From assembly GCA_001687465.1 (NCBI GenBank), contig LVLI01000328.1, positions 31,452 to 95,451 of the forward strand: a DNA stretch of 64,000 bases, in the 5' to 3' direction. The position numbers and the translations under genes are program-made. Below the pieces are notes generated by a model, which was given only the letters and a program-made list of their open reading frames with translations, had not been told where the DNA came from and did no database searches. Positions 1-64,000 of this stretch are shown here, in pieces (within the stretch, counting starts at the first letter, position 1; every line of letters begins with the position of its first letter). This DNA is from Halocafeteria seosinensis (Eukaryota; Sar; Bigyra; Bicosoecida).

Positions 1-1451
1 GTCGACGATTTCGACGACGCTGACGGGTCCCATCAGAAGATGGCTCCTCAGTAGCTGGAACACTCTCCTTATTATCCGTTGTTGTGGACTCCTCCTTGGG
101 AGCACTGGATTCATTATTGCTTTTATCAGCTACTTTCTCTTCTGTCTGTGTTCCTTCTTCCGGTTCACCCTCCTCGTAATCCATTAGATTCCCAATATCT
201 CCTCGTGCAGCGGCAGTGACGAGAGCAGATATCAGTACAGCAGGCACCAAATACAACAATGCCGGTTGGGCGTGGTTATACACGTTCATCACTACGATCG
301 TAGCTACAAGACCAAGTACATATCCGACCAACGTAGCAAGGAACATAGGCTTGGAGAATGATGCCTTGGGCCACCCCTTTTCATTGTACTCACCATTGGA
401 GACGCAGAAGTCGTACCGTACCAGCAAGGCAACAAATACCCCAGGGAGTGCAATGTCGCCGAGACCCAGCATTGAGAACTCAGGAGTTTCCCCAGGTGTT
501 TTCAGGAACAGCATCTTTATAGGGCCTGTTACGCTCTTCGCCACGGATACCATCATTGGTGTATAGAATACAGCTACTATATCGTAAAAGAATAAGCCCA
601 CCTGCAGGGTGCAAAGGTGTTTACCTAATCAGATAGCATGTGAGTGCCTGACACGTCAGCTTACCAACAGCATAGCACCTATCCGGAACGACCCTACAGA
701 CATTTGCTCTATCCCGTATATACATATAGCCGCCGCAATAAAGTTGTTACCCATCCAGTGACCTGTTGCTGCGTACCAGCCGCTGATGGCCATTCCAATA
801 GCTAGCGCAATACCGTCTACTACGGTCACTTCACCTGCGTGCCACGTGGGTCCAAAACACAACATGAAGTTCCACCCGATGCGCAGTGCAAGAACTTCAC
901 ACATACCTAGGTAAGGTACGTTAATTCCGCCCTTGGTGTAGCTCTGTATCCTCCACAAAAAATAACAAATGCATGATATTGAGTAGTTTTGTCACGTTTG
1001 ATGGATGGACACAAATGGTGGCTTACTTCCATCCATTCCTCCAGGTGGCTCGATACGAGTTCAGCGATAGCAAATGTTCCCATGAAGAAAAAATATACTC
1101 CCAACAATAAATTGATATAATCTTTATGAAAGAGCTTAAATGCCACGAATAGGACCACTAAGACGGCTCCTGCAGTCAATGGGAAAGTCTTGGCTTGCTT
1201 TTCCGTCAGAGTTTGCACCTGTATCTCCACAAATATTGACCCCCAGTCAACCAAAAGTCTTCTACAGAGTGAGGATGAAGTGTGTGACAACGTACAGGTT
1301 CACCTGCGCTCCGTAGAGAGCGTATGGAGCCAATATAGACGATACTCGTAGCTGCAGTGATGAGCTGCGAAGATACCGATAAATAGCCCATTGCGCCTCC
1401 AATGTGCGCTCCGATGAGCGCCAGGTACATGGGCCACGTTGTGACCGCCAT
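1..1451 (-). CDS. SPP: Signal peptide peptidase (intramembrane aspartyl protease), 3' end cut by window edge
   Basis: Exons on the minus strand: 1451-1296, 1218-1027, 943-665 and 601 to beyond base 1, all phase 0. The product is a presenilin-type GxGD protease that cuts transmembrane helices, including leftover signal peptides, normally in the ER membrane. The family signatures are visible: YD in GLFFYDIVAVF (first catalytic Asp), GLGD in FSMLGLGDIALPG (second catalytic Asp) and PAL in HAQPALLYLVP. KDYINLLLGVYFF matches the conserved N-terminal half. The start chosen is the Met of MAVTTWPMYL; the frame stays open upstream to 1607 but without family resemblance. The tail after the last helix is acidic and then basic (RQRRRNRR at the window edge), and the stop lies outside. 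Identity is clear; the start is less certain. Confidence 0.93.
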
Positions 1452-1803
1452 GATGCGTGATTGTATGAGTCTAAATTCAGAATTACACCTATCAAATGTG
1501 GCTAAAATTGACGATTCCAATGCCCCAAGATTAACCACCAAGAAAAGATTGTCGCGTTCTAGTAGAGTGGAATCAGGAAGTGCATTTTCAAACTTGGAAC
1601 TCTGCATGAAGTCGAATTATTAATCTTAGGGAACTGAAGGAGTGGAATTCAGGGCGGTGCAGCTGCAAGCACTCAGTTCTAACCTATCAAGCTAGTAACT
1701 TCGAAGTTTCGTCGTTATATAATCGACCCTATTTGTCTTGCAAACCAATTGTCCATATCAAGGTCACTCGAAACAGCTTCGCTTTGTGCCGCTTTGATAT
1801 GGA
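1452..1803. other. Intergenic spacer between SPP and the triplicated membrane gene
   Basis: About 350 bases with no supported gene. It should hold the promoter of the signal peptide peptidase gene and the 3' end of the triplicated gene. I see no repeat or RNA feature in it. Confidence 0.5.
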
Positions 1804-3969
1804 TCAGTCAGTAGTAGTGATTCTCAACCGAAGCGGCTTTACTGAATCCAATTCAGTCATCTCCACGTCACTATCATCGTGTGAGGAATCATCACCTTCC
1901 TCGAACTGACGCTTGCAACGGCTTGGGGTCATGGAGAAGTATATTAGGGGCACAACGAACCCGAACGAGACAAGCAGCAACCGGTACGTCCCATAAATAC
2001 TGGCAGGGATGCTACTGGGACTGAGTACTCTTTCTTCCTTGTAAATAGCTCGGAGACTTGAATACATGTTTACATAGCTCACATTCCCTGTCGTGAGATT
2101 TGCAAAGGTGTTTTCGTTGACATCTAGCAAGCCCGAGAAAGGCACTGGCCTATATCGGATATCCGGGTCGTCATTCGTCCTGTTCAACAGGTAATACTCT
2201 TCAACAAATCCTGAAATCACAGTGTGAGAGCTACCGAATATTACATGGTTATTGAAACTATCTAAACTAACCAGTTTCGTATCTTTTCCATCGCCAGGAA
2301 GTATCACTAGCGGCGGTTCGCCAGAATTATATCGGAGTTGGTAGATGAGCACCTGAATAGTGTTTGATTGTATCGTCTCCTGGTTGATGGGGGTCATATT
2401 GTTTGTCATTGTAGCCAATGTCACAATACCTTCATCATCAAAGTCCACTGGTAGGAACGGCGCACAGAATCCAGGATCAGCTACCCATGGTAGCTGCAAA
2501 TTGTTCACTAACCTAGCGTCTGTCCTTGGCTCAAACGCTACTCCGCTTGGTCGAAGAATAACCGGTCCGAAGACAAATACATCTGATGTTGGTAGGTAAT
2601 ATGCGCTTACAGGTCCTCGGTATTCAGGATCGGAGCTTGCATAGTTACAATAATTGACAATGTTTATCCTAGGCATTGTATGGATCCCTCTCAGAGTCAA
2701 GTATGCGCACGACAATGTTGAGTTGCTGTTGGAGAAGTCCATATAAGGATAGAAAACGATGACTTCGTCGTTTCGTTCGTCAATCCAGCGGACAGTTATC
2801 TTGTCCGTATTTCTTTGGATCTCGTTCCATTTGGGCCAAGAAAATTTTGGCATGGACACTTTGGAGTTGTAAATTTCGTAAGAGCTGTTCGTTCCCTTGT
2901 CCCCAAAAACTTGTAGTGAACCCGTCCCCCAATGGGTGTCGTACTCTGGTGCGTACTCGACGAAGCAAAAATAGAAAAAATTGTTGTCAAGTACGCCAAG
3001 TCTCATTTGGGAGTCTCCGATATCGGTACTTTCTTTATCGTACTCATTTCGGTCGCATAGTTTGGAAAAGGAATACCACCCCGTGCGTTGTACTACCCAT
3101 CCTGAAGATGTATCAAAAGCATATGTCGTTGTTAACCCTTCGGGTGTGTAATATACAAAAGTTTCTCGCTGAGCATCAAACGCAACATTGCATTCCGTCC
3201 CTCCATAGGTTGGCAACGTAAGACACTGAGTATCCGCCCTGATGCTTGCACCTGTTGCAAAGTACTTGCAATTCCCATTTCCCTCTGGGAAATTCTCGTC
3301 GAAAAAATGGAGGACGGTAACGCCGCTGTGCAATCTATATATGTCTCGGAAATCGCAAGAGAACTCTAACTTGTTGAATATGAAGTGTATACAAGACTCC
3401 ATGCACGCTTCAGTAAAATTGCTCACTAAAAATGTTGAGGGCGAGAGTCCTTGGTATCGCTCGAAGCCTGGTAGTTCTAGTGTGTTGTGCAATAGAAGAC
3501 AATAAGGACGGCGATCAAAACGGCATTGGATTGAGAGGTATTCCAATTGATTCAATTCCGCAGAGGGTGGCAACGGTAATACTAACTGTGGTACTTTGTT
3601 TCTCAATTGAGAATTCGTACTAATGGCCATCGGCGCCGGAAATTGTTTGCCAAAGGAATCCTTATACACGGCCCAATCCAAGAAGGAGTGTGTTATCATT
3701 TCAAACAGTTCTCCTTGTTCACTGCTCCCAGGGCACATATTCAGAGTATTCTGTTGCCCCTGGTGGACCGATATTCTGGGTGGATTTTTTGCCTGAGTAA
3801 GTGCACCGCGAGCAAAGTATGCGCAACCAATGCCGAATTCACAAGTAACCGTAGCAGGCTGACAGTATCCCGGAGGAATCGTTTCAAAGCGAGCAGATAA
3901 TTCGGTAGCGTTTTCATACTGCCACACTTCATACGCCCCATACAATGCAGTGGCAATCAAAATCATTAC
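1804..3969 (-). repeat. Unit 3 of the triplicated membrane protein (exon 4)
   Basis: The last exon, 721 codons plus stop. It has the same helix-lumenal-helix plan, but after the second helix it ends in a short acidic tail (EEGDDSSHDDSDVEMTELD) with no RPPTRSG motif, as expected if that motif belongs to the joint before the next unit. Confidence 0.78.
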
Positions 3970-6900
3970 CTGCGAACACAGAACCGCTGATTAAGCAAAC
4001 GAATAGCCACACGTGAGCCTACATAACAACAGACTTACAGATGCACATAGCCCACTTCTGGTAGGTGGGCGAGCTAAAGGCTTGGCTTTAAACAGATCTA
4101 CCTTAGCACCCACCCTTGACAGTTTCCCGCTGCCGAGGACTACCATGTCCTCTTCTCGCCAATGCGAGCGTCCAAGGACTATTTGTTTACCGCGAGAGCT
4201 ATCCTTGCGAGTCCCTCCTTCGCCGGTATAGTCTATTGCGCCACTCTTGCTGTGTTTTCCCGACGTTTCACCCCAAGACGGTACTTTGCCGGCTACGGCT
4301 TCTGTCTCCGAAGGGACTTCATTGTTCGAAGGACAACAACATAATACCAATGATAGAATCGGAAGCAGCAGTCCCAGGATACCAAACACGACTTGAAAGG
4401 CGTTATATATCCTTGCGGGCATACTACTAATTGTCAACGCCCTCTGTTCTGTCGAAACAGCTTTAATGCTAGGGTACAAGTTCACGAGGCTAACTTTACC
4501 GACGCCAAAGCGACTGAAGTCTGTGCCAACGTTTGGTTGAGGTCCCCAATACGAAACGGCTTCATAAACGAGCTTCGGAGTGTTCTTACTTCGGTTAAGC
4601 AAATGGTATTCCTCAAGAAACCCGGAGAAGGCTGAGCGTTCCCTCGAATAAAGGGTGGCATGGTCCGCGAAACTGTCCAGCGTCACCAGCGCGTCGTCCT
4701 GGAAAGGGAATTTCATAGAAGGGTTCAGTTCATCCCTATCCATCTGAAAGACGAAAAATCTCACTTCGGTGGCCTCATACAGCTTTTGTTGGTATTGTGG
4801 GCCTAGGAATGCCGCCAGTGTCATTTTATTAGTGTCCACACTCGAGTAGTCCACAGGTATCAACGGAGCGCATTCGAAGCCATCACAAGCCACTCTCCTA
4901 TAGTTTTCGTCTGCTGTGAGATTGTACAAGGCTCCAGTTCTCGTCACCAGAGCAGGACCAAAACTGTAAACATCGTTGTTAGGAAGGTAGTATGGGATAA
5001 GCCTGCCCTCGTAGGTATTTGGCGAAGCACCGTTAGGATCATAGGCGTAGCAATTCGGAACAACTTTCAGGACCGGTTTGTCATGAATGGTTTTCAGAAC
5101 GAAATAATGACAAGAAGTATACGGGTCGACGGTAGACTGAAAATCGGGGTACGGATAGAAGACAATAAATTCTGCCTCACTAGTATTGCTTCTTACCGCA
5201 GTGAGATGGGCATTATCGGGCGGAAATCCCCCGTATACCATTATTCCTGGCAACGCCTTGACACTTGTGTTTCCTTCACGATCGATTACATGCAAACTTC
5301 CATTTTTCCTCTCGTCGCCAAGGCAAAAGTAAAAATAGTTTTCATCGAAGACTGCTAGCCTGATGAAGCTGCAGTCAGTATCACCAGAAAAAGTATGGTT
5401 TTTGTCAATTCTGCTTTGCCACCCCACACCGTCGACATAGTGTAGCACCCTGGGTTGTCTTCCCCGCTGGTAGTCCTGTACTAGCGATTGCCGCTCGGAA
5501 TCAAACGTAAGCTCACTGGGGGGACGAAAGATACAGTCCCTAGTCGCGGAAAAAGTTGTAGCCAAAGACCCATTTTGCACAAGGTGTATCAGACACAAAC
5601 CCTTAACAGCATCACATGGTTCAGTTATAGCATCATAAAAATGAACATAAACCTGCAACAAGGCTCGGTCAACGCCAAAGCGGAATGCGGCAAGTGTGCA
5701 GATCTGGTTGCAGCTGAAGCACTTCCGAAGGTTAGCCATAGCGTCGTCCGTATCGTAGCATCTCTCTTCTCCGCACGAGTGCTGGCGGATGTCCGTAAAC
5801 CTTGCAACTATATTTGAGGACGATTTGTGGGAAGTCGCTAAACGCCTCTCCTCAAATGACGGTAAGCCAAGAGTGGCATGGAGCAGCGCACACTCGTGAG
5901 CAGTGTCGTGGCAGGCCATTGAAAAGTATTCAAGCTGGTTTGAGAATCCATTCGATGGCATCATCAAAATTGCAGAAGTTGCATTGGGTGTCAGATAGAA
6001 TTCCGGGCCTTGGCCGGATGCGTCCCGGGTTGTAAGGGATCTTGCATATAACGGTACCAGCCTAGCGAATTCAGAGACCTTCGGTATTTCCCATGAAAGC
6101 GTCGTTCGGCCAAGTATAGCTATAGCCTCTCCTTGGTTGCTACCACCAGGACACAGGTATATACTATCAGTCGTCTCGTCGGGCCCCATGGTAACCAAAG
6201 CTGGATTCTTCTCTATACTATAGCTGCCTGAAGGTTTGTAGACACATCCAACTGGGCTCTTACAAGTCATTGTCGCTTTGGTACAGGTTCCAGCTTCCAT
6301 TGTTTCGATCTTTGTGGTGAAAGAAGATGTTGTCTGATATTCCCGTATTTCATATACCGTAAACAAAGCAACAGCCACTAGTACCAATACCTGCGTACAC
6401 AAATAAACTATCGAATTGATAGGAGGTGCGGGCTGCTAATAATTGCGCTCATGTACACCTACCGTCGCTAACAGCCCACTTCGGGTAGGAGGGCGGTATA
6501 AAGGTTTATATTGAAACAAATCGGTAACTACAATGATTTTCTGCAAGGGCCCACCGTTAGTCCGAATTATGTCTTCTTCCTTCCATACGTCCCTTCCTAG
6601 AGTGCCTCTGCGTGGATCGCTTCCTCTCTCAGCTTCGTACAAGCATGGGCTAATATCGGGCACCGTTGTCTCTTTGGATTTTGTGACCGGCTCTGTAACT
6701 TCCGTAAGCGGATTTCGAGTCAGTGACGCTCTCGGCGTTTCTCGCTTACCCTTCACAAAACAGGCACAAAACACAAGAAAAACTACGGGAACAAAGAATC
6801 CCGTCAATACGAAAATCTGGCGGAACACGCCATAAGCGTTGGAAGGTATATCACTCCAGGAAAGGACTCTGCGTTCACTGTATACAATCTTCAAGGCGGG

Positions 6901-9012
6901 ATACAAGTTGATATAATGGAGGAATCCCAGGGTGTGTGGTTTATCCACGCTTTCCTCTGACGAAGGACCCAAATAGGACACTTGACGAAACCTTGTAGAT
7001 TGCTCATTGGACAAGGAGTAATGCTCTTCCACAAAACCCGTAATGTAGCTGCTGCTTGTATTTGCAAGTGACATGCTGCCAAAAGTTTCCAATGTCGCGG
7101 TGGCCCCGTCCGAGCAAGGAGCCAAAACTGTTGATTTCCCCAAGCTTCCAAAGACCTGGTACACAGAAAAATAGACATTTCTGCCTCCTAAAGGCTGGGC
7201 AGTCATTTTAGGCATACTTGCTAGTGCCAACACGTTCGTTCTGCCCACTTGGAAATCCGCAGGAAGATAGGGAGCGCAGCTGCCTTCGACACATACATGT
7301 GAGCGCATTGACTCCTCTGCATTCGGGATCGATACAGTACCGTCACCAAAAATGACTGCAGGCCCATATAAGTAAGCTTCCAAACTACCCAAAAAATACG
7401 GCGTTACCGGTCCTTGATAAAAGTACATGCCATTGGCATGGCCAATACAGTGGGGTATTTCGATCGTTGTGGGAGTCTCCGTCTCTGCTTTCCAGGAGAA
7501 ACAATACCAGGCTCCGTCCATGTCAGAGTTGATGTCGGAGTACGGATAAAATATGAATATACCATTTTCGCTGAATAGGTCGCGCCTTACATCCAAAGTC
7601 CCGTCGGATGACAGTCCCGTTCCTGGCGTGCTTAGTGCAATACGGTTTGTCAGATTTCCCGTTCCGTCGAACACCTCCAGAGACATAGTTCCCGTGAACT
7701 CTTCTTGACATATGAGAAAAATCCTTCCTTCGAATGTCCCAAGCTTCCTACTGCTGCTATCTCTTGTACAATCAGAAGTTGGAAATGGTTGTTGATTCAC
7801 CGTCCATCCAGAAAGTTTGCTGAACCTGTGATAGAACAATGCCGAGTTCCCTCCCCATACCGTGAACGTACTAGAAGTGACATCGAAGCTGAAATGAGTC
7901 TGAGAAGGATATTCTGAGAAGAATTCTGTGCACTCAAGTTCCAACAAGTGAGAGCCATTTGCAAGATCCATCGCGCACAAGGAAGAAAATCCATTGTCTA
8001 CTCCCTCGAATAACAATACCGCGACATCATCATCCAATTGGTAAGTTTCCTTTATTTGGCACGACAATACGGACCCTTGGCTACACGGTGAGACTAAATT
8101 TTCGGGAAGGATGGTCGTCTTACGGGTCTTCGTTTCGGGAGCAGTACTATTCTCGAATCCGGGAACACTGACTGTGTTATACACGACGACACAATTTCTG
8201 AGCCGATCTAGGTTATATACCTCACAAGAGGCAGTAATGTATCTCAATTCGTTCAGAGCAGAAGGCGGTAAGTATCCGATACGAGAACTTATACGACCAT
8301 TCAATCCTTTCATACCACCGACGATAAAGTAGTTACGATGATCTTCGGTTTGTGTGTCCTCCCAGTGGAGAGTAGTGTGACTGGCCAAAACGAAGGCCTC
8401 TGACTGAATTCTACTTCCCGCACAAATACCAACATTCGTAGTCGTTATTCTGGGCTTGAGGTACCCCGCCCTTCCATTGTGTTCGGCCGTTAGATTTCCA
8501 TGGGAGGTAAAAATGCATCCCATTGCGCAGTGGCACGTGATGCTAACATTCTCGCATGCGCCTGGTGGCAATGTCTCCATTCTACTTTCAGATTGAATTG
8601 TAGAAAAATACTCCCACACTTGATATCCCCCGTAGGATGCCGCTGCCAATAACACGAAAACCTGTGGACAATGCAGAGAACATGAACCAGGTGGGTCATA
8701 TCTAATTGTTGCGTTCGAGGCACTTACAGTCGCTAGGATCCCACTCCTTGTTGGCGGGCGTTGAAATGGTGCGGCTTTTAGGACATCTCCTTTCCGCAAC
8801 AGAGTGTTTTTCAAAGCCCCCGTGTCTTGTATGACGTCGTCTTTTACCCAATACTCTCGTCCAACAGGTACTTTGGAGTCAGATTGGCCATTCAAAGCTG
8901 TTCCCAGTGAGTAGATATTTCTCGCAATTGGCTTCTCGCGTTTTTCCGGTCCTTCAAACCCTCGTGACTCCGGTCTCCATGGCTTTTCCCTTCGCTCTGG
9001 TACATCAGACAT
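1804..9012 (-). CDS. Internally triplicated six-pass membrane protein, family not recognised
   Basis: Four minus-strand exons (9012-8728, 8661-6463, 6390-4039, 3969-1804) joined by 66, 72 and 69 nt phase-0 introns give 2333 residues. Exon 1 (residues 1-95) is a charged cytosolic-looking leader ending in RPPTRSGILAT. Exons 2, 3 and 4 each encode one unit: a helix at the exon start (VFVLLAAASYGGYQVWEY, VLVLVAVALFTVYEIREY, VMILIATALYGAYEVWQY), about 600 lumenal residues with many Cys and N-glycosylation sequons, a conserved block (FVEEHYSLSN / FLEEYHLLNRS / FVEEYYLLNRT, then NLYPALK-like), a second helix, and a cytosolic linker. Linkers 1 and 2 end in the same RPPTRSG motif as exon 1; unit 3 ends in an acidic tail instead. 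Three separate genes would have to start inside splice acceptors and leave under 100 bases for promoters, so one gene is much likelier. Function is unknown; a surface or endomembrane role is inference. Confidence 0.8.
4039..6390 (-). repeat. Unit 2 of the triplicated membrane protein (exon 3)
   Basis: A 2352 nt exon with phase 0 at both ends (784 codons), the longest unit. Its second helix is FQVVFGILGLLLPILSLVL, followed by CCC. The linker ends in RPPTRSGLCAS, directly before a GTAAGT donor. Confidence 0.8.
6463..8661 (-). repeat. Unit 1 of the triplicated membrane protein (exon 2)
   Basis: A 2199 nt exon with phase 0 at both ends (733 codons). It contains an N-terminal helix, a lumenal domain, a C-terminal helix (FRQIFVLTGFFVPVVFLVF) and a linker ending in RPPTRSGLLAT. 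It aligns by eye with units 2 and 3 at both ends and at the EEHY/NLYP block. Confidence 0.8.
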
Positions 9013-10222
9013 GATGACAGAGGAGGAAACAACCTTGCACAGTCACAATATACGCCTATCCAAAACTTTGAACAGCCGTATCTCCTACAATTCGGAGGGA
9101 AAACCTGGTACTTTAACCCGCTCGCGGGACATCAATCGCGGAAAATCCTGCAGGACGAAACCCCAAGGAATGATTGTCCTCTTCGAACCAGAGATCCTTA
9201 TTACAGAAGCGCAGGAATCCTGGCCACACGTAGCTTACACGCGGCACCGCCGCTGAAGCAAGACGATCGCATTTTTTACCGAACCATGAAGGGAATGAGA
9301 GTGCTAGCCGTTCTTCCCTTGCACCGTTGACGAGTTCGCAGATTTTCTCGAGATCGGATTCCAGGAAGGAGACAGGACCAGTTGTTCTCTAGAGCAATAT
9401 CTCCTCACATTTTAACCAATCCTCTAATGCGATTGGATCGCCATGAATGAACATAGAAAATGCGTAGCTGAAGGCAGTCATCGACCTCCTGCAGCAGCGG
9501 CGCTTGTCTCCAGAGTCTCGCTGGCGCTGGAGATCTCGCCGTCCACTTGGGACTCCTAATTGGGAAGACTTGGATTCTTGGCCATGTGATTTTGAAGTAG
9601 TTTACTACCCTCAACAACCTCTTAGATTGCTGCCTCTTGCATCGAAACGCTCCCTAGGTGCTTGGCCCTCCTGTTTTCCACTGATTCAATTCATTGGGGC
9701 CGCACTCTAGGATAGGCAGCAATCCGATCGGTCTGTAGTAAGGAGACTCATGTTCCACACCTCGGAGACTGTCACCTGTTGCACAAAATCTTTTCGGCAG
9801 ATATTCGGGTCTCATGGAGGGGTATAATCCAATCAACAACCGTGCTAAATTGGGCTGTTGGTTGCATCGTAGAGATTGTTGACTCCGCTTGAAGGGTTGA
9901 TTGACTCAAGATGCCAACTTGATGCAATCATATAGCCCGCACACTCTTATACTAGGATCCAGAGCTCCCATGGAAACAAATACCTTGCTGAATTGCTTCC
10001 AGGGTTGAGCTACCAATCCGAATGGACTTTCGGCATTGACGCTTCCTTCCTGGAAGTCACCACAAGGCAATCATTTCGTCGCCTTTTACATGACGACATT
10101 TTCAGCAGTCCCTACGCCCTTCATCGGCGGACTTTAGCCGGGATTTGAGATGTGAGATGAAGATGGAAATATTCTAGCGTTGTGGTGTTGGATAGAGTGA
10201 TAGGAGCTAGAGAGAAGATATA
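9013..10222. other. Intergenic region between divergent genes
   Basis: About 1.2 kb between the divergent starts of the triplicated membrane gene and Rpn3. Only short unrelated open frames occur. I see no conserved protein, RNA gene or repeat; both promoters presumably lie here. Confidence 0.5.
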
Positions 10223-12277
10223 ATGGCACGCAAAGAGCAAGCGAACGCCACCAAAAACAAAGAGGCCGAGAAAGCTAAGAAGGCCAATGAGCCGAACAAG
10301 AGGCAGAGGCTAACTCCCAATGAATGTAAGTGATCGACTGTTCCAAAATCAGAGGTTCCTTGCGAGAAATAGAAGATACACAGTTAGATGTGTCTTTGGG
10401 AATTGGAATTCAACCCTGAAGGGTGGGTGCTGATACCCCCGTATGCTTTTTGTGGTTTTCGTGGTCCCTCATCCCGCCCCTAGAAGGCCGGCCCCCATGC
10501 TTTTTGTCTTTTTGATGGACACATTATGTGTTTAATGATGGTATACAGGGTTGCATAGGAGCATAACGTTGATCCATAAGTCGGTCGTAGAGCGTGACAA
10601 TCGAGGAATCTTGCGAGCTCTTCGTTATATGAGCCACATACGCACCTATGTTGGGAGCGACAAATTGCTGGAAGTCGCCAAGAGCGTCATTGAGGATGGG
10701 AAAGCATTTAATGCTGTTCATGAGGTCTTTAGTGCAATTCAGGAGCACGAAAAGTCTCATGGGAAATACAACAAAGATTGGGAGATGCCGGAAGCTCTCC
10801 TGGAAGCGGTGAAGCGATATGAGGAAGGGGGCGAGGAGACGACGCAGCAGCAAGATGGTGACGTGGAAATGCAAGATGGTAGCGCTGCTTCGGCTTCGGT
10901 GTCGTCAAAGGATAAGAAAGGTCAAAAAAAGGCAGAACCCAAGGACAAGAGTGGCTCAAGTGAAGAGAAGAAAGGGGAAGAATCGGCTGCGAAAAAGAAG
11001 GAGCAAAAACCTCGCATCGCGTTGATCAAAACGCCCAAAACATACAGCCCAGCACAACCTGAAGTGGTTGCGTACTTCTTGACTCTCGGAAGCTCCATTT
11101 TGCTGTATCAACGCCAATTCGACAAGGTCTGGAATTTTACAGGAAAGACCATTGAGTGGATCACCAGTATAAATCGTCGTTTGCTGGATATTTTCTCGGC
11201 AAAGAATTTTTCCCAGATGGCGTTCGTGGCTGAGCGTGAGGGTAAATTGGGAAGCCTTAAGGATTATTTTTTGAATGCGTATCGTACCGCCTGCCTCCGA
11301 CATGATGAAATGGGACAGGCCACTCTATTGAATCTCTTGCTGCGAAACCTGTTGCAGCAACGTCTTTACGACCAAGCGCAAAAGCTGATCTCCCTCACGA
11401 ATTTCCCCGAGCGGGTTTCAAATAATCAACAGGTTCGCTACTTGTTTTACAAAGGGAAGGTACAAGCAGTTCACTTAGATTACACAGACGCATATCAGAC
11501 TTTGCTTCAAGCGTTTAGGAAAGCACCCGCTACAACTGGTTTTGGCTTTAAGCTGCAAGTGCAGCATGTCCTAATTATTGTGCAACTGCTTCTTGGAGAA
11601 GTCCCAGAGAAGTCCTCATTCCACACAAAGAGGCCAAAAGAGAAACGGGGGTTAGAACCGTATTTCTTCCTTACCCAAGCTGTACGTATAGGAAACGTTA
11701 CGGGGTATCGAAATACAGTTCAAAAATACGAAAAGCGCTTTATCGAGGATGACACTCTCTCGTTGGTGCTAAGGCTCCGTCACAACGTTATTAAGACTGC
11801 GCTGAAGAGTATTGCGGCTTCTTATAGCAATATCAGCTTCGAAGATGTCGCCAGTAAACTTACTCTACAATCGGCAGATGATGCGGAATTCTTATGCGCG
11901 AAGGCGATTCGAGATGGAGTAATCGAGGGATCTTTGGACCATGAAACGCAGAGTCTGCGCAGTAAAGAAGTTGCCGACATCTACTGCACCTCTGAGCCGC
12001 AAGAAGCCTTTGATAAGCGCATTAAGTTCTGTTTGGAGATCCGAAATGAAGCTGTGAAGGCAATGCGTTATCCCGCCGAAGCCGTAAGTTTGTTTTAGTG
12101 CGTGATATGACACTACAGCTATTGACAACTTTGTATTTGTTTTATTTCTGTCCGCAGTACAAGAAGGAAATCGATGCTATGGAAAGCGCCAGAAGAGAAG
12201 CAGAAGAAGAAGAAGACGAAATTATGAAGGCGCTAGAAGACGAGGAAGAAGGCGATGACGAAGACGATGTTTTTTAG
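10223..12277 (+). CDS. RPN3: 26S proteasome regulatory subunit Rpn3 (PSMD3)
   Basis: Exons 10223-10325, 10549-12083 and 12158-12277 give 585 residues. Intron 1 is phase 1 (codon TGG split) and intron 2 is phase 0. Rpn3 is a PCI-domain scaffold subunit of the 19S lid, which deubiquitinates and feeds substrates to the proteasome. The family N-terminal block reads LHRSITLIHKSVVERDNR; the helical-repeat part and the PCI region follow (RVSNNQQVRYLFYKGKV, EPYFFLTQAVRIGN, DAEFLCAKAIRDGVIEGSLD). A Lys/Glu-rich insert sits around residues 130-180. The C-terminus is acidic (EEGDDEDDVF). The first exon is a short basic leader starting MARKEQAN. The gene is convergent with DGAT2, with 37 bases between the stop codons. 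Confidence 0.93.
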
Positions 12278-12314
12278 TTGCTCTGCAGCGCCCTAGACTG
12301 TGGAATTACAGCGC

Positions 12315-13902
12315 TTACTCGCTGAGTGGTGATGACGCTGGGTGATCTCCTATTGTTTCTTCGTCGTTTACATCGCATTCCAAAGGATAGTCTGCACCGA
12401 AGCGCCGACGATTTTCTTCGTATATATCATGTAGTTGCTTTATGTACCTGTTTCATCGTGAACAGCAATGTTGTAGCAATAGGAAACATACAGTCTCCAC
12501 TCAGACAAATATACGTACTTTGCGTGCCATTTATCAATTTCTTCTTTGGAAGGCTCCTCGATTTTCGGGATGTCGATGGGTGATCCAATAATAACGTTGA
12601 GCGGGTGCCTATGGGGCATAAATCCAAAGCTATACTGAAATATTCCCCTACCGTATGCCAGCGGTACAGTAAAACCGAAAAGCTGGATCATTTTAGATTG
12701 TAGTTGTGCGAATATGCCGTCACCGTGCAGCTGTAACGCCCCCAATGATTACTCTACCCTAGCGTACAAAATGCGGACCGGCAAAAAAATCACTACGTAC
12801 CGTCCGAAACACATCATTTTCGCCGAAGGAAATTGCCGGGATTACGGAGGCGCCATGCCGCAAAGCCAGCCGAATGAACCCTTTCCTCGTATTCAGAGTG
12901 AGATTCATACTCTTAGGTTGCGCTTTCAAAGCCTCTCTAGCTCCTCCTGCAAAGAGTTTTGTCAGAATGAGCTGGGTTAACAATCCGACAGTGGATCGCC
13001 GTAGCGTCTTACCGACAACAACCGCAAAAGATTTGCCTCGACTCAGACAATAGTCAGCCGACTCTCTGCTGGCATCTGCAAAATACACCCTTAGACGCGA
13101 ATGCAGGAACAAGAGATTGGTGTCGTTTACGTTCCCGTTTTACCTATGAAGCCCACCGCCATTAGTAAGTCTCTCCATATAGGGACTAAGAAATTTGATG
13201 TTACAGTCATCAGCCGGAAGTCTAAGTTGAGCTTATCTCGCACGCTCGAGGGATCCATAGCAAACGTTGTCACGTGACTGATTCCCAAGATACTGCCTAA
13301 AGAGCAGAAGAACCAAAGTGCTTCACGGATGTGTTCAGACGAAAAGTACCGGACTTACCCGTGGGGATGACATGCAATAATATGCGGCTTCTTCGGATCC
13401 GGTTTCTTTCCTGCAGTCATCATGCAAGACGTTGGATAGTGAACCACAGTGACCCCTCTAAACTCTCCGATTCCTACATACCGGCCATAAAAACCCTGGC
13501 GGGAAAATATTCGGCAAAGTATTTCCATAACGTCAATTTCTGCATCCAGCGAAACATTCGTCCGCCTCGCGAAGGAGTCTTGCGGTCAAAGGCTAGCATC
13601 CAACTCTGAAGACGCAACCACCAGTTATCGTTGTATCCGCATGCCACATATGGTCGTAATTGCTTCCTTACCAAGTACGCCAGAATAATGGTTCGAGCCC
13701 ACGAGGGTCCAAACCACAGGACCACAAGATTCAGTGTGGTCAACGACGGGCCCAGGAGGATCGTAAACAACACAGCCGCCGTCTGTAGACGGCGCTTCAG
13801 GGGAATACCGAGAGGAGCAAACGTTATCCCACATATCGTAAAACCTTGCTTCGTATCGTCATCGTCGGAGGCTTTGACCTCCTCCATGCTGTTTTTCGAC
13901 AT
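12315..13902 (-). CDS. DGAT2: Type-2 diacylglycerol acyltransferase (DGAT2)
   Basis: Six minus-strand exons (13902-13482, 13410-13359, 13292-13144, 13075-12801, 12730-12519, 12447-12315) close in frame to 413 residues, a usual DGAT2 length. The enzyme transfers an acyl group from acyl-CoA to diacylglycerol, making storage triacylglycerol at the ER and lipid droplet. Family motifs in order: YFP after the N-terminal hydrophobic hairpin, HPHG with the conserved active-site His (assembled across intron 2), the GGAREAL block, and RKGFIRLALRHGASVIPAISFGEND. GFMPHRHPLNVIIGSPIDIPK, before the C-terminal helix, matches the family end. The first exon encodes two hydrophobic segments that probably form the membrane hairpin. 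The 52 nt exon 2 is unusually small. The gene is divergent from the TMEM245-like gene. Confidence 0.95.
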
Positions 13903-14163
13903 TTTTCACAACTTTTTCCCACAAGGTCAATACGTTCCGAAAATCATTAAATTTCACGTAAATACCTCTGACAACCCTGTATAGGGGGTGTAATATAACG
14001 AGAACGCCAATGAAACCAGCTCCTTCTCCCCCAAGTTGAAGTTTTTGTGAAGATGGGTATGATCTTGTGTGGTAGTGGGTTATTTAATGCCATTTAGGCG
14101 AGTTTGAGTGACGTATATGTAGATTTAGATGGAGAGAAAGAGTGGAAGTATGTCTGATACGGA
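13903..14163. promoter_or_regulatory. Short divergent promoter region, DGAT2 / TMEM245-like
   Basis: Only 261 bases separate the two start codons, so both promoters must share this stretch. Near its middle, 14031-14047 holds CCAAGTTGAAGTTTTTG, one of the recurring AAGTTGAAGT words seen near other starts in the window. No TATA box is obvious. Confidence 0.4.
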
Positions 14164-16613
14164 ATGGGTACCAAGGGGAAACCAAGGGTACAGCCCCAAG
14201 AGGGCACAGAAGAGCATGAGCGTCCTCCGAAATCGGGCTTCGGCTCTATCAACTACTATAAAGTCACGATAGCTGTAGCATTAGGAGTTCTATTCGCACA
14301 GTGCGTGTCTTTGCTCATCCAAGTACGTGTTGCTTCATTGATTCGCTCTGTCAGTGGTGTGGTTCTCGAGAGGACAAAGCTGGCGTCAACATGTGATTCT
14401 GATTGGATACAGGTTAATGTAGATGTTTTCAGACCTCATTTGAAGGTGGCCTTTACGGCTCTCTTACTATCACTACCGCTTCGCTCATGGAAGCGCTCAC
14501 AGATGGAAGGACTTCAGACTAGCGACGGAGAACAAGGAGTCCTCAGAATGATTCGGGCCCAGATTGGAGAAGCAATCAAGAATACATGTGCTCTAAGGCT
14601 GAGGACTTTATCTTCACTTTTACAGAAAATATTAGTATGCTACGCGAGCGCGGTTATTTTGTCCTTGTCAATCGGATGCTCGAGGACTGTGGCCTCAGTG
14701 GTCATGGTTCCACTGGTGCTTGTAAGAGACTTAATCGTGCTCCTGTTGTCACAGTCCAGTCTTTTCAGAAAGTTTTTTAGCCGGCATAAAACGATGTTTC
14801 TTACAATTAAATTACTTGGAGTGAGTTTTGCCTTCTGCATCATAGTTTTCCTGGTGATTCTCAACCTTGGCCAAGAGCTCCCACGAATAGCGTCTTCAAC
14901 GGGGGCAGTCTTACACTCGTCATTAATAAGCGTCGGAATTGAGCACGAAACGCTGGCGTATGCGGGCGCGGCTGTCGCTTCAAATATCTCAGCAGCAGCA
15001 TGGGGTTGGTAAGTTTCTCTTGCAACTAACTCCTCTTGAAAGCTTGTGTGTAACATGGGGTGTTGCCAAGGTTTCAGGCTCTCCCACCTCGACCAAACGA
15101 TAATTCAAGATCCACAGCTGCGTCACCACATATCGCCGGCGTTTGATGCGCTGAGGATGGCAACTTCAGCTGATGAACACTACTGCCTTGAGCATGCTGA
15201 ACAGCTTGGGCTAATGCGTTCGAATTCTACGGCGGGAGAACAGGTGTGGTGTGAACGGTTTCTTCATCTGTATTGCAACTCCTCTGAGTTCCATAGTGAG
15301 AATTCCAGTATTTCTCAAAATGACAATATTTGCATAGAAGACGACGTAACTGAGGGAATGAACTCGCCATCGCCCGAACCGTTTGTTTTGAGCGTGGTCT
15401 CGCGTTCACAACTCCTATATGGGGCATACGTGCTCAGCGGGCAATCTAGCTTCGTGGACGAGAAGCGCTGCGTACACGTTTACAACCAGTCTGAGGAAAA
15501 TGCGGATCGCGAAACAGGTACCAATGGTTATTCTGTGCTACCAGCGTCCGCTACATTGCGGGAGTATATTTTCCCGAAAGATGCCAGAATTACTGAAGCA
15601 TTTTCTAGTTTTAACTGGAACGAGACATGGGAAAAACTGAAGAAAGGATATCAGGTTGCATCAGAAATATCCATCGGAGGTTGGAAGTTGGAGCATGGTC
15701 TAAAAGCTTCAGCTTCAGTAATGAGAACCCTCTTGCTTCTCTGCTTCGAGATTCTTCGATTCTTGTGGTATCTCCTGACTGAATATGGAGCCACCGTTAT
15801 CGTTTTCCTCTCTACTCTCCAGCACTTTGTGCTGATGGAAAGGTCGCCACTGGACTCAAGTAAGTAATCACTGTAACATGGATAGTTAAAATCACTGAAT
15901 ATTCAACCGCCTCGTCGCAGTTGTGGACTACCTGCCAGTTCCTGAGAAGCGAAGGTGCGCCGTGCGCGACACCCTTCATGTCCAGGTGGCTACTTCTCTT
16001 CTACTACCGATTCGTCTAGGAATTGTTCATGCATTTGGAACTATTTTCCTTTTTAGTTTATTTGGTATCCCTTGCCCCTTTGTTGCGGGCATACTCGCCG
16101 GAATTATCCCATTCGTCCCGTCGGTACGTATGAGTGCATTCAGACTGGGGCCTGCCGCACTCGCTGACTATCGTCGTTTTGGTCCGTTTATTGCAGATCG
16201 ACTCAACAGCTGTGCTTTTCCCATGGGTAATGGTACTGTTTCTCACTGAGGAATATATCTCATTCGCCGTGGTCCTGGCTCTCTTGATTCTTCGCACGCT
16301 GTATCTCGACGATGTGCTTCAAGAAGCGTTTTACGAGCAGACGGTGTCAGAGCAAACGGGAAGAACACAGGACGTAGGGCCCAAAGGGTCTACTCCATTG
16401 TTATACAAGTCATATGCACCACCTGAATTAATGTCTGTCATCGTGGGTTTAGGCTTCTACGAATTCGGCCTCAAAGGTCTTGTGCTAGGTCCACTCCTCG
16501 TGTCTGCAGTCTTTGTCCTGGGCGAGCTGCTGCAGGGGATTCACGAACATGATAATGGAAATGACGAAACCGAAATACCAGGTGAAACGTCATCAAACAG
16601 GAATCGCACATAG
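14164..16613 (+). CDS. TMEM245 / AI-2E transporter (PerM) family multi-pass membrane protein
   Basis: Exons 14164-15008, 15078-15859, 15921-16123 and 16197-16613 close in frame to 748 residues. The C-terminal third carries the PerM-like signature: FGTIFLFSLFGIPCPFVAG, GIIPFVPS, the FPWVMVLFLTEEYISFAVVL helix, DDVLQEAF, and YAPPELMSVIVGLGFYEFG followed by LKGLVLGPLLVS. Family members have about eight helices with a re-entrant region near this motif; several N-terminal helices are visible at residues 35-280. The middle exon is a long soluble, acidic insert rich in Cys and Ser, probably lumenal. Substrate and function in eukaryotes are not established. The start was chosen because the other nearby ATG (14151) opens a frame that soon stops. 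Assignment rests on the C-terminal motif. Confidence 0.75.
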
Positions 16614-17043
16614 AGTTACAACCAGCTCGGAACTTCTGAAACACCTCAAGTGGTTACCAGTTAACTTACAAACACCTGAGGATCTTGTATCTATCCATGC
16701 CCACCACCACCTTTGCACTGTTTAAAGTGCGACCAACCCAACAAACTCAAAAACTGAATCTTTGTAGCCACCGTTGCCCTGTAGTGTGTGTTTCCTACAT
16801 ACATCAAAGTTGAACATTTTGCTGCTTGTGAAGTTGCGAGCTCTCGCTCTTGCCCGAGTCAATTGGATTTAGTGTCTTGTCTTGGTATGAATGTCTTGTA
16901 TATTGTGTACGTGTGTTTGTACGAATATACCATAGTGTCAGTATCGTGTATTTGATGCTGAATGGCCTGGAAACAGCCAAGTTGAACCTGAGGTAGAATT
17001 TTCTCGCACGGGTTTGTGGGGTCTATACTAGAGGTGAATTGCA

Positions 17044-18463
17044 ATGTCAAAGCCGAATCTAGAGGATTTTGATCCCATTTGTCCGTTCCCAGTAACTGTA
17101 CGAGTCTTGGATGATAGGGGGTTGGGTGCGGTCGATAACGAAGGATTTCCACTACAGCATCTTCGTCTTGAGCGCCGGGACAGCAAGGGTCGACTCCATA
17201 TCATTCAAACAGTGCGCCACATAAGTAACACCCAACTTGGAGAGATAATTTTGGCACGGCGGTGGGTGAACCACGAGCCCGAAGCAGGTGCACCAGTTGC
17301 TCTGAAAACTATCGACAAGGTAAGTGCTCGCGACACGTGGATCTGCAAGTCTGACGCTGTGACCCGCGGGATGTTTTGGGTATTTGCAGAGGTGTTTTAC
17401 GAAGCTAGAGCTACCAGGGAGAGCACCTCTGTTTCTTACATTTCGTAATGGAACGCTGAAGTACGGGCCTGAGAATCCTGAAATCGAACTGAAAGTCCTG
17501 GGCCATCTCGGAGGACAGCATCATCTCGTGGGGCTACTTGACTATCTAGAAGGTGAAGAAAAGAACTATATGGTTATAGACTATGCCAAAGGTTCGTCAC
17601 GTTACGCAAAGCTCCAGTTAGTGGGTTTAATAAAGGTTGATGCACTGTGCACTCATGTCTCAGATGGCGACTTACTAGATCATGTTCAGCACACGCTGTT
17701 GAGTGAGCAGCAAGCAAAAGAAATCATCTGTCAGATGTTGGAAGGTAAGTCCAAGAGGAAAAAGTTAGGGCCGTTATTGTTGCTTACGAATTTCCGCATT
17801 TCGTATCCACGCAGGGTTAGCTCATTTACACTGCCACGGCGTGTGCCACAGAGATATATCGCTTGAGAATACTTTGTTCTCGGATTTACACACAAATAGC
17901 ATTCGCATACATGACTACGGAGTCGCTCAAGCAGCTCCCCTCATTGCTAGTTTTCGCTGGAACGCGGAGACGTAAGTTCGAATCGATCGAGCATCGATCT
18001 GTTCCCGCTGCTTCACCCATTAGGTTGTTCCCGTTACAGAGTTGGCAAAGAAAGATATCGATCTCCTGGTGTCGTTAAAAATTCTCCGTATAATGGATTT
18101 TACGCGGACATGTATGCTCTTGGAGTTGTGACGATCAACACGGTGACCAGTTGCCAAGTCCCTAGGACGAAGATAACAACGGCCGAGGGGGAGCTTATCC
18201 CTGAGCTCGCTAGAACCCTGGAGTACCGAGGCTACCACCCGGGATCTCCCCTGTACAACTTTATTCGCGCACTAGTTCAAGATGCCCCTTCAAAGAGAGT
18301 ACCGGAAACAGGAGTCCCAAGAAACCTACCGATCCTAAGACTCTTGGATCATGAATGGCTGCGCACTTCGCATACCATTCCTGATCACCATATTGAGAGC
18401 TTTGAGGAGAAAGCGTTAATGACAATGCGGCATCAGAAGGCATATGTCGAGAGTATTTCCTAG
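17044..18463 (+). CDS. Protein-kinase-like gene 1 of a tandem trio (DFG changed to DYG)
   Basis: Exons 17044-17319, 17390-17591, 17664-17744, 17815-17971 and 18040-18463 (intron phases 0,1,1,2) give 379 residues. Kinase motifs: VALKTID (ATP-binding Lys), CHRDISLEN (catalytic loop, complete), IHDYG where DFG is expected (metal-binding Asp kept, Phe to Tyr), RYRSPGV at the APE position (Glu lost), and the Asp of FYADMYALGVV (helix F). The glycine loop is poor. The N-terminal ~70 residues match the other two copies (PFPVTVRVLDDRG). The donor of intron 2 is GTTCGT, weaker than its neighbours. Substrates are unknown. It could be an active but divergent kinase or a regulatory pseudokinase. CCAAGTTGAAC lies about 60 bases upstream. 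Confidence 0.8.
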
Positions 18464-19021
18464 TAGTGGCCGTCCGAAACAAATCTAGATACTGCTCCTG
18501 CGACGTCAAGAATTGAGGGATGCGTGATATGAAGAGACCCGGCACTGCCTGGCTCTACAAAGAAAACAAGAAAAGAAAATTTCCAAAACAAACGGAGAAA
18601 CATACACTAGATGAAACTCATTTTCATTTGAGCTTCCCGGGAAGGGGCACTTCCGCGACAAAGATAAAACTGAAAGAAAAGAGAAAAAGCTACCCGCCGG
18701 TAGTACGGTAGTACCCGGCACCGATTTCAAAGACTTGAGGTACAAATTTCAGAAAAATGAGTTACAAATTTTACGAATAAAAGGAAAACTAAAAAAAATA
18801 AGCCATAAATTTCAAAATAACACACACACACACACACACGAGACGTACAGCCTTACCTTACAACTTAAGTTACAAGCTGGGTGTGGTATCTTCTGCTATC
18901 TCATCGAATACAATACCGTTTGTTGCGTTGAAAATATTCAATTCGATCCTGCAGGGATTGTTTGTGTTTCTTTCTGTGCACAAGTTTTTTCTTGACTCTT
19001 ACCACCAAATATAGGTTAAAG
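18464..19021. other. Spacer between kinase-like genes 1 and 2
   Basis: About 560 bases, A/T-rich, with a (CA)n tract at 18821-18839. I see no gene in it. It should hold the promoter of the second kinase-like gene. Confidence 0.5.
18821..18839. repeat. (CA)n microsatellite
   Basis: Nineteen bases of CA repeat in the spacer between kinase-like genes 1 and 2. Confidence 0.95.
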
Positions 19022-20505
19022 ATGGACGTGGCATTGGGTATTCGACCGTATTTAGAGAATATCGCGCCATGTGTGCCATATGATGCTGTTATAGAACAGA
19101 ATGGATACTTTCCCAACGTCAATCAAGAAGGGTACCACTTCCCTATTGTGCGCATGACCCACCGCATTAGGCACGGAGGACAAGTGGAGCTAAGAACACA
19201 CACTTTCCTCTTTGTAACCCAAATGGGTGCTACGATACAGTCGGATATGGAGGTGCATGATGACGGTGAAACGAGCTCAGAAGACGTGGTCCTCAAGTCA
19301 ATCGACGAGGTACAACATTAGACTGTATCTATTCATGCATGAACCTTTTTATAATTCATTCTGGATCTGCTTGTGCCTCTGCAGAGGTGCTTGGTCCCCG
19401 TGAATGCCCCTGGAGAACGCCCAAGATACAGAGTTTTCAACAGACACGGGAGACTGATTCCGGGCCCTGAGAACCCAGTGATAGAGCTCAAGATAATGCG
19501 AGAGCTCAAAGGGAGGCATCACATCATGTCATTGAAGGACTATTGTAGAGGCTCCGGGATGCACTATGCGGCGATGCCGTACGCCGATTGTAAGCCGACG
19601 AAGCATTGGCCGTGGACTTGTGGTGATAGCCTTAACTTTCTTTGCTTGCAGTGAAAGATTTGCTGAGCTTCGTTAATGAGAGACGGGGTTTGCGAGAAGA
19701 TCTCGCGAAATATATTTTCTGTCAAGTGCTAGAAGGTATGGCGGGAGTTGGCAAGGCAATCCCATTGCTGCGGTTGAGATTGATCCTACAAAAGCATGGC
19801 TTTTGCCTGCAGGCATTCTATTTCTACATAGTAACGGAATCAGTCATCGAGATATATCGCTAGAAAATGTTCTTCTAGGAGGAGACAGAGAAAGACCTTT
19901 CGCCATAGTTCACGATTTTGGTTTGGCTGCTGTGACTGCCCTCGTAAAGGAGTTTCCAGATGACTTGGAGCCAGGGTACGAGTCCCCGCGTTTCCTACAA
20001 GTATGATGGCTCGCTTGTCAAAGGTATTGCTTTTCCTCCTTTCTCTCTTTGCAGTGTCGGCAAACGAGGATACAAAGCTCCCGAAATATTTGAGGAGGGC
20101 TACAATGGGTTCGAAACCGATATGTTTGCGCTCGGTATCTTGCTTTACATGATGATAACTTGCTCCTTTCCCCCCAACACAGGCCGCAGGGGATATACAG
20201 ACCAACATGGCTTTCTCCATCCAGAAATGAAAGAGAAATTGACAAATAGGCACTTCCCACAGAACACTCCCCTGCATCACTTTATTCGGACTCTCGTTCA
20301 AACTCGCCCTGGAGATAGATTTCCAAACGGAAATCGTAATGTACTTCCCCCAACCCTTGGCCTGTTGGAACACATTTGGCTTGAGAATGATCATTCAATT
20401 CCTCAAGAAACTATCGAAGAATTCCGTTCTCGGGCAACGTACGTGGCACGTGCCCAATTCGCTTATGCAACAGGACAGTCGGATACGACTGAGGAGCATC
20501 TATAG
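19022..20505 (+). CDS. Protein-kinase-like gene 2 of a tandem trio (catalytic motifs intact)
   Basis: Exons 19022-19309, 19385-19589, 19652-19735, 19813-19975 and 20055-20505, with the same intron phases (0,1,1,2) as both neighbours, give 396 residues. It has the most complete kinase motifs of the three: VVLKSIDE (Lys), SHRDISLEN (catalytic loop), HDFGLAA (DFG), GYKAPEIFEEG (APE) and ETDMFALGILLYMM (helix F Asp). Like its paralogues it lacks an obvious glycine-rich loop and has a short N-lobe. The C-terminus (LEHIWLENDHSIP) parallels LDHEWLRTSHTIP in gene 1. It is probably a soluble Ser/Thr-type kinase of a lineage-specific family; pathway unknown. Confidence 0.82.
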
Positions 20506-21029
20506 GGTATGCATAGTAGTGGCACTTCTTCCTACTGCCGCTACCACTGCCACTTCCACTTGGTTTCGTCGCAACTTTCAATTGCCGTAGCGTCAACTTG
20601 GATAAGTGTTAGAAGAATGAGGATGAAGTTTCACAATTCTTTGCACACACGTCATATCCTTTAGCTTCGAAGTTCCGTCTGGCACAGTGCGTTAGCCATA
20701 CATGTCAGAAAATCAATATTCGACATAAGTGCTTCCTCCTCTCATGTGTTCAAAGAAGCTCCGTCTCTAACGTAGCCTTCGATTTTTTCAAAACAACCCG
20801 TCACCAACCATTCACGACCTTCGTTGAAGCCGCTTTCCGCCTTCGTAGAACACGCGGATCTATTGATAGTATGACACTCGCCATGCTGTGAGTCCTAAAA
20901 ATACGTGGTTCGTTACGATATTTGGTCTTTTTTCATATAAAAAATCTTTTGTGTACTGACTGTGGGATCTACGAAGGTGCCTAAATCCACCGAATCCAAC
21001 CCAACGTCCTCCGAGAAAGATACTCTGCT
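20506..21029. other. Spacer between kinase-like genes 2 and 3
   Basis: About 520 bases without a supported gene. TCAACTTGG near 20593 resembles half of the recurring upstream word. Nothing else was recognised. Confidence 0.45.
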
Positions 21030-22560
21030 ATGGCTGCAGAACCTGAGAACAAGCGAACCGAGTCCGAATTGGCTTCCTTGCCCAGTGTAAAGCCTTTCCC
21101 CGTGGCTGTAGAGCGTCTGGGTGAATTCGGAGAGAAAGACCGCAGGGGATACCCACATAAAAGGGTGAGACTGACGAAGAATGACGAGGCATCGGGAACA
21201 ACCACTACCACCGAGCAGACCAAGCATCTCGAGAATACACTGCTGGGAGCTGTGTTTGAGGCCACAATGGGTACCAACGGATACGACGATAAAACCGTGG
21301 CACTGAAGACTATGGATGAGGTATGCACCTACAGTTCAGTTCCCGCTGGTCAACATGTTACTGCATACCGGTATGACGAGCTCCGTTGTTGCAGAGGTGT
21401 TTCGAGAAAGTCTACGTACCAGAGACAGAAGAACGCTTGTACCGACAATTGAATGCACATGGACAGCTAGTGGCAGCACACGAAAATCCCGATATGGAAT
21501 TGAAGGTGATGCAATATCTAGGAGGCAGGCATAATTTGATGCCTTTGATCGACTACACTCGTGGTAAACTAGCGGATGAGGAGAGGCGCTACGCGACGCT
21601 CCAGTACCATGATTGTAAGTAGTTTGCGCAAGAAAAATGAGTCATCAGAGAGTTCTTTACAGCGACGGTTTTCTTATCAGATGGAGACCTGCTAGACTTC
21701 ATTAGAGAGAGGGTTCAAGGCCCTTTGAGGGAGCACGTTGCTCGACACATCTTTCTTCAGGTACTGGAGGGTACGTATTGGAGCCACGTTGATTGCTTTG
21801 GTTTTGTTCCATTGTACGACTACGAAGCATGAAAAACATAATGCAGGCCTCTTATGTCTTCATAGCAACGGGCTTTGCCACCTGGACGTGTCTATGGAGA
21901 ACGTCCTTCTCCGTGGTGATATAGAGCTCCCGACAGCTGTGTTGCATGACTTTGGATTAGCCGCTTCTGCACCGCTTGTCAAAGGATATATCACATCAGT
22001 AGCGCGCGGGTATGTTTAGATGTTTTATGATCTAATCGCTACACACTAAGTTGCATAGTCTTCTGGGAGTCTGTTGCAGTCTGGGAAAAAACGGGTACAG
22101 AGCACCTGAAGCACTACAGCCGGATTGCAATGGTATCTACAGCGATTTATATGCCATGGGAGTACTTCTCTATGGTATGGTTGCCTGCAATTTACCGGTA
22201 GAAAAATTAGCGGACGGACGAAAAAAGGGTCTCGATATGACCACTGACCGTGGACAGTTGGAGGAGACATTCGCCCGGTGCTTAGAGGAGCGAGGATATC
22301 CTTGCGATTCACAGATATATCAATTTATAGAGATGCTTGTTCAGAAGGAACCGGCGAGCAGAATACCGGCGTCTGCACAAACAAGAGTTCCGCCGTCGCT
22401 CGCGATCCTCGACCACCCGTGGCTGCAAACCCGCCCAGAGGTCCCGGCAGAGTACAGGATTTCGCAGGAGAGTATCAACGAATTCAGGACCGTAGTAATG
22501 CACCAAGCTCAGTATCAACAAAATTATGTAAAAAAACAGCAAGCAAATGCGAACCCGTAG
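21030..22560 (+). CDS. Protein-kinase-like gene 3 of a tandem trio (HRD changed to HLD)
   Basis: Exons 21030-21320, 21395-21614, 21681-21770, 21847-22009 and 22080-22560 (phases 0,1,1,2) give 414 residues. The ATP-binding Lys is present in VALKTMDE, the DFG region reads HDFGLAA and the APE region GYRAPEALQPD. The catalytic loop is CHLDVSMEN: the catalytic Asp is kept but the preceding Arg is Leu. In HRD kinases that Arg contacts a phosphorylated activation loop, so loss often means regulation without loop phosphorylation, or reduced activity. The C-terminus is longer than in its neighbours and rich in Gln/Asn. Start is the Met of MAAEPENKRTE; no good alternative lies upstream. Confidence 0.8.
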
Positions 22561-24040
22561 GCCTGCGACAGGAACCTGTGTTTGGAGTTGGGATTGCTCC
22601 TCAACAGTGTTGGTCCCTAGTGTTGCCTACTTTCCCCGGCAGAAACTCGTTCTTGGAAAGCAATGGAGGGCGCAGAGATTATGTGGTACACTCGTCTCGT
22701 AGGGGAACGTGGTGGAGCAGTTGCGGCGGCTTCAAGCCGGCTTGTGATAAGGTGCCGCGTTTACTGCCGACAAACTTCAACCGGGTTGGATCAGAATACA
22801 CGGCCTCGTACAGTATTCAATCGGAATATTTCTGTGTTGACCAACAAGCAGCGGAAGCTTTCGTCTTCCTCATCAGCTTATTCATTCAAGTTTCTGTGTA
22901 ACTTGTCCTTTCGTATATAGATTCTTATATACACACAGTGCATGTCATGTATGGGGCTAACAAGGATTTTCCCACGCTCTCAGCAGTCAGAACAAGAACA
23001 AACAGGGAGGTTCAAGGAGGTAGTGTATGGCCTATATAGAACCACTTGGGTCTCTCAATCAGTGCTGCGATCCATGCCTGACCCATGAAGTCCTGAAGGC
23101 TGTATTGGATATCCACGTGTCGACAAGCCATGACTCGTGGGACTCGACATTCGACAATTGGTCGACATGTCCACGTTACCTCTCGCTTACCACCTACAAC
23201 AATGAACGTTGCGGCCATGGGTCCCTGATATGAAAATTTGAGAGGTTGAATCAGTGGTAGCTCTTTGCAAGGGCCATTGGAATTTACGGCACGAAACTTC
23301 GCGGCCGGTGCCTTGGTGTAATTCAACTTCAACGTCCCTCACACGATGTTGAAGCAAGCCAACGTTGTTGAAGCTTCTGCTTCCAACTCCGCACGTTCTT
23401 CACCCTCGGATGAGAAAATTCACATAAACATGGAGAATACGGCCTTCATTCTCTGCACAGAACGGCGCTTTATGGAACCTAAGACTGCAGCAGTGATGGG
23501 GGGAAGTAAGAGATTGAGTATATGTGGCTCAGTGGCTTTCGGAGCGTATGGAAAGTACATGATACTGAGGTTCGGTCTGACTCAACGTTTATGTGAATAT
23601 TCTCATTGAAGCTCAAGATACGGCTTTATTGCTCCTCATCCATGGGCTCTCTACATCAATGAGTAGTATATAATGGTTCGTTATCTTGTAATGCATCCAT
23701 TCCTGTGCGTATTGTGTCGATCCGTGGCCTAGTAAGAGAGCAGGCTCTGCCTCACAATAGCCGTTGGCTAAGGTTTGTGAAATAGCGAACGCGCCAAGGA
23801 ATTATACTGTGTTGTATATGGCTGTGTTGATGATGGACATCCAGCACGGAGACCGAGGAATGTTTATAAACTTTGCAGTAGGGGGCCGATGTAGTGTTTA
23901 AAGGATTTTAACTGCAGTATATCACGGTCAGAGTCTTTCAAAAGGACAGCGGCAAATCGTCGAAGAAGCGACAAGATATTCCATTTTTCTTACTGGATGT
24001 TTCTACGTCACACGACGCCATCGTGTATTCATTATATAAC
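22561..24040. other. Intergenic region, no gene recognised
   Basis: About 1.5 kb between the kinase trio and the unknown four-copy family. Short open frames occur on both strands (for example 23346-23609), but none has recognisable domains or splice structure. TTCAACTTCAACG lies at 23322-23334, a copy of the recurring word with no identified gene nearby. Confidence 0.45.
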
Positions 24041-25280
24041 ATGCAAGAAGTTCCAAGACAAACAAGCAATGCCACTCGACTTGGAAAGTCATATGCCAGT
24101 CAGCCCTCATCCCCATCATTTATCGCGGGAGCAGTCCACAAGACGCCACCAGTGTGTTTCAAAACGGAGGATATTAAGACGCTCTCGCTTCCTATAGGCA
24201 CCCCGCATCCCCACTTTCCATGCTTGGCCATCATCGAGTCGACAACGAATGGTATCATGGAAGGCGTGGTGGAGGGCATTGACGAAACCGGGGACGATGT
24301 GCTATGGATTTCGACACCAGAGAATGATAACCATAATGTAGGTTTTAGCCGTGGAATGCAGTTGTACTCACTGCAGCAATTATCTTACCAATCCTACGAT
24401 GTGTGCAGGTGTCGGCTACAGTATTTCTTGGGGGAGAACGTATATCAATCAGCGTGCACCTTTTCGCAACCCCGGATCGAAAAGAAGACGGGGGATATTA
24501 TGTTTTATTGCAAGCTTTGTGTCACGGTGTAAGTGAAGAAAGACTATAGGGATGAAGGATAAAGTGGTCAGCACACGGGTGTGAAATGGAATGCTGCAGG
24601 GATATGGCTGGAACTTCTTTACTATTTGGGACGCCATTGTCATGGAGCTAAAGGCATGTGCGAAAAAGGTGCAAAGATTTATTCCCCAGATCGAAGAGGA
24701 CCCAGCGAAAATGTCTAAGCAACCCTCTCTGTCCGAGCAATTACGAAGCTCGCAGATTCCGGCCCAATATTCAACAGCTTCGAACCCTGCTCCCGAGAAT
24801 CTGCCGGAAATCACCGAGGAGGACTTCGCTCCTGCTCCTCCACCTGCGTCAGAACCCAGGGCTGACACCGCCGTGAATCTTCTTCGGGCGCCGTACGAAC
24901 ACGAACGAGGAACAGGTCTAGAGTTGCTTGCGGCGGAGATGGATAGCGAAAAAAGCAGAAAGCAAATGTACGAGCCGCTCTGCGAATGCATAGGTTCGGG
25001 GAACGAGTTTTCAGAGAGCCGCATTCGCGCTTTAAGTCTCTTTAACAGGATGCTCAGAGACGGATATATAACCTCGTCTGACTCTGTCCCCTTCAGCCGT
25101 ATGAAGGAAGGAATAAACGAGATCATTAAGGAGAAGGAAGAAAACGTTACACCTTCATTCCAGTATATGAAGCGAGAGTATGCTGAACTTGCTCTGAAAG
25201 TGATTGCAAATGCAAGGCACTTAGTGGGAGCGACAGCGCCTGAAGACTTGATGAAGTCGTTGGAAAGTGCCGGGAAATAG
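24041..25280 (+). CDS. Unknown tandem family, copy 1 (most diverged)
   Basis: Exons 24041-24337, 24409-24528 and 24600-25280, both introns phase 0, give 365 residues. I do not recognise the family. Shared blocks: GTPHPHFPCL near the end of exon 1, a 40-codon middle exon reading VFLGGERISISVHLF, and exon 3 opening with GYGWNFFTIW. A C-terminal helical domain contains SRIRALSLFNRM. The linker in exon 3 is rich in Pro, Glu and Ser. No signal peptide or membrane segment, so a soluble intracellular protein is likely. The Met is preceded by a GTG-initiated extension that has no counterpart in the other copies; MQ is also the start of copies 2 and 3. A perfect inverted repeat (25326-25341) lies just after the stop. 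Confidence 0.75.
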
Positions 25281-26847
25281 ATTAATTCCGTTCGGCCTGT
25301 CCTTCAATAATGTATGGTACCATCTAGACCGCTTGCGGTCTGGTGTACAATTGTTGTAATATTTTTCTCGATTGCTCGTTGCCTTTTTCTCCCGCTGGGT
25401 TTTTTGGGCGGGCAGTCTCAATTGCTCTGGGCCCTGGAGGATGAGCCTGGGGCACCATAGGACTGGATTTTTTGTCCAATCTTCAGCATTCGGCTAAGTA
25501 CAACGTATAATACGACTATTTACGAACTCCAAACTGTATATGCGTGGTACTATGAGTTCTTTAATGTTTGGAAACAGCTTGTCGGTCGAACACTACGAGG
25601 TGCCGTTATTGTGATCACTACAAGGAAGGCATGAGTCTTTGGTGCACTGACTGGAATGTTTTCATCTCAACATATAGTTCAATACCAAAGTTTTCGAAGT
25701 GTGCAGCTCAGTTCATTACTACGGAAATGAAAGTACTTACAAGTCGGATCAGCGTTTCCTTGTGCGGGCACTACAGCAAGGTTGGATGGTTGAAGTCATG
25801 GTGCATTCATGTTAGGAATGGGGAACAATAAGCCAGTTGACAATATAAAGCGATCCCAGTTGAGAGTGTCCATTTTCTCTGACTTGGTAAACTCTGCCAT
25901 AATTAAAGGGGTCTACATGCATATTTTCCGTCAACGTTGTTCAGACAGGGGCGGATTCTCTTCGCAAGCGCTCTTTGCTTACCGAATTCATCGCATGCGC
26001 AGATCGCATTCTCATCATTGACACAGAGCAAAAATAAATAAAAGAATAGGTAAGGATGTAGTGTACCCAGCTGCTTCTTCTTCTTGGGATTTCTCATGTT
26101 GGACGGTGTGGCTGTGCGGAATCATAACGTTGTCGTTGTTGTTGACCTACGTTGACCTGCCAACGACGTCGTGACGGAAACGATTGCTGGAGTTCGGTTT
26201 CCAATGCTTTGATCCCTCGTTTGTGTTGTCTCTCCTAACTGACCTGATACGGGCGCGTCACAGATGTAGCGGCTCGCATCCAACCGCCATTCATGTAACT
26301 GTTATGCTAATTTCGTCGTCGTCGTGCCAACGATGTACACCATAGGCTCAAAAAAACAAAAACAAAATGTACAGTACAGCCGACTGCCTACCTATCATCG
26401 GCTTTAAACCGGCGTTCCGTCCTTTCAATTAATTCATTAAACGAGGTACGTAGCATGACAACTGATGGAGCATGTTGCGCCTGAGCTTCCCTTCAAAATT
26501 CGCAAGAATGAAATTTCTCGCTTGTGATCAACTTGAAGTCCACGTTCGTTCAACAGCCGGTGCATCGGTAGAACTTAGTTCATAACAGTTTCATGTACTT
26601 GTGATAACACGCCATTAGCCATCGGACAAGATACAGATATAAGTTGATATTTTATGTGCGCCATGCAAAGACAATTTTTTGTTGCTTGTTTGCATGTATG
26701 ATCACCTTGAAGGTCTACCCACGCGCCAAGAACCTACCCCGCCAGCCTCCCCTGTGAGCTCCCCTTGTGGGCTGCCCCTTGTCCGAGAATTTTAAACAGT
26801 CCGGCGAGAATCCTCTTCAACTGGTTTTTATCCGTAAGCTTTAAACG
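25281..26847. other. Intergenic region, right part belongs to the segmental duplication
   Basis: About 1.57 kb with no supported gene. 25326-25341 is a perfect inverted repeat (AGACCGC-TT-GCGGTCT). From about 25773 onward the sequence is a close match to 29464 onward, including the blocks around the following gene's start. Confidence 0.55.
25326..25341 (+). other. Perfect inverted repeat after family copy 1
   Basis: AGACCGC-TT-GCGGTCT, 46 bases after the stop codon. It could fold in the 3' UTR; no counterpart was noticed after the other copies. Confidence 0.35.
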
Positions 26848-28110
26848 ATGCAGGCCAATCAAGGACAAGAACAGCAGCATACTGCTTATAAGGACCCGGA
26901 GAGCTCACCAGACTCGTCGGCACCCGGAAGTCGAGAACAGTGTACACCAGCGAAAAAAGGCACAGTCAAAACAGATCCACTTCTTCATGCCATCGCAACT
27001 CTTCCGGATGGAATTCCAAAGAGCTCGCCGCATCCTCATTTTCCGTGCTTGATTGTCATTGACTCGAACTTGAATGGCCTAATGGAATCAGTACGAGAGG
27101 GAATAGAGGACTCTGTGGACCAAATGCACATTCCCGCGGATGCTGGAGACAAATACCATGTAAGGATTATAGATGAGGAATGTTTTGTGGGCTGATGAAT
27201 TGCGTTAACTTGAGCATCCCTTGTGCTGCAGTTGGAAGCAAGTGTTTTTATTGGAGGTGAGCGCATTAGACTCAGTGTGCACTTATTCATGGAAGTCGCC
27301 GATAAGCAGGGTAGTCTAGCCAAACTCTTCCTCCAGGGCTTTTGCCACAGCGTATGTTATGCCTTTGTTCTCATTTTATTCGAATTGGTACGTGTGAAAT
27401 CTTAACCTCGATTCCTCATTCTTTTGCAGGGCTACGGCTGGAACTTCTACACCGTTTGGAACGGAATTCTCGATGAACTCAGATGTAATTCGAAGAAAGT
27501 GCAGCGCTACTTCCCCGCAAAAGAAGCAGATCATCAACCAATATTACGGAAGGACAAGGTGGCTCCCACTCAACTGCCTCGCTCCGACGAAGCAAGTGCT
27601 TTCTTTCCATCATCCTCACAAGGATCGGAACTTGCACCGCTTCCTGACATAGACATGCACGCCCCTGCAGCGGTTCCTGGAGAACCTACTGATGAGGATT
27701 TCATTAACTTGATGGAATCCAAGTTCGAGAGTGAGAGATGCTTAGGAATGGAATTTGTCGGGTCAGATTTGAAAAAATTTGGTACTCCGGCGGTGATTCG
27801 ATGCCTCTTCAAATGTGTAGGTAGTGAGAGTTCGTACTCTGGAAGTCGTATAAGAGCAATGAGTTTGTTGAATAGAATGGTAAAAAGTGGGCTTTGTTCT
27901 GCTTCGTTGATTGACTTCGATAGCCTCAAGAGTGGTTTAACCGCGCTAGTCAGAGAATGTAGGGATGAGAGTAACTGTTCTCCATCCTTCTTGTATATGG
28001 TTGACGAGTATGTTTCCTTTGCCGAAAAGTTCATTGAAACTGTGGCGAAACGACTGCATGTGGAAGCTGACTCGTCTATCCGAGATAAGATTGCAGAGTT
28101 GAAACAATGT
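25773..28110 (+). repeat. Segmental duplication, copy A (flank plus family gene 2)
   Basis: This stretch aligns along its length with 29464-32199. The shared opening is ACAGCAAGGTTGGATGGTTG. It covers roughly 1 kb of 5' flank and nearly all of family gene 2. Similarity stops just before the stop codon, where copy A runs into (AT)n at 28125-28142. Differences are more frequent in the flank than in the exons and introns. The alignment was made by eye. Confidence 0.85.
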
Positions 28111-28125
28111 TGCAAGACACACTGA
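26848..28125 (+). CDS. Unknown tandem family, copy 2
   Basis: Exons 26848-27159, 27232-27351 and 27430-28125, phase 0 throughout, give 375 residues. It is nearly identical to copy 3 over exons 2 and 3 and both introns. Conserved blocks: LPDGIPKSSPHPHFPCLIVI, a 40-codon exon with VFIGGERIRLSVHLF and FCHS, then GYGWNFYTVWNGILDEL and a C-terminal part with SRIRAMSLLNRMV. The segment around residues 195-225 is low-complexity with Ser and Pro. It lacks the domain inserted in copy 3. The last residues (CCKTH) differ from copies 3 and 4, which share NRT near the end. Function unknown. Confidence 0.8.
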
Positions 28126-28142
28126 TATATATATATATATAT
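28125..28142. repeat. (AT)n run at the end of family copy 2
   Basis: An alternating AT run that begins at the last base of the copy 2 stop codon and marks where similarity to copy 3 ends. Confidence 0.9.
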
Positions 28143-29428
28143 TCGGTTGGGCAAAGTATGGTAATGTGCCAGATACCAGGACCACGTGTTTATCGGTGGT
28201 GTTGTTATTGAAGAGTCTGGTGTCATATCGTTTGTCTTTGAGACGTTGCGGAATGTATACATACATGCGATGCTTATTCGATGGTTACCAAGGGACTCGT
28301 TTGGTGACTGTTATAGATCCGCGAAAAAAATGCTACATCCACGATTAAGCGGGAATTTAAGTAACTTTACTACAGTTACTTGCATGGTTGGTCTCTCTCC
28401 AACACAGCCAACTACTATGTGCCTGAGGAACTGTGGCATCCATTCCTCCAGGAAGCAATCCTGTCTGTCGTGTACCTTCAACGGCGTGGCCGACAATCGC
28501 TCGAATAGGGCTAGATAATTAGAACTTCGATGCAACGAGAGTTGCCAGGAAGCCTTGGTTCTTTGGCAAGTCGCGGCCATGAAGAGGATTTGTAAGACTG
28601 GCTACAGTTGTTGACTCCAGAGACAACGTAGACATCCTGCCTGTGCTGCTGCAACCGGTCTTGGCGTTGGCGCCGCTGTGGCAGGCTCAGGGTCTTCTCC
28701 TGCCAGACTGAGCCTTGTCGGTACCTCTGACATTGTGGGCGCAGGCATGGCTCCTCCCCCGATGCCTCCTGAGCTTAACCAGTGCTGGCATGTCAGCAAG
28801 GCTGCAGGAACAGCGGGCCCGTCGCTGCTTAACACGGGCGCATACCGCTCCTCGTTAAGAGGATGTGGTCAACTTCCCGGCCGGTGGGCTATCTGTCACA
28901 TTTGTGTGTGTGTCGCGTGATACGTAGACAACGTAGACAACTTTGGTTTCAATTCCGTATCCGAATCGGGGAACACACACTTGGTTGCTTTTGACTCAGC
29001 AATAAAGGAGATACAAACACAGAGGACATATAAGAGCATGTTAGGAGATCGCGCGAAGAATGGCTCAGTGAAGATCCAGAGGAAACGATGCAGAAGTTTC
29101 GAAGTTGCCGTTGGCCAAGCTCTCTATCACGTTGATGTCCTACAGCGTGAGGGTGCTGGAGCAATTCCGGGAAGGGTTCATTTCACCCTGCCGATACTAG
29201 GTTGCTTCCGGTAGGACCAATGCTAAGCTACTACGCAAATTATGGGGAAAATAGTGCGTTGTTTCACGATTCCATCAACTCTTTGAGTCACTTCCCATGA
29301 AAGACACTTCAAATCGAAGATTGCAAGTGGCTTTTGAATATCTGCTGAAGAATTAAATTTCTTTGGGGTGCTGCAGTGCTTCATCGTCGACAACACCTAC
29401 ATAGACTGAAGCATGGAAGTGTAGTTGC

Positions 29429-29467
<39 letters not shown>

Positions 29468-30560
29468 CAAGGTTGGATGGTTGAAGTCATGGTGCTTTCA
29501 CGTTAGGAATTTGGAGTCAGTACGGGACAGTGAGCCAGTTGACAATACAAAGGAATCCCAGTTGAGGCTGTCCATTTTCTCTGACTCCGTAAACTCTGCC
29601 ATAATTAGAGGGTCTACATGTATATTTTCCGTCAACGTTGTTCAGACAGGGGTGGATTCTCTTCGCCAGCGCTCTTTGCTTACCGGATTCACCGCATGCG
29701 CAGATCGCATTCTCATCATTGACACAGAGTTAACATAAATAAAAGAATAGGGAAGGATGTAGTGCACCCAGCTGCTGTTTCTTCGGATTTCTCACGTTGG
29801 TGTGTGTGGCTGGGCGGAATCATAACGTTGTCGTTGTTGTTGCCCTACGTTGACATGCCAACGACGTCGTGACGGAAACGATTACCAAAGTTCGGGTTTG
29901 CGTCAATGCTTTGAAGTCCCTCGTTTGCGCTACCTCTCTTAGTGGGCCCGTTGCTACCAGACACGGGCGTCTGCTGCTACTCAAGTGTAGTGGTTCACAT
30001 CCGACTGCCGGTGGGCCATCAGTCAGATTTTCGTCGTCGTCGTGTGCCAACGACGTACAGTACATTTCGACTGCCTGCCTGACATCAGCCCCAAACCGGC
30101 GTTCTGTCCTTTCAGTGGGTTCATTGAACGAGGCATATAGCATGACAGCTGGTGGAGCATGCTGCGTCTGAGCTTCCCTTCAAAATTCGCAAGAATGAAA
30201 CTTCTCCCTTGTGGCAAGGCTGGTGATCGAGTTGTGAACTTGGGCCCACGTTCGTTCAACAGCGCAACGGCGGGTGCATTGGCAGAACTTAGCTTATAAT
30301 AGCCTACTTTGCTTATGATAATACGCCATTAGCCATCGGAGAAGATACAGATATAAGTTGATATTTTATGCGCTCCATGTAAAGACAATTTTTTGTTGTT
30401 TGTTTGCTTGTATGATTAGCTTGAACAACTAACTACTGTATCCACGCGCCAAAAACCTACCCCGCCAGCCTCCCCTGTGAGCTCCCCTTGTGGACTGCCC
30501 TTTGGCCGAAAATTTTAAACAGCCTGGCCAGAATCCTGTTCAACTGGTAAGTTTTAAACG
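28126..30560. other. Intergenic region: (AT)n, unique segment, (CA)n, then duplicated flank
   Basis: 28125-28142 is an (AT)n run directly after the copy 2 stop. 28143-29430 is unique within the window and shows no convincing gene; open frames at 28602-28920 on both strands look like composition effects. 29431-29466 is (CA)18. From 29464 the sequence repeats the 5' flank of copy 2. Confidence 0.55.
29431..29466. repeat. (CA)18 microsatellite at the duplication boundary
   Basis: A pure CA run of 36 bases that passes directly into the first duplicated bases (CAGCAAGG). The equivalent position in copy A has only CTACAGCAAGG. Confidence 0.97.
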
Positions 30561-32199
30561 ATGCAGATCAATCCAGGACAAGAACACCAGCATACTGCTC
30601 GTAAGGACCCGAAGAATTCACGGGACTCATCGACACCCGGAACTCATCTGCCACAGCATACGAAGCCGAGGTCACCAACGGACAAAGATACGGTGAAATT
30701 TGAGCTGCGAGCTCTAAAGAGCTTCGCTGAAAAGCATGGAGAAGAATGGCACGACGACAGACAGAAGATTTGTGACCGACTCAATAAAGGTGTGGAGAGC
30801 AAGGTAGCGGTCATCGATGAAAAGGGCAACCTCAGCGTCAACACATGGTGTAGAAAAGTGGATGCTATCGCGTTTTCCGCGCGTCATGGAATAAAAGGGG
30901 TCAATGCATGGGTCAGCAAACCTGAGCAAAGACGTGAGCTAGGGGACTGGTTGAACAAACTGCAACTCGTGCTCGAAGGCAGTTCCATAGCGGATGAAGG
31001 ACGTGGGAGACGTGCATCTAAAGGCATGGAGCGCGACGTGGAGGTTGTCGATGAAAAGGGTAACCTACTTCATTCCTTCGCAACTCTTCCGGATGGAATT
31101 CCAAAGAGCTCGCCGCATCCTCATTTTCCGTGCTTGATTGTCATTGACTCGAACTTGAATGGCCTAATGGAATCAGTACGAGAGGGAATAGAGGACTCTG
31201 TGGACCAAATGCACATTCCCACGGATGCTGGAGACAAATACCATGTAAGGATTATAGATGAGGAATGTTTTGTGGGCTGATGAATTGCGTTAACTTGAGC
31301 ATCCCTTGTGCTGCAGTTGGAAGCAAGTGTTTTTATTGGAGGTGAGCGCATTAGACTCAGTGTGCACTTATTCATGGAAGCCGCCGATAAGCAGGGTAGT
31401 CTAGCCAAACTCTTCCTCCAGGGCTTTTGCCACAGCGTATGTTATGCCTTTGTTTTCATTTTATTCGAATTGGTACGTGTGAAATCTTAACCTCAATTCC
31501 TCATTCTTTTGCAGGGCTACGGCTGGAACTTCTACACCGTTTGGAACGGAATTCTCGATGAACTCAGATGTAATTCGAAGAAAGTGCAGCGCTACTTCCC
31601 CGCAAAAGAAGCAGATCATCAACCAATATTACGGAAGGACAAGATGGCTCCCACTCAACTGCCTCGCTCCGACGAAGCAAGTGCTTTCTTTCCATCATCC
31701 TCACAAGGCTCGGAAGTTGCACCGCTTCCTGACATAGACATGCACGCCCCTGCAGCGGTTCCTGGAGAACCTACTGATGAGGATTTCATTGACTTGATGG
31801 AATCCAAGTTCGAGAGTGAAAGATGCTTAGGGATGGAATTTGTCGGGTCGGATCTGAAAAAATTTGGTACTCCGGCGGTGATTCGATGCCTCTTCAAATG
31901 TGTAGGTAGTGAGAGTTCGTACTCTGGAAGTCGTATTAGAGCAATGAGTTTGTTGAATAGAATGGTAAAAAGTGGGCTTTGTTCTGCTTCGTTGATTGAC
32001 TTCGATAACCTCAAGAGTGGTTTAACCGCGCTAGTCAGAGAATCTACGGATGAGAGTAACTGTTCTCCATCCTTCTTGTATATGGTTGACGAGTATGTTT
32101 CCTTTGCCGAAAAGTTCATCGAAACTGTGGCGAAACGACTGCATGTGGAAGCTGACTCTTCTATCCGAGACAAGGCTGCGAAGTTGAAACAGTTTTGCA
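29464..32199 (+). repeat. Segmental duplication, copy B (flank plus family gene 3)
   Basis: This is the partner of 25773-28110. It is longer by about 400 bases because family gene 3 carries an inserted coding segment in exon 1. Similarity is traceable from the microsatellite to the last codons of the gene. Confidence 0.85.
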
Positions 32200-32222
32200 A
32201 CGGGAACCGAACTTGTCTATGA
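30561..32222 (+). CDS. Unknown tandem family, copy 3, with an inserted exon-1 domain
   Basis: Exons 30561-31244, 31317-31436 and 31515-32222, phase 0, give 503 residues. Exons 2 and 3 are almost the same as copy 2. Exon 1 starts alike (MQINPGQEHQ against MQANQGQEQQ) and ends alike, but between TVK and LLHSFATLPDG it carries about 125 extra residues that are absent from the other copies. The insert is charged and helical-looking (LRALKSFAEKHGEEW) and contains two related 12-residue blocks, VAVIDEKGNL and VEVVDEKGNL, about 77 residues apart. I do not recognise it. The last codons (CNGNRTCL) extend a few residues past those of copy 4. Confidence 0.8.
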
Positions 32223-33145
32223 ACCCCGATCCATCGTTTGTACGTGGCTATAGGTTTACTTAACAACGTCGAAGCGGAAAACGGGAAAACCGTGAGCCAA
32301 GATTTATTAAACCTCTCCACAAGAGCCACTACCGGGCGGAAAATGCGTTGGAGGGTGTTGAATGTCATGTTCAGTGCAAGTCTGCGTACCAAGTTGCATT
32401 CTATGGAACGATACAACCAGCAGAGCATCAGCACATAAGTATTGGTCAATGATATGGATTCAATATTGAAATGCTTTCTTTTCCTTTTTGGTGGTTCAAC
32501 TGGCGCACACCTTCGTGGGACGTTGCCATACGAGTGGAGCATGGTTATGAACTCCCGCTGGTATGCCGAACCAGGAAACCGAGTGTAGCCTGTTTTTCAC
32601 AACGACTCTTCCTGTAGGATACATGCAATGCACACAGGAGCACTATGGAAAGTTCACGACGAAAATGTGACTGATGGCACCGGCAGTTGCGCAAGTATCA
32701 CCACTCGGACTGATGTGGTCCATGCGTCCAGAGGGCATAAACATGCATGCGCATAATGGTATGCTATCAACATATTAGAGAGCTATATTGTAGTGCATGA
32801 GCCCACTCTTCACATCCATTCAAGCAGAATTAGGGTTGTTCGCGAATCCCGTCTCGTTGAATTTTCTTTGTGAAGTTGACGACGTCAGTAATTTCCGCTC
32901 CCGATTGGTTAAGCAAAGCAATGGATTGTTGAATTCAATGGCATACGTTGGATAAGAGTAGAAACAACCTTTTGATAGCTCCTTCGTGCTTTATGGAATT
33001 TCGTAGAATTACCCTGTGTAACGAGTCCTTATTACACTGCAAGCTACTTCAAGTGGCAACGGGCAAAACACCCAGCTAAGAAGTTTAAGTGCATGCTCAG
33101 GAAGAATTTTTTTGTTGTCAGAACGGAAGAGAAACTAAAAGGCAG
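32223..33145. other. Intergenic region between copies 3 and 4
   Basis: About 920 bases. No gene recognised; only short open frames. ACTTCAAGTGGCAAC at 33046-33060 lies about 90 bases before the copy 4 start and resembles the recurring upstream word. Confidence 0.45.
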
Positions 33146-34432
33146 ATGGCGTCCGTATTCCACGCAAATCGGGTCACGCAGAAAGCACCGATCGCGTGGC
33201 AAAAGGACAGAAACACAAGAAAACCAAGAGTGAACGACCAAGTACTATGCCAGTACAGGAGCAGTCTTCCGGAGGGGATACCAAGTGGTAAACCGCATCC
33301 GCACTTTCCTTGTGTAGTGATAGATGATTCCAATATCAAGGGCGTCACGGAAGCTGTGGTAGACGGTATTGAAGCCGTCGTTGACGAGGTTCACTACAAC
33401 CGTAATCCACAGGACAGCGACAGGAATACATACTCGGTGCGTCTAGGGAACCAAAGAGCTGATTTAATGAGCTTTTTCACCCGCATGACTTGCTTTTCAT
33501 TTGTGGTAAACACAGGTTGACGCTAGTGTCTTTTTCGGAGGCGAGCGGATCAATTTTAGCATCCATGTGTTCATCGAAGGAGTGGAGACAAAGGAGAATC
33601 TCGTTCGGGTGCTACTGCAAGCATTTTGCCACAGTGTAAGTGATTCACCTTGCTTTGCTAAGAGACAAAAAATTCTGCAACCAACGTCTGTTCACTCCTC
33701 GTTGTTTGAATTGCGCAGGGTTATGGTTGGAACTTCTACAGTGTATGGGAAAGTATCCTAGAAGACTTCAAAGCTACTGGCCTAAAAGTCGAGCGATATG
33801 TACCAGAGGTAGAAGAAAATCCATCGGGACACTACCAAAGATCAATGGCAGCAGCAGTTGCTCACAATCGAACTCGTCCCTTCCATTGCGAGGAACCAAG
33901 TGCTTTTTCTCCTAATTGTGATGAGACAGATCCGCCAGTACTGCCTGATATGGAAATACATGCCCCTGCAGCGGTTCCTGGAGAATCCACTGATGAAGAT
34001 TTCATTAGCTTGATGGAATCCAAGTTCGAGAATGAAAGATGCTTAGGGATGGAGTTTGTCGGGTCGGATCTGAAAAAATTTGGTACTCCGGCGGTCATTC
34101 GATGCCTCTTCAAATGTGTAGGTAGTGAGAGTTCGTACTCTGGAAGTCGTATAAGAGCAATGAGTTTGTTGAATAGAATGGTAAAAACTGGGCTTTGTTC
34201 TGCTTCGTTGATTGACTTCGATAGCCTCAAGAGTGGTTTAACCGCGCTAGTCAGAGAATCTACGGATGAGAGTAACTGTTCTCCATCCTTCTTGTATATG
34301 GTTGACGAGTATGTTTCCTTTGCCGAAAAGTTCATCGAAACTGTGGCGAAACGACTGCATGTGGAAGCTGACTCTTCTATCCGAGACAAGACTGCGAAGT
34401 TGAAACAGTTTTGCCACGGGAACCGAACTTGA
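33146..34432 (+). CDS. Unknown tandem family, copy 4, mosaic
   Basis: Exons 33146-33436, 33516-33635 and 33719-34432, phase 0, give 374 residues. Exon 1 (LPEGIPSGKPHPHFPC), exon 2 (VFFGGERINFSIHVF) and the first part of exon 3 (GYGWNFYSVWESILEDF) are clearly diverged from copies 2 and 3. From about 33958 to the stop the DNA becomes nearly identical to them (for example GTPAVIRCLFKCVGSESS and everything after it), with only scattered base changes. Introns are in the same places. The frame is open upstream to 33089 without an ATG, so the start is the Met of MASVFHANRV. Function unknown; the conserved C-terminal part is probably an all-helical domain. Confidence 0.78.
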
Positions 34433-34929
34433 ACAGTCCACCGATGATGTTGAACCAGATATTCATATGGCGATATGGCTGTAAGATTAGTAAACAAATC
34501 CGATTCGGATAAACCCACCCAAAACCCTATGGATACCTTGCCACCTGACTCGAGCTACTGCCCCTTTTTCTCTCAGGTTTCTGGCTTCATATCGTTTCAG
34601 AGTAGAAGTCGGTACCACTAGCCATGGCGGTATAGCAGTACAACCATATAATTACATAATAGCAATCGAAATGTCCACTTTCTCCGCACTCTCTTTGCTA
34701 CACTCGCATACCCATGCTTACCACCGAGTTAATACGGCGAGTTCGTACTACATGGTACCTACCTCCAGCTTGCACTTCATGTGATGAATTGAAGGGATTG
34801 AAACCCGTGAATTCCCAAGTTGAAGTTGGGTATCTAATGTTTTATGGAACCAGAATTGACTAGCATCTGCGTCTTGTTAGAAGTGGGATTACAATATATG
34901 TTAGTTCCTTCTCTCCTGTATGTCAGGGG
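34433..34929. promoter_or_regulatory. Intergenic region and likely GPATCH3 promoter
   Basis: About 500 bases without a gene. At 34814-34830 it holds the palindrome-like CCCAAGTTGAAGTTGGG, the cleanest copy of the recurring AAGTTGAAGT word, 100 bases before the next start codon. Confidence 0.35.
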
Positions 34930-36589
34930 ATGACGATACTGCGTATACGCAACATTCCGGCTGTACTTACCGTCGCTGACCTCCGTGCATTCTTCAGCGT
35001 TCACGTGGAACGGCAGGATTTCGTTGTTTTCCACTACAGACACCGCCACAGACGGACGAAGGAAGCATCAACCGGGGATTCCGAATTCAATGAAGTTTTG
35101 GTCCAGGTAGCCGATGAAAGTACTGCGAGAGACGTCATTGCATCGTATAATAACAAGCTCTGGAAGAAGAGCTACAAGCCAGAATTCTCATCTTCAGCTG
35201 ACGGTGGTGAATACAGCGAACAGCAGGAATGGGATGAGCGCACGGGATTGATGGATGAAGTATGCATTGTTGAGAGAGAACAGATCGATGAACAGTCTTC
35301 CCAACAGTCGGTATTCGCTCGCAAGCGACTACCTCAGGCGCCGTCGCTGCTTCCACAGGGAAATGTGGGAACTCCAACAGCCAAGATTCTGGATCTGATT
35401 TCCTCCTGTTCACTTTCAAGTCGGGCTCTGAAACAATTTGATCTGCAGTTCATGAAGCAAACTGAAACGGGGGGAAAGTACTCTGCTGTGCCGCCACCTC
35501 AGAGACTAGCGCCGAAGACGACCAGAGGAACCCTTGAGAGTAACATTCCGTCGCGGCACCAATCGCACAATCCCCTCAAATCAAGGAAATTAAGTGCTGA
35601 ATCTTCAGCATTGCATCAGGAGACTGCTCCTGAGACACACTATACAGAGAATTTGGTAGGAGAGCACACAGATATTGAAGAATGGGAAAGACATGTTGAG
35701 AACCATCCAGAGGAACTCGGGCACAAATGGAGAACGCATACCACAGAGAGAGATGATACCCTCTTTGAAGAACAGGTCGAAAAAGTGTGGGACAAAGGGG
35801 ATGCAACAGGTAAGTGCCCCGCCTTTTTCACAAGAGTATGGACCACGTTAACGAGTACATCTATCTTTTCCAGGCTTGGTTATGTACACGGACAATCAGC
35901 ACTGGGAGCAATTTCGAGGCGGGTTTGATGAAAAGCATGCTGATGACTGGGATGTTCAGCCTGAGGAGGAAAATGAAAGTAGATATGGCGCCGGAGGAGT
36001 TCCATCTGGGAGATTGAAACAAACAGGAGACTATGACGATACGAGGGATCCTTGGTGGGGTAAAGCAGGTCCAGGAGCTGGATGGGGACCCGGGCATCAA
36101 GAGGCTCGGAGGATACCTGAAGGCGGGGGTCACAAAACTTTTAGTTACCGTGAAAATATATACGAAAGGAATAGCCCCGGATTGGACGGTTTGGCTTCGG
36201 AGGAGACAGATCAAGTAGACTCAAATAGCAATAAAAAACTCTTCAAGGCGAAAGACCAAGGTATGCATATGGCAAAGCGTTTGATGGAAAAGCAAGGGTG
36301 GAGACCAGGAGAGCCAATTGGTCCTTCTGGCCGCAAAGGCATCCGTGAACCGATACAGATATACAATTATTCTGGAAGGCCGGGTGTAGGATACAAGGAT
36401 ACCTCCGAAAAGTTGAACAATTTCCAGGCCAGTACGGATGCATTTCTAAAGGAATACGGGTCAGTCGAAGAACGGAGAAGCTCTTCGGCCAAGTCCACAC
36501 CACCCACTTGGCACGTGCGTGCTGAGGACGCCGGGACAGCGATTTCTTTTAATAGTTTTCGCTTAAAGTATCGAGGAAACCAGAGCTGA
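34930..36589 (+). CDS. GPATCH3: G-patch domain protein, GPATCH3-like
   Basis: Exons 34930-35809 and 35874-36589, phase 1 junction, give 531 residues. The N-terminus (LRIRNIPAVLTVADLRAFFS, then FVVFHYRHRHRR) matches the RRM-like start of GPATCH3. The middle is disordered and polar. Exon 2 has the acidic DWDV block and a Gly-rich stretch (WWGKAGPGAGWGPG). The G-patch lies near residues 415-465: GMHMAKRLMEKQGWRPGEPIG, then GIREPIQ and GVGY. G-patch proteins activate DEAH helicases or bind RNA. GPATCH3 in animals is nuclear and has been linked to innate signalling, but that role need not hold here. No signal peptide. Confidence 0.83.
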
Positions 36590-37166
36590 ACGTTAAGCGG
36601 GTTAGTCTACTACCTAGTTCAGAAGATCCTCCGTCGTCATGGCAGCCACTGAGCGAACACTATCGAGTCAGTCGATGCGGGGGGGTCGACGCCGTCGAGT
36701 ACGGTGGAAGTCTCTGTCTTTTGAGATTCTTCCCCATCCCGCAAAAAGAAGGACGGAAGTAGATTGGAACGTGCAAATGGAGATAGCTGCTTCATCTCGG
36801 CGTTGCGCACACAAACACAACAGCTGGGAAGTCTTGGATCACTTGGTCATACCTTAAGCTCTAATGTGGTTGGCTCCGCAATGAGCTCCGTTTACATGCT
36901 GAAAGGAAATTACCCACCCTCAACATGAGCGTCATTTTGATTGATACCATTTTAATACCTGTGTGGGCCACATGATGGCAGCTTTCAAAGACTTCGAACA
37001 ATTCCACCTCCAAGTTCACAAAGCCCCACAAAATGACACCTTGATAGTTTTGTTACATGTACCTCCGTTCGTTTTAGGTATCCGTATCCACCTAACTTTA
37101 ATTTTCATATTCATCGCCCACCCCGGTAGGGCTGGTTGTGATTAACTCGGGGGCTGAATCAAGGGC
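36590..37166. other. Spacer between GPATCH3 and URM1
   Basis: About 580 bases. A short open frame at 36639-36857 (Arg-rich) has no family resemblance and no splice support. I see nothing else. Confidence 0.45.
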
Positions 37167-37657
37167 ATGGTGCGAGTCAATTTGGAGTTCAGGTACGTTT
37201 TCCCCATTACATACCCTTTTTCATACCTATGTTCGCTTTCCCGACGGATCCATATCTACTATTCCATCGTCTGAGATGCGCAGTGGCGGACTGGAGCTCC
37301 TGTTTGATAACCGAAAGGAGTTCAAAGATGTTGAAGTACCCCCTCAGAAGGAGGGCCAAGAGGAAGGGATTGTGACAATGAAGCATTTAATAAATTGGGT
37401 CAAGGATAATCTCTTAGCTGAGCGACCAGAACTGTTTGTCATGAACGGGAGCATGTAAGTCCGAACTGACGCCGCCGCGACGTAGGCAACTTGTATTCAC
37501 ACCACGGGGAGAAATATACTCTTATTCAATGCTCTGCAGTCGACCCGGTATATTATGTCTAATAAACGACTCGGACTGGGAAATTGCAGGGACATTAGAC
37601 TATGAAGTAGAAGACCAAGATAACATTAGCTTTATTTCAACACTCCATGGTGGCTAA
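37167..37657 (+). CDS. URM1: Ubiquitin-related modifier 1 (URM1)
   Basis: Exons 37167-37192, 37284-37454 and 37540-37657 give 104 residues. URM1 is the beta-grasp sulfur carrier of the tRNA wobble-uridine thiolation pathway and also a protein conjugate; its C-terminal Gly-Gly is thiocarboxylated by an Uba4-type enzyme. The tiny first exon gives MVRVNLEF, which splices to [14 protein letters not shown]. The conserved [17 protein letters not shown] follows, then the intron-split [17 protein letters not shown], and the protein ends exactly in FISTLHGG. Length and order fit the family fully. The 26-base coding first exon makes the gene easy to miss. It is convergent with the RMND1-like gene, 55 bases apart. 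Confidence 0.95.
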
Positions 37658-37712
37658 TCAACAGCTATTCCGAGACTGGTGTCACAGAACTCAGGAACGT
37701 CGCGACTTGCTA

Positions 37713-39221
37713 CTAGCCACCAAGGTGGAGTAACCAATGCCACAGACGCTCGGGTATATCCGCATTAATACAAGAGATTCCGAGCTCGGCAGAAATTAAG
37801 AAGACGATCATGCGCTCCAGAAATATAGACTTGTTGTCTCGCAACATGTCCAACGAGTATCTGCGATTTCCGGGGCAATGTTCGCTCTGCTAATACTCAA
37901 TTAATTAGTAGAAAGAAGTTGATCGGCGTACTTTATTGAATCGTTAATATACGAAAGCTTTCGCTGCAGTTCATCGTATCGATCCTCCAAGTCGAATTCC
38001 TCCCACAATAGACCCTGTAATTCGGAGTACCGTTCTTCCTTCCATGCCGTGGACCCAGGCCGAACACTGCGAAGTCAGCGCATGAAAAGTCAGTGTTCCA
38101 ACGGAACCTCAAGGGCACCATTTACACCAAGGAGCTTACGTGTTCCTTAGGCCGGATAACATAACGTTGTTACTAATGGTGTTGTTCTCCCCCAAATGTT
38201 TATACAATTCCCGTGACGATAGTCTGACGGACTGCTCCTCTAGTTGCTGATTTAGAGCTCCGACAATTTCATACATTTTGTCTACTTGTCCTTCATAAAA
38301 TGCAAGATTAACTGTTTGAGCCATGCAGCTGTTGATGATTCTGATGTTATCCAAGTCCAGCTTTCTCAGTTTTAATCGCCCATAAGAAAAACCACTCCAT
38401 TCCTCCATTGATTCGTCAATATCTACTTGCATATCTGTTCAACAAGATACATTCTTCGTTAGACAAAGGACTGCGTCAGAGAAACAGAGCAAAACTTACC
38501 CTCTGTAGCACGCTGAGCCCCAGCAGGTACATCTGTCGTAGCCGCTTCTGTAACCAGTGCTTCAATGTTAAACAACGAGCTCTTGTATGTAGCGTTTACG
38601 TAAACAATTGATCCTCTTCTCGATACCGACAGATACACATTCTGCAACAGAAAATACAGCCACGTGAACTCTCAGTAAGTAATGACTTCCACCCGGGGCA
38701 GTGAAGCATACCGTGTGAGGATCTCTATCGTTTTGTCCAACCATATCACGGTAGTAATCCTCCGGGGAAATGCTTAATATAATCCAGTCTCTATCAGCCT
38801 TGCATTCGAATTTATCATTCGGCCTGCATCGCTTGAAGAAGTCAAGCGCAGTTTCAGAATGCCGCTAGCCACAACGGACGTACCATTTCTCAAAAATCAG
38901 CTGCTGAAGCTTTACTATATCCACGCTTCGAGCCATGTACGTCGCAGATACTTTTAAAGGAGGGGAATGGCCATGTTTGGTGTTATCTGTCTGCTCTTCA
39001 GTCTCCTCCACCAGTGGTTCAGTCACTATATGTCTCGATTGGGGTGCTATTCGCTGCCGTATCCTGACGGAGAGGACGTGTGAGGGACATTGTGTGGCTG
39101 CGTAAATACTGTGATAGCAATTGAAACAACTCTGTATACGCTGGGGACGATTGTATAGTGCCCGAGACGCAGCAGCGCTGCTCGTGAAGTGGCTGCGGAA
39201 CTTTGAGACCACTCTATTCAT
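37713..39221 (-). CDS. RMND1/RMD1-type DUF155 protein, probably mitochondrial
   Basis: Six minus-strand exons (39221-38884, 38823-38712, 38641-38500, 38434-38140, 38066-37932, 37860-37713) close in frame to 389 residues. The N-terminus (MNRVVSKFRSHFTSSAAASR) is basic and hydroxylated with no acids, like a mitochondrial targeting peptide. The DUF155 core is visible in LRKLDLDNIRIINSCMAQTV, NLAFYEGQVDKMYEIV and PGSTAWKEERYSELQGLLWEEF. The last exon supplies the terminal helix FLERMIVFLISAELGISC, expected for RMND1-type proteins anchored in the inner membrane. Human RMND1 supports mitochondrial translation; that role here is inference. The first Met follows a GTG-initiated three-codon extension. 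Confidence 0.85.
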
Positions 39222-39462
39222 CGCATACACCCTCTCCGTTCAATCTAGCAAAACAACACACGCGGAAACGATATAAAGTATCCACGGATGGGGTATCAAC
39301 CCTTATATTCATCCTCTATGACATGATTCTCCACACCCATAAAACATGTCAATCTTTTCTTGAGGTGCTGAACTTCAACTTGCGGCCACATCAGGGGTAG
39401 TTGAGCTTGTTTTCGATGGAATATAAGGCTTCTCTATACGTCGCGACCGCTTGGTACACACG
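39222..39462. promoter_or_regulatory. Divergent promoter, RMND1-like / multi-pass membrane protein
   Basis: A 241 bp divergent start region. It contains AACTTCAACTTG at 39371-39382, another copy of the recurring word, about 80 bases from the plus-strand ATG. Confidence 0.35.
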
Positions 39463-39796
39463 ATGACGTCGTCGGTGAAACCTAACTTTGGCTGGATCTT
39501 CCTGGCGCAGGTTCTGTCGGCCGGAGGGGAGCTATTTGGGCAGCGCGCCGGTCGCAAACTTCATCAACGATCCAATCTCAAGAGCGCAGTGGCCGTAGTG
39601 GTCTATAGCGCTCTGCAAGCTTTCCTCATTCTGATGGTTCTGGAGCTTGCTATTCCGCACGTGACCAAGGGCCAGGGATCGTTGTCCATGTGGAAACAGA
39701 TCTACGACAACCCGGGACTACTGATCAACGCGGTCAATAACACGGTATATTGGCTTGCTTTGATCTTTGTGCTCCGTGAGGTGCGTACAAGGACCA

Positions 39797-39840
<44 letters not shown>

Positions 39841-41250
39841 GTAATAAATGTGAAGCGTTGTCTCTACTGGACCATGGTCGTTTCGATTCTGCAGCCTTTG
39901 GGTGTCGTGATGGTAGTGTTGGCCTTCTTAGTGGCGTCATTCTTCATTAACCCTTTCTCTGCGATAGTCGGTTTGAAACAACCGAATGACATAGATGCGC
40001 TCGTAAGTTTATGCCTAACGGAGTGAAGAAGCGAAATTCTAAAACTCCCCGCTTCTGACGTCCTGCAGTCTGTGTTTCTTGGGATCGCCGGAGCGCTTGC
40101 GTGCCTCTTGGATGTGCCACTACAGTATGCGAACAAAATAGTTGTTGGCAGATTACCAGAGACCGTCTCGTCACGGGGATCGAGCGATTCGGAAGAATTA
40201 CTAATTAATAGCGAAGATGGTCACGTTGACGAAGACACCATTGACGAGGATGGATCGTTAGGCTACGACGATACTGATAGAGACAGGACGAAGAGGCTCA
40301 GCAGGACGCGTCCCTCCAGCGCTGCAATTAGCACGACCAATCAAACAGATACAGAGACATCGTTTTCTCAAGATAGTCCGCAGAAGGAGGAGGAGCGGGG
40401 CGGCAGTGATAAACCGAAGATTACTTCCCTGTGGGCAGTTGCGACAGCCTTCGCGATACTAGCCTTTACTGCTGGTATTGGGATCGTGATAACAGGTTCG
40501 TCGTAGAACTTAGGCTTTATCCATACCGACCAGAGTGGATGTTGGATTCGTTGCCATGTTCGCAGATTATTTCGAGAAGCGAAGGGGATTGAACATGTTT
40601 GGATACGCAGCGGTAGATCAAGTACTTTTACCGTTTACGACGTTACCCGTACTGTGGCTGTGCAATAGGTACTCGACTCTCCGCAGAGTTGTGGGTGAGC
40701 CCGCAGGTATGCTGTTACCTCTTCGTTCTTGTTGCGTCCATGTCCATTATGTTGGCCTACTGTCCAAGCAGGTGAACCGGTGCCTTTTGTTGAGCTCTTG
40801 CGCCAAACATGGAATGAGCTCCAGTTTACGACGCTCGTCCCATTTCGGGGTAAGGGTTCGCAGTACCAAACACTCGTTGTTTGACGGAATGATTAACTAA
40901 CGCCGGCTGCAGGTTTGATGTTCGGGCGTGAATTTGTGTTCTTCTATCTGGTCACAAATTTTGATATTAGTGCTAGTAGGTATACTGGATGGTCATCGTA
41001 CTACTATCATATAATTTATAAGAACACTTTTCATTTTTTTGATTGATTAACAGCTTATTTAGAAATGACATTACTTCGCGTTATACTATGCTGGATCGCT
41101 TCATTGTTAGCGTGTACGCTACTGCGGAAATGGGTTGGGGTGGAGAAGAGCGAAGCTCGAACAGCAGTCCACCCAGTGAACTTGTTCCTCAAGCTCGGAG
41201 GGACTGTTTTAGTTTTATGCAGCATTCTTCGGCTCAATAATAAACTATAA
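39463..41250 (+). CDS. Multi-pass membrane protein, family not recognised (possibly transporter-like)
   Basis: Exons 39463-39780, 39895-40002, 40069-40474, 40536-40706, 40772-40849, 40913-40975 and 41054-41250 close in frame to about 446 residues. Nine or ten hydrophobic segments are visible (AVAVVVYSALQAFLILMVLEL, VVMVVLAFLVASFF, VFLGIAGALACLLD, VATAFAILAFTA, FVFFYLVTNF, VILCWIASLLACTLL). A soluble acidic/Ser loop separates the halves (residues ~165-270). EPLGVVMVVLAF recalls drug/metabolite transporter hairpins, but that is weak. The 3' junction of exon 3 is uncertain: a donor at 40496 would give a 40 nt intron, the one used here 61 nt. Intron 1 holds a (TG)n run. Confidence 0.6.
39801..39839. 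repeat. (TG)n microsatellite inside intron 1 of the membrane-protein gene
   Basis: A 39-base uninterrupted TG run beginning 20 bases after the GTGCGT donor. The whole intron is 114 nt. Confidence 0.97.
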
Positions 41251-41557
41251 CCCATTCACGATGATCTGCAGGATCGAAGAACTCGTAGATGTCAGTAACC
41301 ACGCTAAGGTAAATGGAATATGGCTCCCAACAAAAGAAGAGAAATTCCTAACCTACTCTCAGTAGCCACTGAGACTCCTTGCAAACCCATTCAGCCAGTC
41401 CACAAAACGTGTACTGAGAATGAGCTGAACACAAGGGTCTTCCCTATAGCACACCCGTAACAGACAGTCAAGACGGAAATAGCTTGGCCACCCTGACAAG
41501 TGTGCAAATGTTGACGAAGAAAGAGATTCCTCTACTTACGTTGTATGGGTTCTCGGT
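41251..41557. other. Convergent 3' spacer
   Basis: About 300 bases between the convergent ends of the membrane-protein and GTPase genes. No feature seen. Confidence 0.45.
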
Positions 41558-43542
41558 TTAGAAAAACTGGTCGAAGTCATACGAGCTATCTTCCGTGTTT
41601 CTTTGGCCGGCTGTTTCACCGTTTGCCTCTGCAGCCGTCCCTTCCTTTCTCTGTAATCTGTTCTGTTCCTTGCGAAGCTTTCTGCTTTGTTTCTTCATCT
41701 CTTGATTCCTTAGAGACAACTCCGATTGCGGATTGGCACGTCGTTCATCTTCGTCGAGGAGATCTTGCTTAGGACGAGTTTCCTCACCCTTTGAAGCCTT
41801 ACTCTTCTTTCCAGCGACAGCATACTGTTTACTTGGTTGTTCGTCTTCCGACTCCTCGTCTTCTGATGATTCATCCTCTTCCATGTCCTCATCATCTGAT
41901 TCTATGGATTCCTCTTCTTCGGATTCATCTTCCTCAACCAACATCTCATTATTAGAAGGCTCGGATGGCTTAAGAACCATATACTTATCTGTATCTCCTC
42001 TTTCTAGTGCCTCAATATCAAATTCCTGCAGTCCATATATACAAATATGAGGGTTCTAGCTAAACTGCCGAAGCCCAACCAATATTATAAACACACTAAC
42101 CTTGCTCCAGTCTTCGACAATATCAGTATCGAAAGTGTCGTTATCCTTATCTTCTGGAGGGAGCGTGTAAAACGGAATGCGCCCGCTATTCCAGTCTTCC
42201 AAAACTAGTTTCGCAGCAGCTGTTTTATCAGGAACACCACCTTTGCCAAGCTTCCCACGAGCATGGGCTATGCTGGCGAGAAAACCACCAACATCGTCGA
42301 ATTTGGGCACACTGTAAATTTTCATCAAGCTGGACCAATCACAACGGTCCAGAATTCCCATTACCGCGAGTTCCGGATCTTCTATCTGGTCGACACTGAT
42401 ACAGTTTCGAAGCAGAAGGCTCGCGCTCGAATTCTGGCTTCCTCGTACGTCATTTTCACTATCAAATATTATCCCGGGGCAATCCAGCAGTTTTACTTTG
42501 CTGTCGAGAACAATCTCTTGCATATTCGTTGTCTTTCCGGGACGCGGTGAGACACCAGCAGCTTTGTGCCGCCGAAGTGAGTTAATTAAACTGCTCTTGC
42601 CGACATTGGGGTATCCAATGATCCCAACTGTGACAGCGAGTTGTTTGTCTCCGGCCCTAGAATAATTCTTTATGGCTTGTAAAATCGTCTCCGCACCAGC
42701 TGCACCGGCACCAGTGACAGCCTTGCCTTCCCGGGCGGCTTTTCCCACTCGAGCACCATGGGCCGCCGATAATTTGTTGTTCTGTTCTTGGGTCGATGCC
42801 TTGAAGGCTATAGTGTTATGGAATTGTCGAAGATATCTCAGCCACTTTTGCACTGCTTCTGCTGGGACCATATCTATTTTATTGAGTACAAAAACAAGAC
42901 GTTTCTGTTTTCCATCCACAGGTTGCAGCACTGTTTTCTCAACTGCATGGGATCGAGACCCCAATGGGTCCCTTGCATCCAACACCTCCAGGATTATATC
43001 CGATTTTTCCACCACCTTCCTTAATTCTTTGAAAAACGCTCTACGTGTCCGACTGGCAGCGTTTGTCGCCGAGAGACTATCTAAATTGATTCCTTCTTCT
43101 TCGTGTTGCCTATTCCGTTCCTGTAAGGCTTCATATTTATTCTGACGGGCTTGCGCATCCGACATCATGTCACTCAGTTGGTTCGAGCTGTTGCCGTTGA
43201 GTTTCCTTCGTTCAGCCTGCGTACATAACAAAATCCGTGCAATCAATTACAAACGAAATTTTGCCGCCAGCAAGTACATACAATCTGCCAAGCTCGTTTT
43301 TGACGTATGCGTTCATTTTCCTTGAGTGTTTCCTGCTCCTGTTGCATTTTGCGCACCAGTTGGTCCTTGAATGGGTGCAAGTTCGGGATCCCCGGGTCCT
43401 TTTTGAGCGACTTCCGTTGGTTGGGATTCTTCCTAGCTTCCCTCCTTTGCTTGCGATGATGCTCTTTCACTCTTCTATCGACTTTAGCTTTATGCTTTAG
43501 AGTTTGGCGTTTGGTTTGGGGTTTTTTCGGTTTCGGTACCAT
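41558..43542 (-). CDS. GNL3: Nucleolar circularly permuted GTPase, nucleostemin/GNL3 (Grn1) family
   Basis: Exons 43542-43282, 43216-42101 and 42025-41558 (minus, phase 0) give 614 residues. These GTPases act in nucleolar 60S ribosomal subunit assembly and export. The N-terminal ~90 residues are a basic nucleolar-type domain (KPKKPQTKRQTLKHKAK). The G motifs are in permuted order: NKIDM (G4) near residue 187, then GYPNVGKSSLIN (G1), a Thr-containing G2 (GKTTNMQ) and DCPG (G3). The C-terminal exon is a long Glu/Asp/Ser tract followed by a basic helix (KKQSRKLRKEQNRLQRK) and ends SYDFDQFF. GNL3L is an equally good name. Intron 2 has a GTTAGT donor. Confidence 0.92.
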
Positions 43543-43884
43543 TTTTCACCTCTTTCGTCCCTCTACAGTCCACAAATCTCCAAGGAATCTACTAATTTGA
43601 ATCTTGAGGAGTCGATAAAAAGAATCAGATCTAGTGTATATACACTCCAATACGACGAAAATGGCGTCTATAGTGTGTAGTTCCATGGCGGCAGAGCCTC
43701 GTCAGCAGTGTCACTTCAAGCAAACAAACAAATGTGCGCCTTGAGGTACTTCAACTTCAACAAAACAACAAAAAGGGTCTATAAGGGCTACTCAGAGGGG
43801 GACCACTTCGCTGAGGGCATTCTGATTGATATAGAGGCTGTACAGCGCCCCATACATCATTCGGACCCAAGAGAACCCTAAAAA
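43543..43884. promoter_or_regulatory. Divergent promoter region, GTPase / small membrane protein
   Basis: A 342 bp divergent start region. 43748-43761 reads ACTTCAACTTCAAC, a copy of the recurring word, about 125 bases from the plus-strand start. Confidence 0.35.
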
Positions 43885-44271
43885 ATGTAAGTGATAGCTT
43901 GTACCGTGTTTGTCAGCGGTAGTGAAGTAACATATGGGCACATGCAGGGGAGACAATCAACTTCGGCTCCAGAACGCCAAAGGCGGGGGTGGAAAAGGAG
44001 GCAAAAGCTCCTTCAAAAAGAGGACAGCGTACGTTGATCACGCCCCATAGGGGTATCAAGTTGAAGTACAAACGTGTGTGGATACTATGGTGTGGGTATT
44101 GGGGTTGTTCGGTGCAGGAAAGCGGCGCGCCAACTCAAAGAAGCAGCGGGGGCCGTCTTGGACAGAAACAATGAGACAACAGCTAAAATACAAGATTTCG
44201 TTGGACATGCAGCTTTATTCGCAGGTGCATGCTACTTGATCTACCAGCACGGCCATAAGCTAGCAGTATGA
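43885..44271 (+). CDS. 78-residue protein with one C-terminal helix; start codon split by an intron
   Basis: Exons 43885-43886, 43948-44028 and 44118-44271 close in frame to 78 residues. The initiation codon is AT|G, divided by a 61 nt intron with a GTAAGTG donor and GCACATGCAG acceptor. Sequence layout: MGDNQLRLQNAKGGGGKGG, a basic stretch, KAARQLKEAAGAVLDRNN, then one helix (FVGHAALFAGACYLIYQ) and a short basic end HGHKLAV. A single helix with a short positive tail at the C-terminus is the plan of a tail-anchored protein, such as small TOM subunits of the outer mitochondrial membrane, but I cannot assign a family. The frame, three consensus splice pairs and a favourable context support the gene. 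Confidence 0.65.
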
Positions 44272-44641
44272 GAACCTTCAGTAGCTGACCTGCTTCAACA
44301 GCTGAACACATGGTTCCCCACAGGAGGAGCTGAAGTGACAAGGCAAGTAATTACGTGACACAAAGGTTACGGATATGGCCACCAAATTGGAAAGGTAGCT
44401 CGAAATGCTTCTGCAAACAAAATAAGGAAGCTGCCTATCGACTGTCAGTGTGATGGAATGGAGTCCGTGACGTAAATGCGGACGCATCTTGAGTGATCCA
44501 GAGGTTCTTCGTTCCCTGACGGTTCTTGTCACGATTCCTTTGTTGCCTCCAAATAATATCTTTATCAGGTGTACGCACACCGTCGTAAATCAATACGAAA
44601 CACTGGCACAATACGCTAAACATTATCACTTATAATCTGGA
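44272..44641. other. Convergent 3' spacer
   Basis: About 370 bases between the small membrane protein and VPS72 stop codons. Open frames here are short and unsupported. Confidence 0.45.
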
Positions 44642-45915
44642 TCATGCCGCCCTCTTTGTACCGAGAACGTAGCTCATGTTTTCTCCGCGAATTGCCAAGT
44701 TTGGCAACTCTGACGACACACGCTCCTCCTCTTTTTGCTTGTTCTCTGCTTTCTGCCTTTGATACCGTTCTCGAGCTTCTTGTGTCATCATTTGTGTGCC
44801 GTGTTTCTTGAATAATTCTCTGAGTCGCGTAAACTCTTCCTTGGTGGAGTAACCATGACCTGTGAGTGGGTCCCTGTACTTCGCCTTCTTGTTTCGATCA
44901 AAATAGTTCCCGGAAGCCTTCGGATACGGTGGGTTCACGCTATTGATTACTGAAGGTACTTCATCTACTTCTGTGAATACCAGAAGATCTCCACCACTGC
45001 GGCTACTGTGATACACGACACGGGGACCTCGAGCTTTCGTTTTGGAGGAAGTTGCTTTGCGTTTCCTGGCAGCTTCCTCTTCCATCCGCTGAAGAACGTT
45101 TAGACTTCGAAGATTTTTTATAGTTGTTTCTGCAGCCTCTTTGAGGCAATCCTCCTGAGTGAGTTGAGGCTGTTTCGGTTGCTTCGGTGTAGCTGTCACC
45201 TTGGCGGCTTTAGCTTCCTTCTCTGATTGTTCTTGCTGATTGGATTCTACATACTCTCTCACTCGTTTTGTTGACGTCCGTAGAGCTCGATCAGGTTCCG
45301 TGATCGTCGGTACTAAAGTGTTACGATTTTGACTGGACGAAGCACCGGTTTGGGCAGAGCTCGCCGCTGACGATACAGTTGTAGCCGCCGCAGAGGATGC
45401 GCTAGTACCTGATTCTCCCGCTATTTCCCTCAATTTCTGTTTCTGCTTTTCGACTTCTCGTCGTAAGGCTTTCGTGCTCTTTTTCTGGAGAGCCGGGTCA
45501 GCATATGATTCAGCGGCTGCCGACTGGGTGTACGCCGCCGCGAACTTCTCTGCCTGAGCTTGTCTCTGTTCATCTCGCTCCTTTTCTAGTCTATCAGCAT
45601 CTTCATCAGGTTCTGGCTGGTCTATATCGCTGTCACTACTGTCACTTTCAGCTGCAACATGAGAGCTATCAAGAAGTCATAACTCGTAAACTAACCCCCA
45701 TTCAATACACCATACGAACGTGTTGTATCCGTGAACTCTTCGTCAGATTCATCCTCATGAAAAGCATCCTGATTCCAAAACTCCTCGTCGGCCTCCTCAG
45801 CCTCTCCTACGAGCTGTGTACGCCGTGTACCACGCGTACTGCGTTGCGGCAAGGCCTTCTTGCCTTGAGCAGGAGACTCATTGCCGCCACTCGCGGACGA
45901 TGATGAAGCAGGCAT
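44642..45915 (-). CDS. VPS72: VPS72/YL1 (Swc2), SWR1/SRCAP chromatin complex subunit
   Basis: Exons 45915-45696 and 45651-44642 (minus, phase 1) give 409 residues. YL1 binds the H2A.Z-H2B dimer and delivers it to the SWR1/SRCAP remodeller. The N-terminal part has the RSTRGTRR basic block followed by the acidic histone-binding stretch (DEEFWNQDAFHEDESDEEF, then AESDSSDSDIDQPEPDED). The middle is Ser/Ala/Gln-rich and disordered. The YL1_C domain is at the end: KYRDPLTGHGYSTKEEFTRL. Exon 1 is preceded by an open frame without family likeness, so the start is the Met of MPASSSSA. Confidence 0.92.
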
Positions 45916-46111
45916 TCTCCTTGGTTTATTAGGTATTTGTAATGTATGAACAAACCCGAAGACACTCAACTGCACTTCCTGCAAGTTGCCGTGAAGATGG
46001 AAGATGACATGCTTCACAAGTGAACAGCAATGCATACATTCAAGTCAACGTAGCGAAGAGGTACACACTATTTGATACACAGTTGAAGTCGTTGGGAAAA
46101 CGGATACAGTT

Positions 46112-46130
46112 AAAAAAAAAAAAAAAAAAA
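46112..46130. repeat. Homopolymer A tract
   Basis: A 19-base A run between the divergent end of VPS72 and the 3' side of the tubulin gene. No function is evident; length may be assembly-sensitive. Confidence 0.9.
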
Positions 46131-46312
46131 TTACATACGGGTTGATTATTATATGCCAATACAGATTAAGACCATGCTATTGGGTGTGACCATTGCACTC
46201 CTAGGATCTATGGGGTCTTGTTGGCCTACGTACAAAAATCATGCGAGGGCACAGTTTTGTGCACCTTTTTCTCTGTTTACATTTCTTAAAAGGGTTATCG
46301 TTGGATCTTTGT

Positions 46313-48187
<1,875 letters not shown>

Positions 48188-49076
48188 TTTGGAAGAAAAA
48201 AAAGAAGTTTCTCAACAACAAAAAAATACAAAGTAAATGTGGAAATTTACTGTTTTTTTCTTTATGATCTCTTGTCCTTCTGGGTAACAATAGACTCCTG
48301 AATCTTTCCTGTATGCTATCTCCCAACCTTCCGCCGGCTTCCGGGCCATTAGCCGGGATCCTCCGGGCGGATGGCCCGGATTGACAACAACTTGTCAACA
48401 AGTTGCCAACAACGGCAACTTCATTGGGGATACAAAGTTCCCTAGAGAGGATGTATCGTGCGCTTCCACAAAGTCACTCGTGGAGTACCAAGCAATTAAA
48501 ATCCTAACGGACTCGTTATAGGAGGGAAAATTACAGTGAATACCAGAGCATTCTATATTAATGATTCCTCGACAATTCTCCACCCCAACGAGCTGAGCAG
48601 AAAAACTTAAGCGTAAAGTTCGGATTTCCCATAGCAGAATATGCTGTTTTGAAGACACTTACATTCTTCGCTTGTCCTACCAATACTCAATGAATACTGA
48701 CTACACTAATAATACCAAAATGTAGTTCCACTGCACGACACAACCATTGAACAGTCCGACTCGGTTACACATGTCATTTATGTCTCTTCAGCGGTTTATA
48801 TGAGCAAACGAGTCCACTGAGGATTAATTCCCTTAGTGAATGACCTGGTTACGTTACTCTCTATGTGGGTTGGAAGTTCGAACAACTTGGAACGTCGTTG
48901 TGAAGCACTTCAAGTTCACAACATCCTGGATCGCATGCAAATGCTGCACCAGTATTATTCGTCTGTCAAGAGGGGGTTTGGATTCCATGGCATATAAGAA
49001 GCATACGAGTATTAATTGCGTCTCAGGAGCTGCTACTTTGCTCCAAGTTTCAGTCGCCAGCATTAGCCCCAAGGCC
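48188..49076. promoter_or_regulatory. Divergent promoter region, beta-tubulin / PDK1-like kinase
   Basis: This 890 bp region has two notable dyads on the tubulin side: TCCGGGCCAT (48340-48349) with its exact reverse complement at 48371-48380, and AACTTGT-CA-ACAAGTT (48389-48404). ACTTCAAGTT lies at 48907-48916 on the kinase side. The frame of the kinase stays open back to 48840, so part of this stretch could be coding. Confidence 0.45.
48340..48404. repeat. Paired inverted repeats in the tubulin 5' region
   Basis: TCCGGGCCAT and its reverse complement 21 bases apart, followed at once by AACTTGT-CA-ACAAGTT. If transcribed, both lie in the tubulin 5' UTR, 150-220 bases upstream of the ATG. Confidence 0.6.
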
Positions 49077-51812
49077 ATGGCTGAGAACGATAAGTCCAAT
49101 GACACAAGTACGAGCGAGGATGGAAATACAAACCGTCATGCTTCTCAAGAGGTTCATTCAGTGCGATCCTTGAAGAAGAAGCCGTCAGTGGATGAATTCG
49201 CTGTTTCCGCAACAGATGTAGGAGAAGGAAACTTTTCACGAGTGATGCGTGCCAAGCATCGTAAGACTAAGGAGCTCTTCGCTTTGAAACAAATCGACAA
49301 GGATAAAGTTCGGAGGATCTCCTACCGCCATCCGAATGCGAAGAATGAAGTCCTCATGGAGCGTCGAGTGCTTTACTCTGTGCGGCACCATAATGTCACG
49401 CGGCTCTTTCATACCTGGCAGGATGACCAGTCTCTTTATTTCCTGATGGAGTTCGCAGAAGGAGGCGAGTTCTGGGACCGTCTTATGGATTCAAATGAAG
49501 CTTATGATCCAGTGAGCTCAGAAATTTACTCTCCAGATGCAAAGAAAAGCATGGTTGGGTGCTCAGAAGATGAAGCAAGACGAGTGTTGTATCAGACAAT
49601 TTTGGGACTTCAACACCTTCATACAGTGGGGTTCGTACATCGAGACTTGAAACCAGAGAACTTAATGCTCACAAAATACGCTCATGTAGCAGATGACAAT
49701 GATAGCTCTAGAAGCCAAAAAGTATTGCCTATGGAAAGGGTGATTCTCGTGGATTTTGGAACAGCGAAAGATGTGATAGCATGCAATCTCAACGGCCCTG
49801 AATTCGTTGGCACGGCCCAGTATATGGCTCCGGAGGTTATCAATAGCAAAGGTGCGGGTGCGTTTCATACACCTCGACAGCGTGCTTTAAGGCGTGCAAA
49901 ATCACAAGAAGAGCCTGATCGCTACCATAAGGGGAGGCGTGAGAGTCTCAGAGAAGTTAGACGGAGAGCATGGGAGAATGGAGCCACACCTGCTTCCGAT
50001 TTGTGGGCAGTAGGAATTATGCTCTACCAGGTGCTAGTTGGGTTTAGCCCCTTTGAGGATCAAAGTGACTTTTTGACAATGGATAAAATCCGGACATACG
50101 CAAAGCTACGCAGCTCAAACGACCCGTGCTGGCAAGAGTACTTGCGCTTTCCCCCTTGGATATCTTCGGATGCCAAAGACCTGATCATCCTTTTGCTGGA
50201 GCCAGATCCTAGGCAACGTCTTCAACTGTTTAACCAAGAGGGACCTCACTACCAAAATCCAGATAGCCACGAAATTTACGATAGGATTCAAACGAGGATA
50301 GAGGAAGCAAGCTATCCAGTGCCTCGTATGCGTCCAGAGTTGAAGATTAATTATCAGCCCTTATTAGACCACTCCTTCTTCAAGGCTCTTCCACTAGCAT
50401 ACAGGAAGTGGTGCAGTGACCCGACCAGTGCTGAAGAAACAGAGGCAAGTGTGGAAAGGTTCAACGATGAGAGGGCGACCGAGGCTCCACTGGCAACCGA
50501 GTTGCTCGCTGCTGTCAAGACGGAGCATTCTTCGGATTCTGTTAAGGGGAGGCTGGCTTCTTTTGATAGGCTCTATCAGCAGTTTTCAGTTGCAAGACAA
50601 CTTTTGTCTTTGCGGGAAATGGATGAGAATACCGAAGGCACTTGGAAGAGAAGGCTCATCCATGAAGTTTCCCTCCGCCGTGGGGCATGGCGAACTGCCA
50701 TTCTGGCCGCGCTGCTCCCAACCCCTAATATAGTTGCTCTCTCCAGGCGCTCAAGTTTGTGTGAACAAGCCGCCGTAGAGTTTACGTATTCAATCAGATG
50801 TGGCCCGTACTTCCGCTGGAATAATCCTCGGGAACGTTTATCTAGCACTCACATTGCCATCGAGGATCCAAACATGTTTTCCCAGCCATTCAGCATTGCC
50901 TTCCTGAATTTCTGCGATATGCCGGTTGGAGAGTCGCTAGGGACACTAACCAGACGAATATTTACAGCAATGAACCGCTGGTCCAGAGGTCCTGATTATG
51001 CCCTTGCAGTTGTCTTATTGCCACAAGTAATATTAGAAAACCTCCAAACCGTATCGTATCTGCTGGAGAGCTTTCCGGCTTTTCGACGAGGAAATGAAGA
51101 GACGAGTTCTGGAGGATATGTAAAAGATTGTGTGCTGTGCTCACCAGAGTCAGCGGAGAGATACTTCTACCCTAAATTGTTCCATACTACCAATTTTGCA
51201 ATGTGGAAGGGTGGTGTTCGAATACTGTTTTGCGACCCAGAAGTTCCGCACGAAGATGAAAACTCTGAAAGCATGGATACCATTATGACCTGGTTACACA
51301 ACCAACTGACCACAGCAACGTTTGGTGCCCAACATGTCGTTGTCATGCTTACACAAGCCCCCGAAAGAATTCTCGAGGGGGGAAGACTCAGTACTCTTGA
51401 ACGATTTCGAGATTTGCTAGGGCATATATGCAACGAACAGAGTAATGTCCGATGTGTTGTCGCCCCCAGTGCGGAAGGTTATAGCTCCCAAGAAGGAACT
51501 GCAGTATATAGAACGGTGGAAGACCTACTCAAACAGGTTGCTTCACTACACTCTTCAAGTGGAGAACTACTGCCGTCGCCGTCCGCTGCGCTTGAGTGTG
51601 ACGTTTGCTATCAGAACCATCATCAAGGCAAAGAAGACGAGGCGGCTGATGCAGAGGATAGCGACTCAGACAAATCGGATACCGGTAACGGTATAAAATT
51701 AGTACGTCTTCCACCCTTCGGAATGAAAAGCAGTCGGATCTGTAGTCTAACCATTGAAGAATATGGTGTTCATAGTCACTACGATTGCGATGTAGAAGTA
51801 AGAGATTTATAG
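49077..51812 (+). CDS. PDK1-like AGC kinase with a degenerate phosphoesterase-like C-terminal domain
   Basis: An intronless gene, 911 residues from the Met of MAENDKSND (GCCATGG context); an 79-codon upstream extension is open but looks unlike protein. Kinase domain: GEGNFSRV glycine loop, FALKQIDK Lys (~71), VHRDLKPEN (188-195), DFGTAK (226-231), FVGTAQYMAPEV. DFGTAK and FVGTAQY are the signatures of PDK1, the kinase that phosphorylates the activation loops of other AGC kinases. A ~45-residue basic insert splits the activation-segment region from the Asp of SDLWAVG. Past residue ~600 the sequence resembles CPPED1-type calcineurin-like phosphoesterases (MWKGGVRILFCDPE, WLHNQLTTA, HVVVMLTQAP), but the usual metal-binding GHxH is absent (CVVAPSAEGYSS). 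No PH domain seen. Kinase call is firm; the second domain is inference. Confidence 0.85.
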   Translation: MAENDKSNDTSTSEDGNTNRHASQEVHSVRSLKKKPSVDEFAVSATDVGEGNFSRVMRAKHRKTKELFALKQIDKDKVRRISYRHPNAKNEVLMERRVLYSVRHHNVTRLFHTWQDDQSLYFLMEFAEGGEFWDRLMDSNEAYDPVSSEIYSPDAKKSMVGCSEDEARRVLYQTILGLQHLHTVGFVHRDLKPENLMLTKYAHVADDNDSSRSQKVLPMERVILVDFGTAKDVIACNLNGPEFVGTAQYMAPEVINSKGAGAFHTPRQRALRRAKSQEEPDRYHKGRRESLREVRRRAWENGATPASDLWAVGIMLYQVLVGFSPFEDQSDFLTMDKIRTYAKLRSSNDPCWQEYLRFPPWISSDAKDLIILLLEPDPRQRLQLFNQEGPHYQNPDSHEIYDRIQTRIEEASYPVPRMRPELKINYQPLLDHSFFKALPLAYRKWCSDPTSAEETEASVERFNDERATEAPLATELLAAVKTEHSSDSVKGRLASFDRLYQQFSVARQLLSLREMDENTEGTWKRRLIHEVSLRRGAWRTAILAALLPTPNIVALSRRSSLCEQAAVEFTYSIRCGPYFRWNNPRERLSSTHIAIEDPNMFSQPFSIAFLNFCDMPVGESLGTLTRRIFTAMNRWSRGPDYALAVVLLPQVILENLQTVSYLLESFPAFRRGNEETSSGGYVKDCVLCSPESAERYFYPKLFHTTNFAMWKGGVRILFCDPEVPHEDENSESMDTIMTWLHNQLTTATFGAQHVVVMLTQAPERILEGGRLSTLERFRDLLGHICNEQSNVRCVVAPSAEGYSSQEGTAVYRTVEDLLKQVASLHSSSGELLPSPSAALECDVCYQNHHQGKEDEAADAEDSDSDKSDTGNGIKLVRLPPFGMKSSRICSLTIEEYGVHSHYDCDVEVRDL

Positions 51813-51951
51813 GGTAGGGTTGATTTCTATTATCAAAGGCTAAGCAAGCATCGCAAAGACCTTCCTGAAAGAGCACTGGGCGAAGCCGAATGCACAGCTG
51901 AGGTACATATCAGCCAGGCGTGACTCCTAAGTTCTTGTAAAGTAGAGTCGC

Positions 51952-52469
51952 TTAAGCAGAAGCCGCTTCAGCCGGTCCTCCTCCCTGCTGTCCAGGGGCT
52001 GGATTTATCAATGTGATATTATCACCTTTCAATAATAGTCGCCCTGCAAACATGATAAAACAGTCAAACAAATGTTCACATCTAACCATGCAATACCTTC
52101 TTATCCATTCGCTTACCTAGAGATTTTCGCTGTTTCCGTTTGAGATGAATCTCTTCAGCATCATCCAATACCACATTCATGTACTCATCAAACCCCTGAA
52201 ACAATTGCATAAAGCATGTAAATAAAGCTCGTTTTACATGAGTCTCTGAAAACATACCAACAATCGTCCCTCTAATCGCGTATTTGACTGCTCAAACAAC
52301 CATATTTGCACCCTCACTTTCTGCATTAGGACAAGCAGGTCAATCACGAATGAAATACCTAGGAGTATAGCCCACTTACAGCTTGTAAAAACCTGAATAT
52401 CTGTGTAATGGGCTGCACCATAACCTTGGCGCCACCACCGCCGCCTCTGTTTTGACCCCGAGATGCCAT
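51952..52469 (-). CDS. SNRPE: Small nuclear ribonucleoprotein E (SmE)
   Basis: Exons 52469-52380, 52320-52258, 52195-52117 and 52043-51952 (minus) give 107 residues. SmE is one of seven Sm proteins forming the ring on spliceosomal snRNAs, consistent with the many introns in this window. Sequence landmarks: [26 protein letters not shown], the Sm1 motif [15 protein letters not shown], and Sm2 as [13 protein letters not shown]. Compared with the usual ~92 residues it has a Gly-rich N-terminal run (RGGGGGAK) and a C-terminal Gly/Pro/Ala extension. The stop lies 140 bases from the convergent kinase stop. Confidence 0.96.
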
Positions 52470-53567
52470 TTTAAACACACTGTACCTTCCACAAGCCACA
52501 GACGAGCAAGATTAGAATTTATAGAGGACGATCCTATGTTTGGCATCGACACATGGGCCCTGGAATCAACCCTAATGAAGCAAAGATTGTGGCAAAGGCC
52601 AAAAAGCAACGAAAAGATTGCCTCCCAAGTTGGAGGTAGCCGCTCAAGGTCCTAAGGTTAGGTGCCAGGCTTGTACGCTAACCCGCTTACCCACAGTGCT
52701 GCACACTATGCCACACCATCTATAACGCTCGTCCTCTTACATAGCGTCTGCTTTATTGGAAACCAATATTTCCTTATGAAAATCTGCACTCAGTCATTTT
52801 CTTTTGGTCACACTTCCTGGACTTCTACAGCCAATACACTGAATACAGGTGTACCCGTACTCCTGTCGTCTGAAAGTCTCTGAATACTGGCCGCTTCCAG
52901 CCGATAACGCAGGCAGACTTTAATGCATGTTCACATGGCAACTTAATGGTGTTATGCGCACATGTCGTTTTTCCGTAACTGATAGCGCTGTTATTTTAAG
53001 TAATGTGTACATGTGTATTGGTCCTACAGGAAGACGTGCCGTGACGCGTGTACACTGTACTGAACTACCGAAATCGGAGGAAGCTCGTAAATTTGCACCG
53101 TTTTTATTATAGTACCAGGTAGTTTTTATTGAGAAATGAGGAGCGAAATCAATTACTGTGTATGATTTCCCCGTTTGGCTTGATTGTGGAGCTTTAGGAA
53201 TACATGTACCTACAGTGTCCTACAAGTCCTGTACTCCTGCAGTGCAAGACCTGCAGGCTGCAGGTTGTTCGTGTGTATTAGTATTGCTCCTACCGGAAGA
53301 CGTGTAGGCTACAGGCTACGCTACGCCATGTAAGGTGGACCCTACCCGGAACCGGTCCAACATGTTCACCATCAACGTGACAGACAGTTTGGTCGTCATC
53401 GTGAACGGTTGCAGTTCCGTGCAGTTCCGCAGAATAGAACAGCTCTACTTCATAGAAGCAGAACCGTCCGTCATTTGTTTTGGACGACCACTAGACGGAG
53501 AGTGTCCGATTCTATAACACTAAATTCAATGAACAGGGCGCGAGTCGCGGAGGATAGCATTGTGAAT
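52470..53567. other. Intergenic region upstream of the giant surface-protein gene
   Basis: About 1.1 kb. Divergent start region for SmE and the surface-protein gene. TCCCAAGTTGGAG near 52623 resembles the recurring word. Short open frames (53335-53517 and others) have no support. Confidence 0.45.
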
Positions 53568-56500
53568 ATGGCATCATGGAAGCCATCATGCTGGATTTGG
53601 ATCCTCCTCGCAGTGCTACGAGCACGAGAACACATCGTCAATGTATCAGCAAGTATCAACATCCCACCTATGGAGCTATGTCAAGGAGTTTCATGCAGCA
53701 AGGGTCTTCACGCTGTATTGACGACAGACGGATGCAAGTGCCATGAATGCCCGGTAAGGAACATGAAACAAGTACACCCTCACTAACTGTGTGTGTAACA
53801 AAGTGTATCAAAACTCTACCCAAGAATGTATACCGTTTGTCAACACAGCCTGGTTTGTTTAAGAGCACAGACGGTACCGCAAAATGCAGAAAATGTGGGC
53901 AAGTACCAGCCCGCAGAAGGAAAGTCTTCGTGTCTAGAGTGTGAGTCAGGGAGGTATCAGGGACACCGCTGGAATGACTGTAAGCTAGAGTCCCTAAGAG
54001 CAGATGTCGCGGAGTGAGCAGATCTCCTCTTCCATTACATGCAGGCATGCGAAAAATGCTCTAGCGGGAAGACAAGCGAACCAGGAAGTCCTTCTTCCAA
54101 ACGATGTGTAGATTGTCCGGAAGGTAATGGTCAATTTAGTGTTCCTTTGCTCGTTAGCGCCCCAACAATAAAGTTAGCCGAGTACCTTCACCGTATTGGG
54201 TTCCTACAGGAACTTATGCTTCGAAAGGAGTGTGCGTTGACTGCCAACCGGGCAAATACATGGCACAATCTGGCAAGACCATCTGCTTGAACTGTGAGAA
54301 AGGACGGTATCAACCTAATGCGGGACGCACTCAATGTTGGACATGTGAAGCGGGACGATATCAAAATTCTATAGGCAAAGAGAAGTGAGCTACGTGCACA
54401 GATTGTCTCGACGAACTGGTGCTGACAATGATTTTTAAATGTTGTATTCAGATGCGATGATTGCCCTCCCGGAAAATTTAGAGGTGATTCCAGACACCCG
54501 AAAGACGCTGTACGATGCACCAATGCACCTCCTGGAACCTTTGCTTACAGGGCGGCACAGCAGCCTACAAAGTGTCCACCGGGTAGATATTCACATGCGC
54601 CGGGAGCTTCTAGTGCAAACTGTGACGGACCGTGCTCGGCTGGACGGTATTGCCCCCAGAGGGGAACGTCAGATAAGGACTCAGGGCCCCTATGCAAGGC
54701 AGGACGATACGGGGCGGAGGGCGAAAGCAGGGAGACATGCACCTCTGCTTGCCCAGCAGGCTACTACTGCGGTGCTGGAACCGCAGAATTCCAGTGGAAG
54801 GTCTGTGGAGGACCAAGACTTTACTGCCCATCTGGAAGTGTCGAAGCACTTCCCGTCAGTAAGGGGTACTATTCCGTGCCAGAGTCCGCCGACCAGGATA
54901 CTAGAAGTGGGCAAGAAGAGTGCCCAGAAGGCAGCTACTGCTCTGAGGGAATGAGATACCCGTGTCCAGCAGGAAGATACGGACGCATTGTCGGGTTGAC
55001 TGAATCTTCATGCTCTGGGAGGTGCTGGGACGGATTTAGGTGCCCTGAAGGAAGCAGTTCTCCCCGGGAGGAGCCATGCTCTGATAACGACCCAACCAAA
55101 TATTGCCAACATGGAATACAAAGAGTTTGTGAAAATGGACATTATACGCTACCCACTGATACGGATAATGCTACCCGTACTGGATGCGAGAGTTGCTCAA
55201 CTGGATTCGTCTGCAGGGGTGGCTTGAGAATGAAACCATTGGAGTGGACTGACCCAGTTTGTACGTTGACTAATCCTCTAGGCTACTTGGTAGAATCAGT
55301 AGATCACCCCGTAGAACTCGCGACAAATATCGGGAGACCAATTCAGGCGAAAACTCCTGTGGAATGGAGCGATTTTGTCTACTACATTAACACAATCCGG
55401 TACGGATCACCTGACACGGCAGAGGTATGCGAGACGGCATTGAACGGCCTACAATTTGCTCTGAATACTGAGGACGTCAGTGAGGCAAGCTCAGATAATG
55501 TTCCTCAAAAGAGGACTCAACTGGTCCTCGCACAGCGTTCAGTTGTTGCCAGTGCAACTTGCACGCAAATGGAAATTAACGTTACGGCTGAGCTTCGAGT
55601 CGATTCCCAAACATTTAGTTTGACGTGTGGCGTTCCCCTGACGATAGAGCGTCATAACTCCGCACCAGTCAGAAGGAATGGAACAGCTGATCCTCTAAGA
55701 ATGGAAGTGCCTATCAACCTACTCCGTGGTCAGCAAATTGGTGATGCGCTGACCGAGTACTTTGATGACCCTGACGGAGATGAGCTCGTCTTCACAATTA
55801 CCGCTGGGGATGAAGCGCAGGCGAAGGAAGAACAACCATTTGGGCTCGCAAGCTGTTCCGGGAAGCTGTTTGTTTCAGATGCTCGCTTACTGCGAAAAAA
55901 TGGAGCTCGCTCATACTCATTTTGGGTAAGTATCAACGACAATTCTCCCCAGGAACCGAAAGCTATATCGCATAAGATACTTGTAGAGACTTTAAAGCCT
56001 AATTCCCCTCCTGTTTTGCTGAAGCGACCGACTCTCTCTGTATGGGAGAAGGCAGCGATAGGAACAACTGCGGCATTGGCAGTAGATGGAGAAGAGACCA
56101 CTGAAAGGGGCATTCTAAATTCTTCATTTGTCCATGACCCTGATGGCGACATCGTATTCGTAGAAATACGGGAATGTTATGTAGACACTGCCTGTGATAC
56201 TTTCATTATTGCAGAAAATGGTGTAGTTCTTGTGGAGGACAATTTCTTTTTAGAACGTGAGCGGCAAGGTACCCTCCCTCGCTTGCTCCCCATTAGATAT
56301 AGTGATAATTTTGAAGATGGGATAGACGTCAATCTGCCAGTCAAAGTAAAGAGGTTGAGAAAAGCTCCAGTTGTTTCCAAGACGGCTTTTCAGGTCTCAG
56401 AATGGCGTTATGGACGAGTGGTACAACTGAACGCCTATGATGAATTTGCTGACACATTCAGGTTTACTCTGGGCGCAGAATGGAACAACATGGGAACCGA

Positions 56501-59500
56501 AAAGGAGGATGTAGTACTGGCAAGTGACGGAACCATTCGTGTAACTAGTGCGACGCCTACAGTCACGTGTGATCAATTTTGCCGCTGTTTCAAACGTTAT
56601 CAATGGATTAAACTAAACGTTTTCGCAACGTCTGTCAACAGAACCGATGACCTCAAAGGACCGATTACTTCTGCTGAGACTGAAATCCATATTGACATTC
56701 TTGCGGTGAATCACAGACCTACATTTATTCAACCAAAAGCCCCAATTAGCTCCTTAGAAACGGACGTTTCCCCAAGCTATGTCGCCAATCTGTCGAACCT
56801 AGTCTGTGACCCAGACAACGATTTTATTGTTTTCACCGGAGTAGCCTCAACGCCAGTCCCTAATGCTTTCCAAATCGATGCCACCACCGGAGTTTTGACC
56901 CGACGTCCCGGGTATAGCTTTAACTACGAAGAGGAAAACGTTTACAATGTGACGGTTGTTGTCCAAGACAATGGACGTCCTTCGCAAGAGACTCAGGGGG
57001 TTTTCTTAGTGTATGTCATTGACGTTCCCGAAAAAGCGTCTTTGCGTCGTCACTGCTTCGCAATTGATGAAATGAGCACTGCAATTTCGGGGCCTTTTGG
57101 GAGAATTGAAGCTCTAGACCTAGATATTCACAGTGGCAGCACGAAGCCCTTTTCATCGACGCCATCGAGGTTCTTATACGTCCAGAATAACTACTTCACG
57201 AAGTTCTTGATATCGGAAGGAGGCAACCTTTCCTTGAATGCGAACTTTACACCCAAACACGACGAATTATTCCCTGAAACTTCTTTCGGTGTTCTTGTAA
57301 CAATCGTAGATTACGAGAATGACGTCAATACCTCGGTGACGGTTGAGATTGAAATTATGGATGTCCCTGAACCTCCATACTTTTTACCTCCAGTACAGAG
57401 GTTTACACTTGACTTGGCACAAAAGCATTCGAAGGAGCTGGGTTTAGTTAGGGCTTACGATGTCGACGTCGGAGATGAGTTGCTATTCGAGGTATGGGAC
57501 GAGTTCTCCATTCTCGATATAGATCCTCGAGCTGGGCGACTGATCCATACCGTTGATGTTACCGAAGACTTTGGTATCGACCTGCCCGGAACTTTAGAAA
57601 TTACAGTGGGCGTAACCGATAGCACCGGCTTGCATACAAGCAGTACCCACCTTCTGCAAGTCATGGAAGCTCCAAAACTCCCGGAGTGGCGTGGAGATTT
57701 CGCCAAGGATGGTGATTTAGCTTATTCGGTCGAAGAGCATCATTGTGGCATTATCCGGGCAATTAACTACTCCTGCTTTTCAGCAAAACCTACACACGTT
57801 GAGATAGTTGACGCTGTTCCTGAGGCAATGAGAGACTTGATTTCTCTCCATGAGAGGAGCGAAGCAGTTCAGATCGATAACCCAAAACTTCTGGATTTCG
57901 AGTCGTTGGAATACAGGAACGGAACCTTGACTTTTGCTTGTGTCGACGTCGATGGTTTGCGTAGCACAAAAACTGTACACGTTGACGTAAGAGATGTCCC
58001 TGAACCCCCTGAGTTTGTTGATCTTCCGGAACAAGTAACCATCTCTGTTCGCGAAGACGTGGAAGTGGGAACGATTATTCACTCCTTTGAAGCAGTTGAT
58101 CAAGACGTGGGGGGTAGCACAAGTAAATTAGTGCCTACTCTAATTTATGCAGATGATAGGATCCAGAATACCAGTGCGCCAGCGCCTGTGTCTGCTTCGG
58201 CGACCTGCCAACGCACTTCAACTGGAGGTATTCGCTGCACTGTACAAGTCAAGCTGGTTGAGGAGCTGGATTTTTTAAAACAAGAGACGTACAGGCTGTA
58301 TTTGACTGTAACGGATGAATCATTGCTGCAAGCAGCTCTTGTGTATGAGGTACAGGTCGTTTTCGTGAACACCGGCCCCGTGTTTACCAAGGAGCAGCCA
58401 CGAGAAATTGCCTGTTTAGAGAACGTCACTAGTTCAAGTGTTCTGTTTTCCGATTTTCGAGTTTTCAGTCGGGACGCTGACGCAATATTGTCATTGTCGG
58501 TAGTGGCCACCTCTCCTATCAGCATCTTTCGTTTCCAGGATACGCAATTGAGGTTACAGCCGAACGCTTTCTGGATTTCGAGGAACATCCCAGTCATCAC
58601 ATCCGGATTCGTATAACGGACTCACATGGACTTTATGATGAGTTGAACATGACGCTGATCGTGATGGATGTAAATGATATTCATGTCTATACTGTTAGTC
58701 CTAGAGAGTACTCTACGACCGGGAATACATCGGCTTCATTTTATGGATCCAACTTAGGACCTCAATGGAAAGCTATGAAAATAGTTGCATCGCTTTCCAA
58801 TGCTGAGGGAAGTATTTTTATCTCTCAGGAATGCACAAGGCAACTAAATCAAGACGGTAGATGGAACAATTCTGTGATACATTGCTGTGTAGGACCAGGT
58901 ATTGGAAAAGACTTAACGTGGAGGATATCAGTTGGGGAACATCAGCATACACTGGAGCAGCCTAGCTCGCAATATCACCCTCCTAGGCTAGACGAAATTG
59001 ACTCATGGCCAGTGAGTCCGTCTACAGCTGGGGGTGAAACATTCACATTATCAGGGATTTCACTCGGTCCCACAACTGTTAGAAATGCAAGTGGAATTGC
59101 CAATCCAGTTCCTGTTTACGTGAGGTACCGGTCATCGGATGATCTGGAGACTGAGTTCCGCGCTATGCAATGTGTTGTTGAGTCCGACGTTTTGATCACG
59201 TGCAAGACGGGCGAGGGGATAGGAAGAAGATTGGAATTTCAAGTGTCGTTAGGATACCCGGGTTCTTCTGCACAACGGACACAGTGGCTGAAACCAATTC
59301 CTGAAGTGCAGTATGGATTTCCGATTATTACGAATGTTGATTTACTGCTTGATTCCGCACCATCAGACGGCGGGAGAAATGCAGTACTCCTCCGTGGGGA
59401 AAATTTCGGTGTGAAAGGTACAGCCATTAAAGCAACCCTCGAAAATGCACAGTTCGCTTTTGATTCCGCCTGTAACGCGGCACTTCACAATCACACTACG

Positions 59501-62500
59501 GCATTGTGTGACTTACCTGTGGGTGTTGGTTTCGGCCTGAGATGGAGGGTTACCGTTGGACGTCTGAGTGGAGAGACAAAAACTACAGCCTCCAACATAT
59601 CTTATGATCCCCCCACAATCAATGCCATAGTGAATAACTTAGGAAGAGAACCGAATGGATTGGACACCCGAGGTGGGCAGCAAATTCTAGTGAGAGGAAA
59701 AAATTTTGGACCTGCAGGCTTGACTTCAAGGGTCGATATTCCTTACCTGTTCCTGTCTTATGGACCAAACCAGAGCACATTCGTGTACAACGCAAGCCGC
59801 TGTTTCATTAGAACTCCACATACGGAGTTAGGGTGCTTAACAGCAGTTGGAGTTGGTACCGGACATCACTGGCAGGCACTGATAGGTGGCCAGCGTTCGA
59901 ATGTGCTACAAAGTAATGGCGGGTATCACCCCCCAGTAGTGACGACGTACCGTAGATCGATGGATCAAAATTCAATGAGGATTGACGATCTGAAGACAAC
60001 CGGAGGGGAACTCATTATGCTTACCGGCAATTATTTTGGTCCTGCCGGTACTCTATTGACTGCGACGTATGGACGCAACGGTATTTTCTTTGAAGCATCA
60101 GGCTGCTTCGTTTCAGATCACGACACAGCCACGTGTCTAAGCTCTCCAGGTGCTGGAGCTACCCATTCATGGTCAATCGTGGTGGGACAACAGAGGTCTG
60201 TTCAATCCAGTACCTCATACGCTTCCCCAATAATTACCGGCTTCCAAGGAGTGAATGGATCTGAGCCTAGTGCTCTATGTACTCAGGGAAACAGTTGGAT
60301 CGACATTGTTGGGAGCAATTTTGGACCTCCAAGCCCGGATGACCTGTTAGAAGAAGTGACTTTTGGATCAATGGCAAGAGAAACGGGCGCTACCAATTGT
60401 CATGTGATTGCCCACGAGCGAATCCGTTGCCGTGTTCCCCGAGGATTAGGAACGCACCATCGATGGATGATTGTAGTTGCCGGACAAGGAAGCGAAGCAA
60501 GCGCTAATACCACCTCTTACGCGCCCCCTGTGATAGAAGAGTACCAGTTTCCACACAAACGTGCGACCAGTGGAAGCGACTTATCTGTAACCCTGCGGGG
60601 ACACGACTTCGGTATCCCTCAGGAGGAAGCAGAGATTTTTGTCCTATTTGATACCATCGGAAGATTGTCTAGACTTGCTGAAGAGCTTAAGATAGACAAC
60701 GTTGTCAAAGTGGTCAATACATTTATACAGAGCAAACAGAAAGCTCCGGATCGAAGTGAAGAATGTGAAGATACTTGTTTCGATTTAGAGCTTGCCGACT
60801 GGACACGGAGTATACACAGCATTGTGGTTTCCGGTAAAAACTCCGCCATGTACACAGATTTTGAGGAAATCCACTTCAATCTCCCAGATGGTTTCGGCAG
60901 CGGACGGCCGATCATGGTCTCTGTTAACGGGAGACTTTCGGAACCTGTTTGGTTCTCGTATGACCCCCCTCAAATTTCGAACGTAGCACCGCGCGTTCCA
61001 CAAGGAGGCATGCTGGAGGTTGTTATCGAAGGGGAGAACTTCTGTGGAGGAAAGTCCTGCTCAGGTTCGGAGTGCTGTGGAAGACTCTACGTGAACGGAG
61101 AGATTGTCGAGATTCCAAAGGAACAGTATACACATTCAAAAATCACCGCCCACTTAAGCACAAAGGATAGTTTGACAGGGGAGCTTTGGCTTGGCGTTCA
61201 GGACCACCCAATCAGCACCAAGCGATACACATTTGATAGAATCGCTCCCGCTATTGGGTCCCAGATACAGTTTGGAATCCAGGGTCCGTTTGAAACTAGA
61301 GGAGGACAAACGTTAAACATTTTCGACGTTTCTGGCGTAAGAAAGTCTGATGAGTCCGATACAACGGTGTTTGTAGGTGGAAAAGAATGCAAGTCTCTCC
61401 GGGTGCTGTCTGTCGAAAAGCGTGACTTACAACCTTTTGCTAATTTGTCTTGCACCACTCCTCCACACGTAGGAGAGAAGCTACCGGTAACGGTACAAGT
61501 GCACGATTCCTTGTCAGCTCAAGACTTCCACATCGACTATGCAAGGCCTACGATTTGTTTTGCGTACCTAATTGACACTGAAGGGAGTCCTGTAATTCTT
61601 TACGATCGTAAGTCGTCCCGCTGCTCATCTTTAGATCCTCGGCTAGGAACCCGAAGGAGAGGGTTGATGACCCAAGAAGGAGTAAGTACATTGGGTGAAC
61701 TAATCGTGGTAACAGGATTCAATTTGGGTTCAAGTGAGCTGGAGATGATGAGTAGTATATCGATTGAAGACATTTTGGCCGCGGATATAGGACTTGAAAC
61801 TCATGATCATGGGAATTTCAGTTTCAGAATGCCTCCGGGAGCTGGTAAGAGCTTGAAAGTCCAATTTTTTGTTGGATCATTTTCAAATATGGCTGAATTC
61901 GAATTGAGCTATGCTCCACCGAGACTATTTTCCTTGTTTCCCAACGAGCTTCCGACACTTCCAGAGCCTAGTGACACTCTTATTCTCGTCGGGGAAAACT
62001 TTGGCCCTGCCAGTGTGAGCGGATTCGTGCCCAACGTGTTGGTTTCAATTGACCACAAAACATGCACCGTCATCTCCTCGAACCAGACGACTATCATTTG
62101 CATCCCTCCTTCTGGTCAGGGCAACAAACTACCTTTGAATGTCACTATCGAGGGGCAATCCAGTCTGCCGATTTTTATTTCTTATCGGAAAGCATGGATC
62201 GATTCTGTGGTTCCCGCAACTGGTCCTACGAGTGGTCTGAGTGAAAACGGCATCCCATATTCTATAACGATCTATGGATCGAATTTCGGCTCCTTCGGAC
62301 AGGTTTATTTCGAGAGCTCTCCTTCTCCCGTCTCAAATCCAGAGTTTAACCATTCCACTATTACGTTCCGTTTGCCTGAAGGATATGGACGGGATGTATC
62401 CGTAAATGTTGTCGTCGGTGGGTGGGGTGAAGTTAGTACACTTAACGAGGGTTCGTTTTCCTACGATCCTCCAACAGTAACGGACGTAGTCCGTCTCGCT

Positions 62501-64000
62501 GCGGATGGTAGCGAAGCGTTTTGTAGACCAACAAGAAGATGCATTGTCCGTGGAAACAACACGCATTGCTATGATGACCATCCCGATTGTTTTCCGACGA
62601 CAGGGAATGTACCCGTGAAGATTAAGGGCATAAATTTCGGAAGCTCGCTTTCAGCTGTGAAGATCTTTATTGGGGAAAATGAGTGCTCCATTAAGGGGAC
62701 AAAATTTAGTTTTATCTCACATACTGCTGTTCACTGTACGCTATCCAGTGGTTGGGGAAGCAACTTGGTCGTTGATGTGACGGTTGGGGGACAATCATCC
62801 GCTTCCGTTGATGAGTTCTATTTTTCGTATGATCCACCCCGGATATCGGATGTATCTCCGAATGTCCCCGATGCTGAAGGAGCTGAGCTCCGGTTTCGTG
62901 GATCGAACTTTGGTCCCGCTGGAGGTGACGCCTGGGTGATGGTTGGGGAACGACGTTGTATGGATCCGATTGTGCGATCTCACTCCATCATTGAATGTGC
63001 TATGGAAGCTGATGTCGTTGGCGCGAAGGAAATCAACCTAACAGTAGCTCGCCAACAAGTTGTTTTCCCCGCATGGCGTGAGAAGATTGTGACAATGTGT
63101 CAACCAGAGTGGTACGGGTTGGAATCAGAAACCTGTTTATATTGCCCAGACCATCTACGGGGAGCAGTCTGTCCTGGAAGAGAGAGGACCGAGGATAAGA
63201 CGTACGCAGATGAGGGTTGGTGGAAAATTAATGAACCGACACCATCATCAAGATGTCACGATGACCGTCAAGGGCGAGAAACATGTCCCGTACTACTACC
63301 CTGCGAACCGCCATGGGCATGTACTGGCTCTAACGAGTGTGCGGAAGGATACTCTGGGGAACGCTGCAGCAGCTGCGTTGCCGGGACGCATTTCAGAATT
63401 AATGGAGAGTGTCAAGCTTGTCCCAACCACGCCTGGCTATTAGGTGTAGTTCTTTCAGTGGCTGCGATTGGGGCTATCATTGGGGGATACATTATCAACT
63501 CTAAAAACATTCAGCTTGCCGCCTTCACTGTAGGGGTGGACTATTTTCAGGTGATTGCTATGTTCGCTAGGACAAGGGTCCAGTGGCCGTCAGTGATGGA
63601 ACAGACCCTACAGATGCTGTCTGTGTTCAACTTTAATTTAGAGCTTGCAGCTCCAGAATGTTATTTGGAACCTGCTCCTCCTTACGAATCAAAGTGGATA
63701 GCGACCATGTCCGTTCCCTTGATTGCTGTCGGCATACTCTTTGTCCTTTACGCTGTCCATTACGGGTACAAGCTGTTGGTATTACGTGCTCCTTCGTCTC
63801 GACGACATACGCATGTAAATTCTCTGATTGCAACATTTATCGTCATAATGTATATTTTATACATGTTCTTGACCCGCATGACTTTGGACGTTTTCAACTG
63901 CGCACCGACAGACCCCCCAGATGGAAAGTTGTACATGTCGGGTATGACAGATATCGTTTGTGGGGAGAGCAGTGTCCATGTGCATTTGCTACTTCCTTTG
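53568..64000 (+). CDS. Giant cell-surface protein: GCC2/GCC3-like Cys repeats, cadherin-like repeats, IPT/TIG repeats, multi-pass C-terminus (runs off window)
   Basis: Exons seen: 53568-53753, 53849-53979, 54045-54123, 54210-54384, 54452 to the window end. A signal peptide opens the protein (CWIWILLAVLRA). Up to ~55250 follow ephrin-receptor-like Cys repeats (GKYQPAEGKSSC, GKYMAQSGKTIC, GRYQPNAGRTQC). About 55600-58680 are cadherin-like repeats (FDDPDGDELVF, RAYDVDVGDELLF, LDFEEHPSHH). About 58700-63060 are roughly twelve IPT/TIG repeats (GENFGVKG, GKNFGPAG, GSNFGPPS, GSNFGPAG; SYDPP before many). A Cys-rich EGF-like knot follows (63090-63430), then hydrophobic helices around 63440, 63690 and 63830, with FNFNLELAAPEC between. 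The C-terminus is outside. Frames break at ~53898 and ~58542, and the 53979/54045 junction does not close, so this is an approximate model of a gene or of a decaying copy. Role in adhesion or sensing is inference. Confidence 0.75.

Follow-up and report, generated by a model that had tools for sequence, protein, structure and literature searches.

A candidate single-chain membrane protein of three tandem two-helix units in the flagellate Halocafeteria seosinensis

On the minus strand of the 64,000-nucleotide stretch of Halocafeteria seosinensis DNA analyzed here (contig LVLI01000328.1, positions 31,452 to 95,451; hereafter the window), what look like three adjacent intronless genes follow one another between positions 9012 and 1804, raising the question of whether they are three genes or parts of one, and what they encode. 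The reading favored here, to which we assign a probability of about one half, is that of a single gene for a six-pass protein of 2333 residues whose three tandem units would form an ordered, three-headed membrane receptor, with splicing, topology, fold and function all being predictions. At the level of sequence, the homology of the units, the open linkers between them, the places of the introns, a second triplet elsewhere in the genome and the position-wise pairing of units across the two triplets are established.

Joining four exons produces an open frame of 7002 nt without internal stop (Table 1). The sequence-only reading had proposed three short phase 0 introns at equivalent positions, with the two downstream frames beginning inside the acceptors TACGCAG/GTA and TTCGCAG/GTA (the slash marks the exon start), and recomputation returned exactly the same coordinates, lengths, phases and junctions; the remaining acceptor, that of intron 0, reads CCACAG/GTT, and all three introns are of the GT-AG type. 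Near junctions 0, 1 and 2 there are 8, 8 and 10 in-frame open GT-AG pairs, the used pairs included, and every junction has one alternative pair that shares its donor with the used pair and places its acceptor 51–57 nt further on; the used pairs were chosen because they match the intron places in the second triplet. Since introns 1 and 2 contain in-frame stops, retention of either would truncate the protein after one or two units; intron 0 contains none, so junction 0 alone could equally be read through. All three intron lengths are divisible by three, and retention of intron 0 would add 22 residues before helix 1. A degenerate splice-like pattern was not enriched across the genome, with 57 matches compared to 76 for the reversed pattern. 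A local yardstick is provided by the neighboring gene for the proteasome subunit Rpn3, which has 100% identity to the eukprot entry GECG01014900.1, by its name a transcript contig and part of a series that we take to be the transcriptome of H. seosinensis. Mapped on the window, this entry leaves two gaps, of 226 nt and 74 nt, the shorter of which runs GTAAGT...CCGCAG. Further named Rpn3 matches come from oomycetes and brown algae, and also from animals at similar scores.

Table 1. Predicted features of the three-unit gene, in window coordinates.
Feature	Position	Strand	Description
Exon 0	8728..9012	-	95 aa; start codon at 9012; cytosolic N-terminus, ends in motif preceding helix 1
Intron 0	8662..8727	-	66 nt, phase 0, GTAAGT...CCACAG; no in-frame stop
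Exon 1	6463..8661	-	733 codons: helix 1, ectodomain 1, helix 2, linker, unit 2 motif
Intron 1	6391..6462	-	72 nt, phase 0, GTAGGT...ACGCAG; in-frame stop if retained
Exon 2	4039..6390	-	784 codons: helix 1, ectodomain 2, helix 2, linker, unit 3 motif
Intron 2	3970..4038	-	69 nt, phase 0, GTAAGT...TCGCAG; in-frame stop if retained
Exon 3	1804..3969	-	721 codons and stop: helix 1, ectodomain 3, helix 2, cytosolic tail
Cytosolic motif, unit 1	8728..8877	-	last 50 codons of exon 0, ending RPPTRSGILAT
Cytosolic motif, unit 2	6463..6612	-	encoded at the end of exon 1
Cytosolic motif, unit 3	4039..4188	-	encoded at the end of exon 2
Predicted helix 2, unit 1	6760..6816	-	Kyte-Doolittle peak 2.69
Predicted helix 2, unit 2	4336..4392	-	Kyte-Doolittle peak 2.78
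Predicted helix 2, unit 3	1924..1980	-	Kyte-Doolittle peak 1.86

The three units are homologous to one another, as had been claimed from the letters alone: alignments covering most of the exon product length give 27% identity between units 1 and 2 (E 3e-67), 28% between units 2 and 3 (E 3e-72) and 26% between units 1 and 3 (E 8e-67). Comparison with shuffled sequence, a check that the sequence-only reading had proposed, yields means of 42–43 and a highest value of 72 over 100 shuffles for each pair, against observed local alignment scores of 616–654. Each unit has one predicted helix at its start and a second at about residue 616–685 of its exon, making six membrane helices likely in the full protein. 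A Kyte-Doolittle scan at 1.6 recovers five of the six helices in the window triplet, all six in the paralogous triplet and both in a single-unit gene, with the sixth window helix (helix 1 of unit 1) marginal at a peak of 1.58. The predicted ectodomains, about 590–640 residues per unit, together hold 22 N-glycosylation sequons and 55 cysteines, and the 321 predicted cytosolic residues hold no sequon and two cysteines; in the second triplet, 23 of the 27 sequons and 53 cysteines lie outside, with four of each in cytosolic segments, all counts being for author-set segments that exclude the helices and their margins, which leaves out cysteines located where helix 2 ends on the inner side. The near confinement of sequons and cysteines to the ectodomains fits one topology.

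A motif of about 50 residues, ending RPPTRSGLLAT or similar, precedes each helix 1 and is encoded by exon 0 and by the ends of exons 1 and 2; it is also present in the second triplet and, in weaker form, in the single-unit gene. Aligned with the five other motifs of the two triplets, the unit 1 motif scores 69–100, and aligned with the single-unit gene it scores 46, compared to shuffle means of 19–21. The predicted structural unit therefore begins with this cytosolic motif and continues through helix 1, a cysteine-rich and sequon-bearing ectodomain and helix 2 to a linker or tail on the cytosolic side, and the exon starts at helix 1 and extends through the motif that belongs to the following unit; since exons 0 to 2 each end in the next unit's motif, exon boundaries and structural units do not coincide. 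The proposal that each copy is a single symmetric exon is thus not right in its wording, because exon and unit do not correspond and because symmetry is limited to the internal exons 1 and 2, exon 3 being terminal. Conservation is highest in two blocks, one spanning the end of the motif and the beginning of helix 1, the other lying ahead of helix 2; some patches of the ectodomain are conserved nearly as well, and much of it drifts. Helix 2 carries a conserved proline.

The assembly of this organism (30.6 Mb, 605 contigs) was searched with units 1, 2 and 3 and the single unit as queries and the best candidates were scored. Among these best-scored candidates, all four queries identified the same seven units: the three of the window, three on contig C592 and one on contig C20. 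A match on contig C40 (E 0.03) was rejected as a different repeat protein. Both the second triplet and the single-unit gene in the same genome are new here. The second triplet, on C592, reads as a gene for 2377 aa in five exons, separated by phase 0 introns of 64, 80, 60 and 66 nt, and has introns at the same three places as the window triplet; its first small exon was read from the first Met and is less certain than the others. The C20 gene has no intron at the equivalent place, which implies either an intron gain on the triplet side or an intron loss on that of the single unit. This gene (L022 6882-8563) lies near frames resembling apyrase, presumably of the GDA1/CD39 type.

A unit tree, which the sequence-only reading had suggested building and which here comprises the window and the paralogues in its own genome, pairs units by position rather than by triplet, with supports of 99/99, 99/98 and 100/99 for the 1-1, 2-2 and 3-3 pairs, or 100/98, 100/99 and 99/98 when tail columns are removed. 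The single unit and C592 unit 1 have long branches, and support for the branching order among the three positions is just 54/33. A constraint uniting the window units in one clade, a hypothesis named after the tree had been seen, was rejected (p-AU 5.85e-53). Units at the same position share 31–35% identity between triplets, compared to 21–29% within a triplet. This position-wise pairing indicates that the triplication is older than the duplication giving rise to the two triplets, in line with the earlier view that it is old, and that unit number and order were kept thereafter. The motifs pair by position from one side only: each of the three second-triplet motifs has its best window partner at the same position (scores 98, 124 and 117), and each window motif has another window motif as its best partner (100 vs. 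98, 125 vs. 124, 125 vs. 117). The motifs by themselves are thus not enough to establish the pairing; the argument rests on the unit tree and the positions of the introns. Together with the open 2333-codon frame and the shared intron places, the pairing of units gives good support to the single gene that had been proposed. A likely history begins with a two-exon single-unit gene, the motif on one exon and the rest on the other, whose tandem duplication would have fused a tail to the next motif, followed by multiplication of the symmetric middle exon; this fusion and multiplication would have happened once, before duplication of the whole triplet.

The units belong to a membrane protein family that is without a name and, judged by sequence comparison, matches no known family above threshold. 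As the sequence-only reading had recognized none, so Pfam, NCBIfam and PDB-sequence searches of the units gave no family above threshold. Among the matches rejected were PgaA_barrel (E 0.0036, 16.9 bits, cut-off 27), TerB_C (E 0.17) and Spore_YtrH (E 0.22), each found for one of the seven units scanned, and calnexin and SIZ1 chains among PDB sequences (E 0.3 and 0.47). Protein-set searches with unit 1 and with all seven units each returned none of 7998 scored candidates at E <= 10. This search omits triple-length proteins and works from shared words, so that its null does not show the family to be confined to this organism; it also missed the single-unit gene, though the set contains proteins of H. 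seosinensis, making the lack of separate proteins of ~750 aa weak evidence. No internally triplicated two-helix protist protein was found among the titles and abstract openings listed in literature searches. Structure models are of low confidence (pLDDT 36 for a whole unit, 49 for a C-terminal part). In Foldseek, sortilin chains top a weak list for the whole-unit model, with TM-scores of 0.10–0.13, and one sortilin chain is among 50 matches listed in a further search; on these models, the ectodomain may in part adopt a beta-propeller fold. Sortilin/Vps10p receptors have a propeller-type ectodomain of a size similar to that weakly modeled here; however, the TM-scores are low, no Vps10 Pfam match was obtained, and Vps10p-domain receptors have one helix, compared to two per unit in the window protein.

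If the protein is the three-headed receptor favored here, joining on the cytosolic side would hold three non-equivalent receptor heads next to one another, with their order and their 1:1:1 ratio fixed, on the cell surface or in the lumen of an endomembrane compartment. Each head may bind a partner of its own, glycan or protein, as the sequence-only reading had suggested of ligands for the lumenal domains, and the conserved membrane-proximal parts could pack the helices together and carry assembly or a signal; conserved blocks near the membrane with a drifting ectodomain suit three heads with separate partners. We would guess at a surface receptor for prey or glycans, which would suit a bacteria-eating flagellate. 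Such a protein would represent an unnamed protist membrane family in which triplication into one chain was fixed once and then duplicated as a block with its order kept, a natural and simple example for asking what leads cells to fuse the subunits of receptors, and the paralogous triplet would serve as a built-in control for which parts are constrained.

A rather unlikely extension of this reading is a natural, genetically fixed hetero-trimer, that is, a trimeric two-helix receptor or channel of an undescribed family with its subunits in one chain and position-specific roles, a three-unit counterpart of the four-repeat Na/Ca channels. In Nav and Cav channels, equal subunits were anciently fused in one chain and the repeats are position-specific, an architecture resembling that of the window gene; however, the proteins are unrelated, and the window gene has three units of two helices.

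The linkers look coding between helix 2 and the next intron, with an open coding frame where the other frames and shuffled sequences mostly are not open: in-frame stops are absent from all four linkers of the two triplets, the other two frames contain 3–10 stops each, and 15, 40, 0 and 26 of 5000 shuffled linkers stay open. With their motif, the linkers are long (93–137 residues) and variable between triplets, as would suit a polyprotein, one chain cut in the cytosolic linkers to release three independent two-helix proteins; this appears improbable, however, given a conserved cytosolic motif that is kept right up to helix 1 in each linker and a unit number and order maintained in both triplets.

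About equally improbable is an early-secretory-pathway cargo receptor acting like Erv41/Erv46 (ERGIC family; PF13850, PF07970). Members of this family span the membrane twice, and ahead of helix 1 their short cytosolic N-terminus carries a motif of the D-x-F ... T-x-x-G type, a layout shared by the window units. ERGIC_N was the sole Pfam match at E <= 10 to N-terminal pieces of the window's three units; it hit one of the three pieces (E 0.097, 13.3 bits) and lined up with the motif and helix 1, and an N-terminal profile comparison gave P 0.0066 with a profile built from few sequences of this genome and no unrelated-helix control. However, 13.3 bits falls well short of the curated threshold of 27 bits, the C-terminal profile comparison gave P 0.11, and no match to COPIIcoated_ERV (PF07970), the lumenal part, was obtained; ERGIC-type genes above both cut-offs are present on three other contigs of the same genome. 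The resemblance to ERGIC_N is best taken as a hint of a common two-helix layout rather than evidence of membership. Four large frames elsewhere (L058, L059, L060 and L061, on C507, C491, C543 and C12) have an ERGIC_N-like C-terminal part below threshold (E 0.006–0.06) that includes two of their three predicted helices; with upstream stretches that presumably consist of FG-GAP, BspA-type leucine-rich and GCC2/GCC3 repeats, they show an unusual domain combination.

Very unlikely is a concatenated trimeric ion channel of the P2X (PF00864) or DEG/ENaC type, in which three two-helix subunits would enclose one pore. Exactly three units in both triplets, each with two predicted helices and a large ectodomain rich in cysteines, together with predicted cytosolic ends and the position of the two best-conserved blocks next to the membrane, would agree with this. 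However, Pfam scans gave no P2X or DEG/ENaC profile match, no conserved polar pore residue was seen in helix 2, and the chain holds three units with ectodomains that are partly propeller-like on the weak model and about twice what we take to be the P2X size. In favor of a channel, the genome itself contains 21 partial P2X profile matches at E <= 1, one of them over the cut-off, on C103, C183, C264 and other contigs, several in clusters. PMC5447177 states that P2X proteins form trimers and reports 13 P2X-related genes in H. seosinensis.

Least probable are three neighboring tandem-duplicate genes, each with a short first exon and joined by chance or occasional read-through, an arrangement that the length of each unit, about that of one complete protein, and the single-unit gene on another contig would favor, and against which stand linkers that lack in-frame stops, with no in-frame Met in the first and only one, inside the motif, in the second, and splice sites whose position is shared by all three joins in the two triplets.

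Further observations concern the genome and the rest of the window. Ectoine synthase matches are present on two contigs, and PMC5447177 cites an up-regulated ectoine hydroxylase in H. seosinensis. A search of the genome for a light-harvesting protein gave no match at E <= 0.001. On the plus strand of the window, four tandem, partly near-identical frames (24585-25280, 27406-28125, 31491-32222 and 33710-34432; GYGWNFYTVWNGILDELR...) look like recent duplicates, which we presume are perhaps of the VHS type. Of two overlapping plus-strand frames, that at 54432-58616 encodes 1394 aa and that at 58481-64000, which continues past the end of the window, at least 1840 aa; they contain what we take to be GCC2/GCC3-, cadherin- and IPT-like repeats.
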